Source of the DNA: Cryomorphaceae bacterium
GTDB taxonomy: Bacteria; Bacteroidota; Bacteroidia; Flavobacteriales; Schleiferiaceae
Length of the DNA stretch: 64,000 nucleotides
Direction: 5' to 3'
Assembly: GCA_003566715.1 (NCBI GenBank)
Contig: PXCF01000135.1
Coordinates: forward strand, 1 to 64,000
A program made the translations under genes and the position numbers. Positions within the stretch are counted from its first letter, which is position 1. The number at the start of each line of letters is the position of its first letter. The notes below the pieces were generated by a model. That model made no database searches and was not told where the DNA came from. It saw only the letters and a program-made list of their open reading frames with translations. Of the stretch, positions 1 through 64,000 are shown piece by piece.

Positions 1-1389
1 AAAAAAGAATATGACTGTATAACCCTGATTTGCCCAGTCGTCATACGCTTGCTGCCAGGCTTCGTCGATGTCCAAACCGCCATCCGTTAAGTAGCGAATA
101 CTGCCAATCATGTATACCTGACCTTCGTGTTTTGCGTGTACGCCTTTTCCCGTCACCGAGTCAAAGTTTTGCAAATCCACCGCTTTGTGGTCGTCTTTAA
201 GGTAATACTCCACCGCTGAAGCCAAGGGGTGCTCCGATTGTAACTCCATACTCAGCAACACGTCTTTTCTAGCCCCGTCGCTCCAACGTGCATCAATCAC
301 TTTAGGTCGGCCTTCAGTAATGGTACCGGTTTTATCGAGCACCACCGTGTTGACTTTGGCTACCGCCTGCAGAGCTGCCGCTTCTTTCACCAACACGTGC
401 TTTTCTGCCCCTTTACCGATACCAATCATAATGGCCGTGGGCGTGGCCAATCCCAGTGCACACGGACAAGCAATGACCAGTACAGATATGGCCGCTACGA
501 TGCCCAGCGACAAACCGGAGGAACCGGCGGCCATGTACCAAACACCTACGGTCAACACCGAAAGGATGAGAACAACTGGCACAAAAACAGCCGCAATTTT
601 ATCCACCGTGTGTTGAATGGGCGCTTTGGAACCCTGCGCGCTTTGTACCGTCTGAATGATTTGTCCGAGCAGGGTCTCCTCCCCCGCTCCGGTTACCTTC
701 AACACAAAGCTCCCTTTCTGATTGATGGTACCGGCAAAGACTTTGTCGTCTTTGGTTTTTTCCACCGGTATGGGCTCCCCGTTGATGGGACTCTCGTCGA
801 TGTAGCTCATTCCGTCTTCGACTACACCGTCTACCGGTACTTTCTCGCCCGGTTTTACGCGCACCATGTGTCCCGACCGTAACTCAGCAATAGACACCTC
901 TTCTGTTTCCCCGGATTCATTGATTTTCAAAGCCGTTGACGGTTGAAGACCGAGCAATTTTTCAATGGCTTCACCCGATTGTCGCTGGGCGCGAAACTCG
1001 ATGAATTTACCCAAAGAAATAAAGGCAATAATCACCGCCGATGCTTCAAAGTAGATGTAAGCTTCCAGTCCGTACTGCTCAAAGAAGGACGGAAAGAACA
1101 TGGACACCGTCGAATAAACAAAGGCCACACCGGTGCTCAGCGCTACCAAAGTGTCCATATTTGCGCTCTTCAGTTTAAGGCGCTTCCAGGCATTGATGAA
1201 AAAGTGGCGACCGTAATAAAAGGTCACAATACCGGTAAGCAAAAACGATATCCACAGACGGACGTTTGGTCCCGTACCCGCTTCCGGCATAAAAAACATG
1301 CCAATGACAAACACGGGAAACGCGCCAATCATGGAAGCGATGGCGCGTATTTTTAAACGGTTGTAGGTTTTGGAATGTCTATCTACGAA
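1..1389 (-). CDS. copA: Copper-exporting P1B-type ATPase, catalytic part, cut by left window edge
   Basis: Pumps Cu+ from the cytoplasm using ATP. The minus frame is open from about 1389 to the window edge, 463 codons. Visible in order: membrane segments, the actuator motif with NGEP in place of the usual TGEP (near 790), the metal-binding membrane motif CPC followed by ALGLATPT (near 455), the phosphorylation motif DKTGT (near 335), and the SEHPLA motif of the nucleotide-binding domain. The C-terminal part lies outside the window. No ATG, GTG or TTG precedes the first membrane helix in this frame; the first ATG (about 1333) falls inside it. Translation therefore probably enters from the HMA frame just upstream by a -1 shift at an A10 run. 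Metal specificity for Cu+ is inferred from CPC and the fused HMA domain. Confidence 0.9.
1320..1348 (-). repeat. GC-rich inverted repeat downstream of the A10 run
   Basis: Perfect 8-bp arms ACGCGCCA and TGGCGCGT enclose a 13-nt loop within the ATPase reading frame. It could form an RNA hairpin, but it begins about 41 nt after the A run. That is farther than the usual 5-9 nt for a frameshift stimulator, so any role is uncertain. Confidence 0.4.
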
Positions 1390-1622
1390 TTTTTTTTTTC
1401 CAGCGCCTCAATGTTGAGGTCGTAACCCAACTTTTTGATTTCAGCTCTCCACGCTTCTAAATCGGCTTTTTCACCGGAGTACTCTACCGTTGCCGTGTGG
1501 TTGGCGTAATTTACCCGTGCATTGTTGACATCGGGAATGTGCTTAAGCATGTTTTCAACAGACATGGCGCAGGAGGCGCAGGTCATGCCTTCGACGGGGA
1601 TATGGATGGTGTTATCGCTCAT
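1383..1622 (-). CDS. Heavy-metal-associated (HMA) domain, CopZ-like, zero-frame product of the copA locus
   Basis: A 79-residue HMA domain that would bind Cu+ through the GMTCASC motif, ligands C15 and C18, with the ferredoxin-like length of about 70 residues. It stops at a TAG three codons after a run of ten A. The ATPase continues in the -1 frame with no start codon of its own before TM1. The segment is therefore best read as the N-terminal metal-binding domain of CopA that can also be released as a free copper chaperone. This matches E. coli copA, where -1 frameshifting makes the short CopA(Z). If the A10 is a sequencing error, the two parts form one ordinary CopA. The metal-binding call is firm; the free form is inference. 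Confidence 0.85.
   Translation of the reverse strand: MSDNTIHIPVEGMTCASCAMSVENMLKHIPDVNNARVNYANHTATVEYSGEKADLEAWRAEIKKLGYDLNIEALEKKNS
1390..1399 (-). other. Candidate -1 frameshift (slippery) site: A10 run between HMA and ATPase frames
   Basis: On the minus strand the HMA frame reads GAA AAA AAA AAT TCG TAG. The heptamer A AAA AAA fits the X XXY YYZ slippery pattern. A -1 shift gives ...KKKFVDRHSK, which leads into the ATPase. Transcriptional slippage adding one A would have the same effect. A miscounted homopolymer in the assembly cannot be excluded from the sequence alone. Confidence 0.6.
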
Positions 1623-1705
1623 TACGGAGTTTCATTTTTATAAGTGATACAAAAATACAGCTATAAATATGGGTTAGCGTATGCAATTATGGTGGATTTG
1701 TATGG

Positions 1706-2998
1706 TTACAACGAATCCCGATAAATGTACAATCCGTAGGTAATGTCATCGGCAAAAGAACGGTTGTTGATCAATGCACCGGTAGACATATTGTATTCAC
1801 GGATGGACGATCCGTCTGTAACCAACAGCCTGCCTTGGGGTGCATCGTAATCAAACCACCCGGCATTGCCGAGATCGTTTCTGGGGATGGTGCCGGATTG
1901 CTGTGTATTGACTTCCACAAATCCCGATGTGGTTAGAATTAAAAAACGATGGGTACTGATTCTTTCTGCTTTGATGACTTTACCGCCAAAATTTGACCCC
2001 CGAACATCCAGTGGCCCTTCCGGTGTCCAGCGCGCCATTTTTCCGATACCATTATCGTTGTAAAATACCCACCATCGTCCGGCATCAGCGGTGAATGCTG
2101 ATTTGAGTTGTGCATCGGTAAACAGTTCGCCCATATTGGCGCCGGTACGAGGATTATACACGCGCCAAGCATTGAAGAGATTGCCTACGTGGGTTAGATT
2201 GACCAGAATAAAATCATTGCCATGAGCAGTAAAGGTCGAAAAATTATCGGTGGGTAAACTGAAATTATGTACCAAGTGTCCACTACCATCTCGGGTTTGT
2301 ACAAAGCCCAAGTAATTCCCCAAGGTAAAGCGTGTATCGGTAGCACTCAATCCAAAAAAGAATGGAAACTGTCCCTGGGTTTCATCGGCAATGGAACGCA
2401 GTTGATCTCCACTTTTTACGTCAATCACACGCGTGGGACCAAATCGATTGGGCATCAACACCAATTGCTCGGCTTTTTTCACTACCGCAGCTTGAACGGC
2501 CGAGCCATTAAAAGGGCCAAGGTGAAAAGTAGCATTGTTTCTTCTGTAAATACTTGCAGAATAGGCATTGCCCAAATCTCTTACCAGTGCGTATCCGTCA
2601 TTGATTTGTTCATTGCGAATATACTGAATGGGGACTTCAGCACTGGCGTTGTCATCTTCGGTGAAAGCAGTAATGCGCAACAAATAGGATCCCGCAGGCA
2701 TTTGGGTATTGTTAAAAGTCAACGCCCCCTCTAGTTGGTACGTATCACCTGATATGACCCCCTCAACTGGCAGATAGTTGGCCAAGCCATCGGTATCAAT
2801 TACCGATACTCGGAATCTGCTTAATTCGGGATGCCTTAGTGTAGCACGATAAATAAGGTCATCGTTAAAACCCACCATTGCCCCCGCAGCAGGCTCATGG
2901 ATAATAACATCCGGGAATGTGGTATTTTTTTTTGAACAAGCATAAAAAAGCATGCTCAAAAGAAATATTTTCACGACCTTTACCATTGCATTTTTCAA
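1706..2998 (-). CDS. Lipoprotein of unknown function with Ig-like and propeller-like parts
   Basis: A 430-residue protein starting with a lipoprotein signal: basic n-region, hydrophobic IFLLSMLFYA, and Cys21 as the likely lipidated residue. It should sit in the outer or inner membrane facing the periplasm. Residues about 28-130 look like an Ig-like or cadherin-like beta domain (HEPAAGAMVG..., GSYLLRITAF...). The remaining 300 residues contain repeated short beta-rich segments with W and GN motifs, compatible with a beta-propeller, but I do not recognise a family. M5 is an alternative start. It is divergent from dnaB, 57 bp apart. No function can be assigned. Confidence 0.75.
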   Translation of the reverse strand: MKNAMVKVVKIFLLSMLFYACSKKNTTFPDVIIHEPAAGAMVGFNDDLIYRATLRHPELSRFRVSVIDTDGLANYLPVEGVISGDTYQLEGALTFNNTQMPAGSYLLRITAFTEDDNASAEVPIQYIRNEQINDGYALVRDLGNAYSASIYRRNNATFHLGPFNGSAVQAAVVKKAEQLVLMPNRFGPTRVIDVKSGDQLRSIADETQGQFPFFFGLSATDTRFTLGNYLGFVQTRDGSGHLVHNFSLPTDNFSTFTAHGNDFILVNLTHVGNLFNAWRVYNPRTGANMGELFTDAQLKSAFTADAGRWWVFYNDNGIGKMARWTPEGPLDVRGSNFGGKVIKAERISTHRFLILTTSGFVEVNTQQSGTIPRNDLGNAGWFDYDAPQGRLLVTDGSSIREYNMSTGALINNRSFADDITYGLYIYRDSL

Positions 2999-3055
2999 TT
3001 AAAAACACCTACTCAACAAACATTTACTTTACTGAATTAAAAAACGATACGTCGA

Positions 3056-4570
3056 ATGGATGCATCCTTAGAACCAAAGTCTACAACAAATAAACGAAAA
3101 AACGACCAAATCGTTGCCCTATCCGAAGGAAGAATTCCGCCTCAGGCAGTTGATATGGAAGAAGCCGTAATTGGCGCGCTGCTCATCGACAAAAATGCCA
3201 TCAATGAGGTAATTGAGATTTTGGAGCCAAAGGCATTTTACAAGGATGCACACGCGATGATTTTTGAAGCCATTAAGGAGCTTTTTGCCGACTCTCAACC
3301 CATAGACATTTTTACTGTCGCCGATTATCTAAAGAAAAATGGCAACTTAAAAACCGTTGGCGGCGAGTATTACTTGGTTCATTTGAGTCAGCGTGTTTCT
3401 TCTGCAGCACACATTGAATTCCATGCACGAGTGATTGTTGAAAAACTCATTCAGCGAGAGTTGATTAGAGTGTCTGGAGACATCATCAACAATGCCTTTA
3501 GTGAAGAAACCGACGTACTTGAACTACTGGATTCGGCAGAACAGAACCTCTACGAAATTGCCAATGGTACACTAAAGAAAAACTACGACACGTCAGCGGA
3601 CCTCGTAAAAGTGGCCATCAAGGAAATCGAGGAAATGAGTAAGCGCGAAGGTCTAAGCGGGGTTCCTTCCGGCTTTACAGCGGTAGATAAAGTAACCGGT
3701 GGATGGCAGAAATCCGATATGATCATCATTGCGGCTCGTCCGGGTATGGGTAAAACGGCGTTGACCCTCTCTATGGCGAGAAACATGGCCATTGACTATA
3801 ACATACCCGTTGCCTTTTTCTCGCTGGAGATGTCCTCTGTTCAGTTAATCAAGCGTTTGATATCTAGTGAAACCGGACTCTCATCCGAAAAGTTGAGGAA
3901 AGGTAACCTCACCGACAGCGAATGGCATCAATTGGTGACCAAGGTGCAAAAATTAGAGAAGGCGCCATTATATATCGACGATACACCGGCCATTTCCGTC
4001 TTCGATTTACGAGCCAAGTGTCGACGACTGAAATCACAGTACAATATTGGAATCATTGTTGTTGACTACTTACAGTTGATGACTGCCGGCGGACAAAAAT
4101 CGGTTGGTAACAGAGAGCAAGAAATCAGTACCATCAGTCGTTCATTAAAAGGAATTGCCAAAGAACTCAATGTTCCCGTCATTGCTTTGTCACAAGTGAA
4201 CCGCTCGGTGGAAAGTCGCGGCAACTCCAGCAAGCGGCCACAGCTCTCTGACCTACGTGAATCCGGTGCCATCGAGCAGGATGCGGATATTGTGTCTTTC
4301 ATCTATCGACCGGAGTATTACGGTTTGGTGGATTGGGAAGATGGCAGTCCGTGTGAAGGACAAGCAGAATTAATCATTGCCAAGCACAGAAACGGTAGTT
4401 TGGAAGACATTCGCTTGCGATTCCAAGGCTCACTCGCTCGATTCAGCGATTTAGACAACAGCGGCGGCGAAATGATATTACAATCAAAAATAAATGAAGA
4501 CCAGTTCAATGACGACGATGACTATGGCTCAGGGGGCGGTTTACCGGTTGGTGACGACCCTCTTTTTTAA
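3056..4570 (+). CDS. dnaB: Replicative DNA helicase DnaB
   Basis: Hexameric 5'-3' helicase that unwinds the replication fork and recruits primase. The 504 residues cover both domains. The N-terminal DnaB domain is at about 30-130 (QAVDMEEAVIGALLID). The RecA-like ATPase domain carries Walker A ARPGMGKTA at 227-235 and Walker B with IIVVDYLQLM at about 335. The DnaB signature SQVNRSVE... and LRESGAIEQDADI follow. Length is normal and no intein is present. The tail is acidic and Gly-rich. The last codons overlap the start region of the next gene, so the two may be co-transcribed. No TAnnTTTG box is seen in the 57-bp gap to the divergent lipoprotein gene. Confidence 0.97.
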   Translation: MDASLEPKSTTNKRKNDQIVALSEGRIPPQAVDMEEAVIGALLIDKNAINEVIEILEPKAFYKDAHAMIFEAIKELFADSQPIDIFTVADYLKKNGNLKTVGGEYYLVHLSQRVSSAAHIEFHARVIVEKLIQRELIRVSGDIINNAFSEETDVLELLDSAEQNLYEIANGTLKKNYDTSADLVKVAIKEIEEMSKREGLSGVPSGFTAVDKVTGGWQKSDMIIIAARPGMGKTALTLSMARNMAIDYNIPVAFFSLEMSSVQLIKRLISSETGLSSEKLRKGNLTDSEWHQLVTKVQKLEKAPLYIDDTPAISVFDLRAKCRRLKSQYNIGIIVVDYLQLMTAGGQKSVGNREQEISTISRSLKGIAKELNVPVIALSQVNRSVESRGNSSKRPQLSDLRESGAIEQDADIVSFIYRPEYYGLVDWEDGSPCEGQAELIIAKHRNGSLEDIRLRFQGSLARFSDLDNSGGEMILQSKINEDQFNDDDDYGSGGGLPVGDDPLF

Positions 4571-5813
4571 GGTATTTGTTCTGCTGATTATCAGTGGATC
4601 CATTCAAGCACGTCAACTTTTAATCCCCATGGATAAGTCTGGGCAGAGACAACACCTCAAAGCCTACGGCATTGCCTTTTGGGTATTGGAAAGTCAGCAA
4701 GATGTTTACTGGTTGCTCAATTACAAAGGTGGAAGCTTTATGACCGATTATCGCAGCGACATCGAACGAGAGTGTCGTGTGCGGGGAGTAGATTTTAAGG
4801 TCATTTCCGATGCAGATGCGGCCGCCATTTTAGACGATATTGCCAGTCCGGAAAAAAACCAAGAAGCCGTCAAGCTAGAAAAAGCGCCAAAAATTGCGGT
4901 CTACTCTCCCCCACACATGGCGCCTTGGGACGATGCCGTTACCTTGGTATTGACCTATGCTGAGATACCTTACGACATTATTTATGACGAAGAAGTTATG
5001 GACGATGAGTTGTCCGGATACGACTGGTTGCACTTGCACCACGAGGACTTTACCGGACAATACGGTAAATTTTACGCTGCTTACCGCAATGCGCCGTGGT
5101 ATATCAAACAAAAAAATGACCTTGAAGCCATGGCCAAGCGACTTGGTTTTAAAAAGGTCAGTCAGATGAAACTTGCCGTGGTCAAAAAAATAAAGGAATT
5201 TACCGTAGGCGGTGGATTTACCTTCGCCATGTGTTCGGCAACCGATACCTACGACATTGCTTTGGCTGCCGAGGGTGTAGATATTTGTGAGTCGATGTTT
5301 GACGGTGATCCGGCGGATCCGAACTACAACAAGAAACTCGATTTCTCCAAGACCTTTGCCTTTAAGAATTTCACTTTAGTGACCAATCCCTTGGAATACG
5401 AATACAGCGATATTGATGTGACCAATACGCGAAATGTCAAGGCAGAGAACGATTTCTTTGGACTGTTTGAATTTTCCGCAAAATGGGATGTTGTACCTGC
5501 CATGCTTACGCAAAACCACACACGGGTCATTAAAGGATTTATGGGACAAACAACCGCTTTCCGCAAGTCACTGATTAAACCAAGTGTTACGATTTTAGGA
5601 GAAAATAAATCGGCCGGTGAAGCTCGATACATACACGGGGAAGTTGGTAAAGGATTTTTCACCTTCTATGGTGGTCACGACCCCGAAGACTATCAGCATC
5701 GTGTGGGTGACCCACCTACAGATTTGTCGCTTCACCCAAACTCACCTGGTTATCGTTTGATTCTCAACAACGTGCTATTCCCTGCTGCGAGAAAGGAAAA
5801 ACAAAAGACTTAG
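4551..5813 (+). CDS. Secreted conserved Bacteroidota protein (often labelled asparagine synthetase B)
   Basis: Start chosen at GTG 4551, which gives a compact 20-residue signal peptide (MTTLFFK, hydrophobic VFVLLIISG, then SIQA before the mature RQLLIPMD). An in-frame ATG at 4524 is the alternative; both overlap the end of dnaB. The mature part resembles a family common in Bacteroidota whose database name is asparagine synthetase B. It has neither an N-terminal Cys glutaminase nor a PPi-loop synthetase motif. A flavodoxin or amidotransferase-like fold is possible: GGGFTFAMCSATDT looks like a nucleophile elbow with Cys, and FYGGHDPED is near the C-terminus. Function unknown, location periplasm or surface. 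Confidence 0.8.
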   Translation: MTTLFFKVFVLLIISGSIQARQLLIPMDKSGQRQHLKAYGIAFWVLESQQDVYWLLNYKGGSFMTDYRSDIERECRVRGVDFKVISDADAAAILDDIASPEKNQEAVKLEKAPKIAVYSPPHMAPWDDAVTLVLTYAEIPYDIIYDEEVMDDELSGYDWLHLHHEDFTGQYGKFYAAYRNAPWYIKQKNDLEAMAKRLGFKKVSQMKLAVVKKIKEFTVGGGFTFAMCSATDTYDIALAAEGVDICESMFDGDPADPNYNKKLDFSKTFAFKNFTLVTNPLEYEYSDIDVTNTRNVKAENDFFGLFEFSAKWDVVPAMLTQNHTRVIKGFMGQTTAFRKSLIKPSVTILGENKSAGEARYIHGEVGKGFFTFYGGHDPEDYQHRVGDPPTDLSLHPNSPGYRLILNNVLFPAARKEKQKT

Positions 5814-6169
5814 CGGAGCTTAAGAACATCGGTAGGGTTTTTGCAAACCACAATTTTATTTTTATACATCGCAATCGGTGCCTTGAGCAGGTTGGGGTTA
5901 TTTTTAATGGCTTTAAACCACATTTTCGGCTTGTACTCGTGACCTCGGTGCTTGGCTTGATACTCTGGATCAGCTTTATTGATGAGATCTTTGGCTTCGC
6001 ACCCCAATCTATCAACCATAACTTCAAACATCGTAGCAGAAATATCCATGGAACTCACATCCTGTTTATTGATTTTGGAGCAAATGGTCATGGCGTAGGG
6101 AATCACTTGTTTGTCCCTAGGGTGATTACTGTTATACAACAATGTAATTTCGTTATGATTTAAATGCAT
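5810..6169 (-). CDS. ArsC/Spx-like thioredoxin-fold protein lacking the catalytic cysteine
   Basis: Start set at ATG 6169 (MHLNHNEITLLYNSNHPRD); the open frame upstream has no family similarity. The 119 residues match the ArsC/YffB arsenate-reductase fold in length and in the C-terminal pattern NNPNLLKAPIAMYKNKIVVC...PTDVL, which parallels NP-LL-RPIV-...-VLEL of the family. The usual N-terminal CX5R active site is replaced by NSNHPRDKQ, without Cys, so arsenate reduction by the standard mechanism is unlikely. The two other cysteines (TICSK, RLGCEAK) are not in the catalytic position. It meets the preceding gene tail to tail with 4 bases of overlap. Probably a regulatory or repurposed member. 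Confidence 0.7.
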   Translation of the reverse strand: MHLNHNEITLLYNSNHPRDKQVIPYAMTICSKINKQDVSSMDISATMFEVMVDRLGCEAKDLINKADPEYQAKHRGHEYKPKMWFKAIKNNPNLLKAPIAMYKNKIVVCKNPTDVLKLR

Positions 6170-6314
6170 GTTTTTAGGTTTTTTATTTATTCGACTAAAA
6201 TAACGAATTTTTCTTAATATACCTCGTGATTTTGCATCAAAAAAATCACAACAAAAAGATAACGTCATACTCCGAGTGAAAAAAAGTATTTTAGCTGCAT
6301 AAAAAACAACCGCT

Positions 6315-7625
6315 ATGAATTTTAAAAGCTTTGTATTTTCTACTGTTTTATCTTTGATTTTCATCCCACTAAAGGCACAATGGAATAAATCAGAAGTATT
6401 GACTTCAGGGCCATTATTGGGTTATGCAGAAATGCGGGAGGCCGTTATTTGGATACAAGGTCAAAGAGAAGGTTTTGTGTATATGGTTTATAGTGATGGG
6501 CAAAAGACACAAAAGAGTCAGGAAGTTTACTTAGAAGAAAAGACCGCTTTCACAGCCAAGTTACTGGCAACCGGATTGGAAGACAATACCACATACGACT
6601 ACACCATTTACTTTGATGATATCCCCATAGAGATACCGTATTCAACACAGTTTAAAACCCAGGCACATTGGATGTATCGCTTTGACCCTCCTGCATTTAC
6701 CTTGGCTACCGGCAGTTGCTCCTATTTTAACGAGACGCGTTCGGATCGTCCCGGGCGAGGGTATGGCGGTGAATATGAAATATTTCCCTCCATTGTTGAG
6801 AAAAATCCGGATGTCATGTTATGGTTGGGAGACAACGTATATTTAAGACCATCTGACTGGACCAGTCGCAGTGGTTATATCGAGCGCTACACACACGATC
6901 GCGCCATTCCTGAACTGCAAGAGCTTCTGGCTGCATGTAACCACTTTGCCATTTGGGACGACCATGATTTTGGTCCGAATGATGCCGGAGGATTTTTTCA
7001 GAACCGTGAGGTTGCTTTAGAAGTATTTGATATGTTTTGGCCAAACCCCGTATTAGGGTTTGAAGGAAATAAAGGCGTTGTGACTTCTTTTCAGTATAAT
7101 GACATTCACTTTTTCTTGCTTGATAACCGCTTTTACCGCACACAAAAAACCAACAAAGGCGTGAACCAGATTTTGGGAAAAGAGCAAATAGAATGGCTTA
7201 TACAAGGCTTATCATATAGTCGTGCTCCATTTAAGGTTGTGGCAGTGGGCGGACAAGTTCTCAATTCTGCCGCTGTATACGAAACGCATGCTGTTTACGA
7301 GGAAGAGCGCGCATATTTGCTCAAACGGCTGGAAGAAGAAAACATTGAGGGGGTGGTATTTCTCACCGGTGATAGACACCACAGTGAAATCAGCAAACTC
7401 ACATTACCCAATGGAAAGGTTGTTCACGACATAACCGTTTCCCCCCTTACCTCTGGCGCAAACAAGAATGTGACCGAGGTAAATAAGCATCGTGTAGATG
7501 GCACATTGATTCAGCAAAGAAATTTTGCTACCTTAGAATTTGCAGGGCCTCGTAAAGCACGGACACTTTCCGTGCGGTTTTTCGATAGCAAAGGCGAAGA
7601 AATACTAAACTATACGGTCGAATAA
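6315..7625 (+). CDS. PhoD-like alkaline phosphatase/phosphodiesterase, secreted
   Basis: Metallophosphoesterase of the PhoD family, expected to hydrolyse phosphate esters outside the cytoplasm. Length is 436 residues. A signal peptide (MNFKSFVFSTVLSLIFIPLKA, cut before Q) is followed by a small beta domain at about 25-120. The catalytic domain carries ATGSCSYF, WLGDNVYLR, the metal-binding block WDDHDFGPNDAG and the late GDRHHSEI motif with its paired histidines. These are the landmarks of PhoD-type enzymes. It stands alone between the ArsC-like gene and a bidirectional terminator. The physiological substrate is not visible; phosphodiester or phosphomonoester scavenging is the usual role. Confidence 0.88.
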   Translation: MNFKSFVFSTVLSLIFIPLKAQWNKSEVLTSGPLLGYAEMREAVIWIQGQREGFVYMVYSDGQKTQKSQEVYLEEKTAFTAKLLATGLEDNTTYDYTIYFDDIPIEIPYSTQFKTQAHWMYRFDPPAFTLATGSCSYFNETRSDRPGRGYGGEYEIFPSIVEKNPDVMLWLGDNVYLRPSDWTSRSGYIERYTHDRAIPELQELLAACNHFAIWDDHDFGPNDAGGFFQNREVALEVFDMFWPNPVLGFEGNKGVVTSFQYNDIHFFLLDNRFYRTQKTNKGVNQILGKEQIEWLIQGLSYSRAPFKVVAVGGQVLNSAAVYETHAVYEEERAYLLKRLEEENIEGVVFLTGDRHHSEISKLTLPNGKVVHDITVSPLTSGANKNVTEVNKHRVDGTLIQQRNFATLEFAGPRKARTLSVRFFDSKGEEILNYTVE

Positions 7626-7640
7626 GTATTTTATCACCAT

Positions 7641-7675
7641 AAAAAAAGCCAACTGTTTCCAGTTGGCTTTTTTTT
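7641..7675. terminator. Bidirectional intrinsic terminator between phoD-like gene and nqrF
   Basis: Stem AGCCAACTG (7647-7655) pairs with CAGTTGGCT (7660-7668) around a TTTC loop. It has an A run before and a T run after, so it can end transcription from both converging genes. Confidence 0.9.
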
Positions 7676-7695
7676 ATAAAATATGTAAGGTGAAA

Positions 7696-9006
7696 TTATT
7701 CACCAAAGTCATCAAACGAAACATTCTCTGGTGGAATACCCCAATCATCTACCATCTTGAGTACGGCAGCATTCATCAATGGAGGTCCACAGAAATAGAA
7801 TTCAATTTCTTCAGGTTCGTCGTGCTTGGTTAGATAGTTATCAATAAACGCTTGGTGAACAAAACCTAGGAAACCATCGGCATCGCGGTCATTGATATCC
7901 TTAGCTTCTTTCCAGTTGTCTTCTTCTAGTGGTTCGCTTAGTACAACGTGGAATCTAAAGTTAGGAAACTCTTTTTCAATTTTACGGAAGTGGTCAACGT
8001 AGAACAATTCGCGCTTACTACGACCACCGTACCAATAAGACACTTTGCGATCGGTCTTAAGCGTTTGGAACAAGTGGAAAATGTGGGCACGCAAAGGAGC
8101 CATACCGGCACCACCACCAATGTAGACCATTTCATTGTCTGTTTCCTTGATAAAGAACTCACCGTAAGGTCCGGAAATGGTTACTTTATCACCTGGTTTA
8201 CGATCGAAAACAAACGATGAACATATACCGGGGTTGACATCCATCCATGTATTCTTCGCTCTATCCCAAGGTGGAGTGGCGATACGGATATTTAACATGA
8301 TGATATTACCTTCAGCCGGGTGGTTTGCCATAGAATAAGCACGGAAGATTTCCTCATCATTCTTCATTTTCAGATCCCAAAGATTAAATTTATCCCAATC
8401 GGGTTTAAATTTATCTTCACCTGCTGGATCATCCGGATGTGGTGCAATGTCGATATTTTTGAAGTCAACTTCAATGGGTGGTACATCTACCTGAATATAA
8501 CCACCAGCTTCAAAGTCTAAACTTTCACCTTCCGGTAACTTTACCACAAACTCTTTAATAAAAGTAGAAACGTTGTAGTTGGAGACAACTTCGCACTCCC
8601 ATTTTTTAATACCAAAAATCTCTTCCGGCACTTTGATGGTCATATCGCCACGCACCTTTACTTGGCAGCTTAACCTCCAATTTTCTTGCACCTCTTTACG
8701 GGTGAAATACCCTTCTTCGGTAGGAAGAATACCACCACCACCTTCAGTGATTTGACACTTACACATGGCGCAAGTACCACCACCGCCGCAAGCAGAGGGT
8801 AGAAAAATTTTCTGATTAGACAATGTGGTTAGTAGTGTATCTCCGGAGGAAACTTCTACCTCTTCCCCATTAATTGTAAGTTTAACGGGGCCGCTTGGCG
8901 CTAGTTTTCCTTTGACAAAAAGAAGTACGCCAACCAGAGCGAAAATGATGATTAAGAAAATCGCAATACTGGTTACGACGACTGTTGTTGATGATAATAG
9001 AATCAT
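7696..9006 (-). CDS. nqrF: Na+-translocating NADH:quinone reductase subunit F
   Basis: Electron entry subunit of Na+-NQR; it oxidises NADH and passes electrons through FAD and a 2Fe-2S cluster. The 436 residues start with one membrane helix (about 8-30). A ferredoxin domain follows with cluster ligands C73, C79, C82 and C114 ([10 protein letters not shown]...LSC). Next comes the ferredoxin-reductase module with the flavin motif RAYSMANHP at about 240 and the NADH-binding [12 protein letters not shown]. The C-terminal [12 protein letters not shown] and final FDDFGE are typical. It is the last gene of the nqrABCDEF operon, 20 bp after nqrE, and faces the terminator at 7641-7675. Confidence 0.97.
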
Positions 9007-9026
9007 AGTGAATCGTTCAAATAAAT

Positions 9027-9644
9027 TTACAACTTAATACCCATAAAACTCATAAAAGCAATTCCCATCAAGCCTGTGATAACAAACGTTATCCCCAAAC
9101 CTCTCATTGGGCCCGGAACATTTGAGTAGCGAATTTTTTCGCGAATGGCAGCCAAGGCTACGATGGCCACGAAAAAACCTACACCACTTCCCAATCCAAA
9201 CACAGATGCCTCGGTAATATTGCTGTATGAACGCTCTTGCATAAAGAGAGAGCCACCGAGAATGGCGCAGTTTACGGCAATCAAAGGAAGAAAGATTCCC
9301 AAAGAACTATAAAGTGTTGGAGAGAATTTTTCTACCACCATTTCAACCAATTGTACCATTGATGCAATTACAGCAATGAATAAAATGAACGTCAAAAAGC
9401 TTAGGTTGACGTCGGCATATTGTTCACCCAACCACGTTAGAGCCCCTTCTGCCAAGACGTAATTTTCTAATAGGTAATTGATTGGAACCGTCATACCTAA
9501 TACAAAAATAACTGCAGCTCCCAGACCCAATGATGTTTTAACAGTTTGGGAAACGGCGAGATAAGAGCACATTCCCAAAAAGTACGCGAACACCATGTTT
9601 TCGACGAAAATCGCTTTAGCAAATATGTTAACTAATTCTTGCAT
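9027..9644 (-). CDS. nqrE: Na+-translocating NADH:quinone reductase subunit E
   Basis: Integral membrane subunit of Na+-NQR, 205 residues, about six membrane helices, homologous to NqrD and RnfA. The conserved [17 protein letters not shown] near the N-terminus holds one of the cysteines that, with NqrD, ligates the intramembrane iron-sulfur cluster. The second is in [17 protein letters not shown], also conserved. Length is normal. It lies between nqrD (7 bp gap) and nqrF (20 bp gap) and is clearly co-transcribed. Confidence 0.97.
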
Positions 9645-9651
9645 GACTTGT

Positions 9652-10329
9652 TTAGTTTTCTTCGATTAATTTTCTGTTATAAGAACGCTGCACCCAAATA
9701 ATAAGGGCAACAGAAATAAGAGCCATAGGCGGCAACAACATCATTCCGTTATCGGAATAGAAACCACCATTGGACATATACCAAGATTCGGGGATCAATT
9801 GGATTCCCCAAAGTGTACCGGTTCCGAAGAACTCACGGAAAATGGAAACCAAGATAAGGATGACGCCATAACCGGCAGCATTACCTACACCATCAAGAAA
9901 TGATTTCCATACACCGTTACCCATCGCAAAGGCTTCGAAGCGCCCCATAATGATACAATTGGTAATGATTAGTCCTATGAAAACAGATAACTGCTTACTG
10001 ACATCAAATAAATAGGCTTTCAAAACCTGATCTACCAAAATAACCAGTGCGGCAATAACCGTAAGCATTACAATGATACGAACACGCTGAGGAATCATAT
10101 TTCGCAGCAGTGAAATGATGATGTTTCCGGCTGCCATTACGAATACAACACTCATTGCCATAACTACGGCGGGCTTGAGTTGTACGGTAATTGCCAGTGC
10201 CGAACAGATACCCAAAACCTGTACGGTGATTGGGTTATCATCATTCATGGGGTCACTTAAGAGCTTACGGTTTTTCTTGGAAAACAACGGCTCTTTGTCT
10301 TTGGTTTTATCTACAGTTTCTGTACTCAT
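9652..10329 (-). CDS. nqrD: Na+-translocating NADH:quinone reductase subunit D
   Basis: Membrane subunit of Na+-NQR, 225 residues, related to RnfE. After a charged N-terminal tail it has the family motif NPITVQVLGICSALAITVQ with one cluster cysteine, and IITNCIIMGRFEAFAMGN with the other. Six membrane helices are expected. The C-terminus (WVQRSYNRKLIEEN) is cytoplasmic and basic. It belongs to the continuous nqrA-F operon, 20 bp after nqrC and 7 bp before nqrE. Confidence 0.97.
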   Translation of the reverse strand: MSTETVDKTKDKEPLFSKKNRKLLSDPMNDDNPITVQVLGICSALAITVQLKPAVVMAMSVVFVMAAGNIIISLLRNMIPQRVRIIVMLTVIAALVILVDQVLKAYLFDVSKQLSVFIGLIITNCIIMGRFEAFAMGNGVWKSFLDGVGNAAGYGVILILVSIFREFFGTGTLWGIQLIPESWYMSNGGFYSDNGMMLLPPMALISVALIIWVQRSYNRKLIEEN

Positions 10330-10349
10330 AGTCGTTTGATTTTTATCAT

Positions 10350-11147
10350 TTATACAACTTCCTCTTCTGATTCACCGCTTTGAGGAATATCGATTTGATC
10401 ATCCTCGGTAGGGTCATCCACCTCGATTTCTTCAACAGGAAGCTCTTGGTCGTGTTTGCTTGAGCGAGCTTTGAGATAATCAACGTAGCCCGCTAAACAG
10501 TTTTTAAGCATATCGGTCACTCCATCAGAGGTAACCGTACCTCCGGAAATCCCGTCGACCTGGTGAGGCCCAGAGCCACCGCCTTTTTTCACTTCCACTG
10601 ATTTAAAGACACCTTCTTCGTTTAGAATGTTTTTATCTTGAAATTGGTTATAGAAAAACGACTGATTGATTTCTGCACCGAGACCAGGAGTTTCAGACTT
10701 GTGGTCAAAATTTGCTCCGTAAATGGTAGAAGCATCTTTTTTCAGTGAGATAAAACCCCATATTGGCCCCCATAGTCCGCCACCTCGCAAGGGAATGACA
10801 AAGAATGTTTCACCGTCTTTTTCAGCGACATAAAGAGGGTTTTTACGATCTTCCAAAGGCTTCTTTACTTCATCAGCCAGCACAATTTCTAAAGGGTGCA
10901 TCCCTTCTACAACTTGTCCGTTTTGAATCACAAGCTCTTCAACGATGAATTTGTTATAAGCCTCTTCAGATTCAGCTCTGGAAACGTCTATATTCACTGA
11001 CTTTAAAATATTTTGCCAGCTTTCTTGTCTTACATTTTCTGCTTGTCTGGGCTGAAGTGCTGTTGCTGCTAATGAAAGCAAGGCAGCGACCACGATTACC
11101 ATAACGGCTGAAAAAATGAACGTATATGAATTGCTATTGGTATCCAT
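10350..11147 (-). CDS. nqrC: Na+-translocating NADH:quinone reductase subunit C (FMN-binding)
   Basis: Carries covalently bound FMN on the periplasmic side of the complex. The 265 residues comprise one N-terminal membrane helix (about 8-31) and a soluble FMN-binding domain. The attachment motif reads DGISGGTVTS at 198-207, with T204 as the flavinylated residue; the proteobacterial form is SGAT. The C-terminal tail after about residue 235 is strongly acidic (VEEIEVDDPTEDDQ), an extension beyond the core fold. It sits 4 bp after nqrB. Flavinylation needs an ApbE-type transferase, which is not in this window. Confidence 0.96.
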   Translation of the reverse strand: MDTNSNSYTFIFSAVMVIVVAALLSLAATALQPRQAENVRQESWQNILKSVNIDVSRAESEEAYNKFIVEELVIQNGQVVEGMHPLEIVLADEVKKPLEDRKNPLYVAEKDGETFFVIPLRGGGLWGPIWGFISLKKDASTIYGANFDHKSETPGLGAEINQSFFYNQFQDKNILNEEGVFKSVEVKKGGGSGPHQVDGISGGTVTSDGVTDMLKNCLAGYVDYLKARSSKHDQELPVEEIEVDDPTEDDQIDIPQSGESEEEVV

Positions 11148-11151
11148 TGGT

Positions 11152-12348
11152 TTAGGCTTTTACGGTTTGAAGTTCTGCGCGCTTCATACGGCGCTTAATA
11201 TTTCCTTGTACAACGTAGTGATCGATAAGCGGTGCAAACACATTCATCAATAGAATGGCCAACATAATACCTTCTGGATAGGCTGGGTTGAATACGCGAA
11301 TCATGATGGCAAAGAAGCCGACCAAGAAACCATAAATCCACTTACCCCTAGGGGTTTGTGAGGCAGATACCGGATCGGTTGCCATAAATACAATCCCAAA
11401 AGCAAAACCGCCCATAATCATTTGTTGCCAGGCAGGTACAGCCATAAAGGCTTGCTGCTCGGGTGAAATTGCGTATTCGGCGAATAGATTAAAAATACCT
11501 CCCATAGCAAGAGCCCCAAGAACGCCTGACAGCATAATTTGCCAAGATCCGATGCCTGCCAAGATTAAAATAAATGCTCCTAAGAGAATCATCACGACAG
11601 ACGTTTCACCAACACTACCAGGAATGAACCCGAGGAACATGTCCATGGCGCTATATTGTGTGGTTCCTGAAGTAGCTAAATCACCCAAAACGGTGGCGCC
11701 GGAAAATCCATCTACGACAGACTGACCCTCAGCGGTTGAGGTATTAATCCACACTTTATCTCCCGACATATAGGTAGGATATGCAAAAAACGCAAAGACA
11801 CGAGCCGTAAGGGCCGGGTTGAGAATGTTCATTCCTGTACCTCCGAAAACTTCCTTACCTATTACCACGGCAAATACCACTGAGATGGCCAACATCCACA
11901 AAGGTAAATCAACCGGCATAATCAAAGGAATAAGCATACCGGTTACCAAATAACCTTCGTTGATTTGGTGACCTTTGTAAATACAAAAAGCAAACTCAAT
12001 GGCCAATCCTACTCCATAAGATATAACGACCATTGGAATAACCTTAATGGCACCAAAGAGGATATTGTCGATAAAAGACATCTCATTGGCTAATCCAAGC
12101 GCTAAATAATGCTGATAACCTACGTTCCACATACCAAAGATAAGCGCCGGAATAAGGGCAACAATCACGGTAAACATGGTACGCTTTAAGTCGATTCCGT
12201 CGCGAATGTGTGCACCGGTATGTGCTGTATGCCCGGGAACCATAGCAAAGGTTTTGAAACCGTCAAAAAGTGGCCAAAGTTTTTCAAACTTAGCGCCTTT
12301 TTCAAAATTTGGTTCAACCTTGTCAATAATGCTGTGTAAAAACTTCAT
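11152..12348 (-). CDS. nqrB: Na+-translocating NADH:quinone reductase subunit B
   Basis: Large membrane subunit of Na+-NQR that holds covalent FMN and riboflavin and forms part of the Na+ path and quinone site. The 398 residues have about ten membrane helices. The flavinylation motif SGAT is at 216-219 (T219). The conserved GKEVFGGTGMNILNPAL and FMATDPVSASQTP segments of the RnfD/NqrB family are intact. It lies 34 bp after nqrA and 4 bp before nqrC. Confidence 0.97.
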   Translation of the reverse strand: MKFLHSIIDKVEPNFEKGAKFEKLWPLFDGFKTFAMVPGHTAHTGAHIRDGIDLKRTMFTVIVALIPALIFGMWNVGYQHYLALGLANEMSFIDNILFGAIKVIPMVVISYGVGLAIEFAFCIYKGHQINEGYLVTGMLIPLIMPVDLPLWMLAISVVFAVVIGKEVFGGTGMNILNPALTARVFAFFAYPTYMSGDKVWINTSTAEGQSVVDGFSGATVLGDLATSGTTQYSAMDMFLGFIPGSVGETSVVMILLGAFILILAGIGSWQIMLSGVLGALAMGGIFNLFAEYAISPEQQAFMAVPAWQQMIMGGFAFGIVFMATDPVSASQTPRGKWIYGFLVGFFAIMIRVFNPAYPEGIMLAILLMNVFAPLIDHYVVQGNIKRRMKRAELQTVKA

Positions 12349-12382
12349 AGTGCAATCAATTTATCTTCATTGTTATAACAAA

Positions 12383-13738
12383 CTACCCCAATTCTTGTTT
12401 GGCCAAATCCAAGCCCTTGCGCAAGGTTTCTTGCACTGGAATTTTGGATGTACAAACAACTTCACAGAGCGCCATATCCTCTTCTATCAACTCGTAGATA
12501 CCGAGTTTTTCCATCTGCTCTATGTCTTCAATCATTATAGACTTCAGCAACTGAACAGGGTAAATATCAAAAGGAAACACCCTTTCGTATTCTCCGGTTA
12601 CAACAAAGGCTCTTTCTTCTCCGTGCATACTGGTATCCAAATTGAGTGTTTTCTTAGGAAATACCCAAGTAAAGAGTGACCTGGAAATTGAAAATTTGTT
12701 GCCTCCCGGCTTAATCCATCCAAATATTTCGGGTTCATTTCCTTCCTCCAATACCGTAATTTCCTCGTCATAAAAACCTAAAAAGCCTTCATGAGATATT
12801 TTTGAACCAGTTAACACATCACCACTAATATATCGGTTGTTGTTACCCTCTACTTGTCCGTCGACGTAAGGGGTGATTTGTGCACCAATCAACATTTTAT
12901 AGTATCGCGGATTTTTAACCTTTGGTCCGGTCAAAGCAACAACTCTGGTAGGGTCGTATTTCCCTTCCTTGAAAAGTCTCCCTATGATGATGACATCCTG
13001 CGGATTTAAGTACCAAACTTTATCCGAGTTTTTGAGGATGGGATCAATTTGATGAATATGAACCCCTACGTTGCCTGCCGGGTGTGGTCCACTAACTTTG
13101 TGAATCTCAACACCCTTGGTTTTTTTGAAAACGTCTGATGGTGTGCTCATTCCCGTAACGGTCAAATGCACTTTCCCGTCGGTTAGCTTTTTCAAAGCTT
13201 CAATACCGGTATGAAAATTCTCCTCTTGTCCGTGTACCACAAAATCTTGATCCGCAGACAAAGGAGCTGTATTGATACAAGAAATAAATATTGACTTAGG
13301 TGTGTCGTCGGGCGAAGCGATTGTCCCGTAAGGACGCTGACGCAAGAAAGGCCAGCATCCACTGTCAAGTAAACGCTTTACAATGGCCTCTCTAGCCATC
13401 TCCACTGGCGATTCTACCGGAAACTCGCGGTAACTTGTGTTGCTGTCTGCAAGAATCTTAACCGCCAACATTTTGCGTTTGTCGCCACGCTCAATTTCCA
13501 CGACTTCTCCACTTACGGGACTCACCCATTGGATTCGGTTGTCATCCTTTGAATAAATCAGTGGGTCACCGGCTTTCACCTCTACACCTTCTTTCACGTG
13601 TAACTTGGGGAACAAACCAACGAAATCTGTAGGCTTAACAGCAAATACTTTGGGCTGATCGGCATTGCCAATCAACTGCTCTGCTTTTCCCTTTAACGGG
13701 ATGTTGACACCCTTAGTAATCTTTAGGTCTTTTGACAT
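12383..13738 (-). CDS. nqrA: Na+-translocating NADH:quinone reductase subunit A
   Basis: Peripheral cytoplasmic subunit of Na+-NQR implicated in quinone reduction. The 451 residues are full length, starting MSKDLKITKGVNIPLKGKAE as in the family. The central region has the CINTAPLSADQDFVVHG segment, and the C-terminal part has the DIYPVQLLKSIM and LGIYELIEEDMALCEVVC stretch typical of NqrA. It is the first gene of the operon; a TAATTTTG -7 box lies about 24 bp upstream. The complete six-gene set implies a working Na+ pump feeding sodium-driven transport. Confidence 0.97.
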   Translation of the reverse strand: MSKDLKITKGVNIPLKGKAEQLIGNADQPKVFAVKPTDFVGLFPKLHVKEGVEVKAGDPLIYSKDDNRIQWVSPVSGEVVEIERGDKRKMLAVKILADSNTSYREFPVESPVEMAREAIVKRLLDSGCWPFLRQRPYGTIASPDDTPKSIFISCINTAPLSADQDFVVHGQEENFHTGIEALKKLTDGKVHLTVTGMSTPSDVFKKTKGVEIHKVSGPHPAGNVGVHIHQIDPILKNSDKVWYLNPQDVIIIGRLFKEGKYDPTRVVALTGPKVKNPRYYKMLIGAQITPYVDGQVEGNNNRYISGDVLTGSKISHEGFLGFYDEEITVLEEGNEPEIFGWIKPGGNKFSISRSLFTWVFPKKTLNLDTSMHGEERAFVVTGEYERVFPFDIYPVQLLKSIMIEDIEQMEKLGIYELIEEDMALCEVVCTSKIPVQETLRKGLDLAKQELG

Positions 13739-13761
13739 AGGGACTATTTATTTTTGGTGGA

Positions 13762-13796
13762 CAAAATTAGTGACCAGAAATAATATTGATGGTCAA
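13762..13796 (-). promoter_or_regulatory. Promoter of the nqr operon
   Basis: Minus-strand -7 box TAATTTTG at 13769-13762 matches TAnnTTTG. A TTG at 13796-13794 is 24 bp upstream, slightly longer than the usual spacing. It predicts a leader of about 15-20 nt before nqrA. Confidence 0.55.
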
Positions 13797-13939
13797 TATA
13801 TCTATTTAGAACTGTTAAAAACTACCAAAAACAAATCACGTTAAATTATTAAAAACAAACAAATTACAACATCAGGATTTAGGCATGAACCCATTAAAAG
13901 AATTAAAAAAATTATTCAGTCCTAATTTTCAGTGCTTTA

Positions 13940-13972
13940 TTGAAAATTAAATAGATTTGTCATGTATATTTG
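13940..13972 (+). promoter_or_regulatory. Bacteroidota-type promoter
   Basis: TTG at 13940-13942, 22-bp spacer, TATATTTG at 13965-13972. It lies 29 bp before the lipoprotein start at 14002. Confidence 0.7.
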
Positions 13973-14001
13973 CGGTATTACTAACATTTTAATACATTAA
14001 C

Positions 14002-14496
14002 ATGAAGAGATTTTCTGCTTTTTTGATGATTTTTAGCGCGCTTACTTTTTCCGCTTGTAGCGATGATGACGATGGTGATAATGGGAACGGGAACGGTGGC
14101 GACCTATCCGTAGGCACTTTTGAAGCAACCGTAAGCGGTGACATTAACGAAGACATCAATGGAATTGCCTACTACGAAACGGTAGACGGCGAAGTTGCCA
14201 TCACTCTGTTTGTGTCTTTTACCGAATGGCCATTTATCACCTTTTTATTCAACCCTCCGGTGGAAGAAGGTATTTACACTGCCATCGGGACAGCTACTGG
14301 ACAGGAAGATGATGAAACAAATGCGAGTGCGAGCAATGGCAATTTTCTTTTCTTTGGCAATGGCGGGTCGGTCACCATCACCAATGTTGCATCCGAACAA
14401 ATAGACGGCGAATTTACCGTCAATTTTGAATACTCTGATGGCACAGAAGAGGTCAATATTGTTATTGACGGTAGTTTTTCTGCCGAAAAAGACTGA
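14002..14496 (+). CDS. Small acidic lipoprotein of unknown function
   Basis: A 164-residue protein with a lipoprotein signal (MKRFSAFLMIFSALTFSAC, lipidated Cys19) followed by SDDDDGDNGNGNGG. That kind of acidic, Gly/Asn-rich linker fits the lipoprotein export signal that sends Bacteroidota lipoproteins to the cell surface. The remainder (about 35-164) is a beta-rich single domain with GNGGSVTITN and VNFEYSDGTEEVNIVIDGSFSA, resembling small DUF-type beta-barrel or sandwich proteins. No family recognised. It is monocistronic: own promoter upstream, strong terminator downstream. Confidence 0.75.
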   Translation: MKRFSAFLMIFSALTFSACSDDDDGDNGNGNGGDLSVGTFEATVSGDINEDINGIAYYETVDGEVAITLFVSFTEWPFITFLFNPPVEEGIYTAIGTATGQEDDETNASASNGNFLFFGNGGSVTITNVASEQIDGEFTVNFEYSDGTEEVNIVIDGSFSAEKD

Positions 14497-14528
14497 TTGG
14501 GGACTTTTCTGAAAAAAATTCAATCACT

Positions 14529-14566
14529 AAAAAAGGGGCGGAAGTTTTATTCCGCCCCTTTTTTAT
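14529..14566. terminator. Bidirectional intrinsic terminator between lipoprotein gene and oxyR
   Basis: AAAAGGGGCGGAA pairs with TTCCGCCCCTTTT around GTTTTA, with A and T tracts at either side. It serves both converging genes. Confidence 0.92.
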
Positions 14567-15504
14567 TCCTTTCGCTTTGGCGATAAAACAACCCCTTCAT
14601 TGGTTAGTAATTTTTCAGGCACATTGTTTTGCACCACACGTTTTAATGCACTGATGAGGTGCGTTTTTAAATGACCGTGCTTAAATATCATACCTATCTC
14701 TCTAACCGGCCTGGGTTCAGCCAATGGTTTTGTCCACTTTTTGTCGCTCTCATTTAATTCCATTACCGCTAAATAAGGAAGTAATGTCATACCATATCCA
14801 TGCTTTACCAACCTTATTAAAGTTTCAAAACTCCCACTTTCTAAAGAAAGGTTGTTATGAATAATATCTTCTTCATAATGACACATATTAAGTACTGAGT
14901 TTCTAAAGCAATGACCTTCTGACAACAACAAAAGATCTTTGGGGTTAAGTTCTGAGTTGAGTATGAATGCGTCTTTCGACAAGCGATGTGAAGGGTGAAC
15001 AAAGGCAATAAATGGTTCGTAGTACAGCGGTTCTTCGTCCATTCCCAACTCACCTAAAGGTGTGGCCAATATTGCCACATCTATTTCTTCATCTCGAAGT
15101 TTTCGCAAGAGCTCATCAGTGGTTGATTCTTCAAACAAACACTTCACATCCGGGTACAAGGCTTGAAATGGCTTGATGATTCGATGGAGTAAATAAGGAC
15201 TTATCGTTGGTATAACACCAATTTTAAATACTCCCTGAAAAGCACCTTTGGTAGATTCCACAAAATCATCCATTTTTTTCACTTCTCTGAGAATAATACG
15301 CGCTTGAGCAACCACCCACTCGCCTGTTTTGGTGGGTAATATTGGCTTATGCGTCCGATCAAATAATCGAACATTCCACGCTTCTTCTAATTTATTTATT
15401 TGCATACTCAACGTCGGCTGTGTAACCTTGCAGTGCTTGGCTGCTTTGCCAAAGTGTCTAAAGTCATCAACAGCGATGATGTATTCTAATTGTGTAATCG
15501 TCAT
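14563..15504 (-). CDS. oxyR: Hydrogen-peroxide sensor OxyR, LysR family
   Basis: LysR-type regulator activated by peroxide. The 313 residues hold a winged HTH at 1-60 (MTITQLEYIIAVDDFRHFGK, then AAKHCKVTQPTLSMQINKLE). The effector domain contains LLLLSEGHCFRNSVLNMC, in which C199 and C208 coincide in spacing and number with the redox pair of E. coli OxyR. This supports disulfide-based peroxide sensing rather than a generic LysR role. It is divergent from the NUDIX gene with a 186-bp shared region holding promoters on both strands. No catalase or peroxiredoxin gene is adjacent, so targets are elsewhere. Confidence 0.93.
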   Translation of the reverse strand: MTITQLEYIIAVDDFRHFGKAAKHCKVTQPTLSMQINKLEEAWNVRLFDRTHKPILPTKTGEWVVAQARIILREVKKMDDFVESTKGAFQGVFKIGVIPTISPYLLHRIIKPFQALYPDVKCLFEESTTDELLRKLRDEEIDVAILATPLGELGMDEEPLYYEPFIAFVHPSHRLSKDAFILNSELNPKDLLLLSEGHCFRNSVLNMCHYEEDIIHNNLSLESGSFETLIRLVKHGYGMTLLPYLAVMELNESDKKWTKPLAEPRPVREIGMIFKHGHLKTHLISALKRVVQNNVPEKLLTNEGVVLSPKRKE

Positions 15505-15531
15505 AGATGCGTATTAAAATATGATTCCACG

Positions 15532-15548
15532 TAGTGGCGAAGCCACTA
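15532..15548. repeat. Inverted repeat upstream of oxyR
   Basis: TAGTGGC, GAA, GCCACTA form a perfect 7-bp-arm hairpin 28 bp before the oxyR start. It would lie in the oxyR leader, either as an RNA hairpin or as a protein-binding site. Confidence 0.5.
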
Positions 15549-15622
15549 TGCATTGAGGAGAGGTTATTGGCAATCGTTCATTTGCGAATGCTGAACTTGG
15601 TATACAAGTGTCGATCAAGGGT

Positions 15623-15630
15623 CAAAAGTA
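15623..15630 (-). promoter_or_regulatory. Candidate -7 box for oxyR
   Basis: Reads TACTTTTG on the minus strand, fitting TAnnTTTG, about 119 bp upstream of the oxyR start. No well-spaced TTG is seen, so support is weak. Confidence 0.35.
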
Positions 15631-15638
15631 TCACAATA

Positions 15639-15671
15639 TTGGCAAATAAAATAAACATCAACGTACCTTTG
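15639..15671 (+). promoter_or_regulatory. Promoter of the NUDIX gene
   Basis: TTG at 15639-15641, 22-bp spacer, TACCTTTG at 15664-15671. It predicts a short leader before ATG 15691. Confidence 0.7.
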
Positions 15672-15690
15672 TCATGTTTAAAATAGTTTT

Positions 15691-16323
15691 ATGGTAAAAG
15701 AGGAAATATCCTTTTGGAAAAATCAATTAGAACAACCTTTACCGGGTGATGCTGCACACCGAAAGTTCTCTCCGCCAAAGCGATTGGTTCCCGATGAGCA
15801 AACACTAAAAACTCTAGCCCCCAAAGAAGCAGCAGTCCTGATAATGTTATTTAAGGATCAGAAGAACAACACAAACACGCTTTTGATGGAGCGGGTAGCA
15901 TACAATGGTGTACACAGTAAGCAGATTAGTTTTCCCGGTGGAAAAAAGGAAGAAACCGACGCCGACTTTTTCCAAACCGCCAAACGTGAAGCACAGGAAG
16001 AAGTTGCTGCCAATCCCAACAGTATTGAGTTTTTGGGATCTTTAAGTCCCTTGTATATTCCACCCAGCAATTTTTTGGTCTACCCTTTCGTGGGATGGTA
16101 TCACGAACCCCCCAATTTTATAGGGAGTCCGGCCGAGGTTTCAAAACTAATTACCGTTGAATTGGCATCCCTTCGCAATCCGGATAATGTCACTTACAAA
16201 CACATTACGGTAAAAGACCAGTTACTGAAATGCCCTGCCTATTACGTTAAGTCTCGCTTGGTGTGGGGCGCAACGGCGATGATCATAAGCGAGCTCTTGG
16301 AAATAGGGTCTATCAACAAATAG
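15691..16323 (+). CDS. NUDIX hydrolase, CoA pyrophosphatase type (NudL/YeaB-like)
   Basis: Likely splits CoA or acyl-CoA into phosphopantetheine and 3',5'-ADP. The 210 residues contain the NUDIX box GGKKEETDADFFQTAKREAQ followed by EEV, with the REXXEE core. The preceding LMERVAYNGVHSKQISFPGG matches the CoA-pyrophosphatase signature (L-R--L--H-GQ-SFPGG), with K in place of the usual G before Q. It has its own promoter. The next gene, an acyltransferase, follows within 35 bp, so both may serve lipid/CoA metabolism, though that link is inferred from position only. Confidence 0.88.
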   Translation: MVKEEISFWKNQLEQPLPGDAAHRKFSPPKRLVPDEQTLKTLAPKEAAVLIMLFKDQKNNTNTLLMERVAYNGVHSKQISFPGGKKEETDADFFQTAKREAQEEVAANPNSIEFLGSLSPLYIPPSNFLVYPFVGWYHEPPNFIGSPAEVSKLITVELASLRNPDNVTYKHITVKDQLLKCPAYYVKSRLVWGATAMIISELLEIGSINK

Positions 16324-16345
16324 ATAGAAATTACGTGACATGTAT

Positions 16346-16353
16346 TACTTTTG
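16346..16353 (+). promoter_or_regulatory. Candidate -7 box directly before the acyltransferase start
   Basis: TACTTTTG fits TAnnTTTG and ends 4 nt before ATG 16358, predicting a leaderless or almost leaderless mRNA. No good -33 TTG is seen. Confidence 0.4.
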
Positions 16354-16357
16354 CGCC

Positions 16358-17110
16358 ATGCGTCTACCGTTTAAAACCCACGATGCGTTTGGCAACAGTT
16401 TGCTTATCAAGCGCTTCATCATCTTTTATTTTGGACTGATTACCTGGTATCGTTTTAATTGGGTAAATAAAACGTCTATTGAAGGTGCTGAAAAACTGAA
16501 GCATTTACCCAAGCAAAGCGTTTTGTTTGTCAGCAATCACCAAACATACTTTGCCGATGTTGCCTGTATGTACCACGTATTTGGTTGCGCCAAATGGGGA
16601 ATATTTAACCGCATTAATTTTATTTGGTTTTTACTCAACCCTCCACTCAATGTTTATTTTATTGCCGCTCAAGAAACTATGAAATCCGGCTTACTGCCAA
16701 AGCTTTTTGCATATGTGGGAAGTGTATCCATCAAACGAAGTTGGCGAGAGGCAGGGAAAGAAATTAATCGGGGTGTTGATCCTCGAGACATTCGAAAAAT
16801 TGAAACGGCTCTCAACTCCGGTTGGGTCATTACTTTTCCGCAGGGAACAACCAGACCTTACGCTATTGGGCGACGAGGAACCGCACAATTAATAAGAAAC
16901 AACAACCCGATTGTTATTCCGGTGGTCGTAGACGGGTTTAGAAGAGCCTTCGACCGCAAAGGGTTGTTGGTGAAAAAACGCGGCGTGGAACTGAGTATGA
17001 AGTTTAAAGATCCGTTGGATTACTCGAAAGAAGACTCTCCTCAAGTCATCCTTGAAAAAATAATGGAAGCCATCGAGCAGGTTCCCGCCAATAAAAATAA
17101 CGATAACTAA
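16358..17110 (+). CDS. 1-acyl-glycerol-3-phosphate acyltransferase-like protein (PlsC superfamily)
   Basis: Probably transfers an acyl chain to a lysolipid or related acceptor at the inner membrane. ATG 16358 is preferred over ATG 16340 because a TACTTTTG box lies between them. The 250 residues have a hydrophobic N-terminal helix and the superfamily motifs in altered form. Motif I reads NHQTYFAD, with five residues between H61 and D67 rather than four. Motif III reads FPQGT where FPEGT is usual. RRGTAQLI and IPVVVDGFRRAF follow. The changes look like a conserved Bacteroidota subfamily rather than decay, since the rest is intact. Substrate unknown. Confidence 0.78.
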   Translation: MRLPFKTHDAFGNSLLIKRFIIFYFGLITWYRFNWVNKTSIEGAEKLKHLPKQSVLFVSNHQTYFADVACMYHVFGCAKWGIFNRINFIWFLLNPPLNVYFIAAQETMKSGLLPKLFAYVGSVSIKRSWREAGKEINRGVDPRDIRKIETALNSGWVITFPQGTTRPYAIGRRGTAQLIRNNNPIVIPVVVDGFRRAFDRKGLLVKKRGVELSMKFKDPLDYSKEDSPQVILEKIMEAIEQVPANKNNDN

Positions 17111-17170
17111 TAGAATGCTGCTTACACGCAATTGTAATAAATGTTACGACAATTCTCGGACATTGTTTCG

Positions 17171-17178
17171 TATATTTG
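17171..17178 (+). promoter_or_regulatory. Candidate -7 box for the MbnP-like pair
   Basis: TATATTTG matches TAnnTTTG, 66 bp before the start at 17245. No clear TTG at the expected distance. Confidence 0.45.
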
Positions 17179-17244
17179 TACTATGATTGCAACGTTATAA
17201 CATTTGTTTCTAAAAATGTTTAAGAACTAATTCATCATCAACCC

Positions 17245-18069
17245 ATGACAATAAAACAAATTTTCGGCTGGAGCTTTTTGACAACATTACTTTTGTCAAC
17301 CGTTGCTTGTATGCAAGACGATATTTCTGACCGCATCAATACAGGTGATGCCAACGATAGAGATAAACGCAATGTGATCGTTAGATACAATGCCTATATC
17401 GAAGATCAAGTAATCAATAGAGACACGCTTTACACCAACATCTTTGGTGAAGGTTTCAGACTCGAAGAGGTAGAGTTTATGCTCACCAACTTTCGCTATA
17501 TTTCACAAAACGAAGAAGACACCATTTGGATGGATTTAGAAAACCACGCGTTTTTTAATATCGACGAAAAGTCTACTAAAATCGGTAATCTTCCTCAAGG
17601 CAGTTACAACGGGAGAATCTTTTTTGATATTGGTGTAAACGATAGTCTACACGCCATTTTAAAAGGTGACACCAACTCCATTTTCATGTCGGACTCGCTC
17701 TTTATTATCGATGAGCCGAGCTTTTTGGCCAATAACCTTCTTTGGAACATCGACACCATTGGCTACCTGATGTGTCGCATCAGAGGTCAGGTGTATGACA
17801 CCCTATTTGGTCACCCAGACACCACCACATCGTTCAGCATGCTGGTTGGCGGACCGGCGCACTTTATTGAAATGAGTGTTGAAGCGAACTTCAGCATCAA
17901 CGTGAGTTCGGAAATAGTCTACATTCTTGACTGGGATATTGATGAGGTGTTTAATATTTACCCGCTTCTCTCCTTCCCAGAGATGGGTTCGTCCTTGTTC
18001 AACGCCACACAATTTCAAACCTCAGGCATCATCAGAGATACCCTGGATGGATCATACTTTTTAAGATAA
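17245..18069 (+). CDS. MbnP-like lipoprotein (first of tandem pair)
   Basis: A 274-residue lipoprotein (MTIKQIFGWSFLTTLLLSTVAC, lipidated Cys22). The layout follows the MbnP-like family. A short beta strand (NVIVRYNAYIED) and a segment GEGFRLEEVEFMLTNFRYIS correspond to the family's Y/F-x-x-SN-x-R-L core. Then come NHAFFNIDE and LPQGSYNGRIFFDIGVNDS, which parallels VPAGEY--I-F-IGVD. MbnP proteins accompany the MbnH diheme enzyme or copper-handling genes in other bacteria. No MbnH is found here. It lies 12 bp upstream of a second member, so both are one operon. Metal binding is not demonstrated. Confidence 0.65.
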   Translation: MTIKQIFGWSFLTTLLLSTVACMQDDISDRINTGDANDRDKRNVIVRYNAYIEDQVINRDTLYTNIFGEGFRLEEVEFMLTNFRYISQNEEDTIWMDLENHAFFNIDEKSTKIGNLPQGSYNGRIFFDIGVNDSLHAILKGDTNSIFMSDSLFIIDEPSFLANNLLWNIDTIGYLMCRIRGQVYDTLFGHPDTTTSFSMLVGGPAHFIEMSVEANFSINVSSEIVYILDWDIDEVFNIYPLLSFPEMGSSLFNATQFQTSGIIRDTLDGSYFLR

Positions 18070-18081
18070 AAATCATCATTC

Positions 18082-18879
18082 ATGAAACGCTTTAAAATCA
18101 CCTTTCTTTTTTTATCCGTTGGCAGTTTGTTCCTTAGCAGCTGCTCCAGTGACGACGACGCTACTGTTGCGCCTGAAGCAAAGGGGACCGTGCTTTTCGA
18201 TATGAAACTTATTGCCGACAACAATGAAGTTAACAGAGCAGAATTATTCTCTATTGACCAAAGCTACGACTTTCGTATTTTAGAAACCCGCTTCTACGTA
18301 TCCAATGTAGAATTCAAAAACACTACTGGCGACTGGGTAAAAACTGATCCTAAAGTGTTGTTACTCGACATTAGAAACCAAGGGTCAGATGATTTCAAAA
18401 TTTCCGTCCCGGAAGGCGAATACGTAGAGATGCGTTACCTCATCGGACTTGATTCCGCTACCAACCGTTCTTTTCCTACGGACTTTCCACGTGAACACCC
18501 TCTGAGTGCTTTTCAAGCTACCCATTGGAATTGGAACCTTTTCTACCGATTTATAATTGTAGAAGCCCGCGCCAATACATTTGGCAACTTTGTGCCCGAT
18601 ACGGTAACCACCGCTTTTAATACCAATGTTAGTATACACCCCGGTACCGACGAAATGCTGGTTAAAAAAGAACAAACTTTTACCGAAACATTTTCTATAC
18701 AAAAAAACAGCAGTAAGAGACTGGTTTTTCATGTAAATACCAATGATTGGCTTTCTGGTCCTGGTGGAACATGGGATCCCATGACAGAAAATCAAGGGCA
18801 CGCTGAACCACACGATTTTGAACAAACGAAAAAGTTTGGTGCCAATTTTGGCGCGTCGGTCTCGGTGGTCGTAGAATAA
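18082..18879 (+). CDS. MbnP-like lipoprotein (second of tandem pair)
   Basis: A 265-residue lipoprotein; the lipobox region LSVGSLFLSSC is followed by SSDDD, an acidic signal suggesting surface exposure. The MbnP-like core is clearer than in its neighbour: ETRFYVSNVEFKNTTGDW, VPEGEYVEMRYLIGLDSATN, then HPLSAFQATHWNWNLFYRF, the aromatic block typical of the family. A later beta segment carries a conserved H (FHVNTNDWL). The two genes share layout but little identity, so the duplication is old. A strong terminator follows. Role in copper or other metal handling is inferred from family only. Confidence 0.72.
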   Translation: MKRFKITFLFLSVGSLFLSSCSSDDDATVAPEAKGTVLFDMKLIADNNEVNRAELFSIDQSYDFRILETRFYVSNVEFKNTTGDWVKTDPKVLLLDIRNQGSDDFKISVPEGEYVEMRYLIGLDSATNRSFPTDFPREHPLSAFQATHWNWNLFYRFIIVEARANTFGNFVPDTVTTAFNTNVSIHPGTDEMLVKKEQTFTETFSIQKNSSKRLVFHVNTNDWLSGPGGTWDPMTENQGHAEPHDFEQTKKFGANFGASVSVVVE

Positions 18880-18884
18880 TCATT

Positions 18885-18914
18885 GAAAAAGGTCTCGGAT
18901 GAGACCTTTTTTTA
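18885..18914. terminator. Bidirectional intrinsic terminator
   Basis: AAAAAGGTCTC and GAGACCTTTTT flank GGAT. It ends the MbnP-like pair and also the converging pseudouridine synthase gene. Confidence 0.9.
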
Positions 18915-19562
18915 TATCTTATAATTGCTGGTGTAAGACATCATTTCCCCCGTTTTGATGTCTTTAAACGTCAACGTGTGACACAGTAAAGCAATTAACT
19001 CAGGTGGTTTATTGCTTCCATCATACAACGTATCACCATCAATGGGACTGCCCTCGTGACTTAATTGAGCGCGAATCTGATGGTACTTCCCACTCCCTAA
19101 ATGAATTTCGTAAATATTGTTTTCGATGTGCTGATAACGCAAGTCTACGCGCTTACTGTTGTCAACCTTTTTATCAAATATCTGCGCCAACTTACCATCT
19201 GCACTTTTGCGATGCCAGTGCACCAATAACCCTTTATTGGCCTTGAGGGGCCGAACCGTCTTTACCAAGTAGACTTTTTTAATTGTTCTATCCATAAACT
19301 GGGCTTGTAATTCACTAAAGGCTGACTTTTTACGTGCATAAATAACCAAACCCGCCACCGCTCGATCAATAAAATGCAGTGGATGAAGCCCCCACTTTGA
19401 AATTCGCTCCCCCCTACTCAATAATACATTCTCCAGCTTTTTCGTGAGTGAAGGAAAATCGGTTTTACCTGAATCAACAACCAAACCAGCTGGCTTGTCA
19501 ACAACAACATAATCGGCGGTAATGTCTACAATAAATGGATGCTTTTCTGGGTAGGTCTTCAT
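18912..19562 (-). CDS. RluA-family pseudouridine synthase with altered HRLD motif
   Basis: Isomerises uridine to pseudouridine in rRNA or tRNA. The 216 residues fit the catalytic domain without an S4 domain. The active-site block, normally HRLDR or NRIDR, reads LHFIDRAVAGLVIYARK: the catalytic Asp is kept but the preceding Arg is Phe. Further family landmarks are present: VYLVKTV, the late GSGKYHQIRAQLSHEGSPIDGD and LCHTLTF. It is short and starts close to VDITADYVVVDKPAGLVVDS. It lies 12 bp downstream of the LuxE-like gene and may share its transcript. RNA target unknown. Confidence 0.82.
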   Translation of the reverse strand: MKTYPEKHPFIVDITADYVVVDKPAGLVVDSGKTDFPSLTKKLENVLLSRGERISKWGLHPLHFIDRAVAGLVIYARKKSAFSELQAQFMDRTIKKVYLVKTVRPLKANKGLLVHWHRKSADGKLAQIFDKKVDNSKRVDLRYQHIENNIYEIHLGSGKYHQIRAQLSHEGSPIDGDTLYDGSNKPPELIALLCHTLTFKDIKTGEMMSYTSNYKI

Positions 19563-19574
19563 TGTATGTTTGTA

Positions 19575-20561
19575 TTATAATACCATCAGATTACACCCCC
19601 TGGTATCGGCAGCATCATACCGCCCCAACACCTCAAAGGATTCATCTTCGTTAACGACTCCAATATCATCCACTGCAATGAAAGGCATGCTGTGTCTATT
19701 GGCTAAGTCATAAATATTGAGCAACCCGGGACGGCCAGGCAGGCGTATTTCTTTGGGATCGTGAACGTGTCGCGCAGAAACCTTCACCCAAGGCGGTGCC
19801 CGAAATATTCCGTTAGACAAACTGTATGCCTGAGATAACATTTCGGTCATTCCATATTCAGAGTGCACCTGGTCAATTCCAAAAGAAGACTTCAATTCAT
19901 CGTGAAGTTCTTCACGGGTGATTTCCTTCCTTCTCCCTTTCATACCGCCGGTTTCCATCACTATCACATTTTCAAAAACAGTTCTATCTGGATTGGTTTC
20001 TGCCAAATCCAGCAATGCAAAACTAACCCCAATAAGAACAACCTGTCGTCCCGAATTCTTATATTCTACTATATCTTTCTTGAGCTGATCAAGGTTGTTT
20101 AAATAAAAGTCTCCCGCGCCAGAAACCTCAATAAAGTGCTTACACATGTGAATCAACGAAGATCCGGTTCTTTCTAAATAAGATGGCAGCAAACAACAAA
20201 ATGCAAACGCGTTGATGTCACCATAAAATTCTTCAAATCCCCGCAAACAAACCTGGTGATAGTACCCCAAATCGTCTATTTGATGTCGGGAGGTGAAAGC
20301 GCCGGTTGTACCTGAACTGGTGAATACCGCTGCGGATTCTCTTTTGTGTAGATACAAATCGTGCGTTTTGAAAAAGGAAACGGGCAAACAAGGGATTTCT
20401 TTCCAATGCTTTGGCCTAACATCCTTCGCAAACATGGAAACAAACGTATTGTACAGAGTGTTTTTACGATAATGCAAATCAAATAATTTCAATGCATACG
20501 CGTTAAAATCTTGCTCATTTTTTATGCAAAAAATCGTATCTTTGTTGTCTAAATCCAGCAT
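19575..20561 (-). CDS. LuxE-like acyl-protein synthetase / acyltransferase
   Basis: Adenylate-forming enzyme related to LuxE, which activates fatty acids as acyl-AMP and passes them to a protein thiol or CoA. Start set at ATG 20561 (MLDLDNKDTIFCIKNEQDFN), because family members begin close to this motif. The 328 residues hold the P-loop-like FTSSGTTG at about 76-83, the QVHSEYGMTEMLSQAYS block and FIAVDDIGVVNEDESFEVLGR near the end. No luxCD genes are near, so bioluminescence is not implied. Its start codon is one base from the start of the divergent lipoprotein gene at 20563. Confidence 0.82.
   Translation of the reverse strand: MLDLDNKDTIFCIKNEQDFNAYALKLFDLHYRKNTLYNTFVSMFAKDVRPKHWKEIPCLPVSFFKTHDLYLHKRESAAVFTSSGTTGAFTSRHQIDDLGYYHQVCLRGFEEFYGDINAFAFCCLLPSYLERTGSSLIHMCKHFIEVSGAGDFYLNNLDQLKKDIVEYKNSGRQVVLIGVSFALLDLAETNPDRTVFENVIVMETGGMKGRRKEITREELHDELKSSFGIDQVHSEYGMTEMLSQAYSLSNGIFRAPPWVKVSARHVHDPKEIRLPGRPGLLNIYDLANRHSMPFIAVDDIGVVNEDESFEVLGRYDAADTRGCNLMVL
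20511..20544 (+). promoter_or_regulatory. Promoter of the lipoprotein gene, inside the LuxE-like coding region
   Basis: TTG at 20511-20513, 23-bp spacer, TATCTTTG at 20537-20544. It lies in the first codons of the divergent gene and predicts a leader of about 10 nt before ATG 20563. Confidence 0.65.
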
Positions 20562-20562
20562 T

Positions 20563-21042
20563 ATGCGGAAAGTTTTCGTAGGCTTCGTATGTTTTGTTGT
20601 CCTCTTGTCATGCGAGAGTGACAACGACTTTTCTGATATTCCATTTCTGGAATATGTAAGCCACGAATTTAAGGCAAAAGACGAACAACGTTTCATAGAA
20701 ATGAAACTTTACTTCAATGATCGAGACGGAAACATCGGTCTCGAGCCGTGGGATACGGTAGCACCATTCAATCAAGGCAGTATATACTTTAACAATCTGT
20801 GGGTTACGGCTTATTTAGTGAGAAACGGCATCCCTACTGACACCTTCCCCGGTTTTGATGGACGCATTCCGAATCTTACGCCAGAGGGTCAAAACAAGTC
20901 TTTAGAAGGTCACATTTTTTACGATATACGAATAGAACCGACGGCTTTAGGGGATACTATACTTTTTGATTTTGTATTGGTTGATCGCGATCTCAACAGA
21001 TCAGATACAGCGAAAACACCACCCATCAGAATTGAAATATAA
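20563..21042 (+). CDS. Small lipoprotein of unknown function
   Basis: Start set at ATG 20563 rather than the upstream in-frame ATG at 20524, because the -7 box TATCTTTG at 20537 lies between them and the signal then has normal length (MRKVFVGFVCFVVLLSC, lipidated Cys17). The 159 residues continue with ESDNDFSDIPFLEYVSHEF and a beta-rich domain: MKLYFNDRDGNIGLEPWDT, YFNNLWVTAYLV, GHIFYDIRIEPTALG, LVDRDLNRSDTAKTPPI. The pattern of a short Asp/Gly-rich loop, RDGNIGL, recurs in many Bacteroidota lipoproteins of unknown role. No function assigned. Confidence 0.75.
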   Translation: MRKVFVGFVCFVVLLSCESDNDFSDIPFLEYVSHEFKAKDEQRFIEMKLYFNDRDGNIGLEPWDTVAPFNQGSIYFNNLWVTAYLVRNGIPTDTFPGFDGRIPNLTPEGQNKSLEGHIFYDIRIEPTALGDTILFDFVLVDRDLNRSDTAKTPPIRIEI

Positions 21043-21050
21043 TGATACTT

Positions 21051-22382
21051 TCATGACCTTCCTTTCAAAGAAACGAAGGTTTTTTGAGGTTTTACTTTAA
21101 ATAACAAGTAAAGCATCAGCAGAATGGATATCACAAAGAAGACGGCTAACAAAAGAGCCGCTTGCCGCATATCACCGTCATAAATCTGTATGGCCAACCC
21201 AAAAAATAATGTACCAAAAACAATGGCTATTTTTTCTGTTACATCGTAAAAACTAAAAAAACTGGCGGTATTTACCGTTTCCGGCAACATTTTACTGTAG
21301 GTTGAACGGGCCAGTGATTGAATGCCTCCCATGACCAGTCCTACCACACCACCAAGCACGAAAAATTGTATCAGCACGCGAGGGTCATCTGGATTCATTA
21401 AATACGCCGCAATGCAGACCAAGCCCCAAATGACGACGGCAATCATCAAAGACTGTAAATTACCCCATATTTTGGATAAGTAGGCAAATAAGAAGGCTCC
21501 GGCGATAGCAACAAATTGAATGATTAAAATGGTCATAATCAATTTATCAGCCGAGAGTCCCAACTGCTTACTACCGTACAGACTGGCCATCAATATAACC
21601 GTTTGCACCCCCATACTAAAGGCAAAAAAAGCCGCGAGAAACCAATTGAGGTGTGGGGCTCTCTTGATGATTCCCCATACCCGGTTCAAACGTTGATAGC
21701 CCGTCCAGAGATATCCTTTGGTGCCGACCTTCTCCCCCTTCCTTCCGGGTAAGCGAGAAAAGGTGACTTGGGCAAAAGAAGCCCACCAAATACCCACCGT
21801 TGCAAAACTGATGCGTGAGGCTGCTCCGGCATCTTTTAATCCAAATGCTTCCGGCATCTCAATCATAACGAGGTTTAAAATCAACAACAACGCTCCCCCA
21901 ATATAGCCCCACGCAAAACCTTTGGCACTCAGCGCATCGTGATGTTCTTGCGGTGCAATCTCCGGTAAATACGCATTGTAGAAAACAATACTTCCCCAAA
22001 AACCAATACTGGCCAACATACTGGCTATTATGGCATACCAAATGGATTGATTCCCCGTAAAAAACGCAAGGGAAAAACAAGCTGTGGCCCCCAGATAGCA
22101 AAAAAACTTCATGAAACCTTTCTTATTCCCCGTGTGGTCGGCCAGACCAGATAAAAGAGGAGAAATGGCCGCTACAATCAAAAAAGACGCTGATAAAGAA
22201 TAAGAATACAAGGCTGTATTGGCAAAATCACGTCCGAATAAAGAGAGCGACTCCGGTGTTACAGCTTCAAAATAAATAGGGAATACAGCTGTAGCGATGA
22301 CCAACGAATAGACCGAGTTGGCCCAGTCGTAAAACGCCCATCCATTCTGTGCTTTGGTGTATCGACTTTTTCTAAATTGCAT
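21051..22382 (-). CDS. MFS transporter, UMF1 (Atg22-like) family
   Basis: Membrane transporter, substrate unknown, with about 12 helices. Start set at ATG 22382 (MQFRKSRYTKAQNGWAFYDW), since UMF1 proteins begin near the GWAFYDWANSVYSLVIATAV signature and a promoter box lies 5 nt upstream of this ATG; the longer frame from 22439 would run through the promoter. Length 443 residues. Other family landmarks: GSIVFYNAYLPEIA in TM4-5, SAKGFAWGYIGGALLL, and GGIQSLARSTYSKMLPE in the second half. The C-terminus overlaps a terminator of the converging lipoprotein gene. Confidence 0.85.
   Translation of the reverse strand: MQFRKSRYTKAQNGWAFYDWANSVYSLVIATAVFPIYFEAVTPESLSLFGRDFANTALYSYSLSASFLIVAAISPLLSGLADHTGNKKGFMKFFCYLGATACFSLAFFTGNQSIWYAIIASMLASIGFWGSIVFYNAYLPEIAPQEHHDALSAKGFAWGYIGGALLLILNLVMIEMPEAFGLKDAGAASRISFATVGIWWASFAQVTFSRLPGRKGEKVGTKGYLWTGYQRLNRVWGIIKRAPHLNWFLAAFFAFSMGVQTVILMASLYGSKQLGLSADKLIMTILIIQFVAIAGAFLFAYLSKIWGNLQSLMIAVVIWGLVCIAAYLMNPDDPRVLIQFFVLGGVVGLVMGGIQSLARSTYSKMLPETVNTASFFSFYDVTEKIAIVFGTLFFGLAIQIYDGDMRQAALLLAVFFVISILLMLYLLFKVKPQKTFVSLKGRS
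21056..21086 (+). terminator. Likely intrinsic terminator inside the 3' end of the transporter gene
   Basis: ACCTTC and GAAGGT enclose a 13-nt loop and are followed by a T run. It sits just after the lipoprotein stop and within the last codons of the converging gene. Confidence 0.5.
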
Positions 22383-22386
22383 TTGA

Positions 22387-22420
22387 CAAATGTAGGATAC
22401 AGGATTTTTTTTGGTAACAA
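22387..22420 (-). promoter_or_regulatory. Promoter of the UMF1-type transporter, nearly leaderless
   Basis: Minus strand: TTG at 22420-22418, 23-bp spacer, TACATTTG at 22394-22387, followed after only 4 nt by ATG 22382. Confidence 0.65.
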
Positions 22421-22600
22421 TAAATTCCTCATTTGTCACAATTTGTTATGAAAATTAATGACCTTGAAGCATAACAAATCGACTTTTCAAGATATTATTA
22501 ACCCCTAAAACTCATAAAAATCAACTAATAAACACAACATACTTGCAAGAAATTTAAGAATACCATACTTTAGTAGCATTAATCAAATAGAAACACAAAT

Positions 22601-23668
22601 ATGAATATTTCATTTGTTGAAGACCTTATCAAAGGCGCCTCTTACCCGAGCATTACCGTAACCTTTAAAACACACCGCACCTCTCCGGGGGTAACTCAAG
22701 ACCCCATTGTTTTAAAAAATCTTCGAAATGAATTAAAAGAGCGACTCGAAAACGAAATGGACAAAAAGGATGCCCAGCAGTGGATGGAGCGCTTTGATAA
22801 ATTTTCTTCCATGGTAGACCACCAAAATAATCTCGATGGCATGGGGATTTTCTTGGGTGAAAAAGTCGGTATGATCAAACGCTTTCCCTTTGATTTACCC
22901 AACCGCGTTGTTGTAGATAAGAACTTTGCTACGCGTGACTTACTGGTAGGAATAAGCAAGAGCTTGAGATACTACGTAGTCGTTTTATCAAAGGAAACCG
23001 TTGATGTATTTGAAGCCAATGAAGACCGATTTGGTGATTTGGCCGAAATTGAAGGTTTCCCAATGGAAAACCCACGTATACACGCCGACTCTCTGGAAAA
23101 GAGCTTCTCGGATACAGAAGACCGCTACACGGAAGAGTTTTTTAGAGAAGTTGACGAAGCACTGGGTAAAGTTATGCAAAATGAACCTCTGCCTTTAGTT
23201 ATTGTAGGGGTGCGAAGAGTAAGAGATTACTTCATCAAGAAAACCAAGTTTGCCAAAGGCATTATTGCGCAGCTCGATGGATCACGTGATGCTGGAAATG
23301 CTTCTAAATGGCTAGGCGATATTTGGAAAGAAGTGGGAAAAAACATGCGCGAACAAAAAACGCAAATTTTAGAGGAAGCCTTAAATAAAACGAAGCCCGA
23401 GCAAATCACCAACCTCGTATCTGATGCCTACAAGCTTTCAGAGCAAGGACGTGTTCAGCAAATCATTGTCAATCAAGACTTTTTTCAACCTGCCAGAATA
23501 AACAATGGCAACATTGAGCTTTTGGATAAAGCTACAGATGCCAGTGACTACGACGACATCATTGATGAGATCGCTGAACGCACGCTACTTAATGGTGGTA
23601 ATGTGAGTTTTGTGAAAAACGGCGATGTTAATACCGACGCACCTTTCACCGCGATACTGAGATATTAA
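22601..23668 (+). CDS. baeRF-type protein (bacterial archaeo-eukaryotic release factor-like)
   Basis: A 355-residue cytoplasmic protein related to the bacterial eRF1/Pelota-like baeRF families. Matching features: YPSITVTFKTHRTSPGVTQD, the segment PIVLKNLRNEL, the GMGIFLGEKVGMIKRFPFD stretch, RYYVVVLSKETVDVFEAN, and a C-terminal eL30-like domain (LLNGGNVSFVKNGDV...FTAILRY). The GGQ peptide-release motif of true eRF1 is not seen. Family members have been proposed to act on stalled ribosomes or as part of ribosome-targeting conflict systems. It overlaps the DUF456 gene by one base (TAATG), so the two are translationally linked. Confidence 0.75.
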   Translation: MNISFVEDLIKGASYPSITVTFKTHRTSPGVTQDPIVLKNLRNELKERLENEMDKKDAQQWMERFDKFSSMVDHQNNLDGMGIFLGEKVGMIKRFPFDLPNRVVVDKNFATRDLLVGISKSLRYYVVVLSKETVDVFEANEDRFGDLAEIEGFPMENPRIHADSLEKSFSDTEDRYTEEFFREVDEALGKVMQNEPLPLVIVGVRRVRDYFIKKTKFAKGIIAQLDGSRDAGNASKWLGDIWKEVGKNMREQKTQILEEALNKTKPEQITNLVSDAYKLSEQGRVQQIIVNQDFFQPARINNGNIELLDKATDASDYDDIIDEIAERTLLNGGNVSFVKNGDVNTDAPFTAILRY

Positions 23669-24150
23669 TGATAGACATCATCTGGATTATTTTAGGAGGA
23701 CTTTTCCTTCTTGGCGGCATTGCGGGCTCGGTACTTCCCATTTTACCGGGCCCGCCCATCGCTTATGGTGGCATCGTGTTTTTTCAACTATCAAAGTACG
23801 TTGATATATCGTCCAAATGGATGTGGATTCTTGGCCTAGCCGCATTAATTATTACCGTTATTGACTATTTCATCCCCTCCTACTTCACTAAAAAATACGG
23901 GGCACATAAACTGTCTACCCTACTATCGCTGATAGGTATGATTGTAGGATTGATATTTTTTCCCCCGTTAGGATTAATTATCGGACCGTTTATCGGTGCG
24001 TTTCTAGGAGAAATCATCGTTGGACGCGTTTGGCGTCAAGGCCTAAAGAGTGCCTGGGCAACCTTCATTGGTTTTGTTTTTGGCACAATGATGAAGCTCA
24101 TTTATGGAAGTTACTGCATCTTTGTCGTCATTAAATATTACAACGTCTAA
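23668..24150 (+). CDS. DUF456 family membrane protein
   Basis: A 160-residue inner-membrane protein with about four to five helices. The N-terminal LFLLGGIAGSVLPILPGPPI and the Gly-rich IIGPFIGAFLGEIIVGR are hallmarks of DUF456. The family function is unknown; it has glycine-zipper-like repeats. The start overlaps the stop of the baeRF gene (TAATG), implying co-translation. The last residues include a Cys/Tyr-rich end (YGSYCIFVVIKYYNV). Confidence 0.85.
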   Translation: MIDIIWIILGGLFLLGGIAGSVLPILPGPPIAYGGIVFFQLSKYVDISSKWMWILGLAALIITVIDYFIPSYFTKKYGAHKLSTLLSLIGMIVGLIFFPPLGLIIGPFIGAFLGEIIVGRVWRQGLKSAWATFIGFVFGTMMKLIYGSYCIFVVIKYYNV

Positions 24151-24197
24151 ACGAATTTTCATTCCTCGTAAAAATCATCAACTAAATCCCCCAATCA

Positions 24198-25055
24198 ATG
24201 AAACCATTTTATTTTACTAGCCTTGCTTTTTTAGCAATCATCACTTGGTCCTGTGAGAACTTTAAAGACGAAAATGAATCTCTCAAGCTCGAACTTGAAA
24301 AAGCCCAAAACCGAATGCTTGAGCAAGAAGATCTCATCAATGATTTCAGTGAAACCATGTTTGTGGTACAACAGAATCTATCAGAAATCAAACAACGCGA
24401 AAAGAGCATTCAAGATGCAGCTACGCTGGGGTCTGAAAACCTTAAAAATGCACGCCAAGATGTAATCAATGACCTTGAAGCTATTGCTTTAATGATGGAT
24501 GAAAACAAAGAGACCATTGAAGATCTCAATCGCAAGTTTCGCGCATCTGGTAGTCAGAACAACAAACTCAAAAAAGTCATTGACCAAATGACCGCCGACA
24601 TCGCACAAAAAGACTCTTCTATTGTAGTTCTAAGGAGAAATTTGGAAAAAAGCAACTTCCGAATTGCCGAACTACAAAGCCAAATGGATGTTTTGAGAGA
24701 AAAAAAAGAGCGTGAATTGGCCAAAAAAGAAGATGAGCTAAACAAAGCCTTTTATATTGCCGGTGACTACAAAACACTGGAAGAAAAAGAAGTCGTAGAC
24801 AAAGCCGGTGGGTTTATCGGCATTGGTCGTGTAAAAACATTGCAAGATGATCTCAATAAAGATGTGTTTACCGAGATCGATAAACGTACCTTTGAACGTC
24901 TTACTTTAGATGCACGCAAAGCGGAACTTTTAACCACCCACCCGACCGGTTCTTACGAATTTGAAACAGAAGACAAACAAATTAAAGCATTGGTTGTAAA
25001 AGATAAGGATGCTTTTTGGCGAAGTTCTTCAACACTTGTTATCCTTTTGAAATAA
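24198..25055 (+). CDS. Coiled-coil lipoprotein, Cbp1-like
   Basis: A 285-residue lipoprotein (signal MKPFYFTSLAFLAIITWSC, lipidated Cys19). Residues about 20-185 form a long coiled coil with heptad Leu/Ile (ESLKLELEKAQNR..., LREKKERELAKKEDELNKAF). The C-terminal domain (GDYKTLEEKEVVDKAGGFIG onward, ending FWRSSSTLVILLK) resembles proteins named Cbp1-family collagen-binding adhesins in Bacteroidota. The adhesin label rests on family naming and I would not infer collagen binding here. It is 47 bp after the DUF456 gene and 5 bp before the epimerase gene. Confidence 0.7.
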   Translation: MKPFYFTSLAFLAIITWSCENFKDENESLKLELEKAQNRMLEQEDLINDFSETMFVVQQNLSEIKQREKSIQDAATLGSENLKNARQDVINDLEAIALMMDENKETIEDLNRKFRASGSQNNKLKKVIDQMTADIAQKDSSIVVLRRNLEKSNFRIAELQSQMDVLREKKERELAKKEDELNKAFYIAGDYKTLEEKEVVDKAGGFIGIGRVKTLQDDLNKDVFTEIDKRTFERLTLDARKAELLTTHPTGSYEFETEDKQIKALVVKDKDAFWRSSSTLVILLK

Positions 25056-25059
25056 CCTT

Positions 25060-25956
25060 ATGCAAACTGTTCTCATTACCGGAGGCACAGGCTTGGTTGG
25101 CCAATCGATATCTGACCTTCTGAAAAAGGAAGGTTTAAATGTACGAATCCTTTCTACCAACAAACCTTTGGCCGATAAGCACAAACACATATTTTATTGG
25201 AATCCAGAAAAACTGGCCATTGATGAGCTCGCGCTAAATGAGGTAGATGCCATCGTCAATTTGGCGGGAAGCTCCATCAATCAACCTTGGACAAAAAGCG
25301 GAAAAGAACAGATTGTCAATAGCCGTGTAAACAGTTGCCAAACACTGGCAAATGCACTAAATGGAAAGAAAATCAAGTGCATTATTTCGGCTTCTGCTGT
25401 GGGTATTTACCCCGATAAAAATGAGCAATGGTTAACGGAAGATGCCCCAGCAGATACTGGTTTTTTAGCTGAAACGGTGGTAAAGTGGGAAGGCGCTTCC
25501 GCCGAATTTAAAAAGCACTGCGAAAGACACATCAGCTTGAGAATTGGCGTTGTTTTATCCGACAAAGGTGGGGCGCTTCCGGTTATTGCAAAGCCTGTTA
25601 AATTTGGTATTGGTAGTGCAATTGGCTCAGGAAAACAATACATGTCGTGGATACACATTCAAGATCTGGCTAGAATGGTTCACTTTGGTCTAAACAACGA
25701 AAAGATCAAAGGAACGTACAATGCCGTGGCCTCTAACCCCGTAACCAACGATGTTTTCACCAAAACACTGGCTAAAACCCTTAAAAAGCCTTATTTCTTT
25801 CCCAAAGTACCATCCTTTGTGATGCGTATTATTCTTGGAGAACGCGCCGACATTGTTCTCAAGGGAAGTCGGGTTTCCAATGAAAGGTTTAAAAAACACG
25901 ATTTCCAGTTTGAATTCGACCAAGTTGATCGTGCCTTTCAATCGTTTAATCTGTAA
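25060..25956 (+). CDS. TIGR01777 family NAD(P)-dependent epimerase-like protein (YfcH-like)
   Basis: Extended short-chain dehydrogenase fold, 298 residues. The N-terminal nucleotide-binding motif LITGGTGLVGQ is at about 5-15. Family-specific WNPEKLAID, VNLAGSSINQPWTKSGK and SASAVGIYP follow. The active-site Tyr here is within SAVGIYP. The C-terminal VPSFVMRIILGERADIVLKG is the DUF1731 tail of this family. The reaction is unknown for the family. It sits in a plus-strand cluster directly downstream of the coiled-coil lipoprotein. Confidence 0.9.
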   Translation: MQTVLITGGTGLVGQSISDLLKKEGLNVRILSTNKPLADKHKHIFYWNPEKLAIDELALNEVDAIVNLAGSSINQPWTKSGKEQIVNSRVNSCQTLANALNGKKIKCIISASAVGIYPDKNEQWLTEDAPADTGFLAETVVKWEGASAEFKKHCERHISLRIGVVLSDKGGALPVIAKPVKFGIGSAIGSGKQYMSWIHIQDLARMVHFGLNNEKIKGTYNAVASNPVTNDVFTKTLAKTLKKPYFFPKVPSFVMRIILGERADIVLKGSRVSNERFKKHDFQFEFDQVDRAFQSFNL

Positions 25957-26020
25957 TTATCAACCATAATCAAACTTCCGTATCCTCGTGATTGCGGGAA
26001 CGTTGTTCAAAAACTATCCT

Positions 26021-26908
26021 ATGAAAAAACAACTTTTTGCTTACGCATTAACCATTTCTCAGCTTTTTGTATTTGCCCAAATACCCGAAGGAACTGCTCT
26101 CTTCAATCGCGATGGCAGCACAGTTGAATACAGCACCCTTGTCGATAGATTGAAAGACGCTCAAATCGTCTTATTTGGTGAACTTCACGGAATAGAAGCC
26201 ACGCATGAACTAGAGCAAAATATAGCGAAATCACTTTTTAATGCCAAAGGTGATAAACTTATTCTCGGTGGTGAAATGTGGGAATTTGACCAGCAAGTCA
26301 TTGTCAATGAATACAAAAACAAACTGATCAATCACAAACAATTTGTAGCCGATGCGCGCTTATGGCCCAATTACAGCAAAGATTACCGTGGTTTTATCGA
26401 CGTTGCTCGTGAGAACAACCTTGACTTTATTGCCACCAACATACCTCGCCGTTACGCCTCTGTGGTTTATCACAATGGCCCCGACGCTCTATTGAAATTT
26501 GAAAAGTCAACGCGTAAGTCTTTACCCAAACTTCCTTTTACATTTGACAAAGACTTGCCCATTTACGCTGATATAGCCGAGCAAGTAGGTGGGCATGGCA
26601 GTGAAAACTTGGCTGCCGCTCAAGCCATTAAAGACGCCACTATGGCCAAGTATATTTTGGACAACACAAAAAAGAAAAACCTGTTTTTTCATATTCACGG
26701 AGAGTATCATTCCAAAGAATTTCAAGGTATTTACAATTACATCAAACAAGAAAAAGGCAAATGGGACGTGGTAAGCATCAGCTCTGTCATGCAAGAAGAG
26801 ATAGACAAACTTGAAGATGATCATTATGCTCGTGCCGATTTCATTTTTGTTGTAAAAGCCATAAAAGAAGACAGCACCATCGAAAGTGAGGAACCCTCAG
26901 AAGAATAA
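26021..26908 (+). CDS. ChaN-like haem-binding/Tiki-superfamily secreted protein
   Basis: Start set at ATG 26021; the upstream GTG frame lacks a signal. The 295 residues open with a signal peptide (MKKQLFAYALTISQLFVFA, cut before QIPEG). The ChaN (Cofac_haem_bdg) core follows: VLFGELHGIEATHELEQN with the GExH motif, GGEMWEFDQQ, LWPNYSKDYRGFIDVAR and a C-terminal FFHIHGEYHSKEF. The GE-H residues are those conserved in the erythromycin esterase/Tiki/ChaN fold. ChaN in Campylobacter binds haem; here haem binding is an inference. The C-terminus is acidic. It is 3 bp upstream of the Nif3-like gene. Confidence 0.82.
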   Translation: MKKQLFAYALTISQLFVFAQIPEGTALFNRDGSTVEYSTLVDRLKDAQIVLFGELHGIEATHELEQNIAKSLFNAKGDKLILGGEMWEFDQQVIVNEYKNKLINHKQFVADARLWPNYSKDYRGFIDVARENNLDFIATNIPRRYASVVYHNGPDALLKFEKSTRKSLPKLPFTFDKDLPIYADIAEQVGGHGSENLAAAQAIKDATMAKYILDNTKKKNLFFHIHGEYHSKEFQGIYNYIKQEKGKWDVVSISSVMQEEIDKLEDDHYARADFIFVVKAIKEDSTIESEEPSEE

Positions 26909-26911
26909 TCT

Positions 26912-28006
26912 ATGAAACTTGTCGATATAATTGATGCCCTAGAACAATGGGCACCAAAGAACCTTCAGGAAAGTTACGACAACAGTGGACTGCAAATTGG
27001 CAGTCGCAATAAAAGCGTTAAAAAAGCACTGTTCACGCTCGATGTTACGCCGGAAGTTGTAGAAGAAGCAAAAAACAAGGGCTGCGACCTCATCATTGCA
27101 CATCACCCACTCATTTTTAAGCCGCTAAAAAAATTGACCGAGTCCAACTTAGTTGAAAAATGTGTGTCACTCTTAATCAAAAACGACATTGCTCTGTACA
27201 CCATCCACACCAATTTAGATAATATAGATACCGGTGTTAATTACGAAATAGCACAGCAGTTAGGTATTGACTCGCCAAAAATCCTACAACCCGGAAAATC
27301 AAAACTCAACAAGCTGGTCGTGTTTGTTCCGGTAAAAGATACAGATACAGTGGCTGACGCGATGTTTAAAAATGGTGCAGGTCATATTGGCAAGTACAGC
27401 GAATGCAGTTTTCAGTCGAATGGAACCGGAACATTTAAGCCCAACGAGGACGCCAACCCTCATGTAGGCAAAAGAGGGAAAAGACATTTAGAAAGTGAAA
27501 CAAAATTAGAAGTCATAGTTCCCGACTACAAAGTATCATCGGTTATCAAAGCAATGAAGCAAGCCCATCCTTATGAGGAAGTTGCTTATGATGTCTTAGT
27601 TCTGGACAATACATTTGAGCGCATTGGTTCCGGAATGATTGGTGATTTACGCGAACCCATGGATGCTACGGCATTTTTAGATAAGTTAAAGGAAACGTTT
27701 AACTGTGGAGTGGTTAAATACACCCGTAACGGACCAAAATTGATCAAACACGTGGCTTTTTGTGGGGGCTCCGGAAGTTTTCTCATCCATGCTGCGAAAC
27801 AAGCAGGTGCGGACATATTTATTACCGGAGATGTCACTTATCACAGCTTCTTTGACGCCACCGAAACCTTTATGATTGCAGACATTGGACATTACGAAAG
27901 TGAGCAATTTACCTCCCAACATTTAATGCGGTATATAAACAAAAAATTCCCTACTTTTGCCACACTTTTGACGACCGTTCAAACAAACCCCGTAAATACC
28001 CATTAA
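26912..28006 (+). CDS. Nif3-like dinuclear metal-centre protein (GTP cyclohydrolase 1 type 2 homolog)
   Basis: A 364-residue member of the Nif3/YbgI family, which forms toroidal hexamers with a dinuclear metal site. Metal-binding motifs are the pair in IIAHHPLIFKPLKKL, the TNLDNIDTG segment and the late ADIGHYESEQF. A PII-like insert domain (about 125-235, HIGKYSECSFQSNGTGTFKP) is present, as is normal for this length class. The family name includes a GTP cyclohydrolase label, but the true activity is unsettled. It is directly followed, 2 bp later, by the CdsZ-like gene, a pairing that recurs in Bacteroidota genomes. Confidence 0.93.
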   Translation: MKLVDIIDALEQWAPKNLQESYDNSGLQIGSRNKSVKKALFTLDVTPEVVEEAKNKGCDLIIAHHPLIFKPLKKLTESNLVEKCVSLLIKNDIALYTIHTNLDNIDTGVNYEIAQQLGIDSPKILQPGKSKLNKLVVFVPVKDTDTVADAMFKNGAGHIGKYSECSFQSNGTGTFKPNEDANPHVGKRGKRHLESETKLEVIVPDYKVSSVIKAMKQAHPYEEVAYDVLVLDNTFERIGSGMIGDLREPMDATAFLDKLKETFNCGVVKYTRNGPKLIKHVAFCGGSGSFLIHAAKQAGADIFITGDVTYHSFFDATETFMIADIGHYESEQFTSQHLMRYINKKFPTFATLLTTVQTNPVNTH

Positions 28007-28008
28007 CT

Positions 28009-28782
28009 ATGGCTAAAGAAGTCACCACAGAAGATAAACTACGCGCATTATACGATTTACAAATAATTCACTCACGCATCGATGAACTTCGCTCTGTTAG
28101 GGGCGAATTGCCACTTGAAGTCGAAGATTTGGAAGATGAGATTGCCGGTTTGGAAACCCGTCTTAACAAAACCAAAGCGGAATTGAACGACATCAAAAAC
28201 GACATTTCGGACAAAGAGAACTTAATTGCCGATTGCCGTGAAAAAATTACTAAGTATGAAGAGCAACAAAAGAACGTGCGTAACAACCGTGAATTTGAAG
28301 CCCTCAACAAGGAAATAGAATTTCAGCAATTGGAAATTCAATTGGCAGAGAAGCGCATTCGTGAATTTGGTGCGCGAATAGATGCCAAAGAAGAAGTCAT
28401 CTCCGGGATTGAGAAAAAATTGGAAGAGCGCAGCTCCCACTTGGGTTTCAAAAAATCAGAGTTAGAAGGCATTCTCAAGGAAACACAAAAAGAAGAAGAG
28501 CTATTAAATAAAAAGGCTTCAGAGTTTGAAAAAAACATTGAAGCCCGTTTATTGGAAGCCTATAAGCGCATCAGACATCGTGCGAAAAACGGCTTGGCTG
28601 TTGTACCCATTGAGCGCGGTGCATCTGCCGGTTCATTCTTTACCATTCCTCCTCAAAGACAAATGGAGGTCGCGGCAAGAAAACGCATCATAACCGATGA
28701 GCACTCTGGACGTTTTCTGGTTGATGCCGAATTGGCGCGCGAAGAAGAAGAAAAAATCAATGGTCTTATAGCCAAGGCATAA
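28009..28782 (+). CDS. CdsZ-like coiled-coil protein with lost zinc-ribbon cysteines
   Basis: A 257-residue cytoplasmic protein: long coiled coil at about 10-185 and a short C-terminal domain. The family normally ends in a C4 zinc ribbon (pattern D-A-CGGC-F...PPQRQ...CEYCGR). Here the same region reads ERGASAGSFFTIPPQRQ and ITDEHSGRFLVDAEL. All four expected cysteines are replaced, yet the flanking NGLAVVPIER, PPQRQ and GRFLVDAEL are kept. The fold may be retained without zinc or stabilised otherwise. It lies 2 bp after nif3, and a TACTTTTG box at 27952-27959 inside nif3 could be an internal promoter. A terminator hairpin follows at 28817. Confidence 0.8.
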   Translation: MAKEVTTEDKLRALYDLQIIHSRIDELRSVRGELPLEVEDLEDEIAGLETRLNKTKAELNDIKNDISDKENLIADCREKITKYEEQQKNVRNNREFEALNKEIEFQQLEIQLAEKRIREFGARIDAKEEVISGIEKKLEERSSHLGFKKSELEGILKETQKEEELLNKKASEFEKNIEARLLEAYKRIRHRAKNGLAVVPIERGASAGSFFTIPPQRQMEVAARKRIITDEHSGRFLVDAELAREEEEKINGLIAKA

Positions 28783-28789
28783 TTTAAAC

Positions 28790-30262
28790 ATGATTTTTGT
28801 AAGGTATATAACGAATAAAAGGACAGCCCTATGGTTGTCCTTTTTTGTTTTATTGACGTCGCCTCAGAGCCTCAGAGCCCAGTACTCGAGCACATTTAGT
28901 GAGGCATATCTCAGCATCTGGTCGTTAAAACTCGAAGCGGCGCGCGCACATCAAAAGCTTACCGCCAACGAAAAACTATACATCCATGCTTTAGCGGACT
29001 TCATGGAAGCGTATACCTCTGATAGAGAGTCGCTTGCTGAAAGTAAGGCAAAAAGCATGGCCAAGCATATTTCTGAGCTTGAACGCTCAAAAAATGAGCA
29101 AGCACTTATATTTGCCGCTGAGCTTTATATGCTAAAAGCTGCGCTTCGTGCCAAGCACAACAGTCGCGTTGGTGCAGGTTGGGATTTTTGGAAGGGATAT
29201 CGCCTGGCAAAACTCAACACACAAAAAAACCCCAACCATCCCCAAAACATGCTTCATTGGGGCATCATTGAGTGTGGCATTGGCAGCATGCCGGAAGACC
29301 TTCAACGATACCTTTCCTGGCTCGGATTTAGCGGTGATCTAGACAATGGGCTTTCTCTGCTCTACGATGCCCATGTAGCATCCAAAAGTAAAACTGCATT
29401 TAAACACCTGCAAATTATCACAGGTATGGCATTTGTTTCGTCGGAAGTACAACTCAACAACAACAAACAAATCCGACTGGAAAAACTGGGACTTAACCCC
29501 AGCGAATCGCCCATTATGTGTGTGGTTGAGGCAAAAATTCTCTTCGACCAAAATAAAGCGCAAACAGCGTTTGACTTGTTGGACAATAGAAAAGTCTACA
29601 CCGAAGAATACCCTTTCCCCTACCTCTCATATTTAAAAGGAAGGATTGCTGTAACCATTGAACACAAAGATGCAGCGAATATTCTTAAGCGTTTTTTAGA
29701 GGAATCCGAAGGGTCTTTTTTTGTAGCCTCTGCGCATCGGTACCTATGGTGGTATTATCACTTAAACAACAACCCGCAAAAAGCTTCGTTCCACCGACAA
29801 CAAATTTCCAATGTTGAAACAAAGAAAACCGGTGCCGATGAACTGGCAGCTTACGAAGCAAACTTTCCACTCAATACCCATTTACTTCGAGCTAGACTTC
29901 TTTTTGATCAAGGAAAGTTCAAGCAATGTTTAACCCACATCACTTCCAAGCTTTCCGACGATGTTTGCAATAACAATCGCGAAAAAGGTGAGTACTTTTA
30001 TCGGATGGGAAGATGCCACCAAAGCTTAAATCAACCTCAAGAAGCCATCAAGCGACTAGATCAAAGCATCGGTTTTTACGGCGATATGGAAACCTTTGAA
30101 CGCGCCAATGCACTCCTTCAAGCGGCAATGCTCTACGAAGCGCGCAAGGAGTGTGGAGTTGCTTCCGACTATTTCAAACAAGTTTTGTCATTTTCAAGTT
30201 ATCCCTTTTACGAAGGCATTCACCAAAAAGCCAAATCTGGTTTAAAAAGATGTAAATCATAA
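28790..30262 (+). CDS. Secreted TPR-like helical protein of unknown function
   Basis: A 490-residue protein with a signal peptide (NKRTALWLSFFVLLTS, then PQSLRA before Q). The rest is almost all helical with TPR-like pairs: AARAHQKLTANEKLYIHALA, NGLSLLYDAHVASKSKTAFK, LRARLLFDQGKFKQCLTHIT, YRMGRCHQSLNQPQEAIKRL. It is likely periplasmic or surface-associated and mediates protein contacts; no enzyme motif is seen. The 5' codons coincide with an intrinsic terminator hairpin, so either expression is attenuated or translation starts just after, for example at TTG 28835. The antiporter gene follows after 3 bp. Confidence 0.78.
   Translation: MIFVRYITNKRTALWLSFFVLLTSPQSLRAQYSSTFSEAYLSIWSLKLEAARAHQKLTANEKLYIHALADFMEAYTSDRESLAESKAKSMAKHISELERSKNEQALIFAAELYMLKAALRAKHNSRVGAGWDFWKGYRLAKLNTQKNPNHPQNMLHWGIIECGIGSMPEDLQRYLSWLGFSGDLDNGLSLLYDAHVASKSKTAFKHLQIITGMAFVSSEVQLNNNKQIRLEKLGLNPSESPIMCVVEAKILFDQNKAQTAFDLLDNRKVYTEEYPFPYLSYLKGRIAVTIEHKDAANILKRFLEESEGSFFVASAHRYLWWYYHLNNNPQKASFHRQQISNVETKKTGADELAAYEANFPLNTHLLRARLLFDQGKFKQCLTHITSKLSDDVCNNNREKGEYFYRMGRCHQSLNQPQEAIKRLDQSIGFYGDMETFERANALLQAAMLYEARKECGVASDYFKQVLSFSSYPFYEGIHQKAKSGLKRCKS
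28817..28846 (+). terminator. Intrinsic terminator after the CdsZ-like gene, inside the next open frame
   Basis: GGACAGCC and GGTTGTCC pair (one G-U) around CTAT, preceded by an A run and followed by TTTTTT. It overlaps the codons for the signal peptide of the downstream TPR-like protein. Confidence 0.7.
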
Positions 30263-30265
30263 TTC

Positions 30266-32272
30266 ATGGAACACCCGGACTTTTCCTTTCTCAATGATCT
30301 GGTTATTATTTTAGGATTGGCTGCAGTTGTTAGCCTTGTTTTTAAGCGCTTTAAAGCACCTACCATCATTGGTTTTTTGATTACCGGGATTGCCTTTGGT
30401 CCAGCGGGTATAGGATTGGTAAGTGCATCTGAAGGCGTAGAGACCCTTGCTGAAGTGGGCGTGATTCTTCTGCTCTTTATCATTGGGCTGGAGTTTTCGT
30501 TAAAAAGTTTGGCAGCCATTCGCAAGAGTGTTTTTGTTGGTGGAGGGCTTCAGGTGGGTATCACCATAACACTGGTGACAATTATCTTCATACTTTTAGG
30601 AAAACCATCCAACCATGCAGTATTCGCTGGATTCCTTATAGCACTTAGCTCCACCGCTATTGTCCTTAAACTTTTGCAAGAAAAAGGCGAAATCCACTCA
30701 CCTCAAGGTAAAATGGCTTTGGCTATTCTTATTTTTCAGGACATCATTGTGGTGCCCATGATGCTGTTTGCACCCATTCTCGCAGGCGAAGCAGATTCTC
30801 CACTAAAGGATTTAAGTTTTTTGCTGCTAAAGGTGGTTTTGTTGGTAGGGGCTGTTCTCTTTTTAGCCCGTTACGTATTTCCACGCATTCTTTTTGAGGT
30901 TGCAAAAACCCGAAGTCAGGAGTTGTTCATACTGGTTATCTTAGTTACCTGCTTTGCCGTGGCAGGTATTAGCGCTGAGTTAGGGCTGTCGCTTGCATTA
31001 GGGGCCTTTTTAGCGGGACTGATTATTTCTGAATCAGAGTACAGTCATCAAGCCATTGCCCAGGCCATCCCCTTCAGAGAAATTTTCATGAGTGTGTTCT
31101 TTATCTCCATCGGCATGTTGGTGGATTTGACATTCTTTTTCCTAAATGCACACTGGATTATTCTTCTTACTTTGGGCGTTTTCTTAGTCAAAACATCAAT
31201 CGTTGCGTTCGTTGTGTACCTCTTAAAATATCCGGTAAGAACGGCCATTCTCACCGGATTGTCACTGTTTCAAGTTGGAGAATTTTCATTTATCCTTGCT
31301 AAAGTAGGCATCAACTTCGAACTACTTGACGACAACACCTACCAATACTTTCTCGCGATGAGTATTTTAAGCATGGGTATTACGCCTTTGGTGCTGAATA
31401 AGAGAGAGCGAATTTGTCAGCTGTTTGAAAAAACCGGCATCCCCAAACGTGCTGAATCTGCTCGTCGCTCGAGTAATGGCAATGAAGAACTCAATGAGGC
31501 TGCGCTACAGGATCACATTATAATTATTGGATATGGCATCAATGGCAAAAACGTCAGTAAAGCTGCAGAATTTTCTAAGATACCTTATTTGGTTGTAGAA
31601 ATGAATCCACAAACCGTCAAAACTGAAAGAGAAAAAGGCGTGCCCATACTATTTGGAGATGCCGCTCATCCGCATATCTTAGAACACGCAAACTTTGCAA
31701 AAGCTAAAGTCATTGTGGTGGCCATATCCGACCCGCAATCAACCAGACAAATCATTACCAATATCCGCCAATACAATCAACGCGTTCACTTAATTGTGCG
31801 CACGCGGTTTGTCAAAGAAATTGAAGAGAACATTCGCTTAGGCGCGGACGACGTTATTCCCGAGGAGTTTGAAACCTCCATTGAAATTTTCACCCGTGTA
31901 TTACACAAGTTTATGGTGCCCATTCAGGAAATTGAACGGTTTACCGAGGCCATACGTGGTGACAACTACAAAATGCTACGACCGGACAATAGCAAACAAC
32001 ACCTACCAGAATTGCATATACCAGAGTTTAACATCGCCTCTATCCTGGCAGAAAGAGCTAAACCTTTGTTTGGCGGACAAGGGTTGGCCAAAAGTGGACT
32101 ACGCGATAAATTTGGGGTTCAATTATTGGCCATAAAGCGCGGTGATGAATATATTTACAACCTCCACGGAGAAACCGTTATAGAAAACGAGGACGTATTG
32201 TACGTAGCCGGAAAAAAAGACAATATTCAAGCTCTTTATAGAGAGTTGCGTATTGACAAAGGATATGAATAA
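30266..32272 (+). CDS. Kef-type K+/H+ antiporter with RCK domain (CPA2 family)
   Basis: Monovalent cation:proton antiporter of the KefB/KefC group. The 668 residues have about 12 membrane helices at 1-380 (ITGIAFGPAGIGLV, ALAILIFQDIIVVPMML, AGISAELGLSLALGAFLAGL). A cytoplasmic RCK_N domain with IIIIGYGINGKNVSK binds NAD(H) or nucleotide at about 420-540. An RCK_C domain follows at about 580-660 (LLAIKRGDEYIYN...VLYVAGKKDNIQ). The glutathione-binding features of E. coli KefC are not evident. It may regulate potassium or pH; substrate is inferred from family. Confidence 0.9.
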   Translation: MEHPDFSFLNDLVIILGLAAVVSLVFKRFKAPTIIGFLITGIAFGPAGIGLVSASEGVETLAEVGVILLLFIIGLEFSLKSLAAIRKSVFVGGGLQVGITITLVTIIFILLGKPSNHAVFAGFLIALSSTAIVLKLLQEKGEIHSPQGKMALAILIFQDIIVVPMMLFAPILAGEADSPLKDLSFLLLKVVLLVGAVLFLARYVFPRILFEVAKTRSQELFILVILVTCFAVAGISAELGLSLALGAFLAGLIISESEYSHQAIAQAIPFREIFMSVFFISIGMLVDLTFFFLNAHWIILLTLGVFLVKTSIVAFVVYLLKYPVRTAILTGLSLFQVGEFSFILAKVGINFELLDDNTYQYFLAMSILSMGITPLVLNKRERICQLFEKTGIPKRAESARRSSNGNEELNEAALQDHIIIIGYGINGKNVSKAAEFSKIPYLVVEMNPQTVKTEREKGVPILFGDAAHPHILEHANFAKAKVIVVAISDPQSTRQIITNIRQYNQRVHLIVRTRFVKEIEENIRLGADDVIPEEFETSIEIFTRVLHKFMVPIQEIERFTEAIRGDNYKMLRPDNSKQHLPELHIPEFNIASILAERAKPLFGGQGLAKSGLRDKFGVQLLAIKRGDEYIYNLHGETVIENEDVLYVAGKKDNIQALYRELRIDKGYE

Positions 32273-32345
32273 TAAGTTTCTTGGTCGCACTAACTTTACC
32301 AACTAAACGTAATTCGTTTATTTAACCATCATTAAAAAAACACGA

Positions 32346-34511
32346 ATGAATAAGCATTTTTTCATACTAGTATTAACCGTATTAGCAACACTCAATGGTG
32401 TTGCCCAAGAAAAAAAAGCCGTTTCTGTTAACGATATTTGGGGGAATTATCAATTCTACACCCAAGGCGTCAGTGGATTGCGCTCAATGGCCGATGGTGA
32501 GCATTTTACCACCAAAAAAAATGCAGCTGGCCAAACGCTCGTTCTTAAACACAGCTACAAAACTGGGAAAGTCGTGGATACCATATTCAGCACTTCTCAA
32601 TTAGAAGACAATGTTTCCTTCGACAATTATGCTGTGAGCTCCGACGAGCGCTTTATTATCCTTTTTAGCGAAACCGAAGGTATTTATCGCTACAGCAGCA
32701 AGAGCATTGTGAGAGCCGTTGATTTAAACACCAACAACAGCTACCTCATAAGCAAGAACAAAATTCAACTCCCAGTGGTTTCTCCGGATGCCAAGTATGT
32801 TTCTTATGTTTACAAGAACAACCTTTATTTGTACAACTTAGAAAATAAGTCAGTAAAGGCACTTACCGACGACGGGGAGCACAACAAAATCATTTATGGG
32901 GCTACAGACTGGGTTTATGAAGAAGAGTTTCAGTTTGACCGCGCATATGAGTGGTCTCCCGACGGAAAATACCTGGCCTATTACCGATTTGACGAAACAG
33001 ATGTACCCGAGTTTTCGATGGACGTTTACGGCGATGGCTTATACCCCACCCAAGATCGATTTAAGTATCCCAAAGCCGGTGAAGTAAATGCCGAAGTGAG
33101 CATTTTCACTTACAACCCGGAAAGCAACACCCATAAACCGATTACCATTGAAAACCAGCCGGAATACATAGGCCGCATCAAGTGGAGAAGCAAGGATGAT
33201 TTAGCGCTTTTTTCTCTCAATCGTCACCAAAATGAGCTTATTATCTTTAATCACAACGTAAAGACCAATAAAACAGAACAATGGTATAAAGAAACCGACG
33301 AAGCATTTGTAGAAATGGACGACAACCAATTTTTCTTATCCAATGGAGAGTTTATTCGCTTGAGTGGAAAAGACGGTTATTATCACCTTTATCACATCAA
33401 TAATAGAGGCAACGAAAAACAAATTACTTCCGGCACTTGGGACATTACCGAACTATATGGCTATAATCCCTCCAGCAAACGATTGTACTTTCAAGCGGCC
33501 AAAGACAATCCAACCGAGCGGGGCATTTACTCCATTAAACTCAATGGGAGATCCTTAAAAACCCTGCATAACGAACGTGGCTGGAACAGCGCTGAGTTCA
33601 GTGAGCAATGCAAGTACTTCATCAACAACCACAGCACCACAGCACGAGTTAACCGTCACGATTTATACGACGAAAACGGCAATCACATACGCAACCTGCA
33701 AGACAACAAACCTGTCCAAGATCGCATCGACAACCGTTTTAAATTAAGCACAACCGAATTCTTCACCTTTACCACTGAAGAATCTGTTGATCTAAACGGA
33801 TACATGATCAAGCCATTGGATTTTGACGAAAGTAAAAAGTACCCCGTGTTGATGTTTGTCTATGGTGGTCCGGGGTCACAAACCGTAAAAAACAGCTTCG
33901 ACGGATTCAATCATTTTTGGTATCAACACTTAGCGTCCAAAGGATACATTATCGTATCCGTTGACAATCGCGGTACCGGGGCTAGAGGACGAGACTTCAA
34001 AAAAGTTACTTATCAGCAGTTGGGTCATTACGAGTTAATCGACCAAATGGAGACGGCACGTTGGCTTGGCAAACAAAGTTACGTTGACCCATACCGCATT
34101 GGTATTTGGGGATGGAGCTATGGAGGTTATATGTCGTCATTGGCGATTACCCGCGCGGCCGACTTATTTTCAACGGCCATAGCTGTTGCTCCCGTAACCA
34201 CATGGCGATATTACAACACCATTTACACCGAGAGATACATGCGAACGCCGCAGGAAAACCCGGGAGGTTACGACGACAATTCTCCGGTTAATTACGCAAA
34301 AAAATTAAAAGGTAAGTACCTTTTGATTCACGGAACTGCAGACGATAATGTGCACGTACAAAATGCCATGCAAATGATCAATGCATTAATTGACCAAAAT
34401 GTACCGTTCGAGCAGTTTATGTATCCAGACAGAAATCACGGTATATACGGTGGCAATACGCGGTTACACCTATATAATATGATGACAAAGTTCATTGAAG
34501 AAAATCTTTAA
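32346..34511 (+). CDS. Dipeptidyl peptidase IV-like serine peptidase (S9 family)
   Basis: Releases N-terminal dipeptides, typically X-Pro. The 721 residues start with a signal peptide (MNKHFFILVLTVLATLNGVA). The N-terminal eight-bladed propeller includes the DPP-IV-type EE motif in WVYEEEFQ. The C-terminal alpha/beta-hydrolase domain holds GWSYGG with catalytic S591, TADDNVH with the Asp at 666 or 667, and DRNHGIYGG with H698. Motif spacing fits a complete enzyme. In Bacteroidota such peptidases act in the periplasm to digest imported oligopeptides. It is preceded by a 73-bp gap after the antiporter gene. Confidence 0.95.
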   Translation: MNKHFFILVLTVLATLNGVAQEKKAVSVNDIWGNYQFYTQGVSGLRSMADGEHFTTKKNAAGQTLVLKHSYKTGKVVDTIFSTSQLEDNVSFDNYAVSSDERFIILFSETEGIYRYSSKSIVRAVDLNTNNSYLISKNKIQLPVVSPDAKYVSYVYKNNLYLYNLENKSVKALTDDGEHNKIIYGATDWVYEEEFQFDRAYEWSPDGKYLAYYRFDETDVPEFSMDVYGDGLYPTQDRFKYPKAGEVNAEVSIFTYNPESNTHKPITIENQPEYIGRIKWRSKDDLALFSLNRHQNELIIFNHNVKTNKTEQWYKETDEAFVEMDDNQFFLSNGEFIRLSGKDGYYHLYHINNRGNEKQITSGTWDITELYGYNPSSKRLYFQAAKDNPTERGIYSIKLNGRSLKTLHNERGWNSAEFSEQCKYFINNHSTTARVNRHDLYDENGNHIRNLQDNKPVQDRIDNRFKLSTTEFFTFTTEESVDLNGYMIKPLDFDESKKYPVLMFVYGGPGSQTVKNSFDGFNHFWYQHLASKGYIIVSVDNRGTGARGRDFKKVTYQQLGHYELIDQMETARWLGKQSYVDPYRIGIWGWSYGGYMSSLAITRAADLFSTAIAVAPVTTWRYYNTIYTERYMRTPQENPGGYDDNSPVNYAKKLKGKYLLIHGTADDNVHVQNAMQMINALIDQNVPFEQFMYPDRNHGIYGGNTRLHLYNMMTKFIEENL

Positions 34512-34514
34512 TGA

Positions 34515-34543
34515 TTGTTATTTCAATCTTAACGTTATATTTG
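34515..34543 (+). promoter_or_regulatory. Promoter of the lipocalin-like lipoprotein gene
   Basis: TTG at 34515-34517, 18-bp spacer, TATATTTG at 34536-34543, 25 bp before ATG 34569. Confidence 0.65.
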
Positions 34544-34568
34544 CACTTAATCTTAAACTAAACCCATC

Positions 34569-35117
34569 ATGAAAAAAATTCTTTTAGCCGGACTAACCAT
34601 CTTCAGCCTCGCTATCATGCCTTCTTGTTCTAGTGACGACGATGATAATGGCAGTTCCGTACACCCCATTGTTGGCACTTGGAACTTAGATGTATTTGAT
34701 GCTTCAGGAGATGGCATGTTAGATCTAGGATTTGCGTCTGTACCTTACGATATAAGCCAGAAAAAAGTTGGTGGATCCGGCACATTACAGTTTAGTGAAA
34801 ACCCCAACAAAATTGTTGGTAATGGCACCATTGAAATGGAGACTGAGTTTGATATAGAATTACCTATTGTAGGTCCTGTCAATGATTCATACACCGAAAG
34901 TGAAGACCTAGGAGAGTCGTTTGCCGATGCTACTTACCAAATTCTAGAAGGCAATAAAATTCGCATCACCATAGATGGTGAAAGTCAAACATTGGATTAT
35001 GCATTCAGTGGAAATGAAGTAACACTTTCCGGAAAATCTTTCATTAGAGAAGAAAATCCCGCCGGAGGTGCTGACTTAGAGTTTGAAGTTGACGTCATGA
35101 TTAAATTATCCAAATAA
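34569..35117 (+). CDS. Lipocalin-like surface lipoprotein
   Basis: A 182-residue lipoprotein (signal MKKILLAGLTIFSLAIMPSC, lipidated Cys20) with the acidic SSDDDDNG stretch that favours surface export. The mature domain begins VHPIVGTWNLDVF, the GxW start of lipocalin-like beta-barrels in Bacteroidota, and shows repeated beta strands ending VEVDVMIKLSK-like (EFEVDVMIKLSK). Ligand unknown. Single gene with its own promoter and terminator. Confidence 0.75.
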   Translation: MKKILLAGLTIFSLAIMPSCSSDDDDNGSSVHPIVGTWNLDVFDASGDGMLDLGFASVPYDISQKKVGGSGTLQFSENPNKIVGNGTIEMETEFDIELPIVGPVNDSYTESEDLGESFADATYQILEGNKIRITIDGESQTLDYAFSGNEVTLSGKSFIREENPAGGADLEFEVDVMIKLSK

Positions 35118-35146
35118 TCATTTCACAGCTTAGTGATCATATTTTG

Positions 35147-35172
35147 AAGCCCGGTTTTTACCGGGCTTTGTT
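35147..35172 (+). terminator. Intrinsic terminator
   Basis: AAGCCCGG and CCGGGCTTT around TTTTA-type loop, followed by T-rich sequence. It ends the lipocalin-like gene. Confidence 0.85.
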
Positions 35173-35214
35173 TATTTATACACCTTACATTTGTGCCTTC
35201 AACCAACACATGAC

Positions 35215-37197
35215 GTGACAGCGCAATTGGCTTTATTTTCAATCACTTTTAAAAGACCTTCGCTCCTACCCAACCACGGGTATAAAGCACTGTTGTGCTT
35301 GTTTTTTTGTCTCCTTTTTTCTACTTTACATGCACAGCAAAGATTTCCGAAAAACGATGCCGACAAAGCTTTTATGGAGTTTCGCGAAGGCGAAGACTTA
35401 AGAATGATTGATACGGGATTGAGCATTCAAGAATACATCAACCTCACACTTAGCGGAGAAGATGAATTTGGCATGATTCACCTTGGTAATTTAGGTGCAC
35501 CCACACAGATGCTCTTGTTTGACTACCACAAAACACCTCGCCTTCAGTGGGGACTAAACCCCTACCCAGTTGGTCGACAAAGCACCGAAAACATCAAGTA
35601 CTACAATGTAAAAGCGCCCCTAGTTACTGCCAGGTACCTACAAGGATACGATAGAGGTCAATCGTTCGACGTCAACGCCAGACTGAATGTGCACGAGCGA
35701 TTGAATTACAACATTCGCTTTCAACGCCTAAATTCAAATGGAAATTATTTGCGTCAACTCGCAGAGTTCAACAATTTCACCATAAGCTATAACTACAGAA
35801 CATCTAACGACAGACTTCGAATTCTTGGGCATTTTGATAGTTTTTCTCGAAGAAATCAAGAAAATGGAGGAGTAGAAGATATTGCATCGGTGACTGATAA
35901 CCAGCAACCCAATCGAGAACTGATTCAGGTACGACTAGACGAACACCGTTCGGCGACAAAACAGCGAAGATTTTACACCACAGCGCAATACGATTTAGGG
36001 TACTTTAAAATCAAACCGGAAGACATTCCAAAAGATGAAGGTGATACACTTTCTCAAATAAGAGATACAGTCATAACTGCTGAGCTGGATTCATTGATAC
36101 CCGACTCTTTAAAAACATTTGTACCTCTATTGATGGTTGGTTCAACCATAGAATACAATCGTTATTCTTACGTATTTAATGGTGCAGCAAACAACATTTT
36201 TTTTGAAAACGCCTTTTTTGATTTTCAGAATACTTATGACTCAACAAGATTCGAAACCATTGAACAACGCTTTTTTATTGGCTCACCCGATAGAGAATCT
36301 TTCAACTGGTTGGGTGGTGCCGGATATGAATTTGCTACCTATGGGGGATTAAATTTCACCGTACCGCAATCCAATGTTTTTGTGTTTGGAAATGGTCGTC
36401 TTGACTGGCGTGGTTTGGACATTAAAGCCCATTCACAAATCAACTTAGCCGGCTCACAAATTGGGAACTTTTTACTGGAAGGAGAAGCGGGGTATAAAAA
36501 TAAAGATGTTGAAGTTGCCGGTATACTTGACCTAAGCTCTATAGATCCGGGTGTTTTCTATCGTCGTTTACTTAGCAACCACTTTGTATGGGAAAACCCG
36601 GATTTCTCTCCCGTCAATCATCAATACCTCGGAGGTCGTGTAAAAGTTGGTAAATGGCTAGAAGGACGCGCGGGATACCACCTATTTCAAAACTACACCA
36701 CACTGAACCAACAAGCCAAGCCTCAACAGTTTGAGGGTGTCACTCAACTGGTGCAAGCCGTTGCAAAAACAAAACTATATTGGGGGAAACACCTGGGATG
36801 GATCAATGACATCAGCTATCAACGCACCAACGATGCCTTAGGTCCAATAAGAGTGCCTGAACTTTACCTTCGCTCCATTCTCTACACCAACTTCAAGGTA
36901 AGAAGATTAAATAACATGAATGTTATGCCCGGTGTGGAAGCCCACTACTTCAGCAGCTACTACGCACCGGACTGGATGCCTGCCACCGGAATGTTTCACC
37001 TGCAAGATGACCGAATGATTGGCAACTTCCCCTACTTCAACTTCTTTATCAACTTTGAATTAAAACGCGCGCTCTTCTTTCTGAAATTTGAAAACATCAC
37101 CGAAGAGTTTTTACCGCGTGAGTATTTTATCGCTCCGGCTTATCCTTTGCCGGATTTTGTATTCAGGTTAGGTATCAAATGGGATTTTTATAATTAG
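35215..37197 (+). CDS. Putative outer-membrane porin (Porin_10 family)
   Basis: Beta-barrel outer-membrane protein of about 660 residues. The start is uncertain: no ATG lies before the signal peptide, so GTG 35215 is listed, with TTG 35227 or TTG 35191 as alternatives. A TACATTTG box at 35186-35193 argues against 35191. The signal is ALLCLFFCLLFSTLHA cut before QQRF. The mature part matches putative Porin_10 proteins: NIKYYNVKAPLVTARYLQG, alternating beta strands throughout, a late LRSILYTNFKVRR segment, and a C-terminal strand ending in FRLGIKWDFYN, as expected for insertion by BAM. Permeant unknown. Confidence 0.78.
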   Translation: MTAQLALFSITFKRPSLLPNHGYKALLCLFFCLLFSTLHAQQRFPKNDADKAFMEFREGEDLRMIDTGLSIQEYINLTLSGEDEFGMIHLGNLGAPTQMLLFDYHKTPRLQWGLNPYPVGRQSTENIKYYNVKAPLVTARYLQGYDRGQSFDVNARLNVHERLNYNIRFQRLNSNGNYLRQLAEFNNFTISYNYRTSNDRLRILGHFDSFSRRNQENGGVEDIASVTDNQQPNRELIQVRLDEHRSATKQRRFYTTAQYDLGYFKIKPEDIPKDEGDTLSQIRDTVITAELDSLIPDSLKTFVPLLMVGSTIEYNRYSYVFNGAANNIFFENAFFDFQNTYDSTRFETIEQRFFIGSPDRESFNWLGGAGYEFATYGGLNFTVPQSNVFVFGNGRLDWRGLDIKAHSQINLAGSQIGNFLLEGEAGYKNKDVEVAGILDLSSIDPGVFYRRLLSNHFVWENPDFSPVNHQYLGGRVKVGKWLEGRAGYHLFQNYTTLNQQAKPQQFEGVTQLVQAVAKTKLYWGKHLGWINDISYQRTNDALGPIRVPELYLRSILYTNFKVRRLNNMNVMPGVEAHYFSSYYAPDWMPATGMFHLQDDRMIGNFPYFNFFINFELKRALFFLKFENITEEFLPREYFIAPAYPLPDFVFRLGIKWDFYN

Positions 37198-37270
37198 TGT
37201 TTAGGCAAAATTCAGCCTTAACGTCAGAAAAACACGTTCATCATGCAAAAAAATCACATTCTAAATTTCA

Positions 37271-38365
37271 TCAAACGTTAAACCTAAAATGCATCACATC
37301 ACCGTCTTTAACGATGTATTCTTTGCCTTCTACACGTAATTTACCGGCTTCTCTAGCGGCGGCTTCTGAACCAAATGCTGCATAGTCATCGTAGGCGATA
37401 ACTTCAGCGCGGATGAAGCCTTTTTCAAAATCGGTATGTATGACGCCCGCAGCTTGGGGTGCAGTAGATCCAACGGGAATAGTCCACGCGCGAACTTCTT
37501 TAACACCGGCAGTGAAATAGGTTTGTAAATTGAGTAATTTGTAGGCTGCTCGTATTAATATATTAACGCCCGGCTCTTCCAAACCGAGGTCTTGCAAAAA
37601 CATTTCGCGCTCCTCGAAAGTCTCAAGTTCTGAAATATCAGCCTCGGTAGCCGCTGCCAAGACAATGACTTCCGCGTTTTCGTTGGCCACAGCTTGGCGT
37701 ACTTGTTCAACAAAAGCGTTGCCGTCCTTGGCTGATGCCTCGTCAACATTGCATACGTACAGTACGGGCTTAGAAGTAAGCAATTGTAGATTTTTCAACC
37801 ACAAAGCCTCATCGTCGCCCTCTACATCAACGCTTCTGGCAGACTCACCAGACTCGATGTGGTTTTTTAAACGGGCGTAAAAATCGGCTTCCTTCTTCAT
37901 AGCCTTATCTCCAACACGAGCGGCTTTATTGGTTTTATCCCAAGCCTTTTGTACTGTTTCCAAGTCCTTAAGTTGAAGTTCAATATCTATAACTTCCTTG
38001 TCTCTAACCGGATTAACCGAGCCATCGACGTGGGTGACATTCTCATTTTCGAAGCAACGCAACACATGAATAATGGCATTGGTCTCACGGATATTTCCCA
38101 AAAACTGGTTTCCCAGACCTTCACCTTTACTGGCCCCCTTGACCAAGCCGGCAATGTCTACGATCTCAACGTTGGCGGGAACAACGCGCTCCGGATTGAC
38201 CAACTCCTCGAGTTTTTCCAGGCGATAATCGGGTACATTGACCATGCCTACATTGGGTTCAATGGTACAAAATGGGTAATTGGCCGACTGTGCTTTGGCA
38301 CTCGACAAGCAATTAAATAGGGTGGATTTACCAACATTAGGCAATCCTACGATACCACACTTCAT
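37271..38365 (-). CDS. ychF: Ribosome-associated GTPase/ATPase YchF
   Basis: Universally conserved Obg-family P-loop NTPase that prefers ATP and is linked to ribosome function and stress response. The 364 residues carry G1 GLPNVGKST at 6-14, YPFCTIEPNVG in G2, DIAGLVKGASKGEGLGNQFL in G3, and a TGS domain at the C-terminus ending VKDGDVMHFRFNV. Full length. On the minus strand, 88 bp after folD; a -7 box at 38450-38443 and a 23-bp palindrome lie in between, so it may have its own controlled transcription. Confidence 0.97.
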   Translation of the reverse strand: MKCGIVGLPNVGKSTLFNCLSSAKAQSANYPFCTIEPNVGMVNVPDYRLEKLEELVNPERVVPANVEIVDIAGLVKGASKGEGLGNQFLGNIRETNAIIHVLRCFENENVTHVDGSVNPVRDKEVIDIELQLKDLETVQKAWDKTNKAARVGDKAMKKEADFYARLKNHIESGESARSVDVEGDDEALWLKNLQLLTSKPVLYVCNVDEASAKDGNAFVEQVRQAVANENAEVIVLAAATEADISELETFEEREMFLQDLGLEEPGVNILIRAAYKLLNLQTYFTAGVKEVRAWTIPVGSTAPQAAGVIHTDFEKGFIRAEVIAYDDYAAFGSEAAAREAGKLRVEGKEYIVKDGDVMHFRFNV

Positions 38366-38403
38366 CTGTATATTGTTGTATTAATGATTGTAAGAATCTG
38401 ATC

Positions 38404-38426
38404 GTTACATATGGACCATATGTAAC
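38404..38426. repeat. Perfect 23-bp palindrome upstream of ychF
   Basis: Arms GTTACATATGG and CCATATGTAAC flank a single A. It lies 38 bp before the ychF start, downstream of a TATCTTTG box, so it would be within the ychF leader. It may be a dimeric-regulator operator or an RNA hairpin; there is no T run to make it a terminator. Confidence 0.7.
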
Positions 38427-38442
38427 TTATATTAAACGGCGG

Positions 38443-38450
38443 CAAAGATA
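38443..38450 (-). promoter_or_regulatory. Candidate -7 box for ychF
   Basis: Reads TATCTTTG on the minus strand, just after the folD stop. No well-placed TTG is seen. It would give a leader of about 70 nt containing the palindrome. Confidence 0.45.
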
Positions 38451-38452
38451 GG

Positions 38453-39331
38453 TTAAACCCCTCTACGCCTTGCCGCTATCATGGTATTTTTCAATAGTGA
38501 GGCAATGGTCATCGGTCCAACCCCTCCAGGAACGGGGGTAATAAAGGCTGCTTTTGGTGAAACTGTGTCAAAATCAACATCTCCAACCAAGCGATAACCT
38601 GATTTTTTGCTGGTGTCAACCACGCGAGTAATGCCCACATCAACCACCACGACGCCATCTTTTACCATATCGCCGGTAACAAATTTTGGTCGACCTACAG
38701 CGGCAATGATGATATCGGCGGAACGGACAATATCGGGTAAGTTTCGCGTGTGACTGTGGCAAATGGTCACCGTACTGTTGCCCGGGTATGCATTGCGCGA
38801 CATAAGAATACTCATGGGCAATCCCACGATATGACTACGCCCCAGTACCACACAGTGTTTTCCGCCGGTTTCAATATTGTATCTATCCAAGAGCTCAACA
38901 ATACCGGCAGGTGTTGCAGGAACAAATGCGTGCATGTTCAACGCCATTCGTCCAAGATTTTGTGGGTGAAAGCCATCAACGTCCTTCTTTGGGTCTATGG
39001 CCATGATGACTTTATCTTCTCTGATCTGATCAGGTAAGGGAAGCTGTACAATAAAACCGTCTATGCTTTCATCGGCATTGAGCTTTTTGACTTCATTGAT
39101 TAGTTCAGCCTGACTAATGGTGTCGGACAAACGAATCAAAGTGGAAGCAAAACCCACTTCTTCACAGGCCTTTATTTTTGCATTTATATAAGTAACGCTG
39201 GCGCCGTTGTTACCCACCAAAATGGCTGCCAAGTGCGGAGGTCGGTTGTCTTTGGCGACAAACTTTTCTACTTCTTCAGCGATTTCATTGCGAAGTTGCT
39301 GTGAGGTTTCTTTTCCGTCTAGTAATCTCAT
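38453..39331 (-). CDS. folD: Bifunctional methylene-THF dehydrogenase / methenyl-THF cyclohydrolase
   Basis: Converts 5,10-methylene-THF to 10-formyl-THF in one-carbon metabolism. The 292 residues have the FolD signatures: YINAKIKACEEVGF near 50, where the Lys is catalytic, VQLPLP near 95, DVDGFHPQNLGRM, VVLGRSHIVGLP for nucleotide binding, and the C-terminal TPVPGGVGPMTIA. Cytoplasmic and complete. Minus strand, upstream of ychF with ffh 128 bp further upstream. Confidence 0.97.
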   Translation of the reverse strand: MRLLDGKETSQQLRNEIAEEVEKFVAKDNRPPHLAAILVGNNGASVTYINAKIKACEEVGFASTLIRLSDTISQAELINEVKKLNADESIDGFIVQLPLPDQIREDKVIMAIDPKKDVDGFHPQNLGRMALNMHAFVPATPAGIVELLDRYNIETGGKHCVVLGRSHIVGLPMSILMSRNAYPGNSTVTICHSHTRNLPDIVRSADIIIAAVGRPKFVTGDMVKDGVVVVDVGITRVVDTSKKSGYRLVGDVDFDTVSPKAAFITPVPGGVGPMTIASLLKNTMIAARRRGV

Positions 39332-39458
39332 TGGGTTTTTTTAAGTGAATGTCTGTATTGGATGAGGGTTGAGTTAGAAGGTTGAAAAACGCGTGTTAAC
39401 GCAGTGATTTGTTGACGCACATGTAGGCACAAAGTGAGTTAACAAAAGGCACCCCCTA

Positions 39459-40808
39459 CTACGGCCGACCAAATGGCATTCCGCCGCCTCCGCCCATCAT
39501 TTGAGCCATTTGCTTCATTTTGCCACCTTGCATTTTCTTCATCATTTTGCTCATGTCTTCAAACTGCTTCACGAGTTTGTTAATTTCGCTAACGTCGCGA
39601 CCACAACCTTTAGCTATGCGTAGCTTGCGGCTTCCATTCATCAATTTGGGATTTTTGCGCTCTTCGGGAGTCATGCTTTGAATAATGGACTCTACACCTT
39701 TAAAAGCATCGTCATCGATGTCTACATTTTTCAGCATTTTACCCATACCCGGCATCATACCGAGTAGATCTTTCATGTTACCCATTTTTTTGATCTGCTG
39801 AATCTGCTGATAAAAGTCTTCGTAATCAAAGGTATTAGTGGCAAATTTTTTGGATATTTTACGGGCTTCTTTTTCGTCGAACTGCTCTTGTGCACGCTCA
39901 ACCAATGACACCACGTCACCCATGCCCAAAATTCTGTCGGCCATACGATCGGGATGAAACACATCGAGTGCATCCATTTTTTCTCCGGTACCGATAAATT
40001 TGATGGGCTTGTTGACCGTTGCTTTAATGGTAAGTGCGGCACCACCACGGGTATCACCGTCGAGTTTGGTTAGCACTACCCCATCGTAATCGAGCACATC
40101 ATTAAAGGCTTTAGCGGTATTCACCGCATCTTGTCCGGTCATAGCGTCAACCACAAATAGCGTTTCTGATGGCTTGACTGCTTTATGTACCGCAGCAATT
40201 TCTTCCATCATTTGCTTGTCGACCGATGTACGACCGGCGGTATCGACAATGACTGTATTAAATCCGTTGGCCTTTGCATGGGCAATGGCCTTTTGGGCGA
40301 TATCAACCGGACTTTTATTATCTTCATCGGCGTATACCTCCACACCAATTTGTTCACCAAGCACTTTTAACTGTTGAATGGCCGCCGGACGATACACATC
40401 ACCCGCAACCAACAAGACCTTACGTGATTGTTTGCGCTGAAGAAAGTTGGCCAATTTTGAACTAAACGTTGTTTTACCAGAACCTTGCAGACCAGCCACC
40501 AAAACCACAGCCGGTTTGCCTTCGAGCTGAATATGCTCAGCTTCACCACCCATCAACTCAGCCATTTCATCGCGCATGACCTTCACCAACACCTGTCCGG
40601 GCTTAAGCGAAGTCAATACCTTTTGACCGATGGCTTTTTCCTTGACTGTCTTGGTGAAATCCTTAGCAATTTTAAAACTCACATCGGCATCCAAAAGTGC
40701 TCGACGCACTTCCTTCATTGTTTCCGCTACGTTGACTTCAGTAATTTGTCCATGTCCTTTTAAAACATGAAGCGCATTCTCTAATTTTCCGGATAAGTTA
40801 TCAAACAT
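39459..40808 (-). CDS. ffh: Signal recognition particle protein Ffh
   Basis: Binds signal sequences and 4.5S RNA and delivers ribosomes to FtsY at the membrane. The 449 residues hold the N domain, the GTPase domain with GLQGSGKTTF, DTAGRT and TKLDGD, and the Met-rich M domain from about 300 on (MKDLLGMMPGMGKMLKNV, then MSKMMKKMQGGKMKQMAQMM). The tail GGGGGMPFGRP is common in Bacteroidota. A TAACTTTG -7 box precedes it at 40838-40831. Confidence 0.97.
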   Translation of the reverse strand: MFDNLSGKLENALHVLKGHGQITEVNVAETMKEVRRALLDADVSFKIAKDFTKTVKEKAIGQKVLTSLKPGQVLVKVMRDEMAELMGGEAEHIQLEGKPAVVLVAGLQGSGKTTFSSKLANFLQRKQSRKVLLVAGDVYRPAAIQQLKVLGEQIGVEVYADEDNKSPVDIAQKAIAHAKANGFNTVIVDTAGRTSVDKQMMEEIAAVHKAVKPSETLFVVDAMTGQDAVNTAKAFNDVLDYDGVVLTKLDGDTRGGAALTIKATVNKPIKFIGTGEKMDALDVFHPDRMADRILGMGDVVSLVERAQEQFDEKEARKISKKFATNTFDYEDFYQQIQQIKKMGNMKDLLGMMPGMGKMLKNVDIDDDAFKGVESIIQSMTPEERKNPKLMNGSRKLRIAKGCGRDVSEINKLVKQFEDMSKMMKKMQGGKMKQMAQMMGGGGGMPFGRP

Positions 40809-40830
40809 AAAATCTGTGGTTTTTGGAGTG

Positions 40831-40838
40831 CAAAGTTA
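40831..40838 (-). promoter_or_regulatory. Candidate -7 box for ffh
   Basis: TAACTTTG on the minus strand, 22 bp before the ffh ATG; no clear TTG upstream. Confidence 0.45.
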
Positions 40839-40885
40839 GTGATTTTGGACGAATGGTCGTATTAGCCCATGGATTTAATATTCAG

Positions 40886-40927
40886 TTTGGCGTGTTCAGT
40901 TTGCAACACGTTTGGCGTGTTCAGTTT
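40886..40927. repeat. Two 17-bp direct repeats between ffh and the AraC-type regulator gene
   Basis: TTTGGCGTGTTCAGTTT occurs at 40886-40902 and 40911-40927 with 25-bp period; an extra TTCAGTTT precedes at 40881. The embedded CGTGTT also forms inverted repeats with AACACG at 40905-40910. The location upstream of ffh suggests a binding site or a local duplication. Confidence 0.6.
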
Positions 40928-40946
40928 AGTGACACATTCCAGCATC

Positions 40947-41525
40947 CTAAACCTCGTCAACCCCTTTGCGCATTCCTCGGTGATTGGATTTAAACTGAGT
41001 GGGAGTCAGTCCGGTATGCTGTTTAAACTGAGTGGAGAGAAACTGTCCGCTGCTGTATCCGAGCGCGTGCGCCATTTGAGTTATACTCATTTCGTCATAC
41101 AGGAGGAGCTCTTTCACCCTTTCAATTTTTTGCAAAATGATGAAGTGTTCAATGGTAACGCCTTCCAATTGCGAAAAAGTTTTGCTCAACCCAGTGTATT
41201 CACGATTTAGTTTATCCGATAAAAATGTTGACCATTTATGAGGCCATTCACTTAAATCTTCATTTCGAATGGTGGTGATGACCATTCTTTTCAATTCTTC
41301 TACCAATCTTTTATCAGTGTGCATTACCTCTTCAAAACCCAATTCCTCAAGTTTATCTACCATCATTCGATGCACATCGTCACGGATTGGTTGTGCGAGA
41401 TAAATGGCACCTAAGTCAACCTCATCGAAGTCTATACCCTGATCATTGAGAAGATTTACCACCGCTAAAACACAGCGATGACAAACCATATTTTTGACAT
41501 AAATTATCGGTTTATTTTGGTGCAT
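40947..41525 (-). CDS. AraC-family regulator with N-terminal HMA-like metal-binding domain
   Basis: A 192-residue regulator, start at ATG 41525. Residues 1-70 resemble an HMA fold with a CXXC site (YVKNMVCHRCVLAVVNLL), lacking the Gly of GMTCxxC. The C-terminal 100 residues are an AraC double HTH (SITQMAHALGYSSGQFLSTQ, FKQHTGLTPTQFK). This fused layout occurs in many Bacteroidota. Direct sensing of Cu+ or another soft metal by the CHRC pair, controlling metal export genes, is an inference. In this window it is 39 kb from copA. A TATTTTTG box at 41545-41538 on the minus strand may be its promoter. Confidence 0.82.
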   Translation of the reverse strand: MHQNKPIIYVKNMVCHRCVLAVVNLLNDQGIDFDEVDLGAIYLAQPIRDDVHRMMVDKLEELGFEEVMHTDKRLVEELKRMVITTIRNEDLSEWPHKWSTFLSDKLNREYTGLSKTFSQLEGVTIEHFIILQKIERVKELLLYDEMSITQMAHALGYSSGQFLSTQFKQHTGLTPTQFKSNHRGMRKGVDEV

Positions 41526-41579
41526 TTTGTTTTTTTTCAAAAATAGCATGCAAGTAGTTAATCATTCCATACTTTATGT

Positions 41580-41587
41580 TATTTTTG
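41580..41587 (+). promoter_or_regulatory. Candidate -7 box for the TPR/ribH operon
   Basis: TATTTTTG, 68 bp before ATG 41656; no well-spaced TTG. Confidence 0.4.
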
Positions 41588-41655
41588 CGCCCCGTGAATA
41601 ATATTGTTAATCAACGTGTCAATACAAACGCGTTTAAATACCGAGCGACCGCATT

Positions 41656-42339
41656 ATGGCAAAGAACAAGAAAAAACAAGAGGAAGAGATTTTGGTTGAC
41701 TTAGACACCAAAGTCAGTTCTGCAGAAGCATGGGTTGAGAATAATAAAAATTACCTAGTCGGATTTATTGCAGCAATCATCATTGGTGTTGCCGGTTATT
41801 TGTCGTTCACCAGGCTATACATCGCCCCTCGCGAAAAGGAAGCACAATATGAACTTTATCTCGCTCAAGAGCTTTTTGAAGACGAAAACTTTCTTCAAGC
41901 CATTGAAGGCGACGGCAATGCTTTAGGTTTTTTGGCCATAGCAGAAGAGTATCGCTGGACAAAGGCGTCGAATTTAGCAAGATACTATACCGGTGTTAGT
42001 TATTTAAACTTGGCTGATTATAAAAATGCGATCAAGCACTTAGATAAATTCTCTACCAAAGATGATATTTTAGGCGTAGTCAAATATGGCGCCATAGCCG
42101 ATGCTTTTTTAGAGTTAAACCAACCTAAGGAAGCGCTCGATTACTACACCAAAGCAACAAAGCAAAGCAGCAACTCCTTGGTTACGCCCATTTATTTAGA
42201 GCGCGCAGGTCAAACTGCCTTTTTGCTAGAAGACCACAAAAAAGCCATGGGTTTCTTCACGCGTTTGAAAAAAGAGTTCCCCGAAAGTAATGAAGCCCGA
42301 AGCGCTGAAAAAATGGTAGCCAAACTCTCAGCGAAATAA
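41656..42339 (+). CDS. Membrane-anchored TPR protein, YfgM-like
   Basis: A 227-residue protein: charged cytoplasmic N-terminus, one membrane helix at about 34-55 (YLVGFIAAIIIGVAGYLSF), then TPR units (ASNLARYYTGVSYLNLADYK, AIADAFLELNQPKEALDYYT, KKAMGFFTRLKKEFPESNEA). The topology is like YfgM, an ancillary factor at the Sec translocon, but similarity is general. The stop codon overlaps the ribH start (TAATG), so the two are translationally coupled. Confidence 0.82.
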   Translation: MAKNKKKQEEEILVDLDTKVSSAEAWVENNKNYLVGFIAAIIIGVAGYLSFTRLYIAPREKEAQYELYLAQELFEDENFLQAIEGDGNALGFLAIAEEYRWTKASNLARYYTGVSYLNLADYKNAIKHLDKFSTKDDILGVVKYGAIADAFLELNQPKEALDYYTKATKQSSNSLVTPIYLERAGQTAFLLEDHKKAMGFFTRLKKEFPESNEARSAEKMVAKLSAK

Positions 42340-42830
42340 TGGCAACTGCTGGAACAAACCTATCAGAATTCAGTAAAGAGGACTTGCCTTCGGTCGACGA
42401 TTTGGGTTTTGGAATCATTACTGCTGAGTGGAACAATGACATCACCTACAATTTAGAAAAAGGTGCCGTTGATACCCTGAAAGAATTGGGCGCAAGTGAT
42501 AGAAACATTGAGATCAAACGCGTTCCCGGTAGTTTGGAACTCATCTTTGCGGCCAAACATATGGCTGAAAACTCTCATATTGCATCGGCCATTATCATCA
42601 TTGGATCTGTCATAAGGGGAGAAACCGCCCATTTTGATTTTGTTTGTCAGTCGGTGTTTCAGGGACTTGCCATTTTAAATAGCAGTCTAAATGTTCCGGT
42701 TATTGGTTGCGTTTTAACCGATGATAACCGCCAACAGTCGATCGATCGATCTGGAGGGGCTCACGGAAACAAGGGCGTTGAAGCCGCCGTTGCTGCCGTT
42801 AGGATGGCTGCAATGGCGCAATCTCGTTAG
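42339..42830 (+). CDS. ribH: 6,7-dimethyl-8-ribityllumazine synthase
   Basis: Penultimate step of riboflavin synthesis: condenses 5-amino-6-ribitylaminouracil with dihydroxybutanone phosphate. The 163 residues contain the substrate-binding FGIITAEWNNDITYNL, VPGSLELIFAAKHMA, GSVIRGETAHFDFVC with the catalytic His, and GCVLTDDNRQQSIDRSGG. Starts within the stop of the TPR gene. Riboflavin supply is relevant to the flavin-rich Nqr complex, though the genes are far apart. Confidence 0.96.
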   Translation: MATAGTNLSEFSKEDLPSVDDLGFGIITAEWNNDITYNLEKGAVDTLKELGASDRNIEIKRVPGSLELIFAAKHMAENSHIASAIIIIGSVIRGETAHFDFVCQSVFQGLAILNSSLNVPVIGCVLTDDNRQQSIDRSGGAHGNKGVEAAVAAVRMAAMAQSR

Positions 42831-42834
42831 AACA

Positions 42835-43806
42835 TCATTCTGACAACCAGTATACCAACTCTTCTAGGCTTCTGTTAATACTCCTATTGTGCTTAACCGC
42901 TTTGGATAAAGGAATCTCCATGGCTTTTCCGCCAGATCTTCCAATCATCACACCTGTGGTACCTCTGCGTATGGTGCGTACCGCCCATGACCCCAATTCA
43001 CTGGCTAAGACTCTATCATAAGCAGATGGACTCCCCCCTCTTTGAATGTGACCCAGTATCGTTACTTTGGTATCGAAATGAGGAAAGCGTTGCTTAACCT
43101 TTTCTGCAAGTTTATGCGCACCTCCACTATCATCTCCCTCGGCTACTATTATAATGGCACTCGACTTTTCGCGATTCCAACCATTTTGCAATCGATCCAT
43201 CAACACATTATCATAGGTTTCAGTCTCCGGAATCAATACAGCTTCTGCACCACAGGCTATCCCCGAACGCAGGGCAATAAATCCGGCATCTCTACCCATT
43301 ACTTCTACAAAGAACAGTCGATTGTGTGAATCAGCCGTATCACGGATTTTATCTACGGCAGTAACCACATTATTTACGGCAGTATCATACCCGATGGTCG
43401 CTTCTGTTCCGTACAAATCGTTGTCAATGGTACCAGGTATGCCAATTACCGGGAGTCCAAACTCATCTTGAAGGGCTAAGGCCCCCTTAAATGAGCCATC
43501 ACCTCCAATCACAACCAATGCTTCAACGCCATTATCTAAGAGGTTATGATAGGCCCTTTCCCTTCCTTCACGTTTCATAAACTCCGGACTTCTGGCTGTT
43601 TTCAACACCGTTCCTCCTCGATGAATGATATTACTAACGTCGTTGGGTGACAAAATCGTCATGTCGTTTTCTATCATGCCCTGATACCCTCTTCTTACTC
43701 CAACGACCTCCATTTTGAAGTGATTGGCTGTGCGCACAACTGCGCGCACACAGGCGTTCATCCCAGGGGCATCCCCTCCTGACGTAAGTACGGCTATTTT
43801 ATTCAT
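42835..43806 (-). CDS. pfkA: 6-phosphofructokinase
   Basis: Phosphorylates fructose 6-phosphate in glycolysis. The 323 residues have TSGGDAPGMNACVRAVV at the N-terminus, VIGGDGSFKGA, where GGDGS marks the ATP-using form, PGTIDNDLYGTEATIGYDTA with catalytic Asp, and VEVMGRDAGFIAL. Normal length and typical of group A enzymes with allosteric sites. It converges with ribH, 4 bp apart. A TACTTTTG -7 box precedes it. Confidence 0.96.
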   Translation of the reverse strand: MNKIAVLTSGGDAPGMNACVRAVVRTANHFKMEVVGVRRGYQGMIENDMTILSPNDVSNIIHRGGTVLKTARSPEFMKREGRERAYHNLLDNGVEALVVIGGDGSFKGALALQDEFGLPVIGIPGTIDNDLYGTEATIGYDTAVNNVVTAVDKIRDTADSHNRLFFVEVMGRDAGFIALRSGIACGAEAVLIPETETYDNVLMDRLQNGWNREKSSAIIIVAEGDDSGGAHKLAEKVKQRFPHFDTKVTILGHIQRGGSPSAYDRVLASELGSWAVRTIRRGTTGVMIGRSGGKAMEIPLSKAVKHNRSINRSLEELVYWLSE

Positions 43807-43833
43807 TGGAAGTATCTATGTTTAAACATTCAT

Positions 43834-43841
43834 CAAAAGTA
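43834..43841 (-). promoter_or_regulatory. Candidate -7 box for pfkA
   Basis: TACTTTTG on the minus strand, 27 bp before the pfkA ATG; no clear TTG at the expected distance. Confidence 0.45.
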
Positions 43842-43885
43842 AGCAATGAACACAATCTTTAGAAAACATTTCGCTCTTTGTATTG

Positions 43886-43893
43886 TAATTTTG
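43886..43893 (+). promoter_or_regulatory. Candidate -7 box for the subtilase gene
   Basis: TAATTTTG, 31 bp before ATG 43925; no well-placed TTG. Confidence 0.45.
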
Positions 43894-43924
43894 TAAATAA
43901 TTATAACAATTTAATTTTGATTAA

Positions 43925-46900
43925 ATGAAGCGTGAATTCTATTTAGCAGCTATATTTTTCCTTTCGTCTCTTTTACTCTTTTCACAGCCAAAAATTCTTT
44001 TAAACAACGGAGTTGTTGAACTAAGAGAAAACGTTGAAGAGCACAATATCCAAAACAATGAGCTTTTCAACGGAAAAGCGGTTAGAGTGATTCAATTTAA
44101 CCGGATTCCTGACGCCAAAACATTGGCTACGATAAAGACCTCCGGCATAGATTTACTGGATTATCTCCCGCACAATGCGTATCTGGCTGCCATTCCGTCA
44201 AACATATCGCCTTCTCAACTCAAACTAATGGGTGTTCGGTCGTCGGTTGTACCCGATGAGGTTTTCAAATTATCACCCAATCTCTTTAAAGGGAGAATAC
44301 CAGAACATGCCGATATGGGTAATGATCGCGTAGAAGTGGTTGTTGTACCTTACAAACACATTCCTGTTCAAGCCCTCCATTCGTTTATTAATGAGCTTCC
44401 AATGTTTGATATTTTGGAAACGCAAGACAACGACCTGCAATACATTGAAGCCATATGCCGCATAGAAGATTTACCAAAACTAGCCAATCACCCATACATT
44501 GGTTTTATTCAGGAGGCAGAAGTTCCCGGTGAGCCTGAGAACAATACCGCCATTACGAGTCATCGCGTCAATACTGCCAACGGAACCGATGCCCCCGGGT
44601 ATGGATACACCGGCGCAGGTGTAAAGGTATCGCTTGGCGATAACGGAGCCATTGGTCCACACATTGACTATGCCGGCAGATTAGACCAATCAAGAGCAGG
44701 TCCAAGTTCGGGCGATCACGGTGACCACGTAGCGGGCACAATTTTTGGCGCCGGTAACCGCAACCCGAGAGGACGTGGCATGGCGCCCGGATCGGAGATG
44801 CTTTACTATACCTATCCCGCAAATCTCAACAATGCAGCCAGCGACTATGTCAACGACAACATAAGAATTACCTCTTCCTCATTTAGTAATGGCTGTAACG
44901 CAGGATACACCAATTTTGCTCGAGTCATGGATCAAACATCGCATCAACTAAGTGGTCTGTTGCACGTTTTTTCTGCCGGAAACAACGGCACCAGTGATTG
45001 TAGTTACGGAGCTGGTGGTGGCTGGGGAAACATCACCGGTGGTCATAAACTGGGAAAAAACGTCATCGCCGTAGCCAACGTTACCAGGCTGGACAATATT
45101 GCTTCCAGCAGTTCAAGAGGCCCCGCTACCGACGGAAGGCTAAAACCCGAAGTAGCTGCCGTTGGAACACAAGTATTTTCTACCACTTTTCCTCATAATT
45201 ATACCACCAAAACAGGAACATCCATGGCTTGTCCGGGTGTTTCCGGTGCGCTTACGTTGTTGTACGAAGCCTATGAAGATTTAAACTCCGACAGCGCAAA
45301 TGGCGGACTTATGAAAGCCCTTTTAATGAATGGCAGCGACGACTTGGGTAACCCAGGTCCCGACTTCATTTATGGATACGGAAGAATAAACATCCGCAAA
45401 TCACTCAGAATGATCGAGGAAAACTGGTTTACCAGCGGATCCGTTGCACAAAATGACAGCAATACACACGTCATCAACGTTCCTGCGGGGACATCTTCTA
45501 TGCGGGTCATGTTGTACTGGGTTGATAGAGAAGGAAACCTTAGCGCTTCAAAAGCCTTAGTCAACGATTTGGACTTAAAACTTCATCAAGGCGCTAATAC
45601 CTTTTTACCTTTTACTTTAAACCCAACGCCTAATGTGGCAGCACTCAATGCCAACGCTGTACCGGGCATCGATACACTCAATAACTCTGAGCAAATTGTT
45701 ATCAATAACCCATCGGCAGGAAATTATACCGTTTCCGTAAAAGGAACGGCTATTCCTTTTGGCGCTCAGGCGTATTTTATTACGTACTATTTTGAAGACG
45801 AACCACTAACACTTACACACCCAGTTGGTGGGGAAACGTTTACACCGGGAAGCTCAGAGATTATTCGCTGGGATGCACCTTCTAACAGTGGAACATTTAC
45901 TCTACAATACAGCACCAATAGCGGAAGTAGCTGGATTAATATCAACAGCTCGGTTGCCGGGTCAAGTAGAAACTTTACTTGGACCGTACCTAGTACACTT
46001 AACGACCAGATAAAGGTGCGCATTACCCGCGGTAGCGAAATTTCCGAGAGTGGAAATTTAGTCATAGCGCCGGTTCCCAATAATTTAGCCATTAATCAAA
46101 TTTGTCCAGATACAACAACCATTACCTGGGGTGCTGTGAATAACGCAACAGGATATGTGGTTTATAAACTGGGGAATATGTACATGGACTCCATTGGTTA
46201 TACAACGTCGACGAGTTTTACCATTCCCAATGTCAGTGCCTTTGACGAAAACTGGTACAGTGTGGCTACAGTAGCCAGCAACGATGGTATTGGTCGCAGA
46301 GCAAACGCTGTACAAGCAGATGGTAGTGGGCCGGTTAACTGTATCGTCAATAATGATATTGCAGCTTTAGCACTGTTGAGTCCCAGTTCAGGTCTTGCGC
46401 CTTCGTGTGTCTCCGACTCATTACCGGTAGAAATTTGGGTTAAAAACAACGGCATCAACCCCATCAGTGAATTTACTTTATCATTTAGAATAGACAGTGG
46501 ATCCATTACCACCGACTCCATAACTATGGCAATCCCTCCGGGTGATTCTGTTTTGGTTAGCGGGCCCAACAAGATTGTTCCTCTAAGTGGTACCCTTAAC
46601 AATATCAAAGTATGGGTTAATATCCCCAATGATCAAAGTTTGCGAAACGATACAGTTTACAGTACAATCCAGCTTTACGGAACAGGTAGCGTAAATATTC
46701 CATTTATTCAAAACTTTGATAGTGATGGCAATTGCTCAACCGCTTCCAATTGCGAACAAGAAATTTGTCCGCTCACACAAGGGTTTATCAATGCCGAAAA
46801 TGGCGTATTTGACGATATAGATTGGCGCGTTAATAACGGAACAACCCCATCGAACAATACAGGGCCAAATGTGGATAATACCTTAGGTACATCCGCCGGA

Positions 46901-48802
46901 AAATACATTTACCTTGAGGCTACTACTTGCTTTGATAAAGTAGCCGAATTGTATACACCTTGTATTGATTTAGACGGCACTTCGTCTCCTATTCTAGAGT
47001 TTTATCACCACCGAAGAGGCAACTCTATTGGCCCACTTCATGTTGATGTTTTCCACGAAGGCAAATGGAAACAACTCATGCCAAGTATTACGGTAAACAC
47101 CGGTAATAGCTGGGTTAGGTATGAGGCCAATTTGGTTCCCTACGTAGGAGAGAAAATTGCCATACGCTTTGTCGGGGAAACCATAGGGAGTTGGCAAGGA
47201 GATATTGCATTGGATGACATCGCCGTGATTGAGAGTACCGATATCCCCACAGCTGATTTCAGCGCGAATACCACGGTTGCGTGTCCAAACATACCTATAT
47301 CGTTTACCGATCAAAGTACAGGCGCTCCAAACAACTGGGCTTGGAGCTTTAGTCCTTCGTCAGGGGTATCTCCAGCAGCAGGTAGTTCATTTACCGATCC
47401 TGATCCCGTCGTTGAATTTCAAAATACAGGGTTTTACAATGTCACATTGATTGCAACAAATAACAATGGTGGTGACACCCTTACAAGAAGCATGTACATA
47501 GAAATCACCAACGGTGATACCCTTCCCTACTTTGGTATATACACAACCAGCACAACCGGAGATGCACTTCCTGGATGGAGCATTGATAATCCGGATAACG
47601 ACGAAACTTGGGAGCGCGTTCTCAATACACCAAACCCCGCAAGTAATGTGGCCGTTAGAGTAGATAACTTCAGTTACAATGCCCCAGGCGAGCGTGATCA
47701 CCTCATTACTCAGCCGTTTGATTTAAGTCAAAAGCAAAATGCCTTTTTATTGTTTGACTTTGCTTACGCGCCATTTAACGTAAACTTTACGGATTCCCTG
47801 GAAATCTCCATTGCCGTAGGATGTGAAGGGTCGTTTGATACCGTTGTCTACATCAATGGCGGCATGAACTTTTCGTCCATAGGTGGTGCCCAGAATAGTT
47901 TGTTTATTCCCACGGCCAGTCAGTGGAGTACAGATACCCTCGACTTATCAGTCTTTACCGGAAATAGCATCAGAGTGCGCTTTACCAACATCAATGGGTT
48001 TGGTAATGCTTTGTATTTGAATAACTTTCGCTTAACAGATACCTTGGCACAATCCCCTACCGTTGATTTATCGGTTAGTAGCAGCGATGCATGCGTGGGC
48101 GCAGCCGTAACCTTTAGTCAAACGTCCAGTAATGCACAAAACTTTCAGTGGTCGTTTGGCAACAACGCAACACCCTCTACGGCTACCGGGCCAGGTCCAC
48201 ACAGTGTTACGTATAGCAGTACGGGGAACCGAACTGCAACGATTACCGCTTTGAGTGCTGGAGGACAAGCGCAGGATCAGATAGCCATATCCGTGGTGGA
48301 CCGTCCTTTTGCGGCGTTTTCCGAAAGCATCAACCAGTTGACGGTAGACTTTACGGATGCATCCATCGGAAACCCCACTTCATGGATATGGGACTTTGGT
48401 GATGGCGACAGTGCCTTCGTACAGAACCCTTCGCATACCTATGCCTCATCAGGAAGCTATACCGTTGTGCTTACAGCCCTTAACGACTGTGGAGGAAGAA
48501 GCTTTACACGTACGGTAAACGTACAAGGTTTGTTTAACGAAAGCTTCAACAATCGTGCAGAGTGGAATCTCTTCCCTAATCCGGGAGCAGGCGTGTTCAC
48601 CGTTGAAATACCATCAAACGCAGACGTTTTCCGCATTCAAATGGTAGATATAGGCGGACAAACCCTTATGGATAATATGATAACAGTTCCTTCGGAAACA
48701 GCTGATTTTTCTGTTGACCACCTGGCCTCCGGCGTTTACATCGTTAGGCTCTATCACAGATTTGGCGTTAAGTCGTTCCGCTATACCCTCACCAACAAGT
48801 GA
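43925..48802 (+). CDS. Giant T9SS-secreted subtilisin-like protease with FN3/PKD-type domains
   Basis: A 1625-residue exoprotease. Signal peptide at 1-20 (FYLAAIFFLSSLLLFS). Subtilase (S8) domain at about 225-495 with triad D239 (SLGDNG), H268 (GDHGDHVAGT) and S433 (GTSMACP), plus oxyanion AGNNG. Then a P-proprotein-like beta domain, an Ig/KNH-like domain (THPVGGETF), an FN3-like domain (NLAINQICPDTTTITWG), a CARDB-like segment, two large jelly-roll-like regions and PKD-like domains (WIWDFGDGDS). The end is a type-A T9SS sorting domain (WNLFPNPGAGVFTVEI ... SGVYIVRLYHRFG). Likely released or anchored at the surface for protein degradation. It overlaps the next gene's GTG start by 4 bases. Confidence 0.93.
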   Translation: MKREFYLAAIFFLSSLLLFSQPKILLNNGVVELRENVEEHNIQNNELFNGKAVRVIQFNRIPDAKTLATIKTSGIDLLDYLPHNAYLAAIPSNISPSQLKLMGVRSSVVPDEVFKLSPNLFKGRIPEHADMGNDRVEVVVVPYKHIPVQALHSFINELPMFDILETQDNDLQYIEAICRIEDLPKLANHPYIGFIQEAEVPGEPENNTAITSHRVNTANGTDAPGYGYTGAGVKVSLGDNGAIGPHIDYAGRLDQSRAGPSSGDHGDHVAGTIFGAGNRNPRGRGMAPGSEMLYYTYPANLNNAASDYVNDNIRITSSSFSNGCNAGYTNFARVMDQTSHQLSGLLHVFSAGNNGTSDCSYGAGGGWGNITGGHKLGKNVIAVANVTRLDNIASSSSRGPATDGRLKPEVAAVGTQVFSTTFPHNYTTKTGTSMACPGVSGALTLLYEAYEDLNSDSANGGLMKALLMNGSDDLGNPGPDFIYGYGRINIRKSLRMIEENWFTSGSVAQNDSNTHVINVPAGTSSMRVMLYWVDREGNLSASKALVNDLDLKLHQGANTFLPFTLNPTPNVAALNANAVPGIDTLNNSEQIVINNPSAGNYTVSVKGTAIPFGAQAYFITYYFEDEPLTLTHPVGGETFTPGSSEIIRWDAPSNSGTFTLQYSTNSGSSWININSSVAGSSRNFTWTVPSTLNDQIKVRITRGSEISESGNLVIAPVPNNLAINQICPDTTTITWGAVNNATGYVVYKLGNMYMDSIGYTTSTSFTIPNVSAFDENWYSVATVASNDGIGRRANAVQADGSGPVNCIVNNDIAALALLSPSSGLAPSCVSDSLPVEIWVKNNGINPISEFTLSFRIDSGSITTDSITMAIPPGDSVLVSGPNKIVPLSGTLNNIKVWVNIPNDQSLRNDTVYSTIQLYGTGSVNIPFIQNFDSDGNCSTASNCEQEICPLTQGFINAENGVFDDIDWRVNNGTTPSNNTGPNVDNTLGTSAGKYIYLEATTCFDKVAELYTPCIDLDGTSSPILEFYHHRRGNSIGPLHVDVFHEGKWKQLMPSITVNTGNSWVRYEANLVPYVGEKIAIRFVGETIGSWQGDIALDDIAVIESTDIPTADFSANTTVACPNIPISFTDQSTGAPNNWAWSFSPSSGVSPAAGSSFTDPDPVVEFQNTGFYNVTLIATNNNGGDTLTRSMYIEITNGDTLPYFGIYTTSTTGDALPGWSIDNPDNDETWERVLNTPNPASNVAVRVDNFSYNAPGERDHLITQPFDLSQKQNAFLLFDFAYAPFNVNFTDSLEISIAVGCEGSFDTVVYINGGMNFSSIGGAQNSLFIPTASQWSTDTLDLSVFTGNSIRVRFTNINGFGNALYLNNFRLTDTLAQSPTVDLSVSSSDACVGAAVTFSQTSSNAQNFQWSFGNNATPSTATGPGPHSVTYSSTGNRTATITALSAGGQAQDQIAISVVDRPFAAFSESINQLTVDFTDASIGNPTSWIWDFGDGDSAFVQNPSHTYASSGSYTVVLTALNDCGGRSFTRTVNVQGLFNESFNNRAEWNLFPNPGAGVFTVEIPSNADVFRIQMVDIGGQTLMDNMITVPSETADFSVDHLASGVYIVRLYHRFGVKSFRYTLTNK

Positions 48803-49494
48803 TCAAAGAGCTGTTTTTCGATTTAGATCACACGTTGTGGGATTTTGATAAAAATTCCCGTGAAACCCTATATGAGCTTTTCTGCGAGGTAAAACTTGCA
48901 GAAAAGCTCATCGTATTTGACGACTTTATCAAAGTCTATAACGAGATAAACGACATCCTTTGGAATGAATATCGGTACGGACGAATTTCTAAAGATAAAT
49001 TACGGCATGTTCGATTTGAAAAAACGTTGAAACAAATCGGAGCGTATGACAAGGCAACCGAAACATTTTTTACCGAAGAATACATCAACCGTTCTCCATT
49101 GAAGAAAAATCTAATACCGGGGACACTTGAAACACTAAACCTGTTAAAAAACAGAGGGTACAATATGCACATCATCACCAATGGGTTTAGTGAAGTTCAA
49201 CACACCAAGTTATCTCGCACTGGACTCGCTCCATTTTTTGATGCTATAGTAACCAGCGATGAGATTGGGGTCAACAAACCAGACATCAAAATATTTCACG
49301 CAGCACTTAAAAAAGCAAACGCCCGTCAAAGGGAAAGCATGATGATAGGCGATCATTTAATGGCCGATATCATAGGCGCCAGAAGAGCTGGTTTACAACA
49401 AGGGTATTTCAATCCCACAAACAAGCCGCACAAGGAAAAGGTAACTCTTGAGTTTTCGCAGATGAAGGTTCTCCCGGAGTTACTCTTGAGATGA
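48799..49494 (+). CDS. HAD-family phosphatase, YjjG-like nucleotidase
   Basis: A 231-residue HAD hydrolase resembling YjjG, which dephosphorylates non-canonical pyrimidine nucleotides. Motif I FFDLDHTLWDF gives nucleophile D8 and D10; motif II IITNGF; motif III Lys in NKPD; motif IV MMIGDHLMADIIGA. Starts with GTG at 48799 overlapping the subtilase stop (GTGA). The 3' end overlaps the converging secreted-protein gene by 15 bases. Substrate range is inferred from the family. Confidence 0.88.
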   Translation: MIKELFFDLDHTLWDFDKNSRETLYELFCEVKLAEKLIVFDDFIKVYNEINDILWNEYRYGRISKDKLRHVRFEKTLKQIGAYDKATETFFTEEYINRSPLKKNLIPGTLETLNLLKNRGYNMHIITNGFSEVQHTKLSRTGLAPFFDAIVTSDEIGVNKPDIKIFHAALKKANARQRESMMIGDHLMADIIGARRAGLQQGYFNPTNKPHKEKVTLEFSQMKVLPELLLR

Positions 49495-49917
49495 TGATCC
49501 CTTAGGGGTGTCTCGACCTCCGATGACAACATATTCAAATACTTGCCAGTTTACTCGATCACCATCCACTTTACTGGGGTCTCCTAGCAACTGACAACTT
49601 ATGATATCTCCTTGTTTAATTCCGGGAAAGTCAAAACCTAGATTCTCGTATTTTGGCTGTTGCCTGGTTGGTTTGGTGGTATAGTGAAACGTCACCATTA
49701 CAAACTCGCCAACTTGAGGTTTAAATTTACTTCCTTCCGATAAGCGACTTACCTCTTTTACGTGCACGACAGCATGTTCATCAGATTGCGGCACCACATT
49801 TATGACCTCTAAAGTAACCTTGTGAAACTCTTTATTGAGGTTTCTAACTGAATTATTTTGACCATAAGCGAAGGCAGCGGTCATCATAAGTGCAATCAAA
49901 GTAAATGCGTTACGCAT
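49480..49917 (-). CDS. Small secreted protein of unknown function
   Basis: Start set at ATG 49917 (MRNAFTLIALMMTAAFAYG, cut before QNN), an ordinary signal peptide; an ATG 9 bases upstream is possible. The mature 126 residues are beta-rich (VTLEVINVVPQ, AVVHVKEVSRL, PQVGEFVMVTFHY, KQGDIISCQLLG, VNWQVFEYVVIGG), compatible with an OB-like or small beta-barrel fold. No family recognised. It ends inside the 3' end of the converging HAD gene. Confidence 0.7.
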   Translation of the reverse strand: MRNAFTLIALMMTAAFAYGQNNSVRNLNKEFHKVTLEVINVVPQSDEHAVVHVKEVSRLSEGSKFKPQVGEFVMVTFHYTTKPTRQQPKYENLGFDFPGIKQGDIISCQLLGDPSKVDGDRVNWQVFEYVVIGGRDTPKGSSSQE

Positions 49918-49944
49918 GAAGATCAAGGTTTAGATATAGAATGT

Positions 49945-49952
49945 CAAACTTA
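49945..49952 (-). promoter_or_regulatory. Candidate -7 box for the small secreted protein
   Basis: TAAGTTTG on the minus strand, 27 bp before ATG 49917; no clear TTG. Confidence 0.45.
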
Positions 49953-50048
49953 GTACATAATGCTGAGCTATCGTGCACATTTTAGGCCAAATATTGTTGA
50001 ATCAATAACAATAATCAAAAAGGGTTTCGAGTTCCCTTTTGTTATTCC

Positions 50049-50056
50049 TACTTTTG
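50049..50056 (+). promoter_or_regulatory. Candidate -7 box close to the AlbA_2 gene start
   Basis: TACTTTTG ends 7 nt before ATG 50064, predicting a leader of only a few bases; no good TTG upstream. Confidence 0.4.
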
Positions 50057-50063
50057 GCACGTT

Positions 50064-50711
50064 ATGAACCGTATACAAAACACAGATATTCCCGGATATT
50101 TAGGCAAACGAATCGCTGAAGGAGAGCACCAACAGCAAGACTTTAAATTTGCCATTAACGACGCGCGAAAAATAGCCGAAACGCTATCCGCATTTGCCAA
50201 TACCGATGGCGGTCGCCTACTGGTAGGAGTCAAGGACAATGGCAAAATAGCCGGGGTGAGAAACGACGAAGAAATGTACATGATCGAAGGCGCTGCTGAT
50301 TTGTACTGCAATCCGCCGGTAAAAATGGAGTTTCAAGTATGGGAGATCGACAGTAAACGCGTACTCGAGGTTTGGATCAACGCATCGCCTAGTCGACCAC
50401 ACAAAGCGAAAACCGAAGACGGAAACTGGCGGGCTTTTATTCGCGTAAGAGACGAAAATTTTATAGCCTCTCCCGTTCACCTTGAGCGTTGGGCACACGA
50501 AGACAAATCGGAGACACCTCCGGGTGCATTTACCGAAGACGAAAAAACACTTCTTAAAATCATACGTGAAGAACCACTTACGCTTAATCAACTCTGTAAA
50601 AAATCTGAATTCTTTCGTCGAGACGTTATCCGTTCCTTGGGTGCTTTTTTTCGTTGGAACCTTATCAAGTTGTTTAGGGAAAAGGGTAAGTGGATGATTG
50701 ATATCGTTTAG
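50064..50711 (+). CDS. AlbA_2 (Schlafen-type) domain protein
   Basis: A 215-residue cytoplasmic protein. The first 120 residues match the AlbA_2 putative DNA/RNA-binding domain: EGEHQQQDFKFAINDARKIA, ETLSAFANTDGGRLLVGVKDNG. The rest (about 150-215) looks like a winged helix (LKIIREEPLTLNQLCKKSEF, FRRDVIRSLGAFFRWNLIKL). It is thus probably a nucleic-acid-binding regulator. It stands alone; no phage or defence partners are adjacent. Confidence 0.82.
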   Translation: MNRIQNTDIPGYLGKRIAEGEHQQQDFKFAINDARKIAETLSAFANTDGGRLLVGVKDNGKIAGVRNDEEMYMIEGAADLYCNPPVKMEFQVWEIDSKRVLEVWINASPSRPHKAKTEDGNWRAFIRVRDENFIASPVHLERWAHEDKSETPPGAFTEDEKTLLKIIREEPLTLNQLCKKSEFFRRDVIRSLGAFFRWNLIKLFREKGKWMIDIV

Positions 50712-50803
50712 TAGTTGTCTATAAGTTCTGATAGATGCGGAACAGGATAATAGTAGCTTCCAACATTCATTTTCAAAATGCCTTAATTAATGTCATTGTC
50801 GCT

Positions 50804-50811
50804 TATTTTTG
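50804..50811 (+). promoter_or_regulatory. Candidate -7 box directly before lolD
   Basis: TATTTTTG ends 5 nt before ATG 50817, another near-leaderless arrangement; no good TTG. Confidence 0.4.
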
Positions 50812-50816
50812 CCGAT

Positions 50817-51470
50817 ATGATCATAGCACAGGGCATTTACAAATCTTTTGGAGACCTTACCGTTTTAAAAGACGTAAGTCTAACCGTTGAGAAAGGCGAA
50901 GTGGTTTCATTGGCTGGCGCCTCCGGTGCAGGAAAAACAACTTTACTGCAAATTTTAGGCACCTTAGACACGCCGGACAAGGGACATGTTTTTTTAGAAG
51001 GCAATGAAGTAACCAATCTCAATGACAGCGACTTGGCGCAATTTCGCAACCGACGAATAGGTTTTGTGTTTCAGTTTCACCATCTACTTCCCGAGTTTAC
51101 CGCATGGGAAAATATTGCCATCCCTGCCATGATTGGAGGCATGTCGCGCAAAGAGGCTCATAAAAAGGCCTTAGAAAAGCTGTCTTTGGTCGGCTTGAAA
51201 GACCGCGCCGAACATCGTCCGGGTGAACTATCCGGCGGTGAATGTCAACGTGTGGCTGTGGCCCGGGCGCTTATCAACGACCCGGCCATTATTTTGGCCG
51301 ATGAGCCCACCGGTAGTCTGGACTCGCAAAACGCCTTACAAATCCATGAGTTGTTTCTCAAGCTTCGCCAGGAGCTCGGACAAACGTTTTTAATCATTAC
51401 CCACAACGAAAAGTTGGCACAAATGGCTGACCGCACCATTCACATCAAAGATGGGCGTATTGCACCATGA
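50817..51470 (+). CDS. lolD: ABC transporter ATP-binding protein, LolD-like
   Basis: ATPase of the lipoprotein-releasing or MacB-type ABC family. Start set at ATG 50817 ([20 protein letters not shown]); the frame extends upstream to 50790 but crosses the -7 box. The 217 residues have Walker [11 protein letters not shown]-loop [12 protein letters not shown], signature LSGGECQR (usual Q replaced by C), Walker [10 protein letters not shown] and H-loop THNE. The [12 protein letters not shown] stretch is typical of LolD. Permease genes are not adjacent. It overlaps the next gene by 4 bases (ATGA). Confidence 0.85.
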
Positions 51471-52231
51471 AACACGTTCACAAACGCTTATTGGAATGGG
51501 CTGAGTCGCGCAACACCACCGACTTCATACCCGACGATCCCATAGAAATACCCCACCGGTTTTCCCGGAAAGAGGACATTGAGGTTGCAGCTTTTTTTGC
51601 GGCCCTATTTGCTTGGGGACAAAGAACCACCATCCGTAAGAAAACCAACGACTTGCTCAGCCGAATGGACAACGATCCTTTTGCGTTTGTGATGCACGCC
51701 TCTACTGATGACCTTCGCGTGCTTGATGGCTTTGTTCACCGCACCTTCAATCATCACGACATTGTTGATTTATTGATGGCTCTGAGAGCCACTCAGAAGG
51801 AAACAAATGATTGGTCTATACTCTTCACACCATCAGAAAGCGAAATTAATTATGGTCCGGCCATTTCCCGCTTTCGCACACGCATGCTTCAACACGTAAG
51901 CAATCCTCAACGGGTATCGCGCTTTTTATCCGATCCATTAAAAGGCAGTGCCGCCAAGCGCCTCGTCATGTTTCTTCGCTGGATGGTAAGGCGCGACAAT
52001 GTCGGTGTAGATTTTGGCATTTGGACGCAATTACCCATGCATAAATTGTCTTGCCCTCTGGATGTGCACACCGCCAGAACTGCGCGACACCTCAAACTCA
52101 TTTCCCGAAAGCAAAACGATTGGGCGACCGTGGAAGAACTCGATGCTGCACTGAGAAAAATCGATCCCAAAGACCCGGCGAGATTTGACTTTGCTCTGTT
52201 TTCCATGAGTGTAGAGGGGTTTCCTGATTAA
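51467..52231 (+). CDS. TIGR02757 family protein of unknown function
   Basis: A 254-residue cytoplasmic protein matching the TIGR02757 family: [75 protein letters not shown] and [13 protein letters not shown]. The layout is helix-rich and resembles HhH-GPD-like DNA-repair folds, but lacks a clear catalytic motif. Translationally coupled to lolD. Function unknown. Confidence 0.85.
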
Positions 52232-52242
52232 GGTCTTTTTAC

Positions 52243-52273
52243 TTGTAAAAACCAGGGCAAAAACTTACCTTTG
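52243..52273 (+). promoter_or_regulatory. Promoter of umuDC
   Basis: TTG at 52243-52245, 20-bp spacer, TACCTTTG at 52266-52273. Leader of about 80 nt before ATG 52362. Confidence 0.7.
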
Positions 52274-52321
52274 TTGCACAACTACACAGCTGTATACGCA
52301 CCGCATTCACGGCTTTAAAAA

Positions 52322-52347
52322 GTGTATAACACCATCTTACCATACAC
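52322..52347. repeat. Inverted repeat in the umuDC leader
   Basis: GTGTAT at 52322-52327 and ATACAC at 52342-52347, separated by 14 bp. A palindromic ACAGCTGT lies at about 52285-52292, just after the promoter. Either could be an SOS-type operator; this is inference. Confidence 0.45.
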
Positions 52348-52361
52348 GAAATGAAAGGAAT

Positions 52362-52802
52362 ATGAGTAGAAAGCCTTCAAATAGCATAGAAATATATCAC
52401 GTTGATACTGCAACCGAATTGGAACTGCCTTTGGTCACCGAAGGCATCAGTGCCGGCTTCCCCTCCCCTGCCCTTGATTTCGTAGACCAGACCATTGATT
52501 TGAACAAGCAGCTCATTCGCCACCCCTCGGCCACCTTTTACGGCCGAGTAAAGGGCTTGTCGCTCAAAGATGCCGGTATCGACGACGATGACTTGCTGAT
52601 CATCGACCGCAGTTTGGAACCGGAAAGCGGAAAAATCGCCGTGTGCTATATCGACGGGGAATTTACCGCCAAACGCATTGAAGTTAAAAATAAAGAGCTC
52701 TGGTTAATGCCGGAGAATGAAGCCTATCCGCCTTTGAAGGTATCCGAAGACAGCAACTTTGTCATTTGGGGAATTGTTACTCACGTCATTAAATCTCTGT
52801 AG
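52362..52802 (+). CDS. umuD: UmuD-like S24 peptidase, translesion polymerase V subunit
   Basis: RecA-stimulated self-cleaving partner of UmuC. The 146 residues have the cleavage site ISAGFPSPALDF with A31-G32, nucleophile S67 in VKGLSLKDAG, and general-base K104 in GEFTAKRIEV. The Ser-Lys spacing of 37 equals that of E. coli UmuD. The usual GDSM is changed to GLSL. The umuC start follows after one base, so the pair forms an operon. Confidence 0.92.
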   Translation: MSRKPSNSIEIYHVDTATELELPLVTEGISAGFPSPALDFVDQTIDLNKQLIRHPSATFYGRVKGLSLKDAGIDDDDLLIIDRSLEPESGKIAVCYIDGEFTAKRIEVKNKELWLMPENEAYPPLKVSEDSNFVIWGIVTHVIKSL

Positions 52803-52803
52803 C

Positions 52804-54063
52804 ATGTTTGCTCTCGTTGACTGCAATAACTTCTATGCTTCTTGTGAACGCATCTTTCGTCCGGACTTAGAAAACAAGCCCATCGTCGTATTGTCTAATA
52901 ACGACGGATGTGTGATTGCCCGCAGCAACGAAGCCAAAGCCCTCAACATTCCCATGGGCGCTCCGGCCTTCGAATACGCCAAAGTATTTGAACGACATGA
53001 CGTCAAGGTGTTCTCGGCCAACTTTGCCCTTTACGGAGACATGAGTAATCGGGTGATGAGCATTTTGAGCGGCTACAGCCCAGACGTTGAAATTTACAGC
53101 ATCGATGAAGCATTCTTGAAGTTCAGTGGTTTTACGCACTTTAATTTAACCGAGCAGGGGCTATCTATGCGGAAGCAAGTGGCGCAGTGGACCGGCATTC
53201 CCATCAGTGTAGGGATTGCGCCCACAAAAGCCCTTTCTAAAGTGGCCAACCGCATTGCTAAGAAGTTTCCGGAACGCACAGAAAGCGTGTACGTTATCGA
53301 TAGCGAAGAAAAGCGCATCAAGGCTCTAAAATGGCTGGCTATTGAAGATGTATGGGGTATAGGGCGAAGACATGCCAAGCGACTAAAAGCATTGCACATT
53401 CACACCGCTCTCGACTTTACCGGCCTTGACGATGCCTGGGTACGCAAGCATATGTCGGTCGTGGGACTGCGACTAAAGCACGAACTACAAGGCTTATGCC
53501 GCCTCGACCTAGAAGAAGTTCAGGCCAAAAAAAGCATTGCCACCACGCGATCGTTTGAAACGCTTTATACCGAGTTTGCGGATCTCAAAGAACGCGTTAC
53601 CACCTTTGCCGTTTCCTGTGCAGAAAAGCTCAGAAAACAGAAAAGTTGCTGCAATGCGTTGACGGTATTTATTCATACCAACCCCTTTCGCTCCGACCTT
53701 CCACAACACAGCAGAAGCGTAACACTTAAACTTCCCTTCGCCACCAATTCCAGTATTGAATTAAGCCAGTTTGCCCTGCAAGCCCTCCGACAAATATTTA
53801 AATCGGGGTACCACTACAAAAAGGCGGGGGTGATTGTCCACGACTTTAGCCCGCACGAGAATCAACAATTAAAATTGTTTGAAAATCGCGATCTGCGCCA
53901 CATTCCGGTAATGGAAGCCATTGACGCAATTAACCAGCGCTTTGGCCAACAAAAAGTGCGCTTGGCGGCACAAGATCAAAAGCGGATATGGAAAATGAAG
54001 CAACAACGACTTTCGCCCTGTTATACCACCAATATCCGTGATGTCATCACCATTAACGTGTGA
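52804..54063 (+). CDS. umuC: Y-family DNA polymerase V catalytic subunit UmuC
   Basis: Error-prone translesion polymerase. Start at ATG 52804 (MFALVDCNNFYASCERIF); the frame upstream is inside umuD. The 419 residues carry metal-binding D6, SIDEAF with the catalytic Asp-Glu pair, the little-finger domain, and a DUF4113 tail (VRLAAQDQKRIWKMKQQRLS). The motif QQLKLF near residue 357 fits a beta-clamp-binding site. Complete and matched with UmuD, implying a working SOS mutagenesis system. Confidence 0.95.
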   Translation: MFALVDCNNFYASCERIFRPDLENKPIVVLSNNDGCVIARSNEAKALNIPMGAPAFEYAKVFERHDVKVFSANFALYGDMSNRVMSILSGYSPDVEIYSIDEAFLKFSGFTHFNLTEQGLSMRKQVAQWTGIPISVGIAPTKALSKVANRIAKKFPERTESVYVIDSEEKRIKALKWLAIEDVWGIGRRHAKRLKALHIHTALDFTGLDDAWVRKHMSVVGLRLKHELQGLCRLDLEEVQAKKSIATTRSFETLYTEFADLKERVTTFAVSCAEKLRKQKSCCNALTVFIHTNPFRSDLPQHSRSVTLKLPFATNSSIELSQFALQALRQIFKSGYHYKKAGVIVHDFSPHENQQLKLFENRDLRHIPVMEAIDAINQRFGQQKVRLAAQDQKRIWKMKQQRLSPCYTTNIRDVITINV

Positions 54064-54127
54064 CGAAATTCCAATGTGACACAACCACCTTTTTGTTGTA
54101 ATTTAGTGCAATAAAATTCATCTGCGA

Positions 54128-56254
54128 ATGAAAGTAAACATATACGCATGCTTGCTCGTTGCTTTGACCATCCCGTATGCCGTTAATGCGCAAAAAATTG
54201 ACTTCAAGGGAGAAAAAGTCTACGTATTTTCTCCAAAAGAAGCCATTGTAGATTTTGAAGCACACATTCAACACTTAGAAGCACCGGCACCTGGAGGTGA
54301 CACCTATCGCGGCTATTTACGCGAGCAGAGAAAAAAGGTGGCCGAAACACACCCGCCAAGACCACCACGCAAAACCTTTCAAATGAGAGACAGCACACTG
54401 AACCCCTTTGTTGAATGGGGGCAGCGTAAGTTTCGTGTCTTTAGAAACGGCGTTGAGCAAACCATTGTGGGTGGCATACCTAATGACAACACCTTAGCCA
54501 TCAGCAACGGCGGCATCATGCTTTCTGCCATCAACTCGTTGGTATACGCCTACGACACAAAAAACGATACCAACTTATTTGAAAACTTCACCGTTCCGTT
54601 ATCTCAATACGCACCCCCAACGGGCTCTGGAAACTTTTTCTACGACCCCAAACTGCAGTATGACCCGGAAGCCGATCGATTCATACTAACCTTTCTCGCA
54701 AACAATCAACCAAGTAATTCATTTCTCATCTTTGCATTTTCTTCGACCAATGACCCACGCGATGATTGGCACGTATACCGATTGCCGGGAAATCCACTCG
54801 ACAACAACCGTTGGACAGACTTTCCTTGTTTATCCGTTACTAAAGACGAAGTGATATATACCGCCAATCTCATCATACCAGATACCAGTTGGCAAGCAGG
54901 TTTCGACGGGAGTGTAATATGGCAAATTGACAAACACGCAGGATTTAATGGCGAAGATAGTCTACCGGCAAGATTATGGCACGACGTTAGACACAACGGG
55001 CGGTTTGTGAGAAACTTACATCCCGTCAATGGCGCCGAAGGTATTGCTGATGATGTTTACTTATTGTCTAACCGAAACTTTGACATAGCCAACGACACCT
55101 TTTTTGTCGCGCACCTTCAAGGCTCTTTATACGATGATGACGCAACTCTCACGGTAAAAGCCGCTGTAAGCAATAAGCCTTACGGACTTTCGCCTAATGG
55201 CCGACAGGCCAATTCTGATCCGAACGACCCAACCGACGGTTTGGATATCAACGACTCTCGTGTGCTGGGGGCGTTTTTAGAAAGTAATCGCATTCAATTT
55301 GTGGGCAACAGTGTAAATCCGGAAACAGGCTTGGCCGCCATCTACCACGGATTTGTAGAAAATCCCGATGGTGCCCCTAAAGTGACCGGGAATATCATTG
55401 GTCACGATACCAGAGACTTGGGATACCCCAACATCGCATGGACCGGCCAACAAAACCGGCAAGCTCAGGCTATCATTGGTTTTAACCACACCTCTCCTAC
55501 CGATTTTGCCGGTGTGAGTGCCATCTATTTTTCGAACGACTCCAAATACTCGGAAATTATTGAGTTAAAAGCTGGACTCGATTATGTCAGTCGCATTCCA
55601 GGTACATACGACCGCTGGGGAGATTACTTCGGTCTGCAGCGTGTTTACAACGAGCCGGAAGTTGTCTATTCTGCAGGGTTTTACGGCATCGGCTCTCCGG
55701 GAGGAATAAAACCCAGCGGAACGTGGTTTAATCGTTTGGTAAGTCCGGATACATCTAGAATGTTTGTACGTATTAACCCAATTAAAACAGGAGCCATTTG
55801 TGAAGGCGAATGTGAGGCCTTGGTTACCAATGGCAAAGCACCATACACCTACAATTGGCTGTCACACAATATCGATGACGGCAATGAAGTTTTACAAGAT
55901 GTCTGTAGAGCCGATACCGTTGTTTTAGAGGTGATCGACAGCAGAGGCACCCGTGTTTTAGATACCCTGATAATGCCTCTTTTTGAAGCAGATTATGAAC
56001 CGATGGCCTATCCCAATCCGTTCAGTGATAGAATTGCCATTCAATTCAATATGCCTGAGCGTGCTGAAGTGAGTATCTATCTCTATCACGTATCTGGTCA
56101 AATTGTAAAAGAAATCATTAGAAGGCCGGTAAAGGAAGGTTTAAATGAATTTTCTTTTCGCACCGCTCCACTTACGCCCGGACAATATGTGATTCGAGCG
56201 TTTAGTAACGACGACGAATTGTTTGTTAAGAAAATTACCAAACCTGCTTACTAA
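54128..56254 (+). CDS. Large T9SS-secreted protein with type-A sorting domain, function unknown
   Basis: A 708-residue exported protein. Signal peptide MKVNIYACLLVALTIPYAVN ending in A before QK. The long central part (about 100-540) is beta-rich with NGGIMLSAINSLVYAYD, DPKLQYDPEADRFILTFLAN and NNRWTDFPCLSVTKDEVIYT, looking like a beta-propeller. Residues about 550-620 look Ig-like, with a Cys pair in ICEGECEALVTNG. The C-terminus is a T9SS type-A sorting domain (MAYPNPFSDRIAIQFNMPER ... GQYVIRAFSNDDELFVKKI). No catalytic motif recognised. Located after umuC with a 64-bp gap. Confidence 0.85.
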   Translation: MKVNIYACLLVALTIPYAVNAQKIDFKGEKVYVFSPKEAIVDFEAHIQHLEAPAPGGDTYRGYLREQRKKVAETHPPRPPRKTFQMRDSTLNPFVEWGQRKFRVFRNGVEQTIVGGIPNDNTLAISNGGIMLSAINSLVYAYDTKNDTNLFENFTVPLSQYAPPTGSGNFFYDPKLQYDPEADRFILTFLANNQPSNSFLIFAFSSTNDPRDDWHVYRLPGNPLDNNRWTDFPCLSVTKDEVIYTANLIIPDTSWQAGFDGSVIWQIDKHAGFNGEDSLPARLWHDVRHNGRFVRNLHPVNGAEGIADDVYLLSNRNFDIANDTFFVAHLQGSLYDDDATLTVKAAVSNKPYGLSPNGRQANSDPNDPTDGLDINDSRVLGAFLESNRIQFVGNSVNPETGLAAIYHGFVENPDGAPKVTGNIIGHDTRDLGYPNIAWTGQQNRQAQAIIGFNHTSPTDFAGVSAIYFSNDSKYSEIIELKAGLDYVSRIPGTYDRWGDYFGLQRVYNEPEVVYSAGFYGIGSPGGIKPSGTWFNRLVSPDTSRMFVRINPIKTGAICEGECEALVTNGKAPYTYNWLSHNIDDGNEVLQDVCRADTVVLEVIDSRGTRVLDTLIMPLFEADYEPMAYPNPFSDRIAIQFNMPERAEVSIYLYHVSGQIVKEIIRRPVKEGLNEFSFRTAPLTPGQYVIRAFSNDDELFVKKITKPAY

Positions 56255-56274
56255 AAAGACGTTTTTAAACGTCC
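56253..56274 (-). terminator. Intrinsic terminator overlapping the end of the YopX-domain gene
   Basis: On the minus strand GACGTTT and AAACGTC pair around AA and are followed by TTTTT. It overlaps the last codons of the gene on that strand. Confidence 0.55.
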
Positions 56275-56672
56275 TCTAACCCCAGGTGGTTCATTATATT
56301 TGGGTTGAGAAAAAGGTACGAATACACCTCTAAATCAGAGTATTTAAACAGGTTTATGCCTTCAATGGCAAAGGGGATAAAACCAGTTGTATTGATACGC
56401 TTAATGCCAAAACACTTATCTTTGGTATTCCAGAGAATCACCCCTTCTTCTTTTCCATCTTCCGGTGTTAAAACAAAGCGCACTATGTCCCATTCATAAA
56501 TGGGTGTTTTATTCTTGTCGTAGAACCCTGTAAACTCATCAATTTGCTTGTGACCTATAGACTGACCGTTCCACCAAAATTCATTCTTGGAGTAAAAAAC
56601 CATTCTTGTGGATACCTCTCTTTTGTATCCAACAATTTTTTCATCTATGCGTAAACGAAATCGCTTTTCCAT
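56265..56672 (-). CDS. YopX-domain protein
   Basis: A 135-residue protein with the YopX fold known from phages: IDEFTGFYDKNKTPIYEWDI followed by VRFVL matches the family's Q-TGL-DKNG-EIYEGDIV block, and the C-terminal VYSYLFLNPNIM parallels -GNIYENPEL. The usual YEGD is YEWD. The neighbours are ordinary chromosomal genes, so it is probably a domesticated phage gene or an isolated remnant. YopX function is not known. Confidence 0.75.
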   Translation of the reverse strand: MEKRFRLRIDEKIVGYKREVSTRMVFYSKNEFWWNGQSIGHKQIDEFTGFYDKNKTPIYEWDIVRFVLTPEDGKEEGVILWNTKDKCFGIKRINTTGFIPFAIEGINLFKYSDLEVYSYLFLNPNIMNHLGLEDV

Positions 56673-56725
56673 ATGTCATTAACAAAGAAATAACTGTATC
56701 GTTTAAAAAACCATTCTTTGATTGC

Positions 56726-58069
56726 CTATTGCAACCAAGCCTGCGGATCTAGTACTTCCATATCACGCCAAATTTCGAAGTGCAGCTGGGTTTTTCCGGA
56801 TTCTTCGTCGGAATAAATCTTACCCAATTTTTGTCCAATTTTCACTTTATCGCCTTTGGACACATAAATATCGGTAAGGTTGCTGTAAACTGTAAAGTAA
56901 TTTCCGTGACTGATGAGTACTGCCTTATTGGCTCCGGGGATACGTACAATTCTCGTGACCTCTCCATCAAATACTGCCTTGGCATCAGAACCCTTTTGCG
57001 TAGCGATATCAATCCCCTTATTATCAATGACCACCTGCTTGGCAACGGGGTGATTCTGTCGGCCAAACCGGTTGATTACCAATCCGCGTTCAACCGGCCA
57101 TGGCAATTTCTTTTGATTGGCATTAAAGTTTGCCGCCAATTGCTGACTCTCAACCGTCAAACTTGGCAACGACTCCTCTGGTGATTTATCACCTGCAGCT
57201 TCACGCTCTTTTCGCTTTTTCGCAATTATATCTCTCAATAAAGCGTTGGATGTTTTGGAAGAAAAATCACGACCCTTTACCAATCCAATGGATTGAGCAT
57301 CTTTTTCCAATGAACGCCTCTCGGCCTCTTCTTTGGCTCTCTTTATTTCGGCGGCAATCATTCGTTCAATTTCTTTATTCAACTGATCGCGCTGTTGCTG
57401 CTTCTTTTTAATATCAGATTCTATTTCTTTTTCCTTACCCTTAAAAGATGCCAATTGTTCTTCTTGCTGTTTTTTCTCTAGCTGAAGAGATTCTTTTTCA
57501 TTTTTTTGACGTTCAACTACCCTGGTTTTTTCTTGCTGTTTACGTAGAATTTCTTCGCGTTGTTTGGCAATTAGTGCCTGTGTTTCTTTAATTCGCTCAA
57601 TCTGTTGCTGCCTTGCCTTGGCAATTTGTTTGAGGTACTGTATCCGTTTGGCCGCTTGAAATACATCACGAGAACTCAAGATGAACATCATCAACGTTGT
57701 ATTGCTTCGTTGCGCATACGCTTTGCGAATCATATCTGCGTAAACTTGCTGTTGCAGCGCCAAATGCTCTTGAAGCTCACTGAAACGCTTTTCTTGTAGT
57801 TCTGCCTCATCCTGGAGCATGATGATTTCTTTACTTAAGGTTCTGATCAACTGCTCTCGAATGCGCAGTTTTTGATTCAGTGCCTCCAATGACGATAAAC
57901 TTTCTTTTCTATCATCACGCATTTCTCTCAAAATGACATTGGCCAATTTAATTTCATCTTCTAAACGCGTTTTCTGCTCTTGTAGCTTTTCTTTGGACTG
58001 ACCAAAGGTGCCCAAAGAGAAAACTAAGAACAGAAGCAAATAAAAGGACTTATAAAGACTTGTATCCAC
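56726..58069 (-). CDS. EnvC-like murein hydrolase activator with degenerate LytM domain
   Basis: Likely activates amidases for cell separation. The 447 residues have a signal peptide (SFYLLLFLVFSLGTFG), a long coiled coil at about 25-280 and a C-terminal M23/LytM domain at about 325-445 (LPWPVERGLVINRFGRQNHP, GIDIATQKGSDAKAVFDGEV, GKTQLHFEIWRD). The zinc ligands are not intact. HxxxD reads NKGID, with Asn for His, and the HxH motif reads QLH. This fits EnvC/NlpD-type activators that no longer cut peptidoglycan themselves. It follows the DUF4292 gene with a 20-bp overlap. Confidence 0.88.
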   Translation of the reverse strand: MDTSLYKSFYLLLFLVFSLGTFGQSKEKLQEQKTRLEDEIKLANVILREMRDDRKESLSSLEALNQKLRIREQLIRTLSKEIIMLQDEAELQEKRFSELQEHLALQQQVYADMIRKAYAQRSNTTLMMFILSSRDVFQAAKRIQYLKQIAKARQQQIERIKETQALIAKQREEILRKQQEKTRVVERQKNEKESLQLEKKQQEEQLASFKGKEKEIESDIKKKQQQRDQLNKEIERMIAAEIKRAKEEAERRSLEKDAQSIGLVKGRDFSSKTSNALLRDIIAKKRKEREAAGDKSPEESLPSLTVESQQLAANFNANQKKLPWPVERGLVINRFGRQNHPVAKQVVIDNKGIDIATQKGSDAKAVFDGEVTRIVRIPGANKAVLISHGNYFTVYSNLTDIYVSKGDKVKIGQKLGKIYSDEESGKTQLHFEIWRDMEVLDPQAWLQ

Positions 58070-58832
58070 GGGGTATGGTAAAAGGAAATGATATTGCTGA
58101 TTGACTGTCTATTTGATCAAAAGAGATTTCCAACTCCACATCTTGTCCATTGACAACGGTGGAAAAAATCAACACTTCGGGTATGGTCGAAGAGGTATTC
58201 CGATAGGTAGCCGACAGACCCTGTTTTTCTTTAGGGAAATTGACACTCTGCTGGATTAATGAATGGTTATCTGCATCAAACCACATGGTTATAACTCTCT
58301 CCGAACTGTTTTTTACGAATATCCAAGCGCCTTCATCCTTGGCAATTTGCTTGATATTTTTGGGCAACTCCATTGGTCTTCCGGTAATCATGGCTTGTAA
58401 GTCATGAAAACCTACCGGACCATCAATGAGTTTTTGTAATTCAGCAACCGATCCTGTTAAATATGTTTTATCAAGTTTGTTGTAGAACTGTACGCTATCC
58501 CGGGTTACCATAAGTCGGGCCACTTTTATACCGAGTAGATTTGCACTTACATCAATCCAAATAACACTATCTACTCTATGTCTTAGATCGATCTTAAAAC
58601 CTTGCCCAATGCCCACGCCTTTCAACTTTCCTTTTCCTCTTGCCTGAACGGTGCTTACGGGTAAATTTGCTTGATTAATGGCAGGTAGCACGTCTATCAA
58701 TTCGATAGGAACATCATCATCTACAGTTTTCTTTTTGGATTTACAGGCATTGGCAATCATCATTACGGTCAATGAAACAACCATGACACGAGCGACCATT
58801 TGTTGGGTTATCTTCAAACTCATCGATCTCAT
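58050..58832 (-). CDS. DUF4292 lipoprotein
   Basis: A 260-residue lipoprotein (N-terminal hydrophobic stretch up to MIANAC, lipidated Cys30; a start at M4 or M12 is possible). The DUF4292 body is clear: GKLKGVGIGQGFKIDLRHRV, IWIDVSANLLGIKVARLMVT, DSVQFYNKLDKTYLTG. It is a LolA/LolB-like beta fold. In Bacteroidota it often sits between a TPR gene and an EnvC-like gene, as here, suggesting an envelope role. Its ATG overlaps the TPR stop (ATGA). Confidence 0.88.
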   Translation of the reverse strand: MRSMSLKITQQMVARVMVVSLTVMMIANACKSKKKTVDDDVPIELIDVLPAINQANLPVSTVQARGKGKLKGVGIGQGFKIDLRHRVDSVIWIDVSANLLGIKVARLMVTRDSVQFYNKLDKTYLTGSVAELQKLIDGPVGFHDLQAMITGRPMELPKNIKQIAKDEGAWIFVKNSSERVITMWFDADNHSLIQQSVNFPKEKQGLSATYRNTSSTIPEVLIFSTVVNGQDVELEISFDQIDSQSAISFPFTIPRGYKSL

Positions 58833-60559
58833 TTCTGATCAATTTTTTTCTGAAGTTCATCTTCATTACCACCAAACTCTATGGCTTTTTTCCATTCCAC
58901 CACTGCTTTGTCTTTTTCACCTAAGGCATTGAGTATATCTCCATAATGTTCTCTTACCTCAGGGTCGTCGGCACCGCCTAAATCCACAACACGCTCTAAG
59001 ATATTTCTCGCTTCTTTGAATTCTCCTTTCTTGAAGAGTACCCACGCCCAAGTATCGAGATATACGGGATTATTAACCGATATATTGTTGCTTTTCACGG
59101 TCATTTCCAAAGCTTTATCCAACTTCTCACCTCTTACCGAAAGATAGTAGGCATAATTATTTAAGGTCAGGGCATCTTTGGGGTTATTTTTTAAATAGGC
59201 ATCGAAATGGTGATCACTTGCTTCGTAAAAACCAGCACGATGATTGGCTTCTCCGAGTAAGCGATGAAATTCATTTTTTAGTTCCAAATTGCCAAAAGTA
59301 ATGTCTAGTCCTTCTTGTAAAATGACCGTAGCCATACTGTCTTGACCTGTTTCCATAAGCCCTACACCGGCAAAGTAATGAAATTGATTTTGATTTGGAT
59401 AATAGGTAACAGCCTCTTTGCCAAATTGTGCCAATTCTTCAAAATCCAGTCTTTCTAAATGTATACGCAATATTTGCATGTACACCTCTTTTTTTCTACC
59501 GCCTTCTAATTCCAAAGCCCGCTTGTACGATTTTAATGCTTTATCCACATCTTGTATCGAAATATAGTAGTCGCCATAAAGTGCTTGAATTTTAGGAGAA
59601 TTGGGGTGAAATTTCTCCGCGTAAAGCAACATATCTTCGATGTTGGATTTAAGCTCTGGTGCTCTCGTAGAAGCATTGATGGTAGACAAGATAACATCTA
59701 GTCTAACATCCTCTTCCACGTCCGGACTTCTCATACCTTCACGCAAATGATACATGAAAGCTTCTATATCGTTCTTTTGGCGATATATTTCTGCTAAATT
59801 AAAATGAGCTCTCGGTTCACCCGGCTCGTACTCTAAGAGCATCTCAAAGGCGTCTATGGCTTTATCTGATTTGTTGTTGGCACGGTAAAAATTGGCCAAT
59901 ACGCCCCAAAACTGAGGTACATCTGGATATGCTTTTACCAATTTCTTTAATTCACGTTCGGCTTTTTTTGGCTTATTTGCGGCCAACCATATATTCTTTT
60001 TCCTCTCGGCCAAATCGGGAATGACACCATAGGATTTCTCTATTCGATTAAGGGTTTTAATGGCCTTTTTATAATTCCCTAACGCCGCTTGTGATTCGCT
60101 AATTTTTAAATCATACTCGAGGTCATTGTCGTCTAATCTCTTTAATTCTTCCAAAACAACGATGCGGTCTTCCCACATTTCATTCATTCGCAGCAAGGTA
60201 GAAAAGTGACGTAGCATCCAAATATTTGATGGTTCAAGTTCTACCGCTTTATACGCGTGGTGCAGGGCCTCATCGACATCTCCTTCTTCAGTCAATACTT
60301 TTGACAACTCGAAGTGCACGATGGCTTCGTCATCGTAAACATCTAAAGCTTCTCGTAATTTTTTTATTTGCTTTTGAGGGTTTTCCGTAGCTCTTGCAGT
60401 AAAGGCATCAAATAAACGATCTTCAAACAACAATCGCTTGCTATCTTCACGCCCGTCTCTACTTGTATCGGCAAGAGTTACGGGTGGATTTTGAGCAAAA
60501 CCGATTGCTGCAAAAGCAAGAAAGAAAACTGTAAAAACGTACTTACCCTTTGGATTCAT
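58829..60559 (-). CDS. Secreted TPR protein of the envelope cluster
   Basis: Start set at ATG 60559 (MNPKGKYVFTVFFLAFAAIG, cut before or after FAQ), which gives a normal signal peptide; the ATG at 60586 is upstream of it. The 576 residues are mostly tetratricopeptide repeats: VHFELSKVLTEEGDVDEALH, LANFYRANNKSDKAIDAFEM, ALYGDYYISIQDVDKALKSY, HYGDILNALGEKDKAVVEWK. It is probably a periplasmic scaffold. It overlaps the nucleotidyltransferase gene by 17 bases and the DUF4292 gene by 4. Confidence 0.9.
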   Translation of the reverse strand: MNPKGKYVFTVFFLAFAAIGFAQNPPVTLADTSRDGREDSKRLLFEDRLFDAFTARATENPQKQIKKLREALDVYDDEAIVHFELSKVLTEEGDVDEALHHAYKAVELEPSNIWMLRHFSTLLRMNEMWEDRIVVLEELKRLDDNDLEYDLKISESQAALGNYKKAIKTLNRIEKSYGVIPDLAERKKNIWLAANKPKKAERELKKLVKAYPDVPQFWGVLANFYRANNKSDKAIDAFEMLLEYEPGEPRAHFNLAEIYRQKNDIEAFMYHLREGMRSPDVEEDVRLDVILSTINASTRAPELKSNIEDMLLYAEKFHPNSPKIQALYGDYYISIQDVDKALKSYKRALELEGGRKKEVYMQILRIHLERLDFEELAQFGKEAVTYYPNQNQFHYFAGVGLMETGQDSMATVILQEGLDITFGNLELKNEFHRLLGEANHRAGFYEASDHHFDAYLKNNPKDALTLNNYAYYLSVRGEKLDKALEMTVKSNNISVNNPVYLDTWAWVLFKKGEFKEARNILERVVDLGGADDPEVREHYGDILNALGEKDKAVVEWKKAIEFGGNEDELQKKIDQK

Positions 60560-61562
60560 ATACCATTTGTGTGTAATCGCCAACACTTAGACGGTTCCAT
60601 CTACCATCGACGTGTGCATTATTTCCAATCATTGACTCAGTCAAACAAATATTCTGGACAACACTATGGCTCATAACCATACTGTGATCTATTACTACCT
60701 CATTAAGCTCTGAATTGCTGCCAATAGAGACATAAGGTCCAACGGTGCAATTATTAAGCCGAACATTTTCCCCAATAAAACACGGCTCGATAATCTTTGT
60801 GTTGCTTTGCTCTAAAGAGGGGTGGATAAGTGTTTCTTTGTCTTTTACAAACCCTAATATCATTTGATTGGTCTGTAATACAACCGCTTTGTTGCCACAA
60901 TCCATCCAATCTTTAACCACACCTGTTTTAAATCGCTGCCCTTTGTTCTTCATGTTTTCAAGCGCATCCGTGATGGAGTACTCCCCTTTGTGGGTGATTT
61001 TGTTGTCTATCAAGTACTGCAATTCACTACGCAAGTTTTCGCCGTCGCGGAAAAAGTAAATACCTATGATGGCCTCATTGGAAACAAATGTTTGTGGCTT
61101 TTCAACAAAGTCGGTAATCACGCCAGCGGCATCCATTTTCACTACGCCAAATGCACTCGGGTCCTCAACTTCTTTGGTCCAAATAACGCCATCCGCAGAT
61201 GTGTCGAGCGTGAAATCTGCACGAAAAAGGGTATCGGCGAAGGCAACCACCACCGAACCACGGAGCACCTCTTTGGCACACAAAATGGCATGTGCTGTGC
61301 CCAGCGGGGAATCTTGATAAAATATATGGCCATTTGCACCCAGTGATTGGGCAATGGTGAGAAGTTCTTCTTCTACTTCTTTTCCAAAATCACCAATGAT
61401 AAAGGCAATATCTTCTACTGTTTCTTTGCTAATATCGGCAATGTCTTCCACCAATCGTTGCACGACCGGTTTACCGGCTATAGGAGTAAGCGGCTTGGGT
61501 ACTGTTAGTGTATGAGGTCTTAGTCGGGAACCTCGTCCGGCCATAGGAACAATAATTTTCAT
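60543..61562 (-). CDS. Sugar-phosphate nucleotidyltransferase (RmlA/GlmU-like)
   Basis: Makes an NDP-sugar from sugar-1-phosphate. The 339 residues have the N-terminal signature IVPMAGRGSRLRPHTLTVPK PL, the DTLFRADF segment, VEKPQTFVSNEAIIGIYFF and GVVKDWMDCGNK. A C-terminal left-handed beta-helix follows at about 250-335 (IIEPCFIGENVRLNNCTVGP, MIGNNAHVDGRWNRLSVGD). No acetyltransferase motif is certain, so the exact sugar is unknown. Likely feeds surface polysaccharide or cell-wall synthesis with the nearby flippase. Confidence 0.9.
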   Translation of the reverse strand: MKIIVPMAGRGSRLRPHTLTVPKPLTPIAGKPVVQRLVEDIADISKETVEDIAFIIGDFGKEVEEELLTIAQSLGANGHIFYQDSPLGTAHAILCAKEVLRGSVVVAFADTLFRADFTLDTSADGVIWTKEVEDPSAFGVVKMDAAGVITDFVEKPQTFVSNEAIIGIYFFRDGENLRSELQYLIDNKITHKGEYSITDALENMKNKGQRFKTGVVKDWMDCGNKAVVLQTNQMILGFVKDKETLIHPSLEQSNTKIIEPCFIGENVRLNNCTVGPYVSIGSNSELNEVVIDHSMVMSHSVVQNICLTESMIGNNAHVDGRWNRLSVGDYTQMVYESKG

Positions 61563-61615
61563 AAGAATGAGTAGTTATGAGTTAATGTTAAATTATTTCA
61601 ATGCACAGAGGTTGG

Positions 61616-62059
61616 TTAAAGTCCGGTGTGTCCAAAACCGCCATCACCTCTGCTTGTTTGGTCGAGTTCATCAACTTGATGCCAATTTACGCGTTCATAC
61701 TTTGCCACAACCATTTGTGCTATTCGGTCTCCACTTTGAACCGTGAAGTTTTCTTTGCCATGGTTGATTAATATAACGCCCACATCTCCACGATAGTCAG
61801 CGTCAATGGTGCCTGGCGCATTTAGTACGGTGACCCCCTTTTTCAAAGCCAATCCACTACGCGGGCGAACTTGTGCTTCAAGTCCTTCAGAAAGAGCCAA
61901 GTGCAAACCGGTGGGGATCAGTTTCCACTCACCTGGAGCAATGACCACATCGCCATTAGGCAGCCAAGCACATAAATCCATTCCGGCCGATTGCACAGTT
62001 TGGTATACCGGCATGGGATTGGCGGAATTATTTATGATGCGAATTGTGTTGTTATCCAT
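61616..62059 (-). CDS. dut: Deoxyuridine 5'-triphosphate nucleotidohydrolase
   Basis: Hydrolyses dUTP to dUMP and PPi, keeping uracil out of DNA. The 147 residues carry all five motifs: AGMDL, RPRSGLALKKGV, NAPGTIDADYRGDVGVILIN, GDRIAQMVV, and RGDGGFGHTGL at the C-terminus. Trimeric type. Its start overlaps the flippase gene end by 8 bases. Confidence 0.97.
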   Translation of the reverse strand: MDNNTIRIINNSANPMPVYQTVQSAGMDLCAWLPNGDVVIAPGEWKLIPTGLHLALSEGLEAQVRPRSGLALKKGVTVLNAPGTIDADYRGDVGVILINHGKENFTVQSGDRIAQMVVAKYERVNWHQVDELDQTSRGDGGFGHTGL

Positions 62060-63485
62060 TCGAAATAATGCGTTTTACGAGGTGTTTTTCGCGGTACGCC
62101 AAAGCAGCCACAAAAACCAACCAAACGATTAATTTAATCGACATGTGTATGTCTATTAAGCAAAAAGCAAAGGTAACAAATACTGCAAGGAATATGATAA
62201 CGCCATTTACAAAAAAGCGATAAGGCACAAAATACCTCCGTTGTCCCCAATACAATGACAAAGACAGCATGATCAAATGCGAACCCAGGTTGGCCCATGC
62301 TGCTCCAATAATTCCAATTCTCGGAAGGAGAATGAGATTCAATGAGATGGTAATCGCTGCCCCAATAAATGACAAATACATACCGAACCTGGTGGAATCA
62401 GACAATTTATACCAGAGAGCGACGTGCATGATTAGTCCAAAAATCAACTGAGAAACCAATAAATATGGGAGAATATTAATAGCGTGGTGATATTTTGCGT
62501 CGATAAAAAATTTAATAACATCTAAACCAGCTGCGATACCGGTCATGGCGACGACCAAAAACAGCACCAAGACATCAAAAATTCTGGCGTATTGCGCTTT
62601 CGCATCTTTGGTTTCCGAATTGGAAAAAATGAATGGTTCAATAGCGTATCTATAGGCCTGGATTGCCAAAGTCATAAACATTGCCAACTTGATAACCGCC
62701 GCATAAACACCATTATCGAAGTCTCCCAGCACGTGTCGAATAATCATTCGATCGATTAATTCATTGGTTACTCCGGCCAATCCGGCCAACATGAGCGGGA
62801 ACCCATAGATCATCAGTGGCTTTATTTCTGAAAGGGAAAAGGAAGCCTTTTTGTGAGCGGGAATAAACATCAGCACCAACCATATAGAAGATAGTAGGTT
62901 GGCAATGAATATCATTTCTACGTTGTGTTCCCCGTTGAAAAAAGGTACGTTAACCCCCTTACCATGGAGCAAGGGAGCTAGGAGGAAAAAGTACAAGTTG
63001 GTGAGAATATTAATTCCAATGCCCGTAAGTCTAATAAATGCAAACTTCAAGGCACGCATGTCCAATCTCAATTTGGCAAAAGGCACCGCTACCATCAATT
63101 CACCCGAGAGTATACCTAAGGCCATATACAAATATTGCGGTTGCTCAACGTAGCCCATCCAAGAAAGAATAGCGTGACGAAAAACAAGCACCAAAAAGAC
63201 AAAAAGCAGTGTGGTAGCCAATAAAAATCCATGAGCTACCGAGAACAGTTTATTAGGATCTGCCTCTGATTTCGAGGCGTGACGGAAAAAAGCAGTTTCC
63301 AGTCCAAAAGTCAACACTACAGTTAGAATTCCAATGGCTGCATATATATAAGCATTGGTTCCGTAGAGCTCTTCAGGTAGAAATTTGGTATGAAGTGGGG
63401 TGAGCAAAAAATATGAAAACCTCCCTAAAATACTGGAAAGTCCGTAAATTGCTGTTTGACCCAAAAGTTTTTTTGCCGTGCTCAT
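62052..63485 (-). CDS. Polysaccharide flippase (Wzx/MviN-like, MOP superfamily)
   Basis: Membrane exporter of lipid-linked oligosaccharides. The 477 residues have about 14 membrane helices. The N-terminal LLGQTAIYGLSSILGRFSYF is typical of polysaccharide_synt proteins. It is the first gene of the flippase-dut-nucleotidyltransferase-TPR-DUF4292-envC run on the minus strand. No glycosyltransferases are in view. Substrate unknown. Confidence 0.9.
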   Translation of the reverse strand: MSTAKKLLGQTAIYGLSSILGRFSYFLLTPLHTKFLPEELYGTNAYIYAAIGILTVVLTFGLETAFFRHASKSEADPNKLFSVAHGFLLATTLLFVFLVLVFRHAILSWMGYVEQPQYLYMALGILSGELMVAVPFAKLRLDMRALKFAFIRLTGIGINILTNLYFFLLAPLLHGKGVNVPFFNGEHNVEMIFIANLLSSIWLVLMFIPAHKKASFSLSEIKPLMIYGFPLMLAGLAGVTNELIDRMIIRHVLGDFDNGVYAAVIKLAMFMTLAIQAYRYAIEPFIFSNSETKDAKAQYARIFDVLVLFLVVAMTGIAAGLDVIKFFIDAKYHHAINILPYLLVSQLIFGLIMHVALWYKLSDSTRFGMYLSFIGAAITISLNLILLPRIGIIGAAWANLGSHLIMLSLSLYWGQRRYFVPYRFFVNGVIIFLAVFVTFAFCLIDIHMSIKLIVWLVFVAALAYREKHLVKRIISNG

Positions 63486-63509
63486 ATTTATCGGGCGAAG
63501 GTAGCACCT

Positions 63510-64000
63510 TTATCTAAATAAAGAAATATGGCCACTAAACCGCATTTCTTCTTGTGGCTCCAGACCTCGGTATACTACTCTTGCTACAAAGAAGTATGTT
63601 CCTTCAGCCGCTGGCCGACCATTTCTCATGTCGTTGCCATCCCATCCTTCTTCAATAAACTGATCAGTCGATTTATTTTTATACATCAAATTCCCCCAAC
63701 GATTAAAGATTTGTATCTCGATATGATTGATATCTCGCGGAGTTGGCACGGGTCTAAAAAAGTCATTCTCTCCATCGCCATTGGGGGAGAAAACATTAGG
63801 GAACTCAATGTCTGGACAAGCGGGAATGCAAAATTCTTCAGAAAAATCGCTTTCTCTCGGTATTTGAAGAGGGTCTATGGGGTTCACCTTAACCACTGTT
63901 ACCCGATAGCAACCACTGAATGGCTTTTGAAAGCCCGTGGCCTCCATATCGCGAATACCACTATATGTTGGAGATTCTGAATATTCATCGCTTTTCTTTT
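63510..64000 (-). CDS. C-terminal end of a T9SS protein with type-B (gliding-associated) sorting domain, partial
   Basis: The minus frame stays open to the right window edge, so only the last 163 or so residues are visible. The end is a type-B T9SS domain: FPNVFSPNGDGENDFFRPVP, IQIFNRWGNLMYK, GWDGNDMRNGRPAAEGTYFF. Such domains direct large adhesins or surface filaments through the type IX machinery, often with SprB-type gliding proteins. Two Cys in CIPACPDIEF precede the domain, as is usual. The main body is outside the window. Confidence 0.92.
   Translation of the reverse strand, partial: KKSDEYSESPTYSGIRDMEATGFQKPFSGCYRVTVVKVNPIDPLQIPRESDFSEEFCIPACPDIEFPNVFSPNGDGENDFFRPVPTPRDINHIEIQIFNRWGNLMYKNKSTDQFIEEGWDGNDMRNGRPAAEGTYFFVARVVYRGLEPQEEMRFSGHISLFR

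Follow-up and report, generated by a model that had tools for sequence, protein, structure and literature searches.

A copA gene of one Cryomorphaceae genus probably yields a copper chaperone by default and the full pump only through slippage at a conserved A10 run

In Escherichia coli, copA undergoes programmed −1 ribosomal frameshifting to yield CopA(Z) (Meydan 2017, Drees 2017, as described in PMC5009743 and PMC9548414): the 834-aa pump is the 0-frame product, and a 70-aa chaperone results when the −1 shift cuts translation short (PMC5009743). Slippage on A runs has been described in other genes. In Citrobacter rodentium tssM1, transcriptional slippage at an A11 run ahead of a stop codon was measured, and both forms of the protein are needed (PMC4256274); Thermus thermophilus dnaX relies on transcriptional slippage at A9, and insertion sequence (IS) elements form orfA/orfB fusions on runs of A8-A10 (PMC1088944). 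In the openly accessible literature searched, we found no reports of copA recoding in Bacteroidota.

We analyzed a window of 64,000 nt, positions 1 to 64,000 of contig PXCF01000135.1 of a Cryomorphaceae bacterium (assembly GCA_003566715.1), which opens inside a copA locus read from the minus strand (Table 1). The 0-frame open reading frame (ORF) running from 1622 to 1383, MSDNTIHIPVEGMTCASC...EALEKKNS in the ORF translation of the window, encodes 79 residues and matched Pfam PF00403 with an E-value of 1.1e-17 (64.6 bits); the best NCBIfam matches were CopZ models, with scores under the curated cut-offs. Its N-terminus (MSDNTIHIPV) lacks a signal sequence as judged by eye, and the protein has the make-up of CopZ-type chaperones, a small stand-alone HMA domain with a CxxC motif. 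The run, in the context G-A10-T (1399..1390), is read in the 0 frame as GAA AAA AAA AAT TCG TAG, preceded by CTG, and contains in register the heptamer A AAA AAA at 1398-1392, GA[A AAA AAA]AAT, which fits the X XXY YYZ form of −1 programmed ribosomal frameshifting sites. From the run, the −1 frame reads AAA TTC GTA GAT AGA CAT and is open from 1407 to the contig start; a TGA closes it just 5' of the run, and no possible start precedes the ATG at 1332, which falls within the first membrane helix (MIGAFPVFVIGM). This reading of the ORFs bears out the layout given in the first-pass annotation, namely, an HMA frame stopped by TAG three codons past A10 and an ATPase in the −1 frame with no start before its first helix.

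Table 1. Features of the copA locus in window coordinates
Feature	Position	Strand	Basis or remark
0-frame ORF, copper-chaperone-like HMA protein	1383..1622	-	PF00403; GMTCASC metal site
A10 run, candidate slip site (T10 on the + strand)	1390..1399	-	same length and phase in 5/5 species
0-frame stop TAG, three codons past the run	1383-1385	-	species comparison
−1 frame ORF, Cu P1B-1-type ATPase (CopA), from the A run on	1..1407	-	PF00122, PF00702
−1 frame linker, run to first membrane helix, FVDRHSKTYNRLKIRAIAS	1333..1389	-	without in-frame ATG/GTG/TTG

Base 1 of the window is the contig end, and the last ~197 residues of the pump are found on contig C50, in a 237-aa frame. The start of the window contig and the end of C50 are identical over exactly 121 bp, marking an unresolved assembly-graph junction inside copA. 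The two parts together hold a P-type ATPase core, comprising the PF00122 and PF00702 domains, DKTGT in the window and GDGIND on C50, the latter motif also being present in all four complete relatives. They also carry the signatures of a Cu(I) P1B-1 ATPase (CopA), that is, CPC in TM6 in the window part, and YN and MxxSS on C50 and in the relatives. The pump copy of one relative (G001) scored above the cut-offs of both TIGR01511 and TIGR01525. The TGE motif of the actuator loop is NGE (DESPINGEP) in four of the five genus members, the window copy included, and TGE in the fifth (G003); most relatives have TGE or SGE.

The locus shares with E. coli copA the derivation of a free ~70-80 aa HMA chaperone and a full pump from a single copper-ATPase gene, predicted in our case, and a −1 frame difference past the N-terminal HMA domain. 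The logic is inverted, however: E. coli reads its full-length pump in the 0 frame and obtains the short chaperone by the −1 shift, whereas in the present gene it is the chaperone that is read in the 0 frame and the pump that needs a shift. Also unlike the E. coli gene, this one has an A10 run without a recognizable nested stimulator and a single HMA domain, belongs to a distant phylum and is confined to one genus, and its fused relatives, with a runless linker, point to a separate origin. The gene is thus like E. coli copA in its predicted outcome, yet on these sequence comparisons we do not count it as a member of that recoding type, and the proposal of the first-pass annotation that it does the same as E. 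coli copA is not upheld, given the reversed frames and the different site, context and origin (PMC5009743). In arrangement, the locus recalls C. rodentium tssM1, where poly-A likewise lies just before the 0-frame stop, the short protein comes from ordinary decoding and the long one from realignment; that is a different gene, its mechanism was measured where ours is predicted, and the genus-wide conservation is a feature of the present case. With Thermus dnaX and the IS elements it has in common a homopolymeric A run and two products from one gene. In dnaX, unlike here, it is the long product that the 0 frame yields; the IS elements, as here, make the short product by default and the long one by a shift, but they are mobile, whereas copA encodes a housekeeping metal pump.

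To follow the locus through the genus, we compared the window genome (G000) with four other species (G001-G004; records JAIUMB, JAFIEY, REDE and SKIJ), each a separate metagenome-assembled genome (MAG) labelled Cryomorphaceae or Flavobacteriales, for a sample of five species only. In all five, the site reads [G/C]AA AAA AAA AAT, the run counts exactly ten A's, the 0 frame stops nearby and the pump lies in the −1 frame; the position of the stop is common to four, and in G002 it comes later, as TAA. The first-pass annotation had pointed to such relatives for comparison: none of the five has an A8, an A11 or an interrupted run, and all retain an early stop. The pumps of the four other species are 87, 69, 62 and 61% identical to the window copy. 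For the closest pair, dS is 0.39 in the HMA part and 1.12 in the pump, dN is 0.023 and 0.076, respectively, and dN/dS is ~0.06 for HMA in the 0 frame and ~0.07 for the pump in the −1 frame; for most other pairs in the genus, dS is near or beyond saturation. Purifying selection acts on both frames. A homopolymer of ten bases is a hot spot for mutation, and the constancy of both the run and the frame break therefore calls for selection; neutral drift would have altered the run at these synonymous divergences. Under ordinary AAA usage, the chance that three AAA lysines keep their third-position A is 0.12-0.50 per gene, so that conservation of the run alone is modest evidence, and it is the conserved frame break that forms the strong part. 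Several species thus share a slip site of at least 7 nt followed by a coding frame, as conserved recoding sites do.

These data make it very likely that the copA gene is functional and that its output of two proteins is set by a programmed frame shift at the conserved A10. Ordinary 0-frame decoding would end three codons past the run and release a soluble, cytosolic CopZ-like HMA chaperone, and a fraction of the products, shifted by −1, would continue into the membrane pump to give an HMA-CopA protein of about 738 aa. Both proteins are presumably made. The free 79-residue chaperone and full HMA-pump that had been proposed at the outset to arise from one gene by a −1 shift at the A run are thereby supported as a prediction, the A10 being present in 5/5 species.

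The shift could be accomplished in two ways: RNA polymerase would add one A while transcribing A10, giving A11, or ribosomes would step back by one base on A AAA AAA. The same protein, with E/Q-KKK-F/S at the junction, would result by either route. We consider transcriptional slippage, alone or dominant, a plausible mechanism, −1 ribosomal frameshifting a possible one, and a real mixture of the two an unlikely one. That the slip is purely ribosomal is a reading we regard as possible but somewhat doubtful. Paired AAA AAA codons are classically prone to shifting, and the heptamer stands in perfect register and is retained in all five species. Against this, no conserved stem-loop occurs at the usual 5-9 nt position, windows of 40-60 nt 3' of the run fold no better than dinucleotide shuffles, and single-sequence folding, shuffles and alignment folding revealed no conserved stimulatory nested RNA structure in reach of the run across the five species. 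A strong GCGCC/GGCGC hairpin does lie ~45-50 nt past the run in G000 and G001 (window 1268-1350; z -3.6 in G000 with an 80-nt window), but is too distant for a classical stimulator and is not kept in G002-G004. Nor is any Shine-Dalgarno (SD)-like element common to the species, an upstream GAGG at -10 being restricted to G000 and G001; ribosomes of Bacteroidia generally occlude the anti-SD, and yet prfB frameshifting persists there (PMC8710568). With neither a nested stimulator nor an SD-like element conserved, shift efficiency would depend solely on the run. Runs of ~9 A/T make RNA polymerase slippage a selective problem in many bacteria (PMC1088944), and the run has ten A's, above this threshold, in every species. 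That the conserved run has ten A's instead of seven mildly favors transcriptional slippage, with the reservation that KKK with Glu/Gln often keeps the A's anyway. Given the length of the run and the lack of a conserved nested stimulator, we rate transcriptional slippage no less likely than −1 ribosomal frameshifting. The ribosomal slip at A AAA AAA suggested in the first-pass annotation is thus a possibility, with the heptamer in register, but is not favored over RNA polymerase slippage at A10.

Far less probable is that the two proteins are translated separately, with the pump, devoid of the HMA domain, made from an internal or coupled start. All five species do have in-frame start codons close to the first membrane helix, and translational coupling is possible at short overlaps, but these starts share neither position nor codon across the five species, and in G000 and G001 the first of them falls inside the helix itself. 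The −1 linker ahead of the start also changes in a coding-like way: between the closest pair, 5 of its codons differ synonymously and 3 by replacement, the length of its indel is divisible by three, and it can be aligned to the corresponding linker in fused homologues. Separate starts would, furthermore, leave the invariant A10 unexplained.

Long homopolymers are hypermutable and serve as switches in other systems, and DNA slippage at A10 could, accordingly, turn the pump on (A8/A11) or off (A10) between cells. Such phase variation should give A8 or A11 in some genomes, but a single run length is found in all five consensus genomes, making this quite improbable. The A10 in copA goes beyond chance: it recurs at the same codons in all five species and is the sole A/T run of at least 10 within the contig's first 80 kb; a pattern search recovered about 25 such runs genome-wide, few of them within genes. 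A10 occurs inside some intact ORFs of the window genome, and the gene next to copA (1706-2998, minus strand, with a lipoprotein-like N-terminus) has an in-frame A9 at 2925-2933 (CSKKNTTF), matched by A9 at the same codons of an intact ORF in G001 and G004, indicating that A9 within a gene is tolerated in the genus. Together, these cases show that long A runs in genes are not always disastrous, which counts against the programmed-shift reading. Elsewhere in the window genome, an A11 run (G000:C43:30050-30060) is followed after 5 nt by the end of a 90-codon open frame; no adjoining frame of at least 70 codons starts at that run.

A decaying pseudogene, as a single frameshift in a big gene might suggest, is scarcely credible when complete copies have ~660 open codons past the shift, all P1B-1 motifs are retained, dN/dS is ~0.07 and the split persists across the genus. 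Equally negligible is a sequencing or assembly error, the main alternative in the first-pass annotation, as a homopolymer miscount: A10 is a difficult stretch for some sequencers, but the same run and frame break recur in five separately deposited genomes, with contig names of MEGAHIT and SPAdes style among the records, and the exact 121-bp contig overlap indicates short-read de Bruijn assembly, so that this alternative is effectively refuted.

We searched 88 family, 398 order and 395 class genomes with a 225-aa junction query and found no other convincing frame-shifted copA among them. Intact orthologues in these samples have HMA, linker and pump in one frame, and the break is limited to this genus. 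The remaining split matches were contig-end fragments (G010, G728) or represented other CopA subfamilies or paralogues in which the match begins past HMA. In a maximum-likelihood tree, the five split genes form a single branch (support 100/100) among fused genes, which fits a split that arose once and has not been reversed. At the position of the run, the linker of the fused relatives is acidic and glutamine-rich and lacks a lysine run; KKK is therefore not a requirement of CopA, and the KKK/A10 stretch would most simply be a derived feature of the genus.

The split may also bear on chaperone supply. Other PF00403 proteins in the five genomes have lipoprotein or Sec-type N-termini as judged by eye, with the exception of one P-type ATPase in G002. 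No stand-alone HMA protein lacking a signal sequence was found in them other than the 0-frame copA product, which makes this product the sole candidate found for a cytosolic chaperone. A distinct HMA gene of 67-90 aa adjoins copA in many fused relatives, and related flavobacteria with such a copZ-like gene have the same chaperone and HMA-ATPase activities, but from two genes and unshifted. An economical reading is that the frame shift stands in for a separate copZ gene. By analogy with CopZ/CopA biology, the free HMA protein would deliver Cu(I) to the pump.

Overall, we find it likely that the pump is made only through RNA-polymerase or ribosome slippage at the genus-conserved A10 and the chaperone by default, an arrangement of independent origin with a logic reversed relative to E. 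coli and possibly a fixed excess of chaperone over pump. For annotation, this is a warning: gene callers would log such a gene as a truncated copA without a metal-binding domain, or as a pseudogene. If our reading is correct, this would be a second, independently evolved copA that encodes chaperone and pump through a frame shift, in another phylum and with the opposite default. The few known cases of recoding in Bacteroidota, a phylum in which ribosomes generally occlude the anti-SD, would be joined by a conserved housekeeping transporter. It would also suggest that the ratio of chaperone to pump is tunable by selection through recoding.
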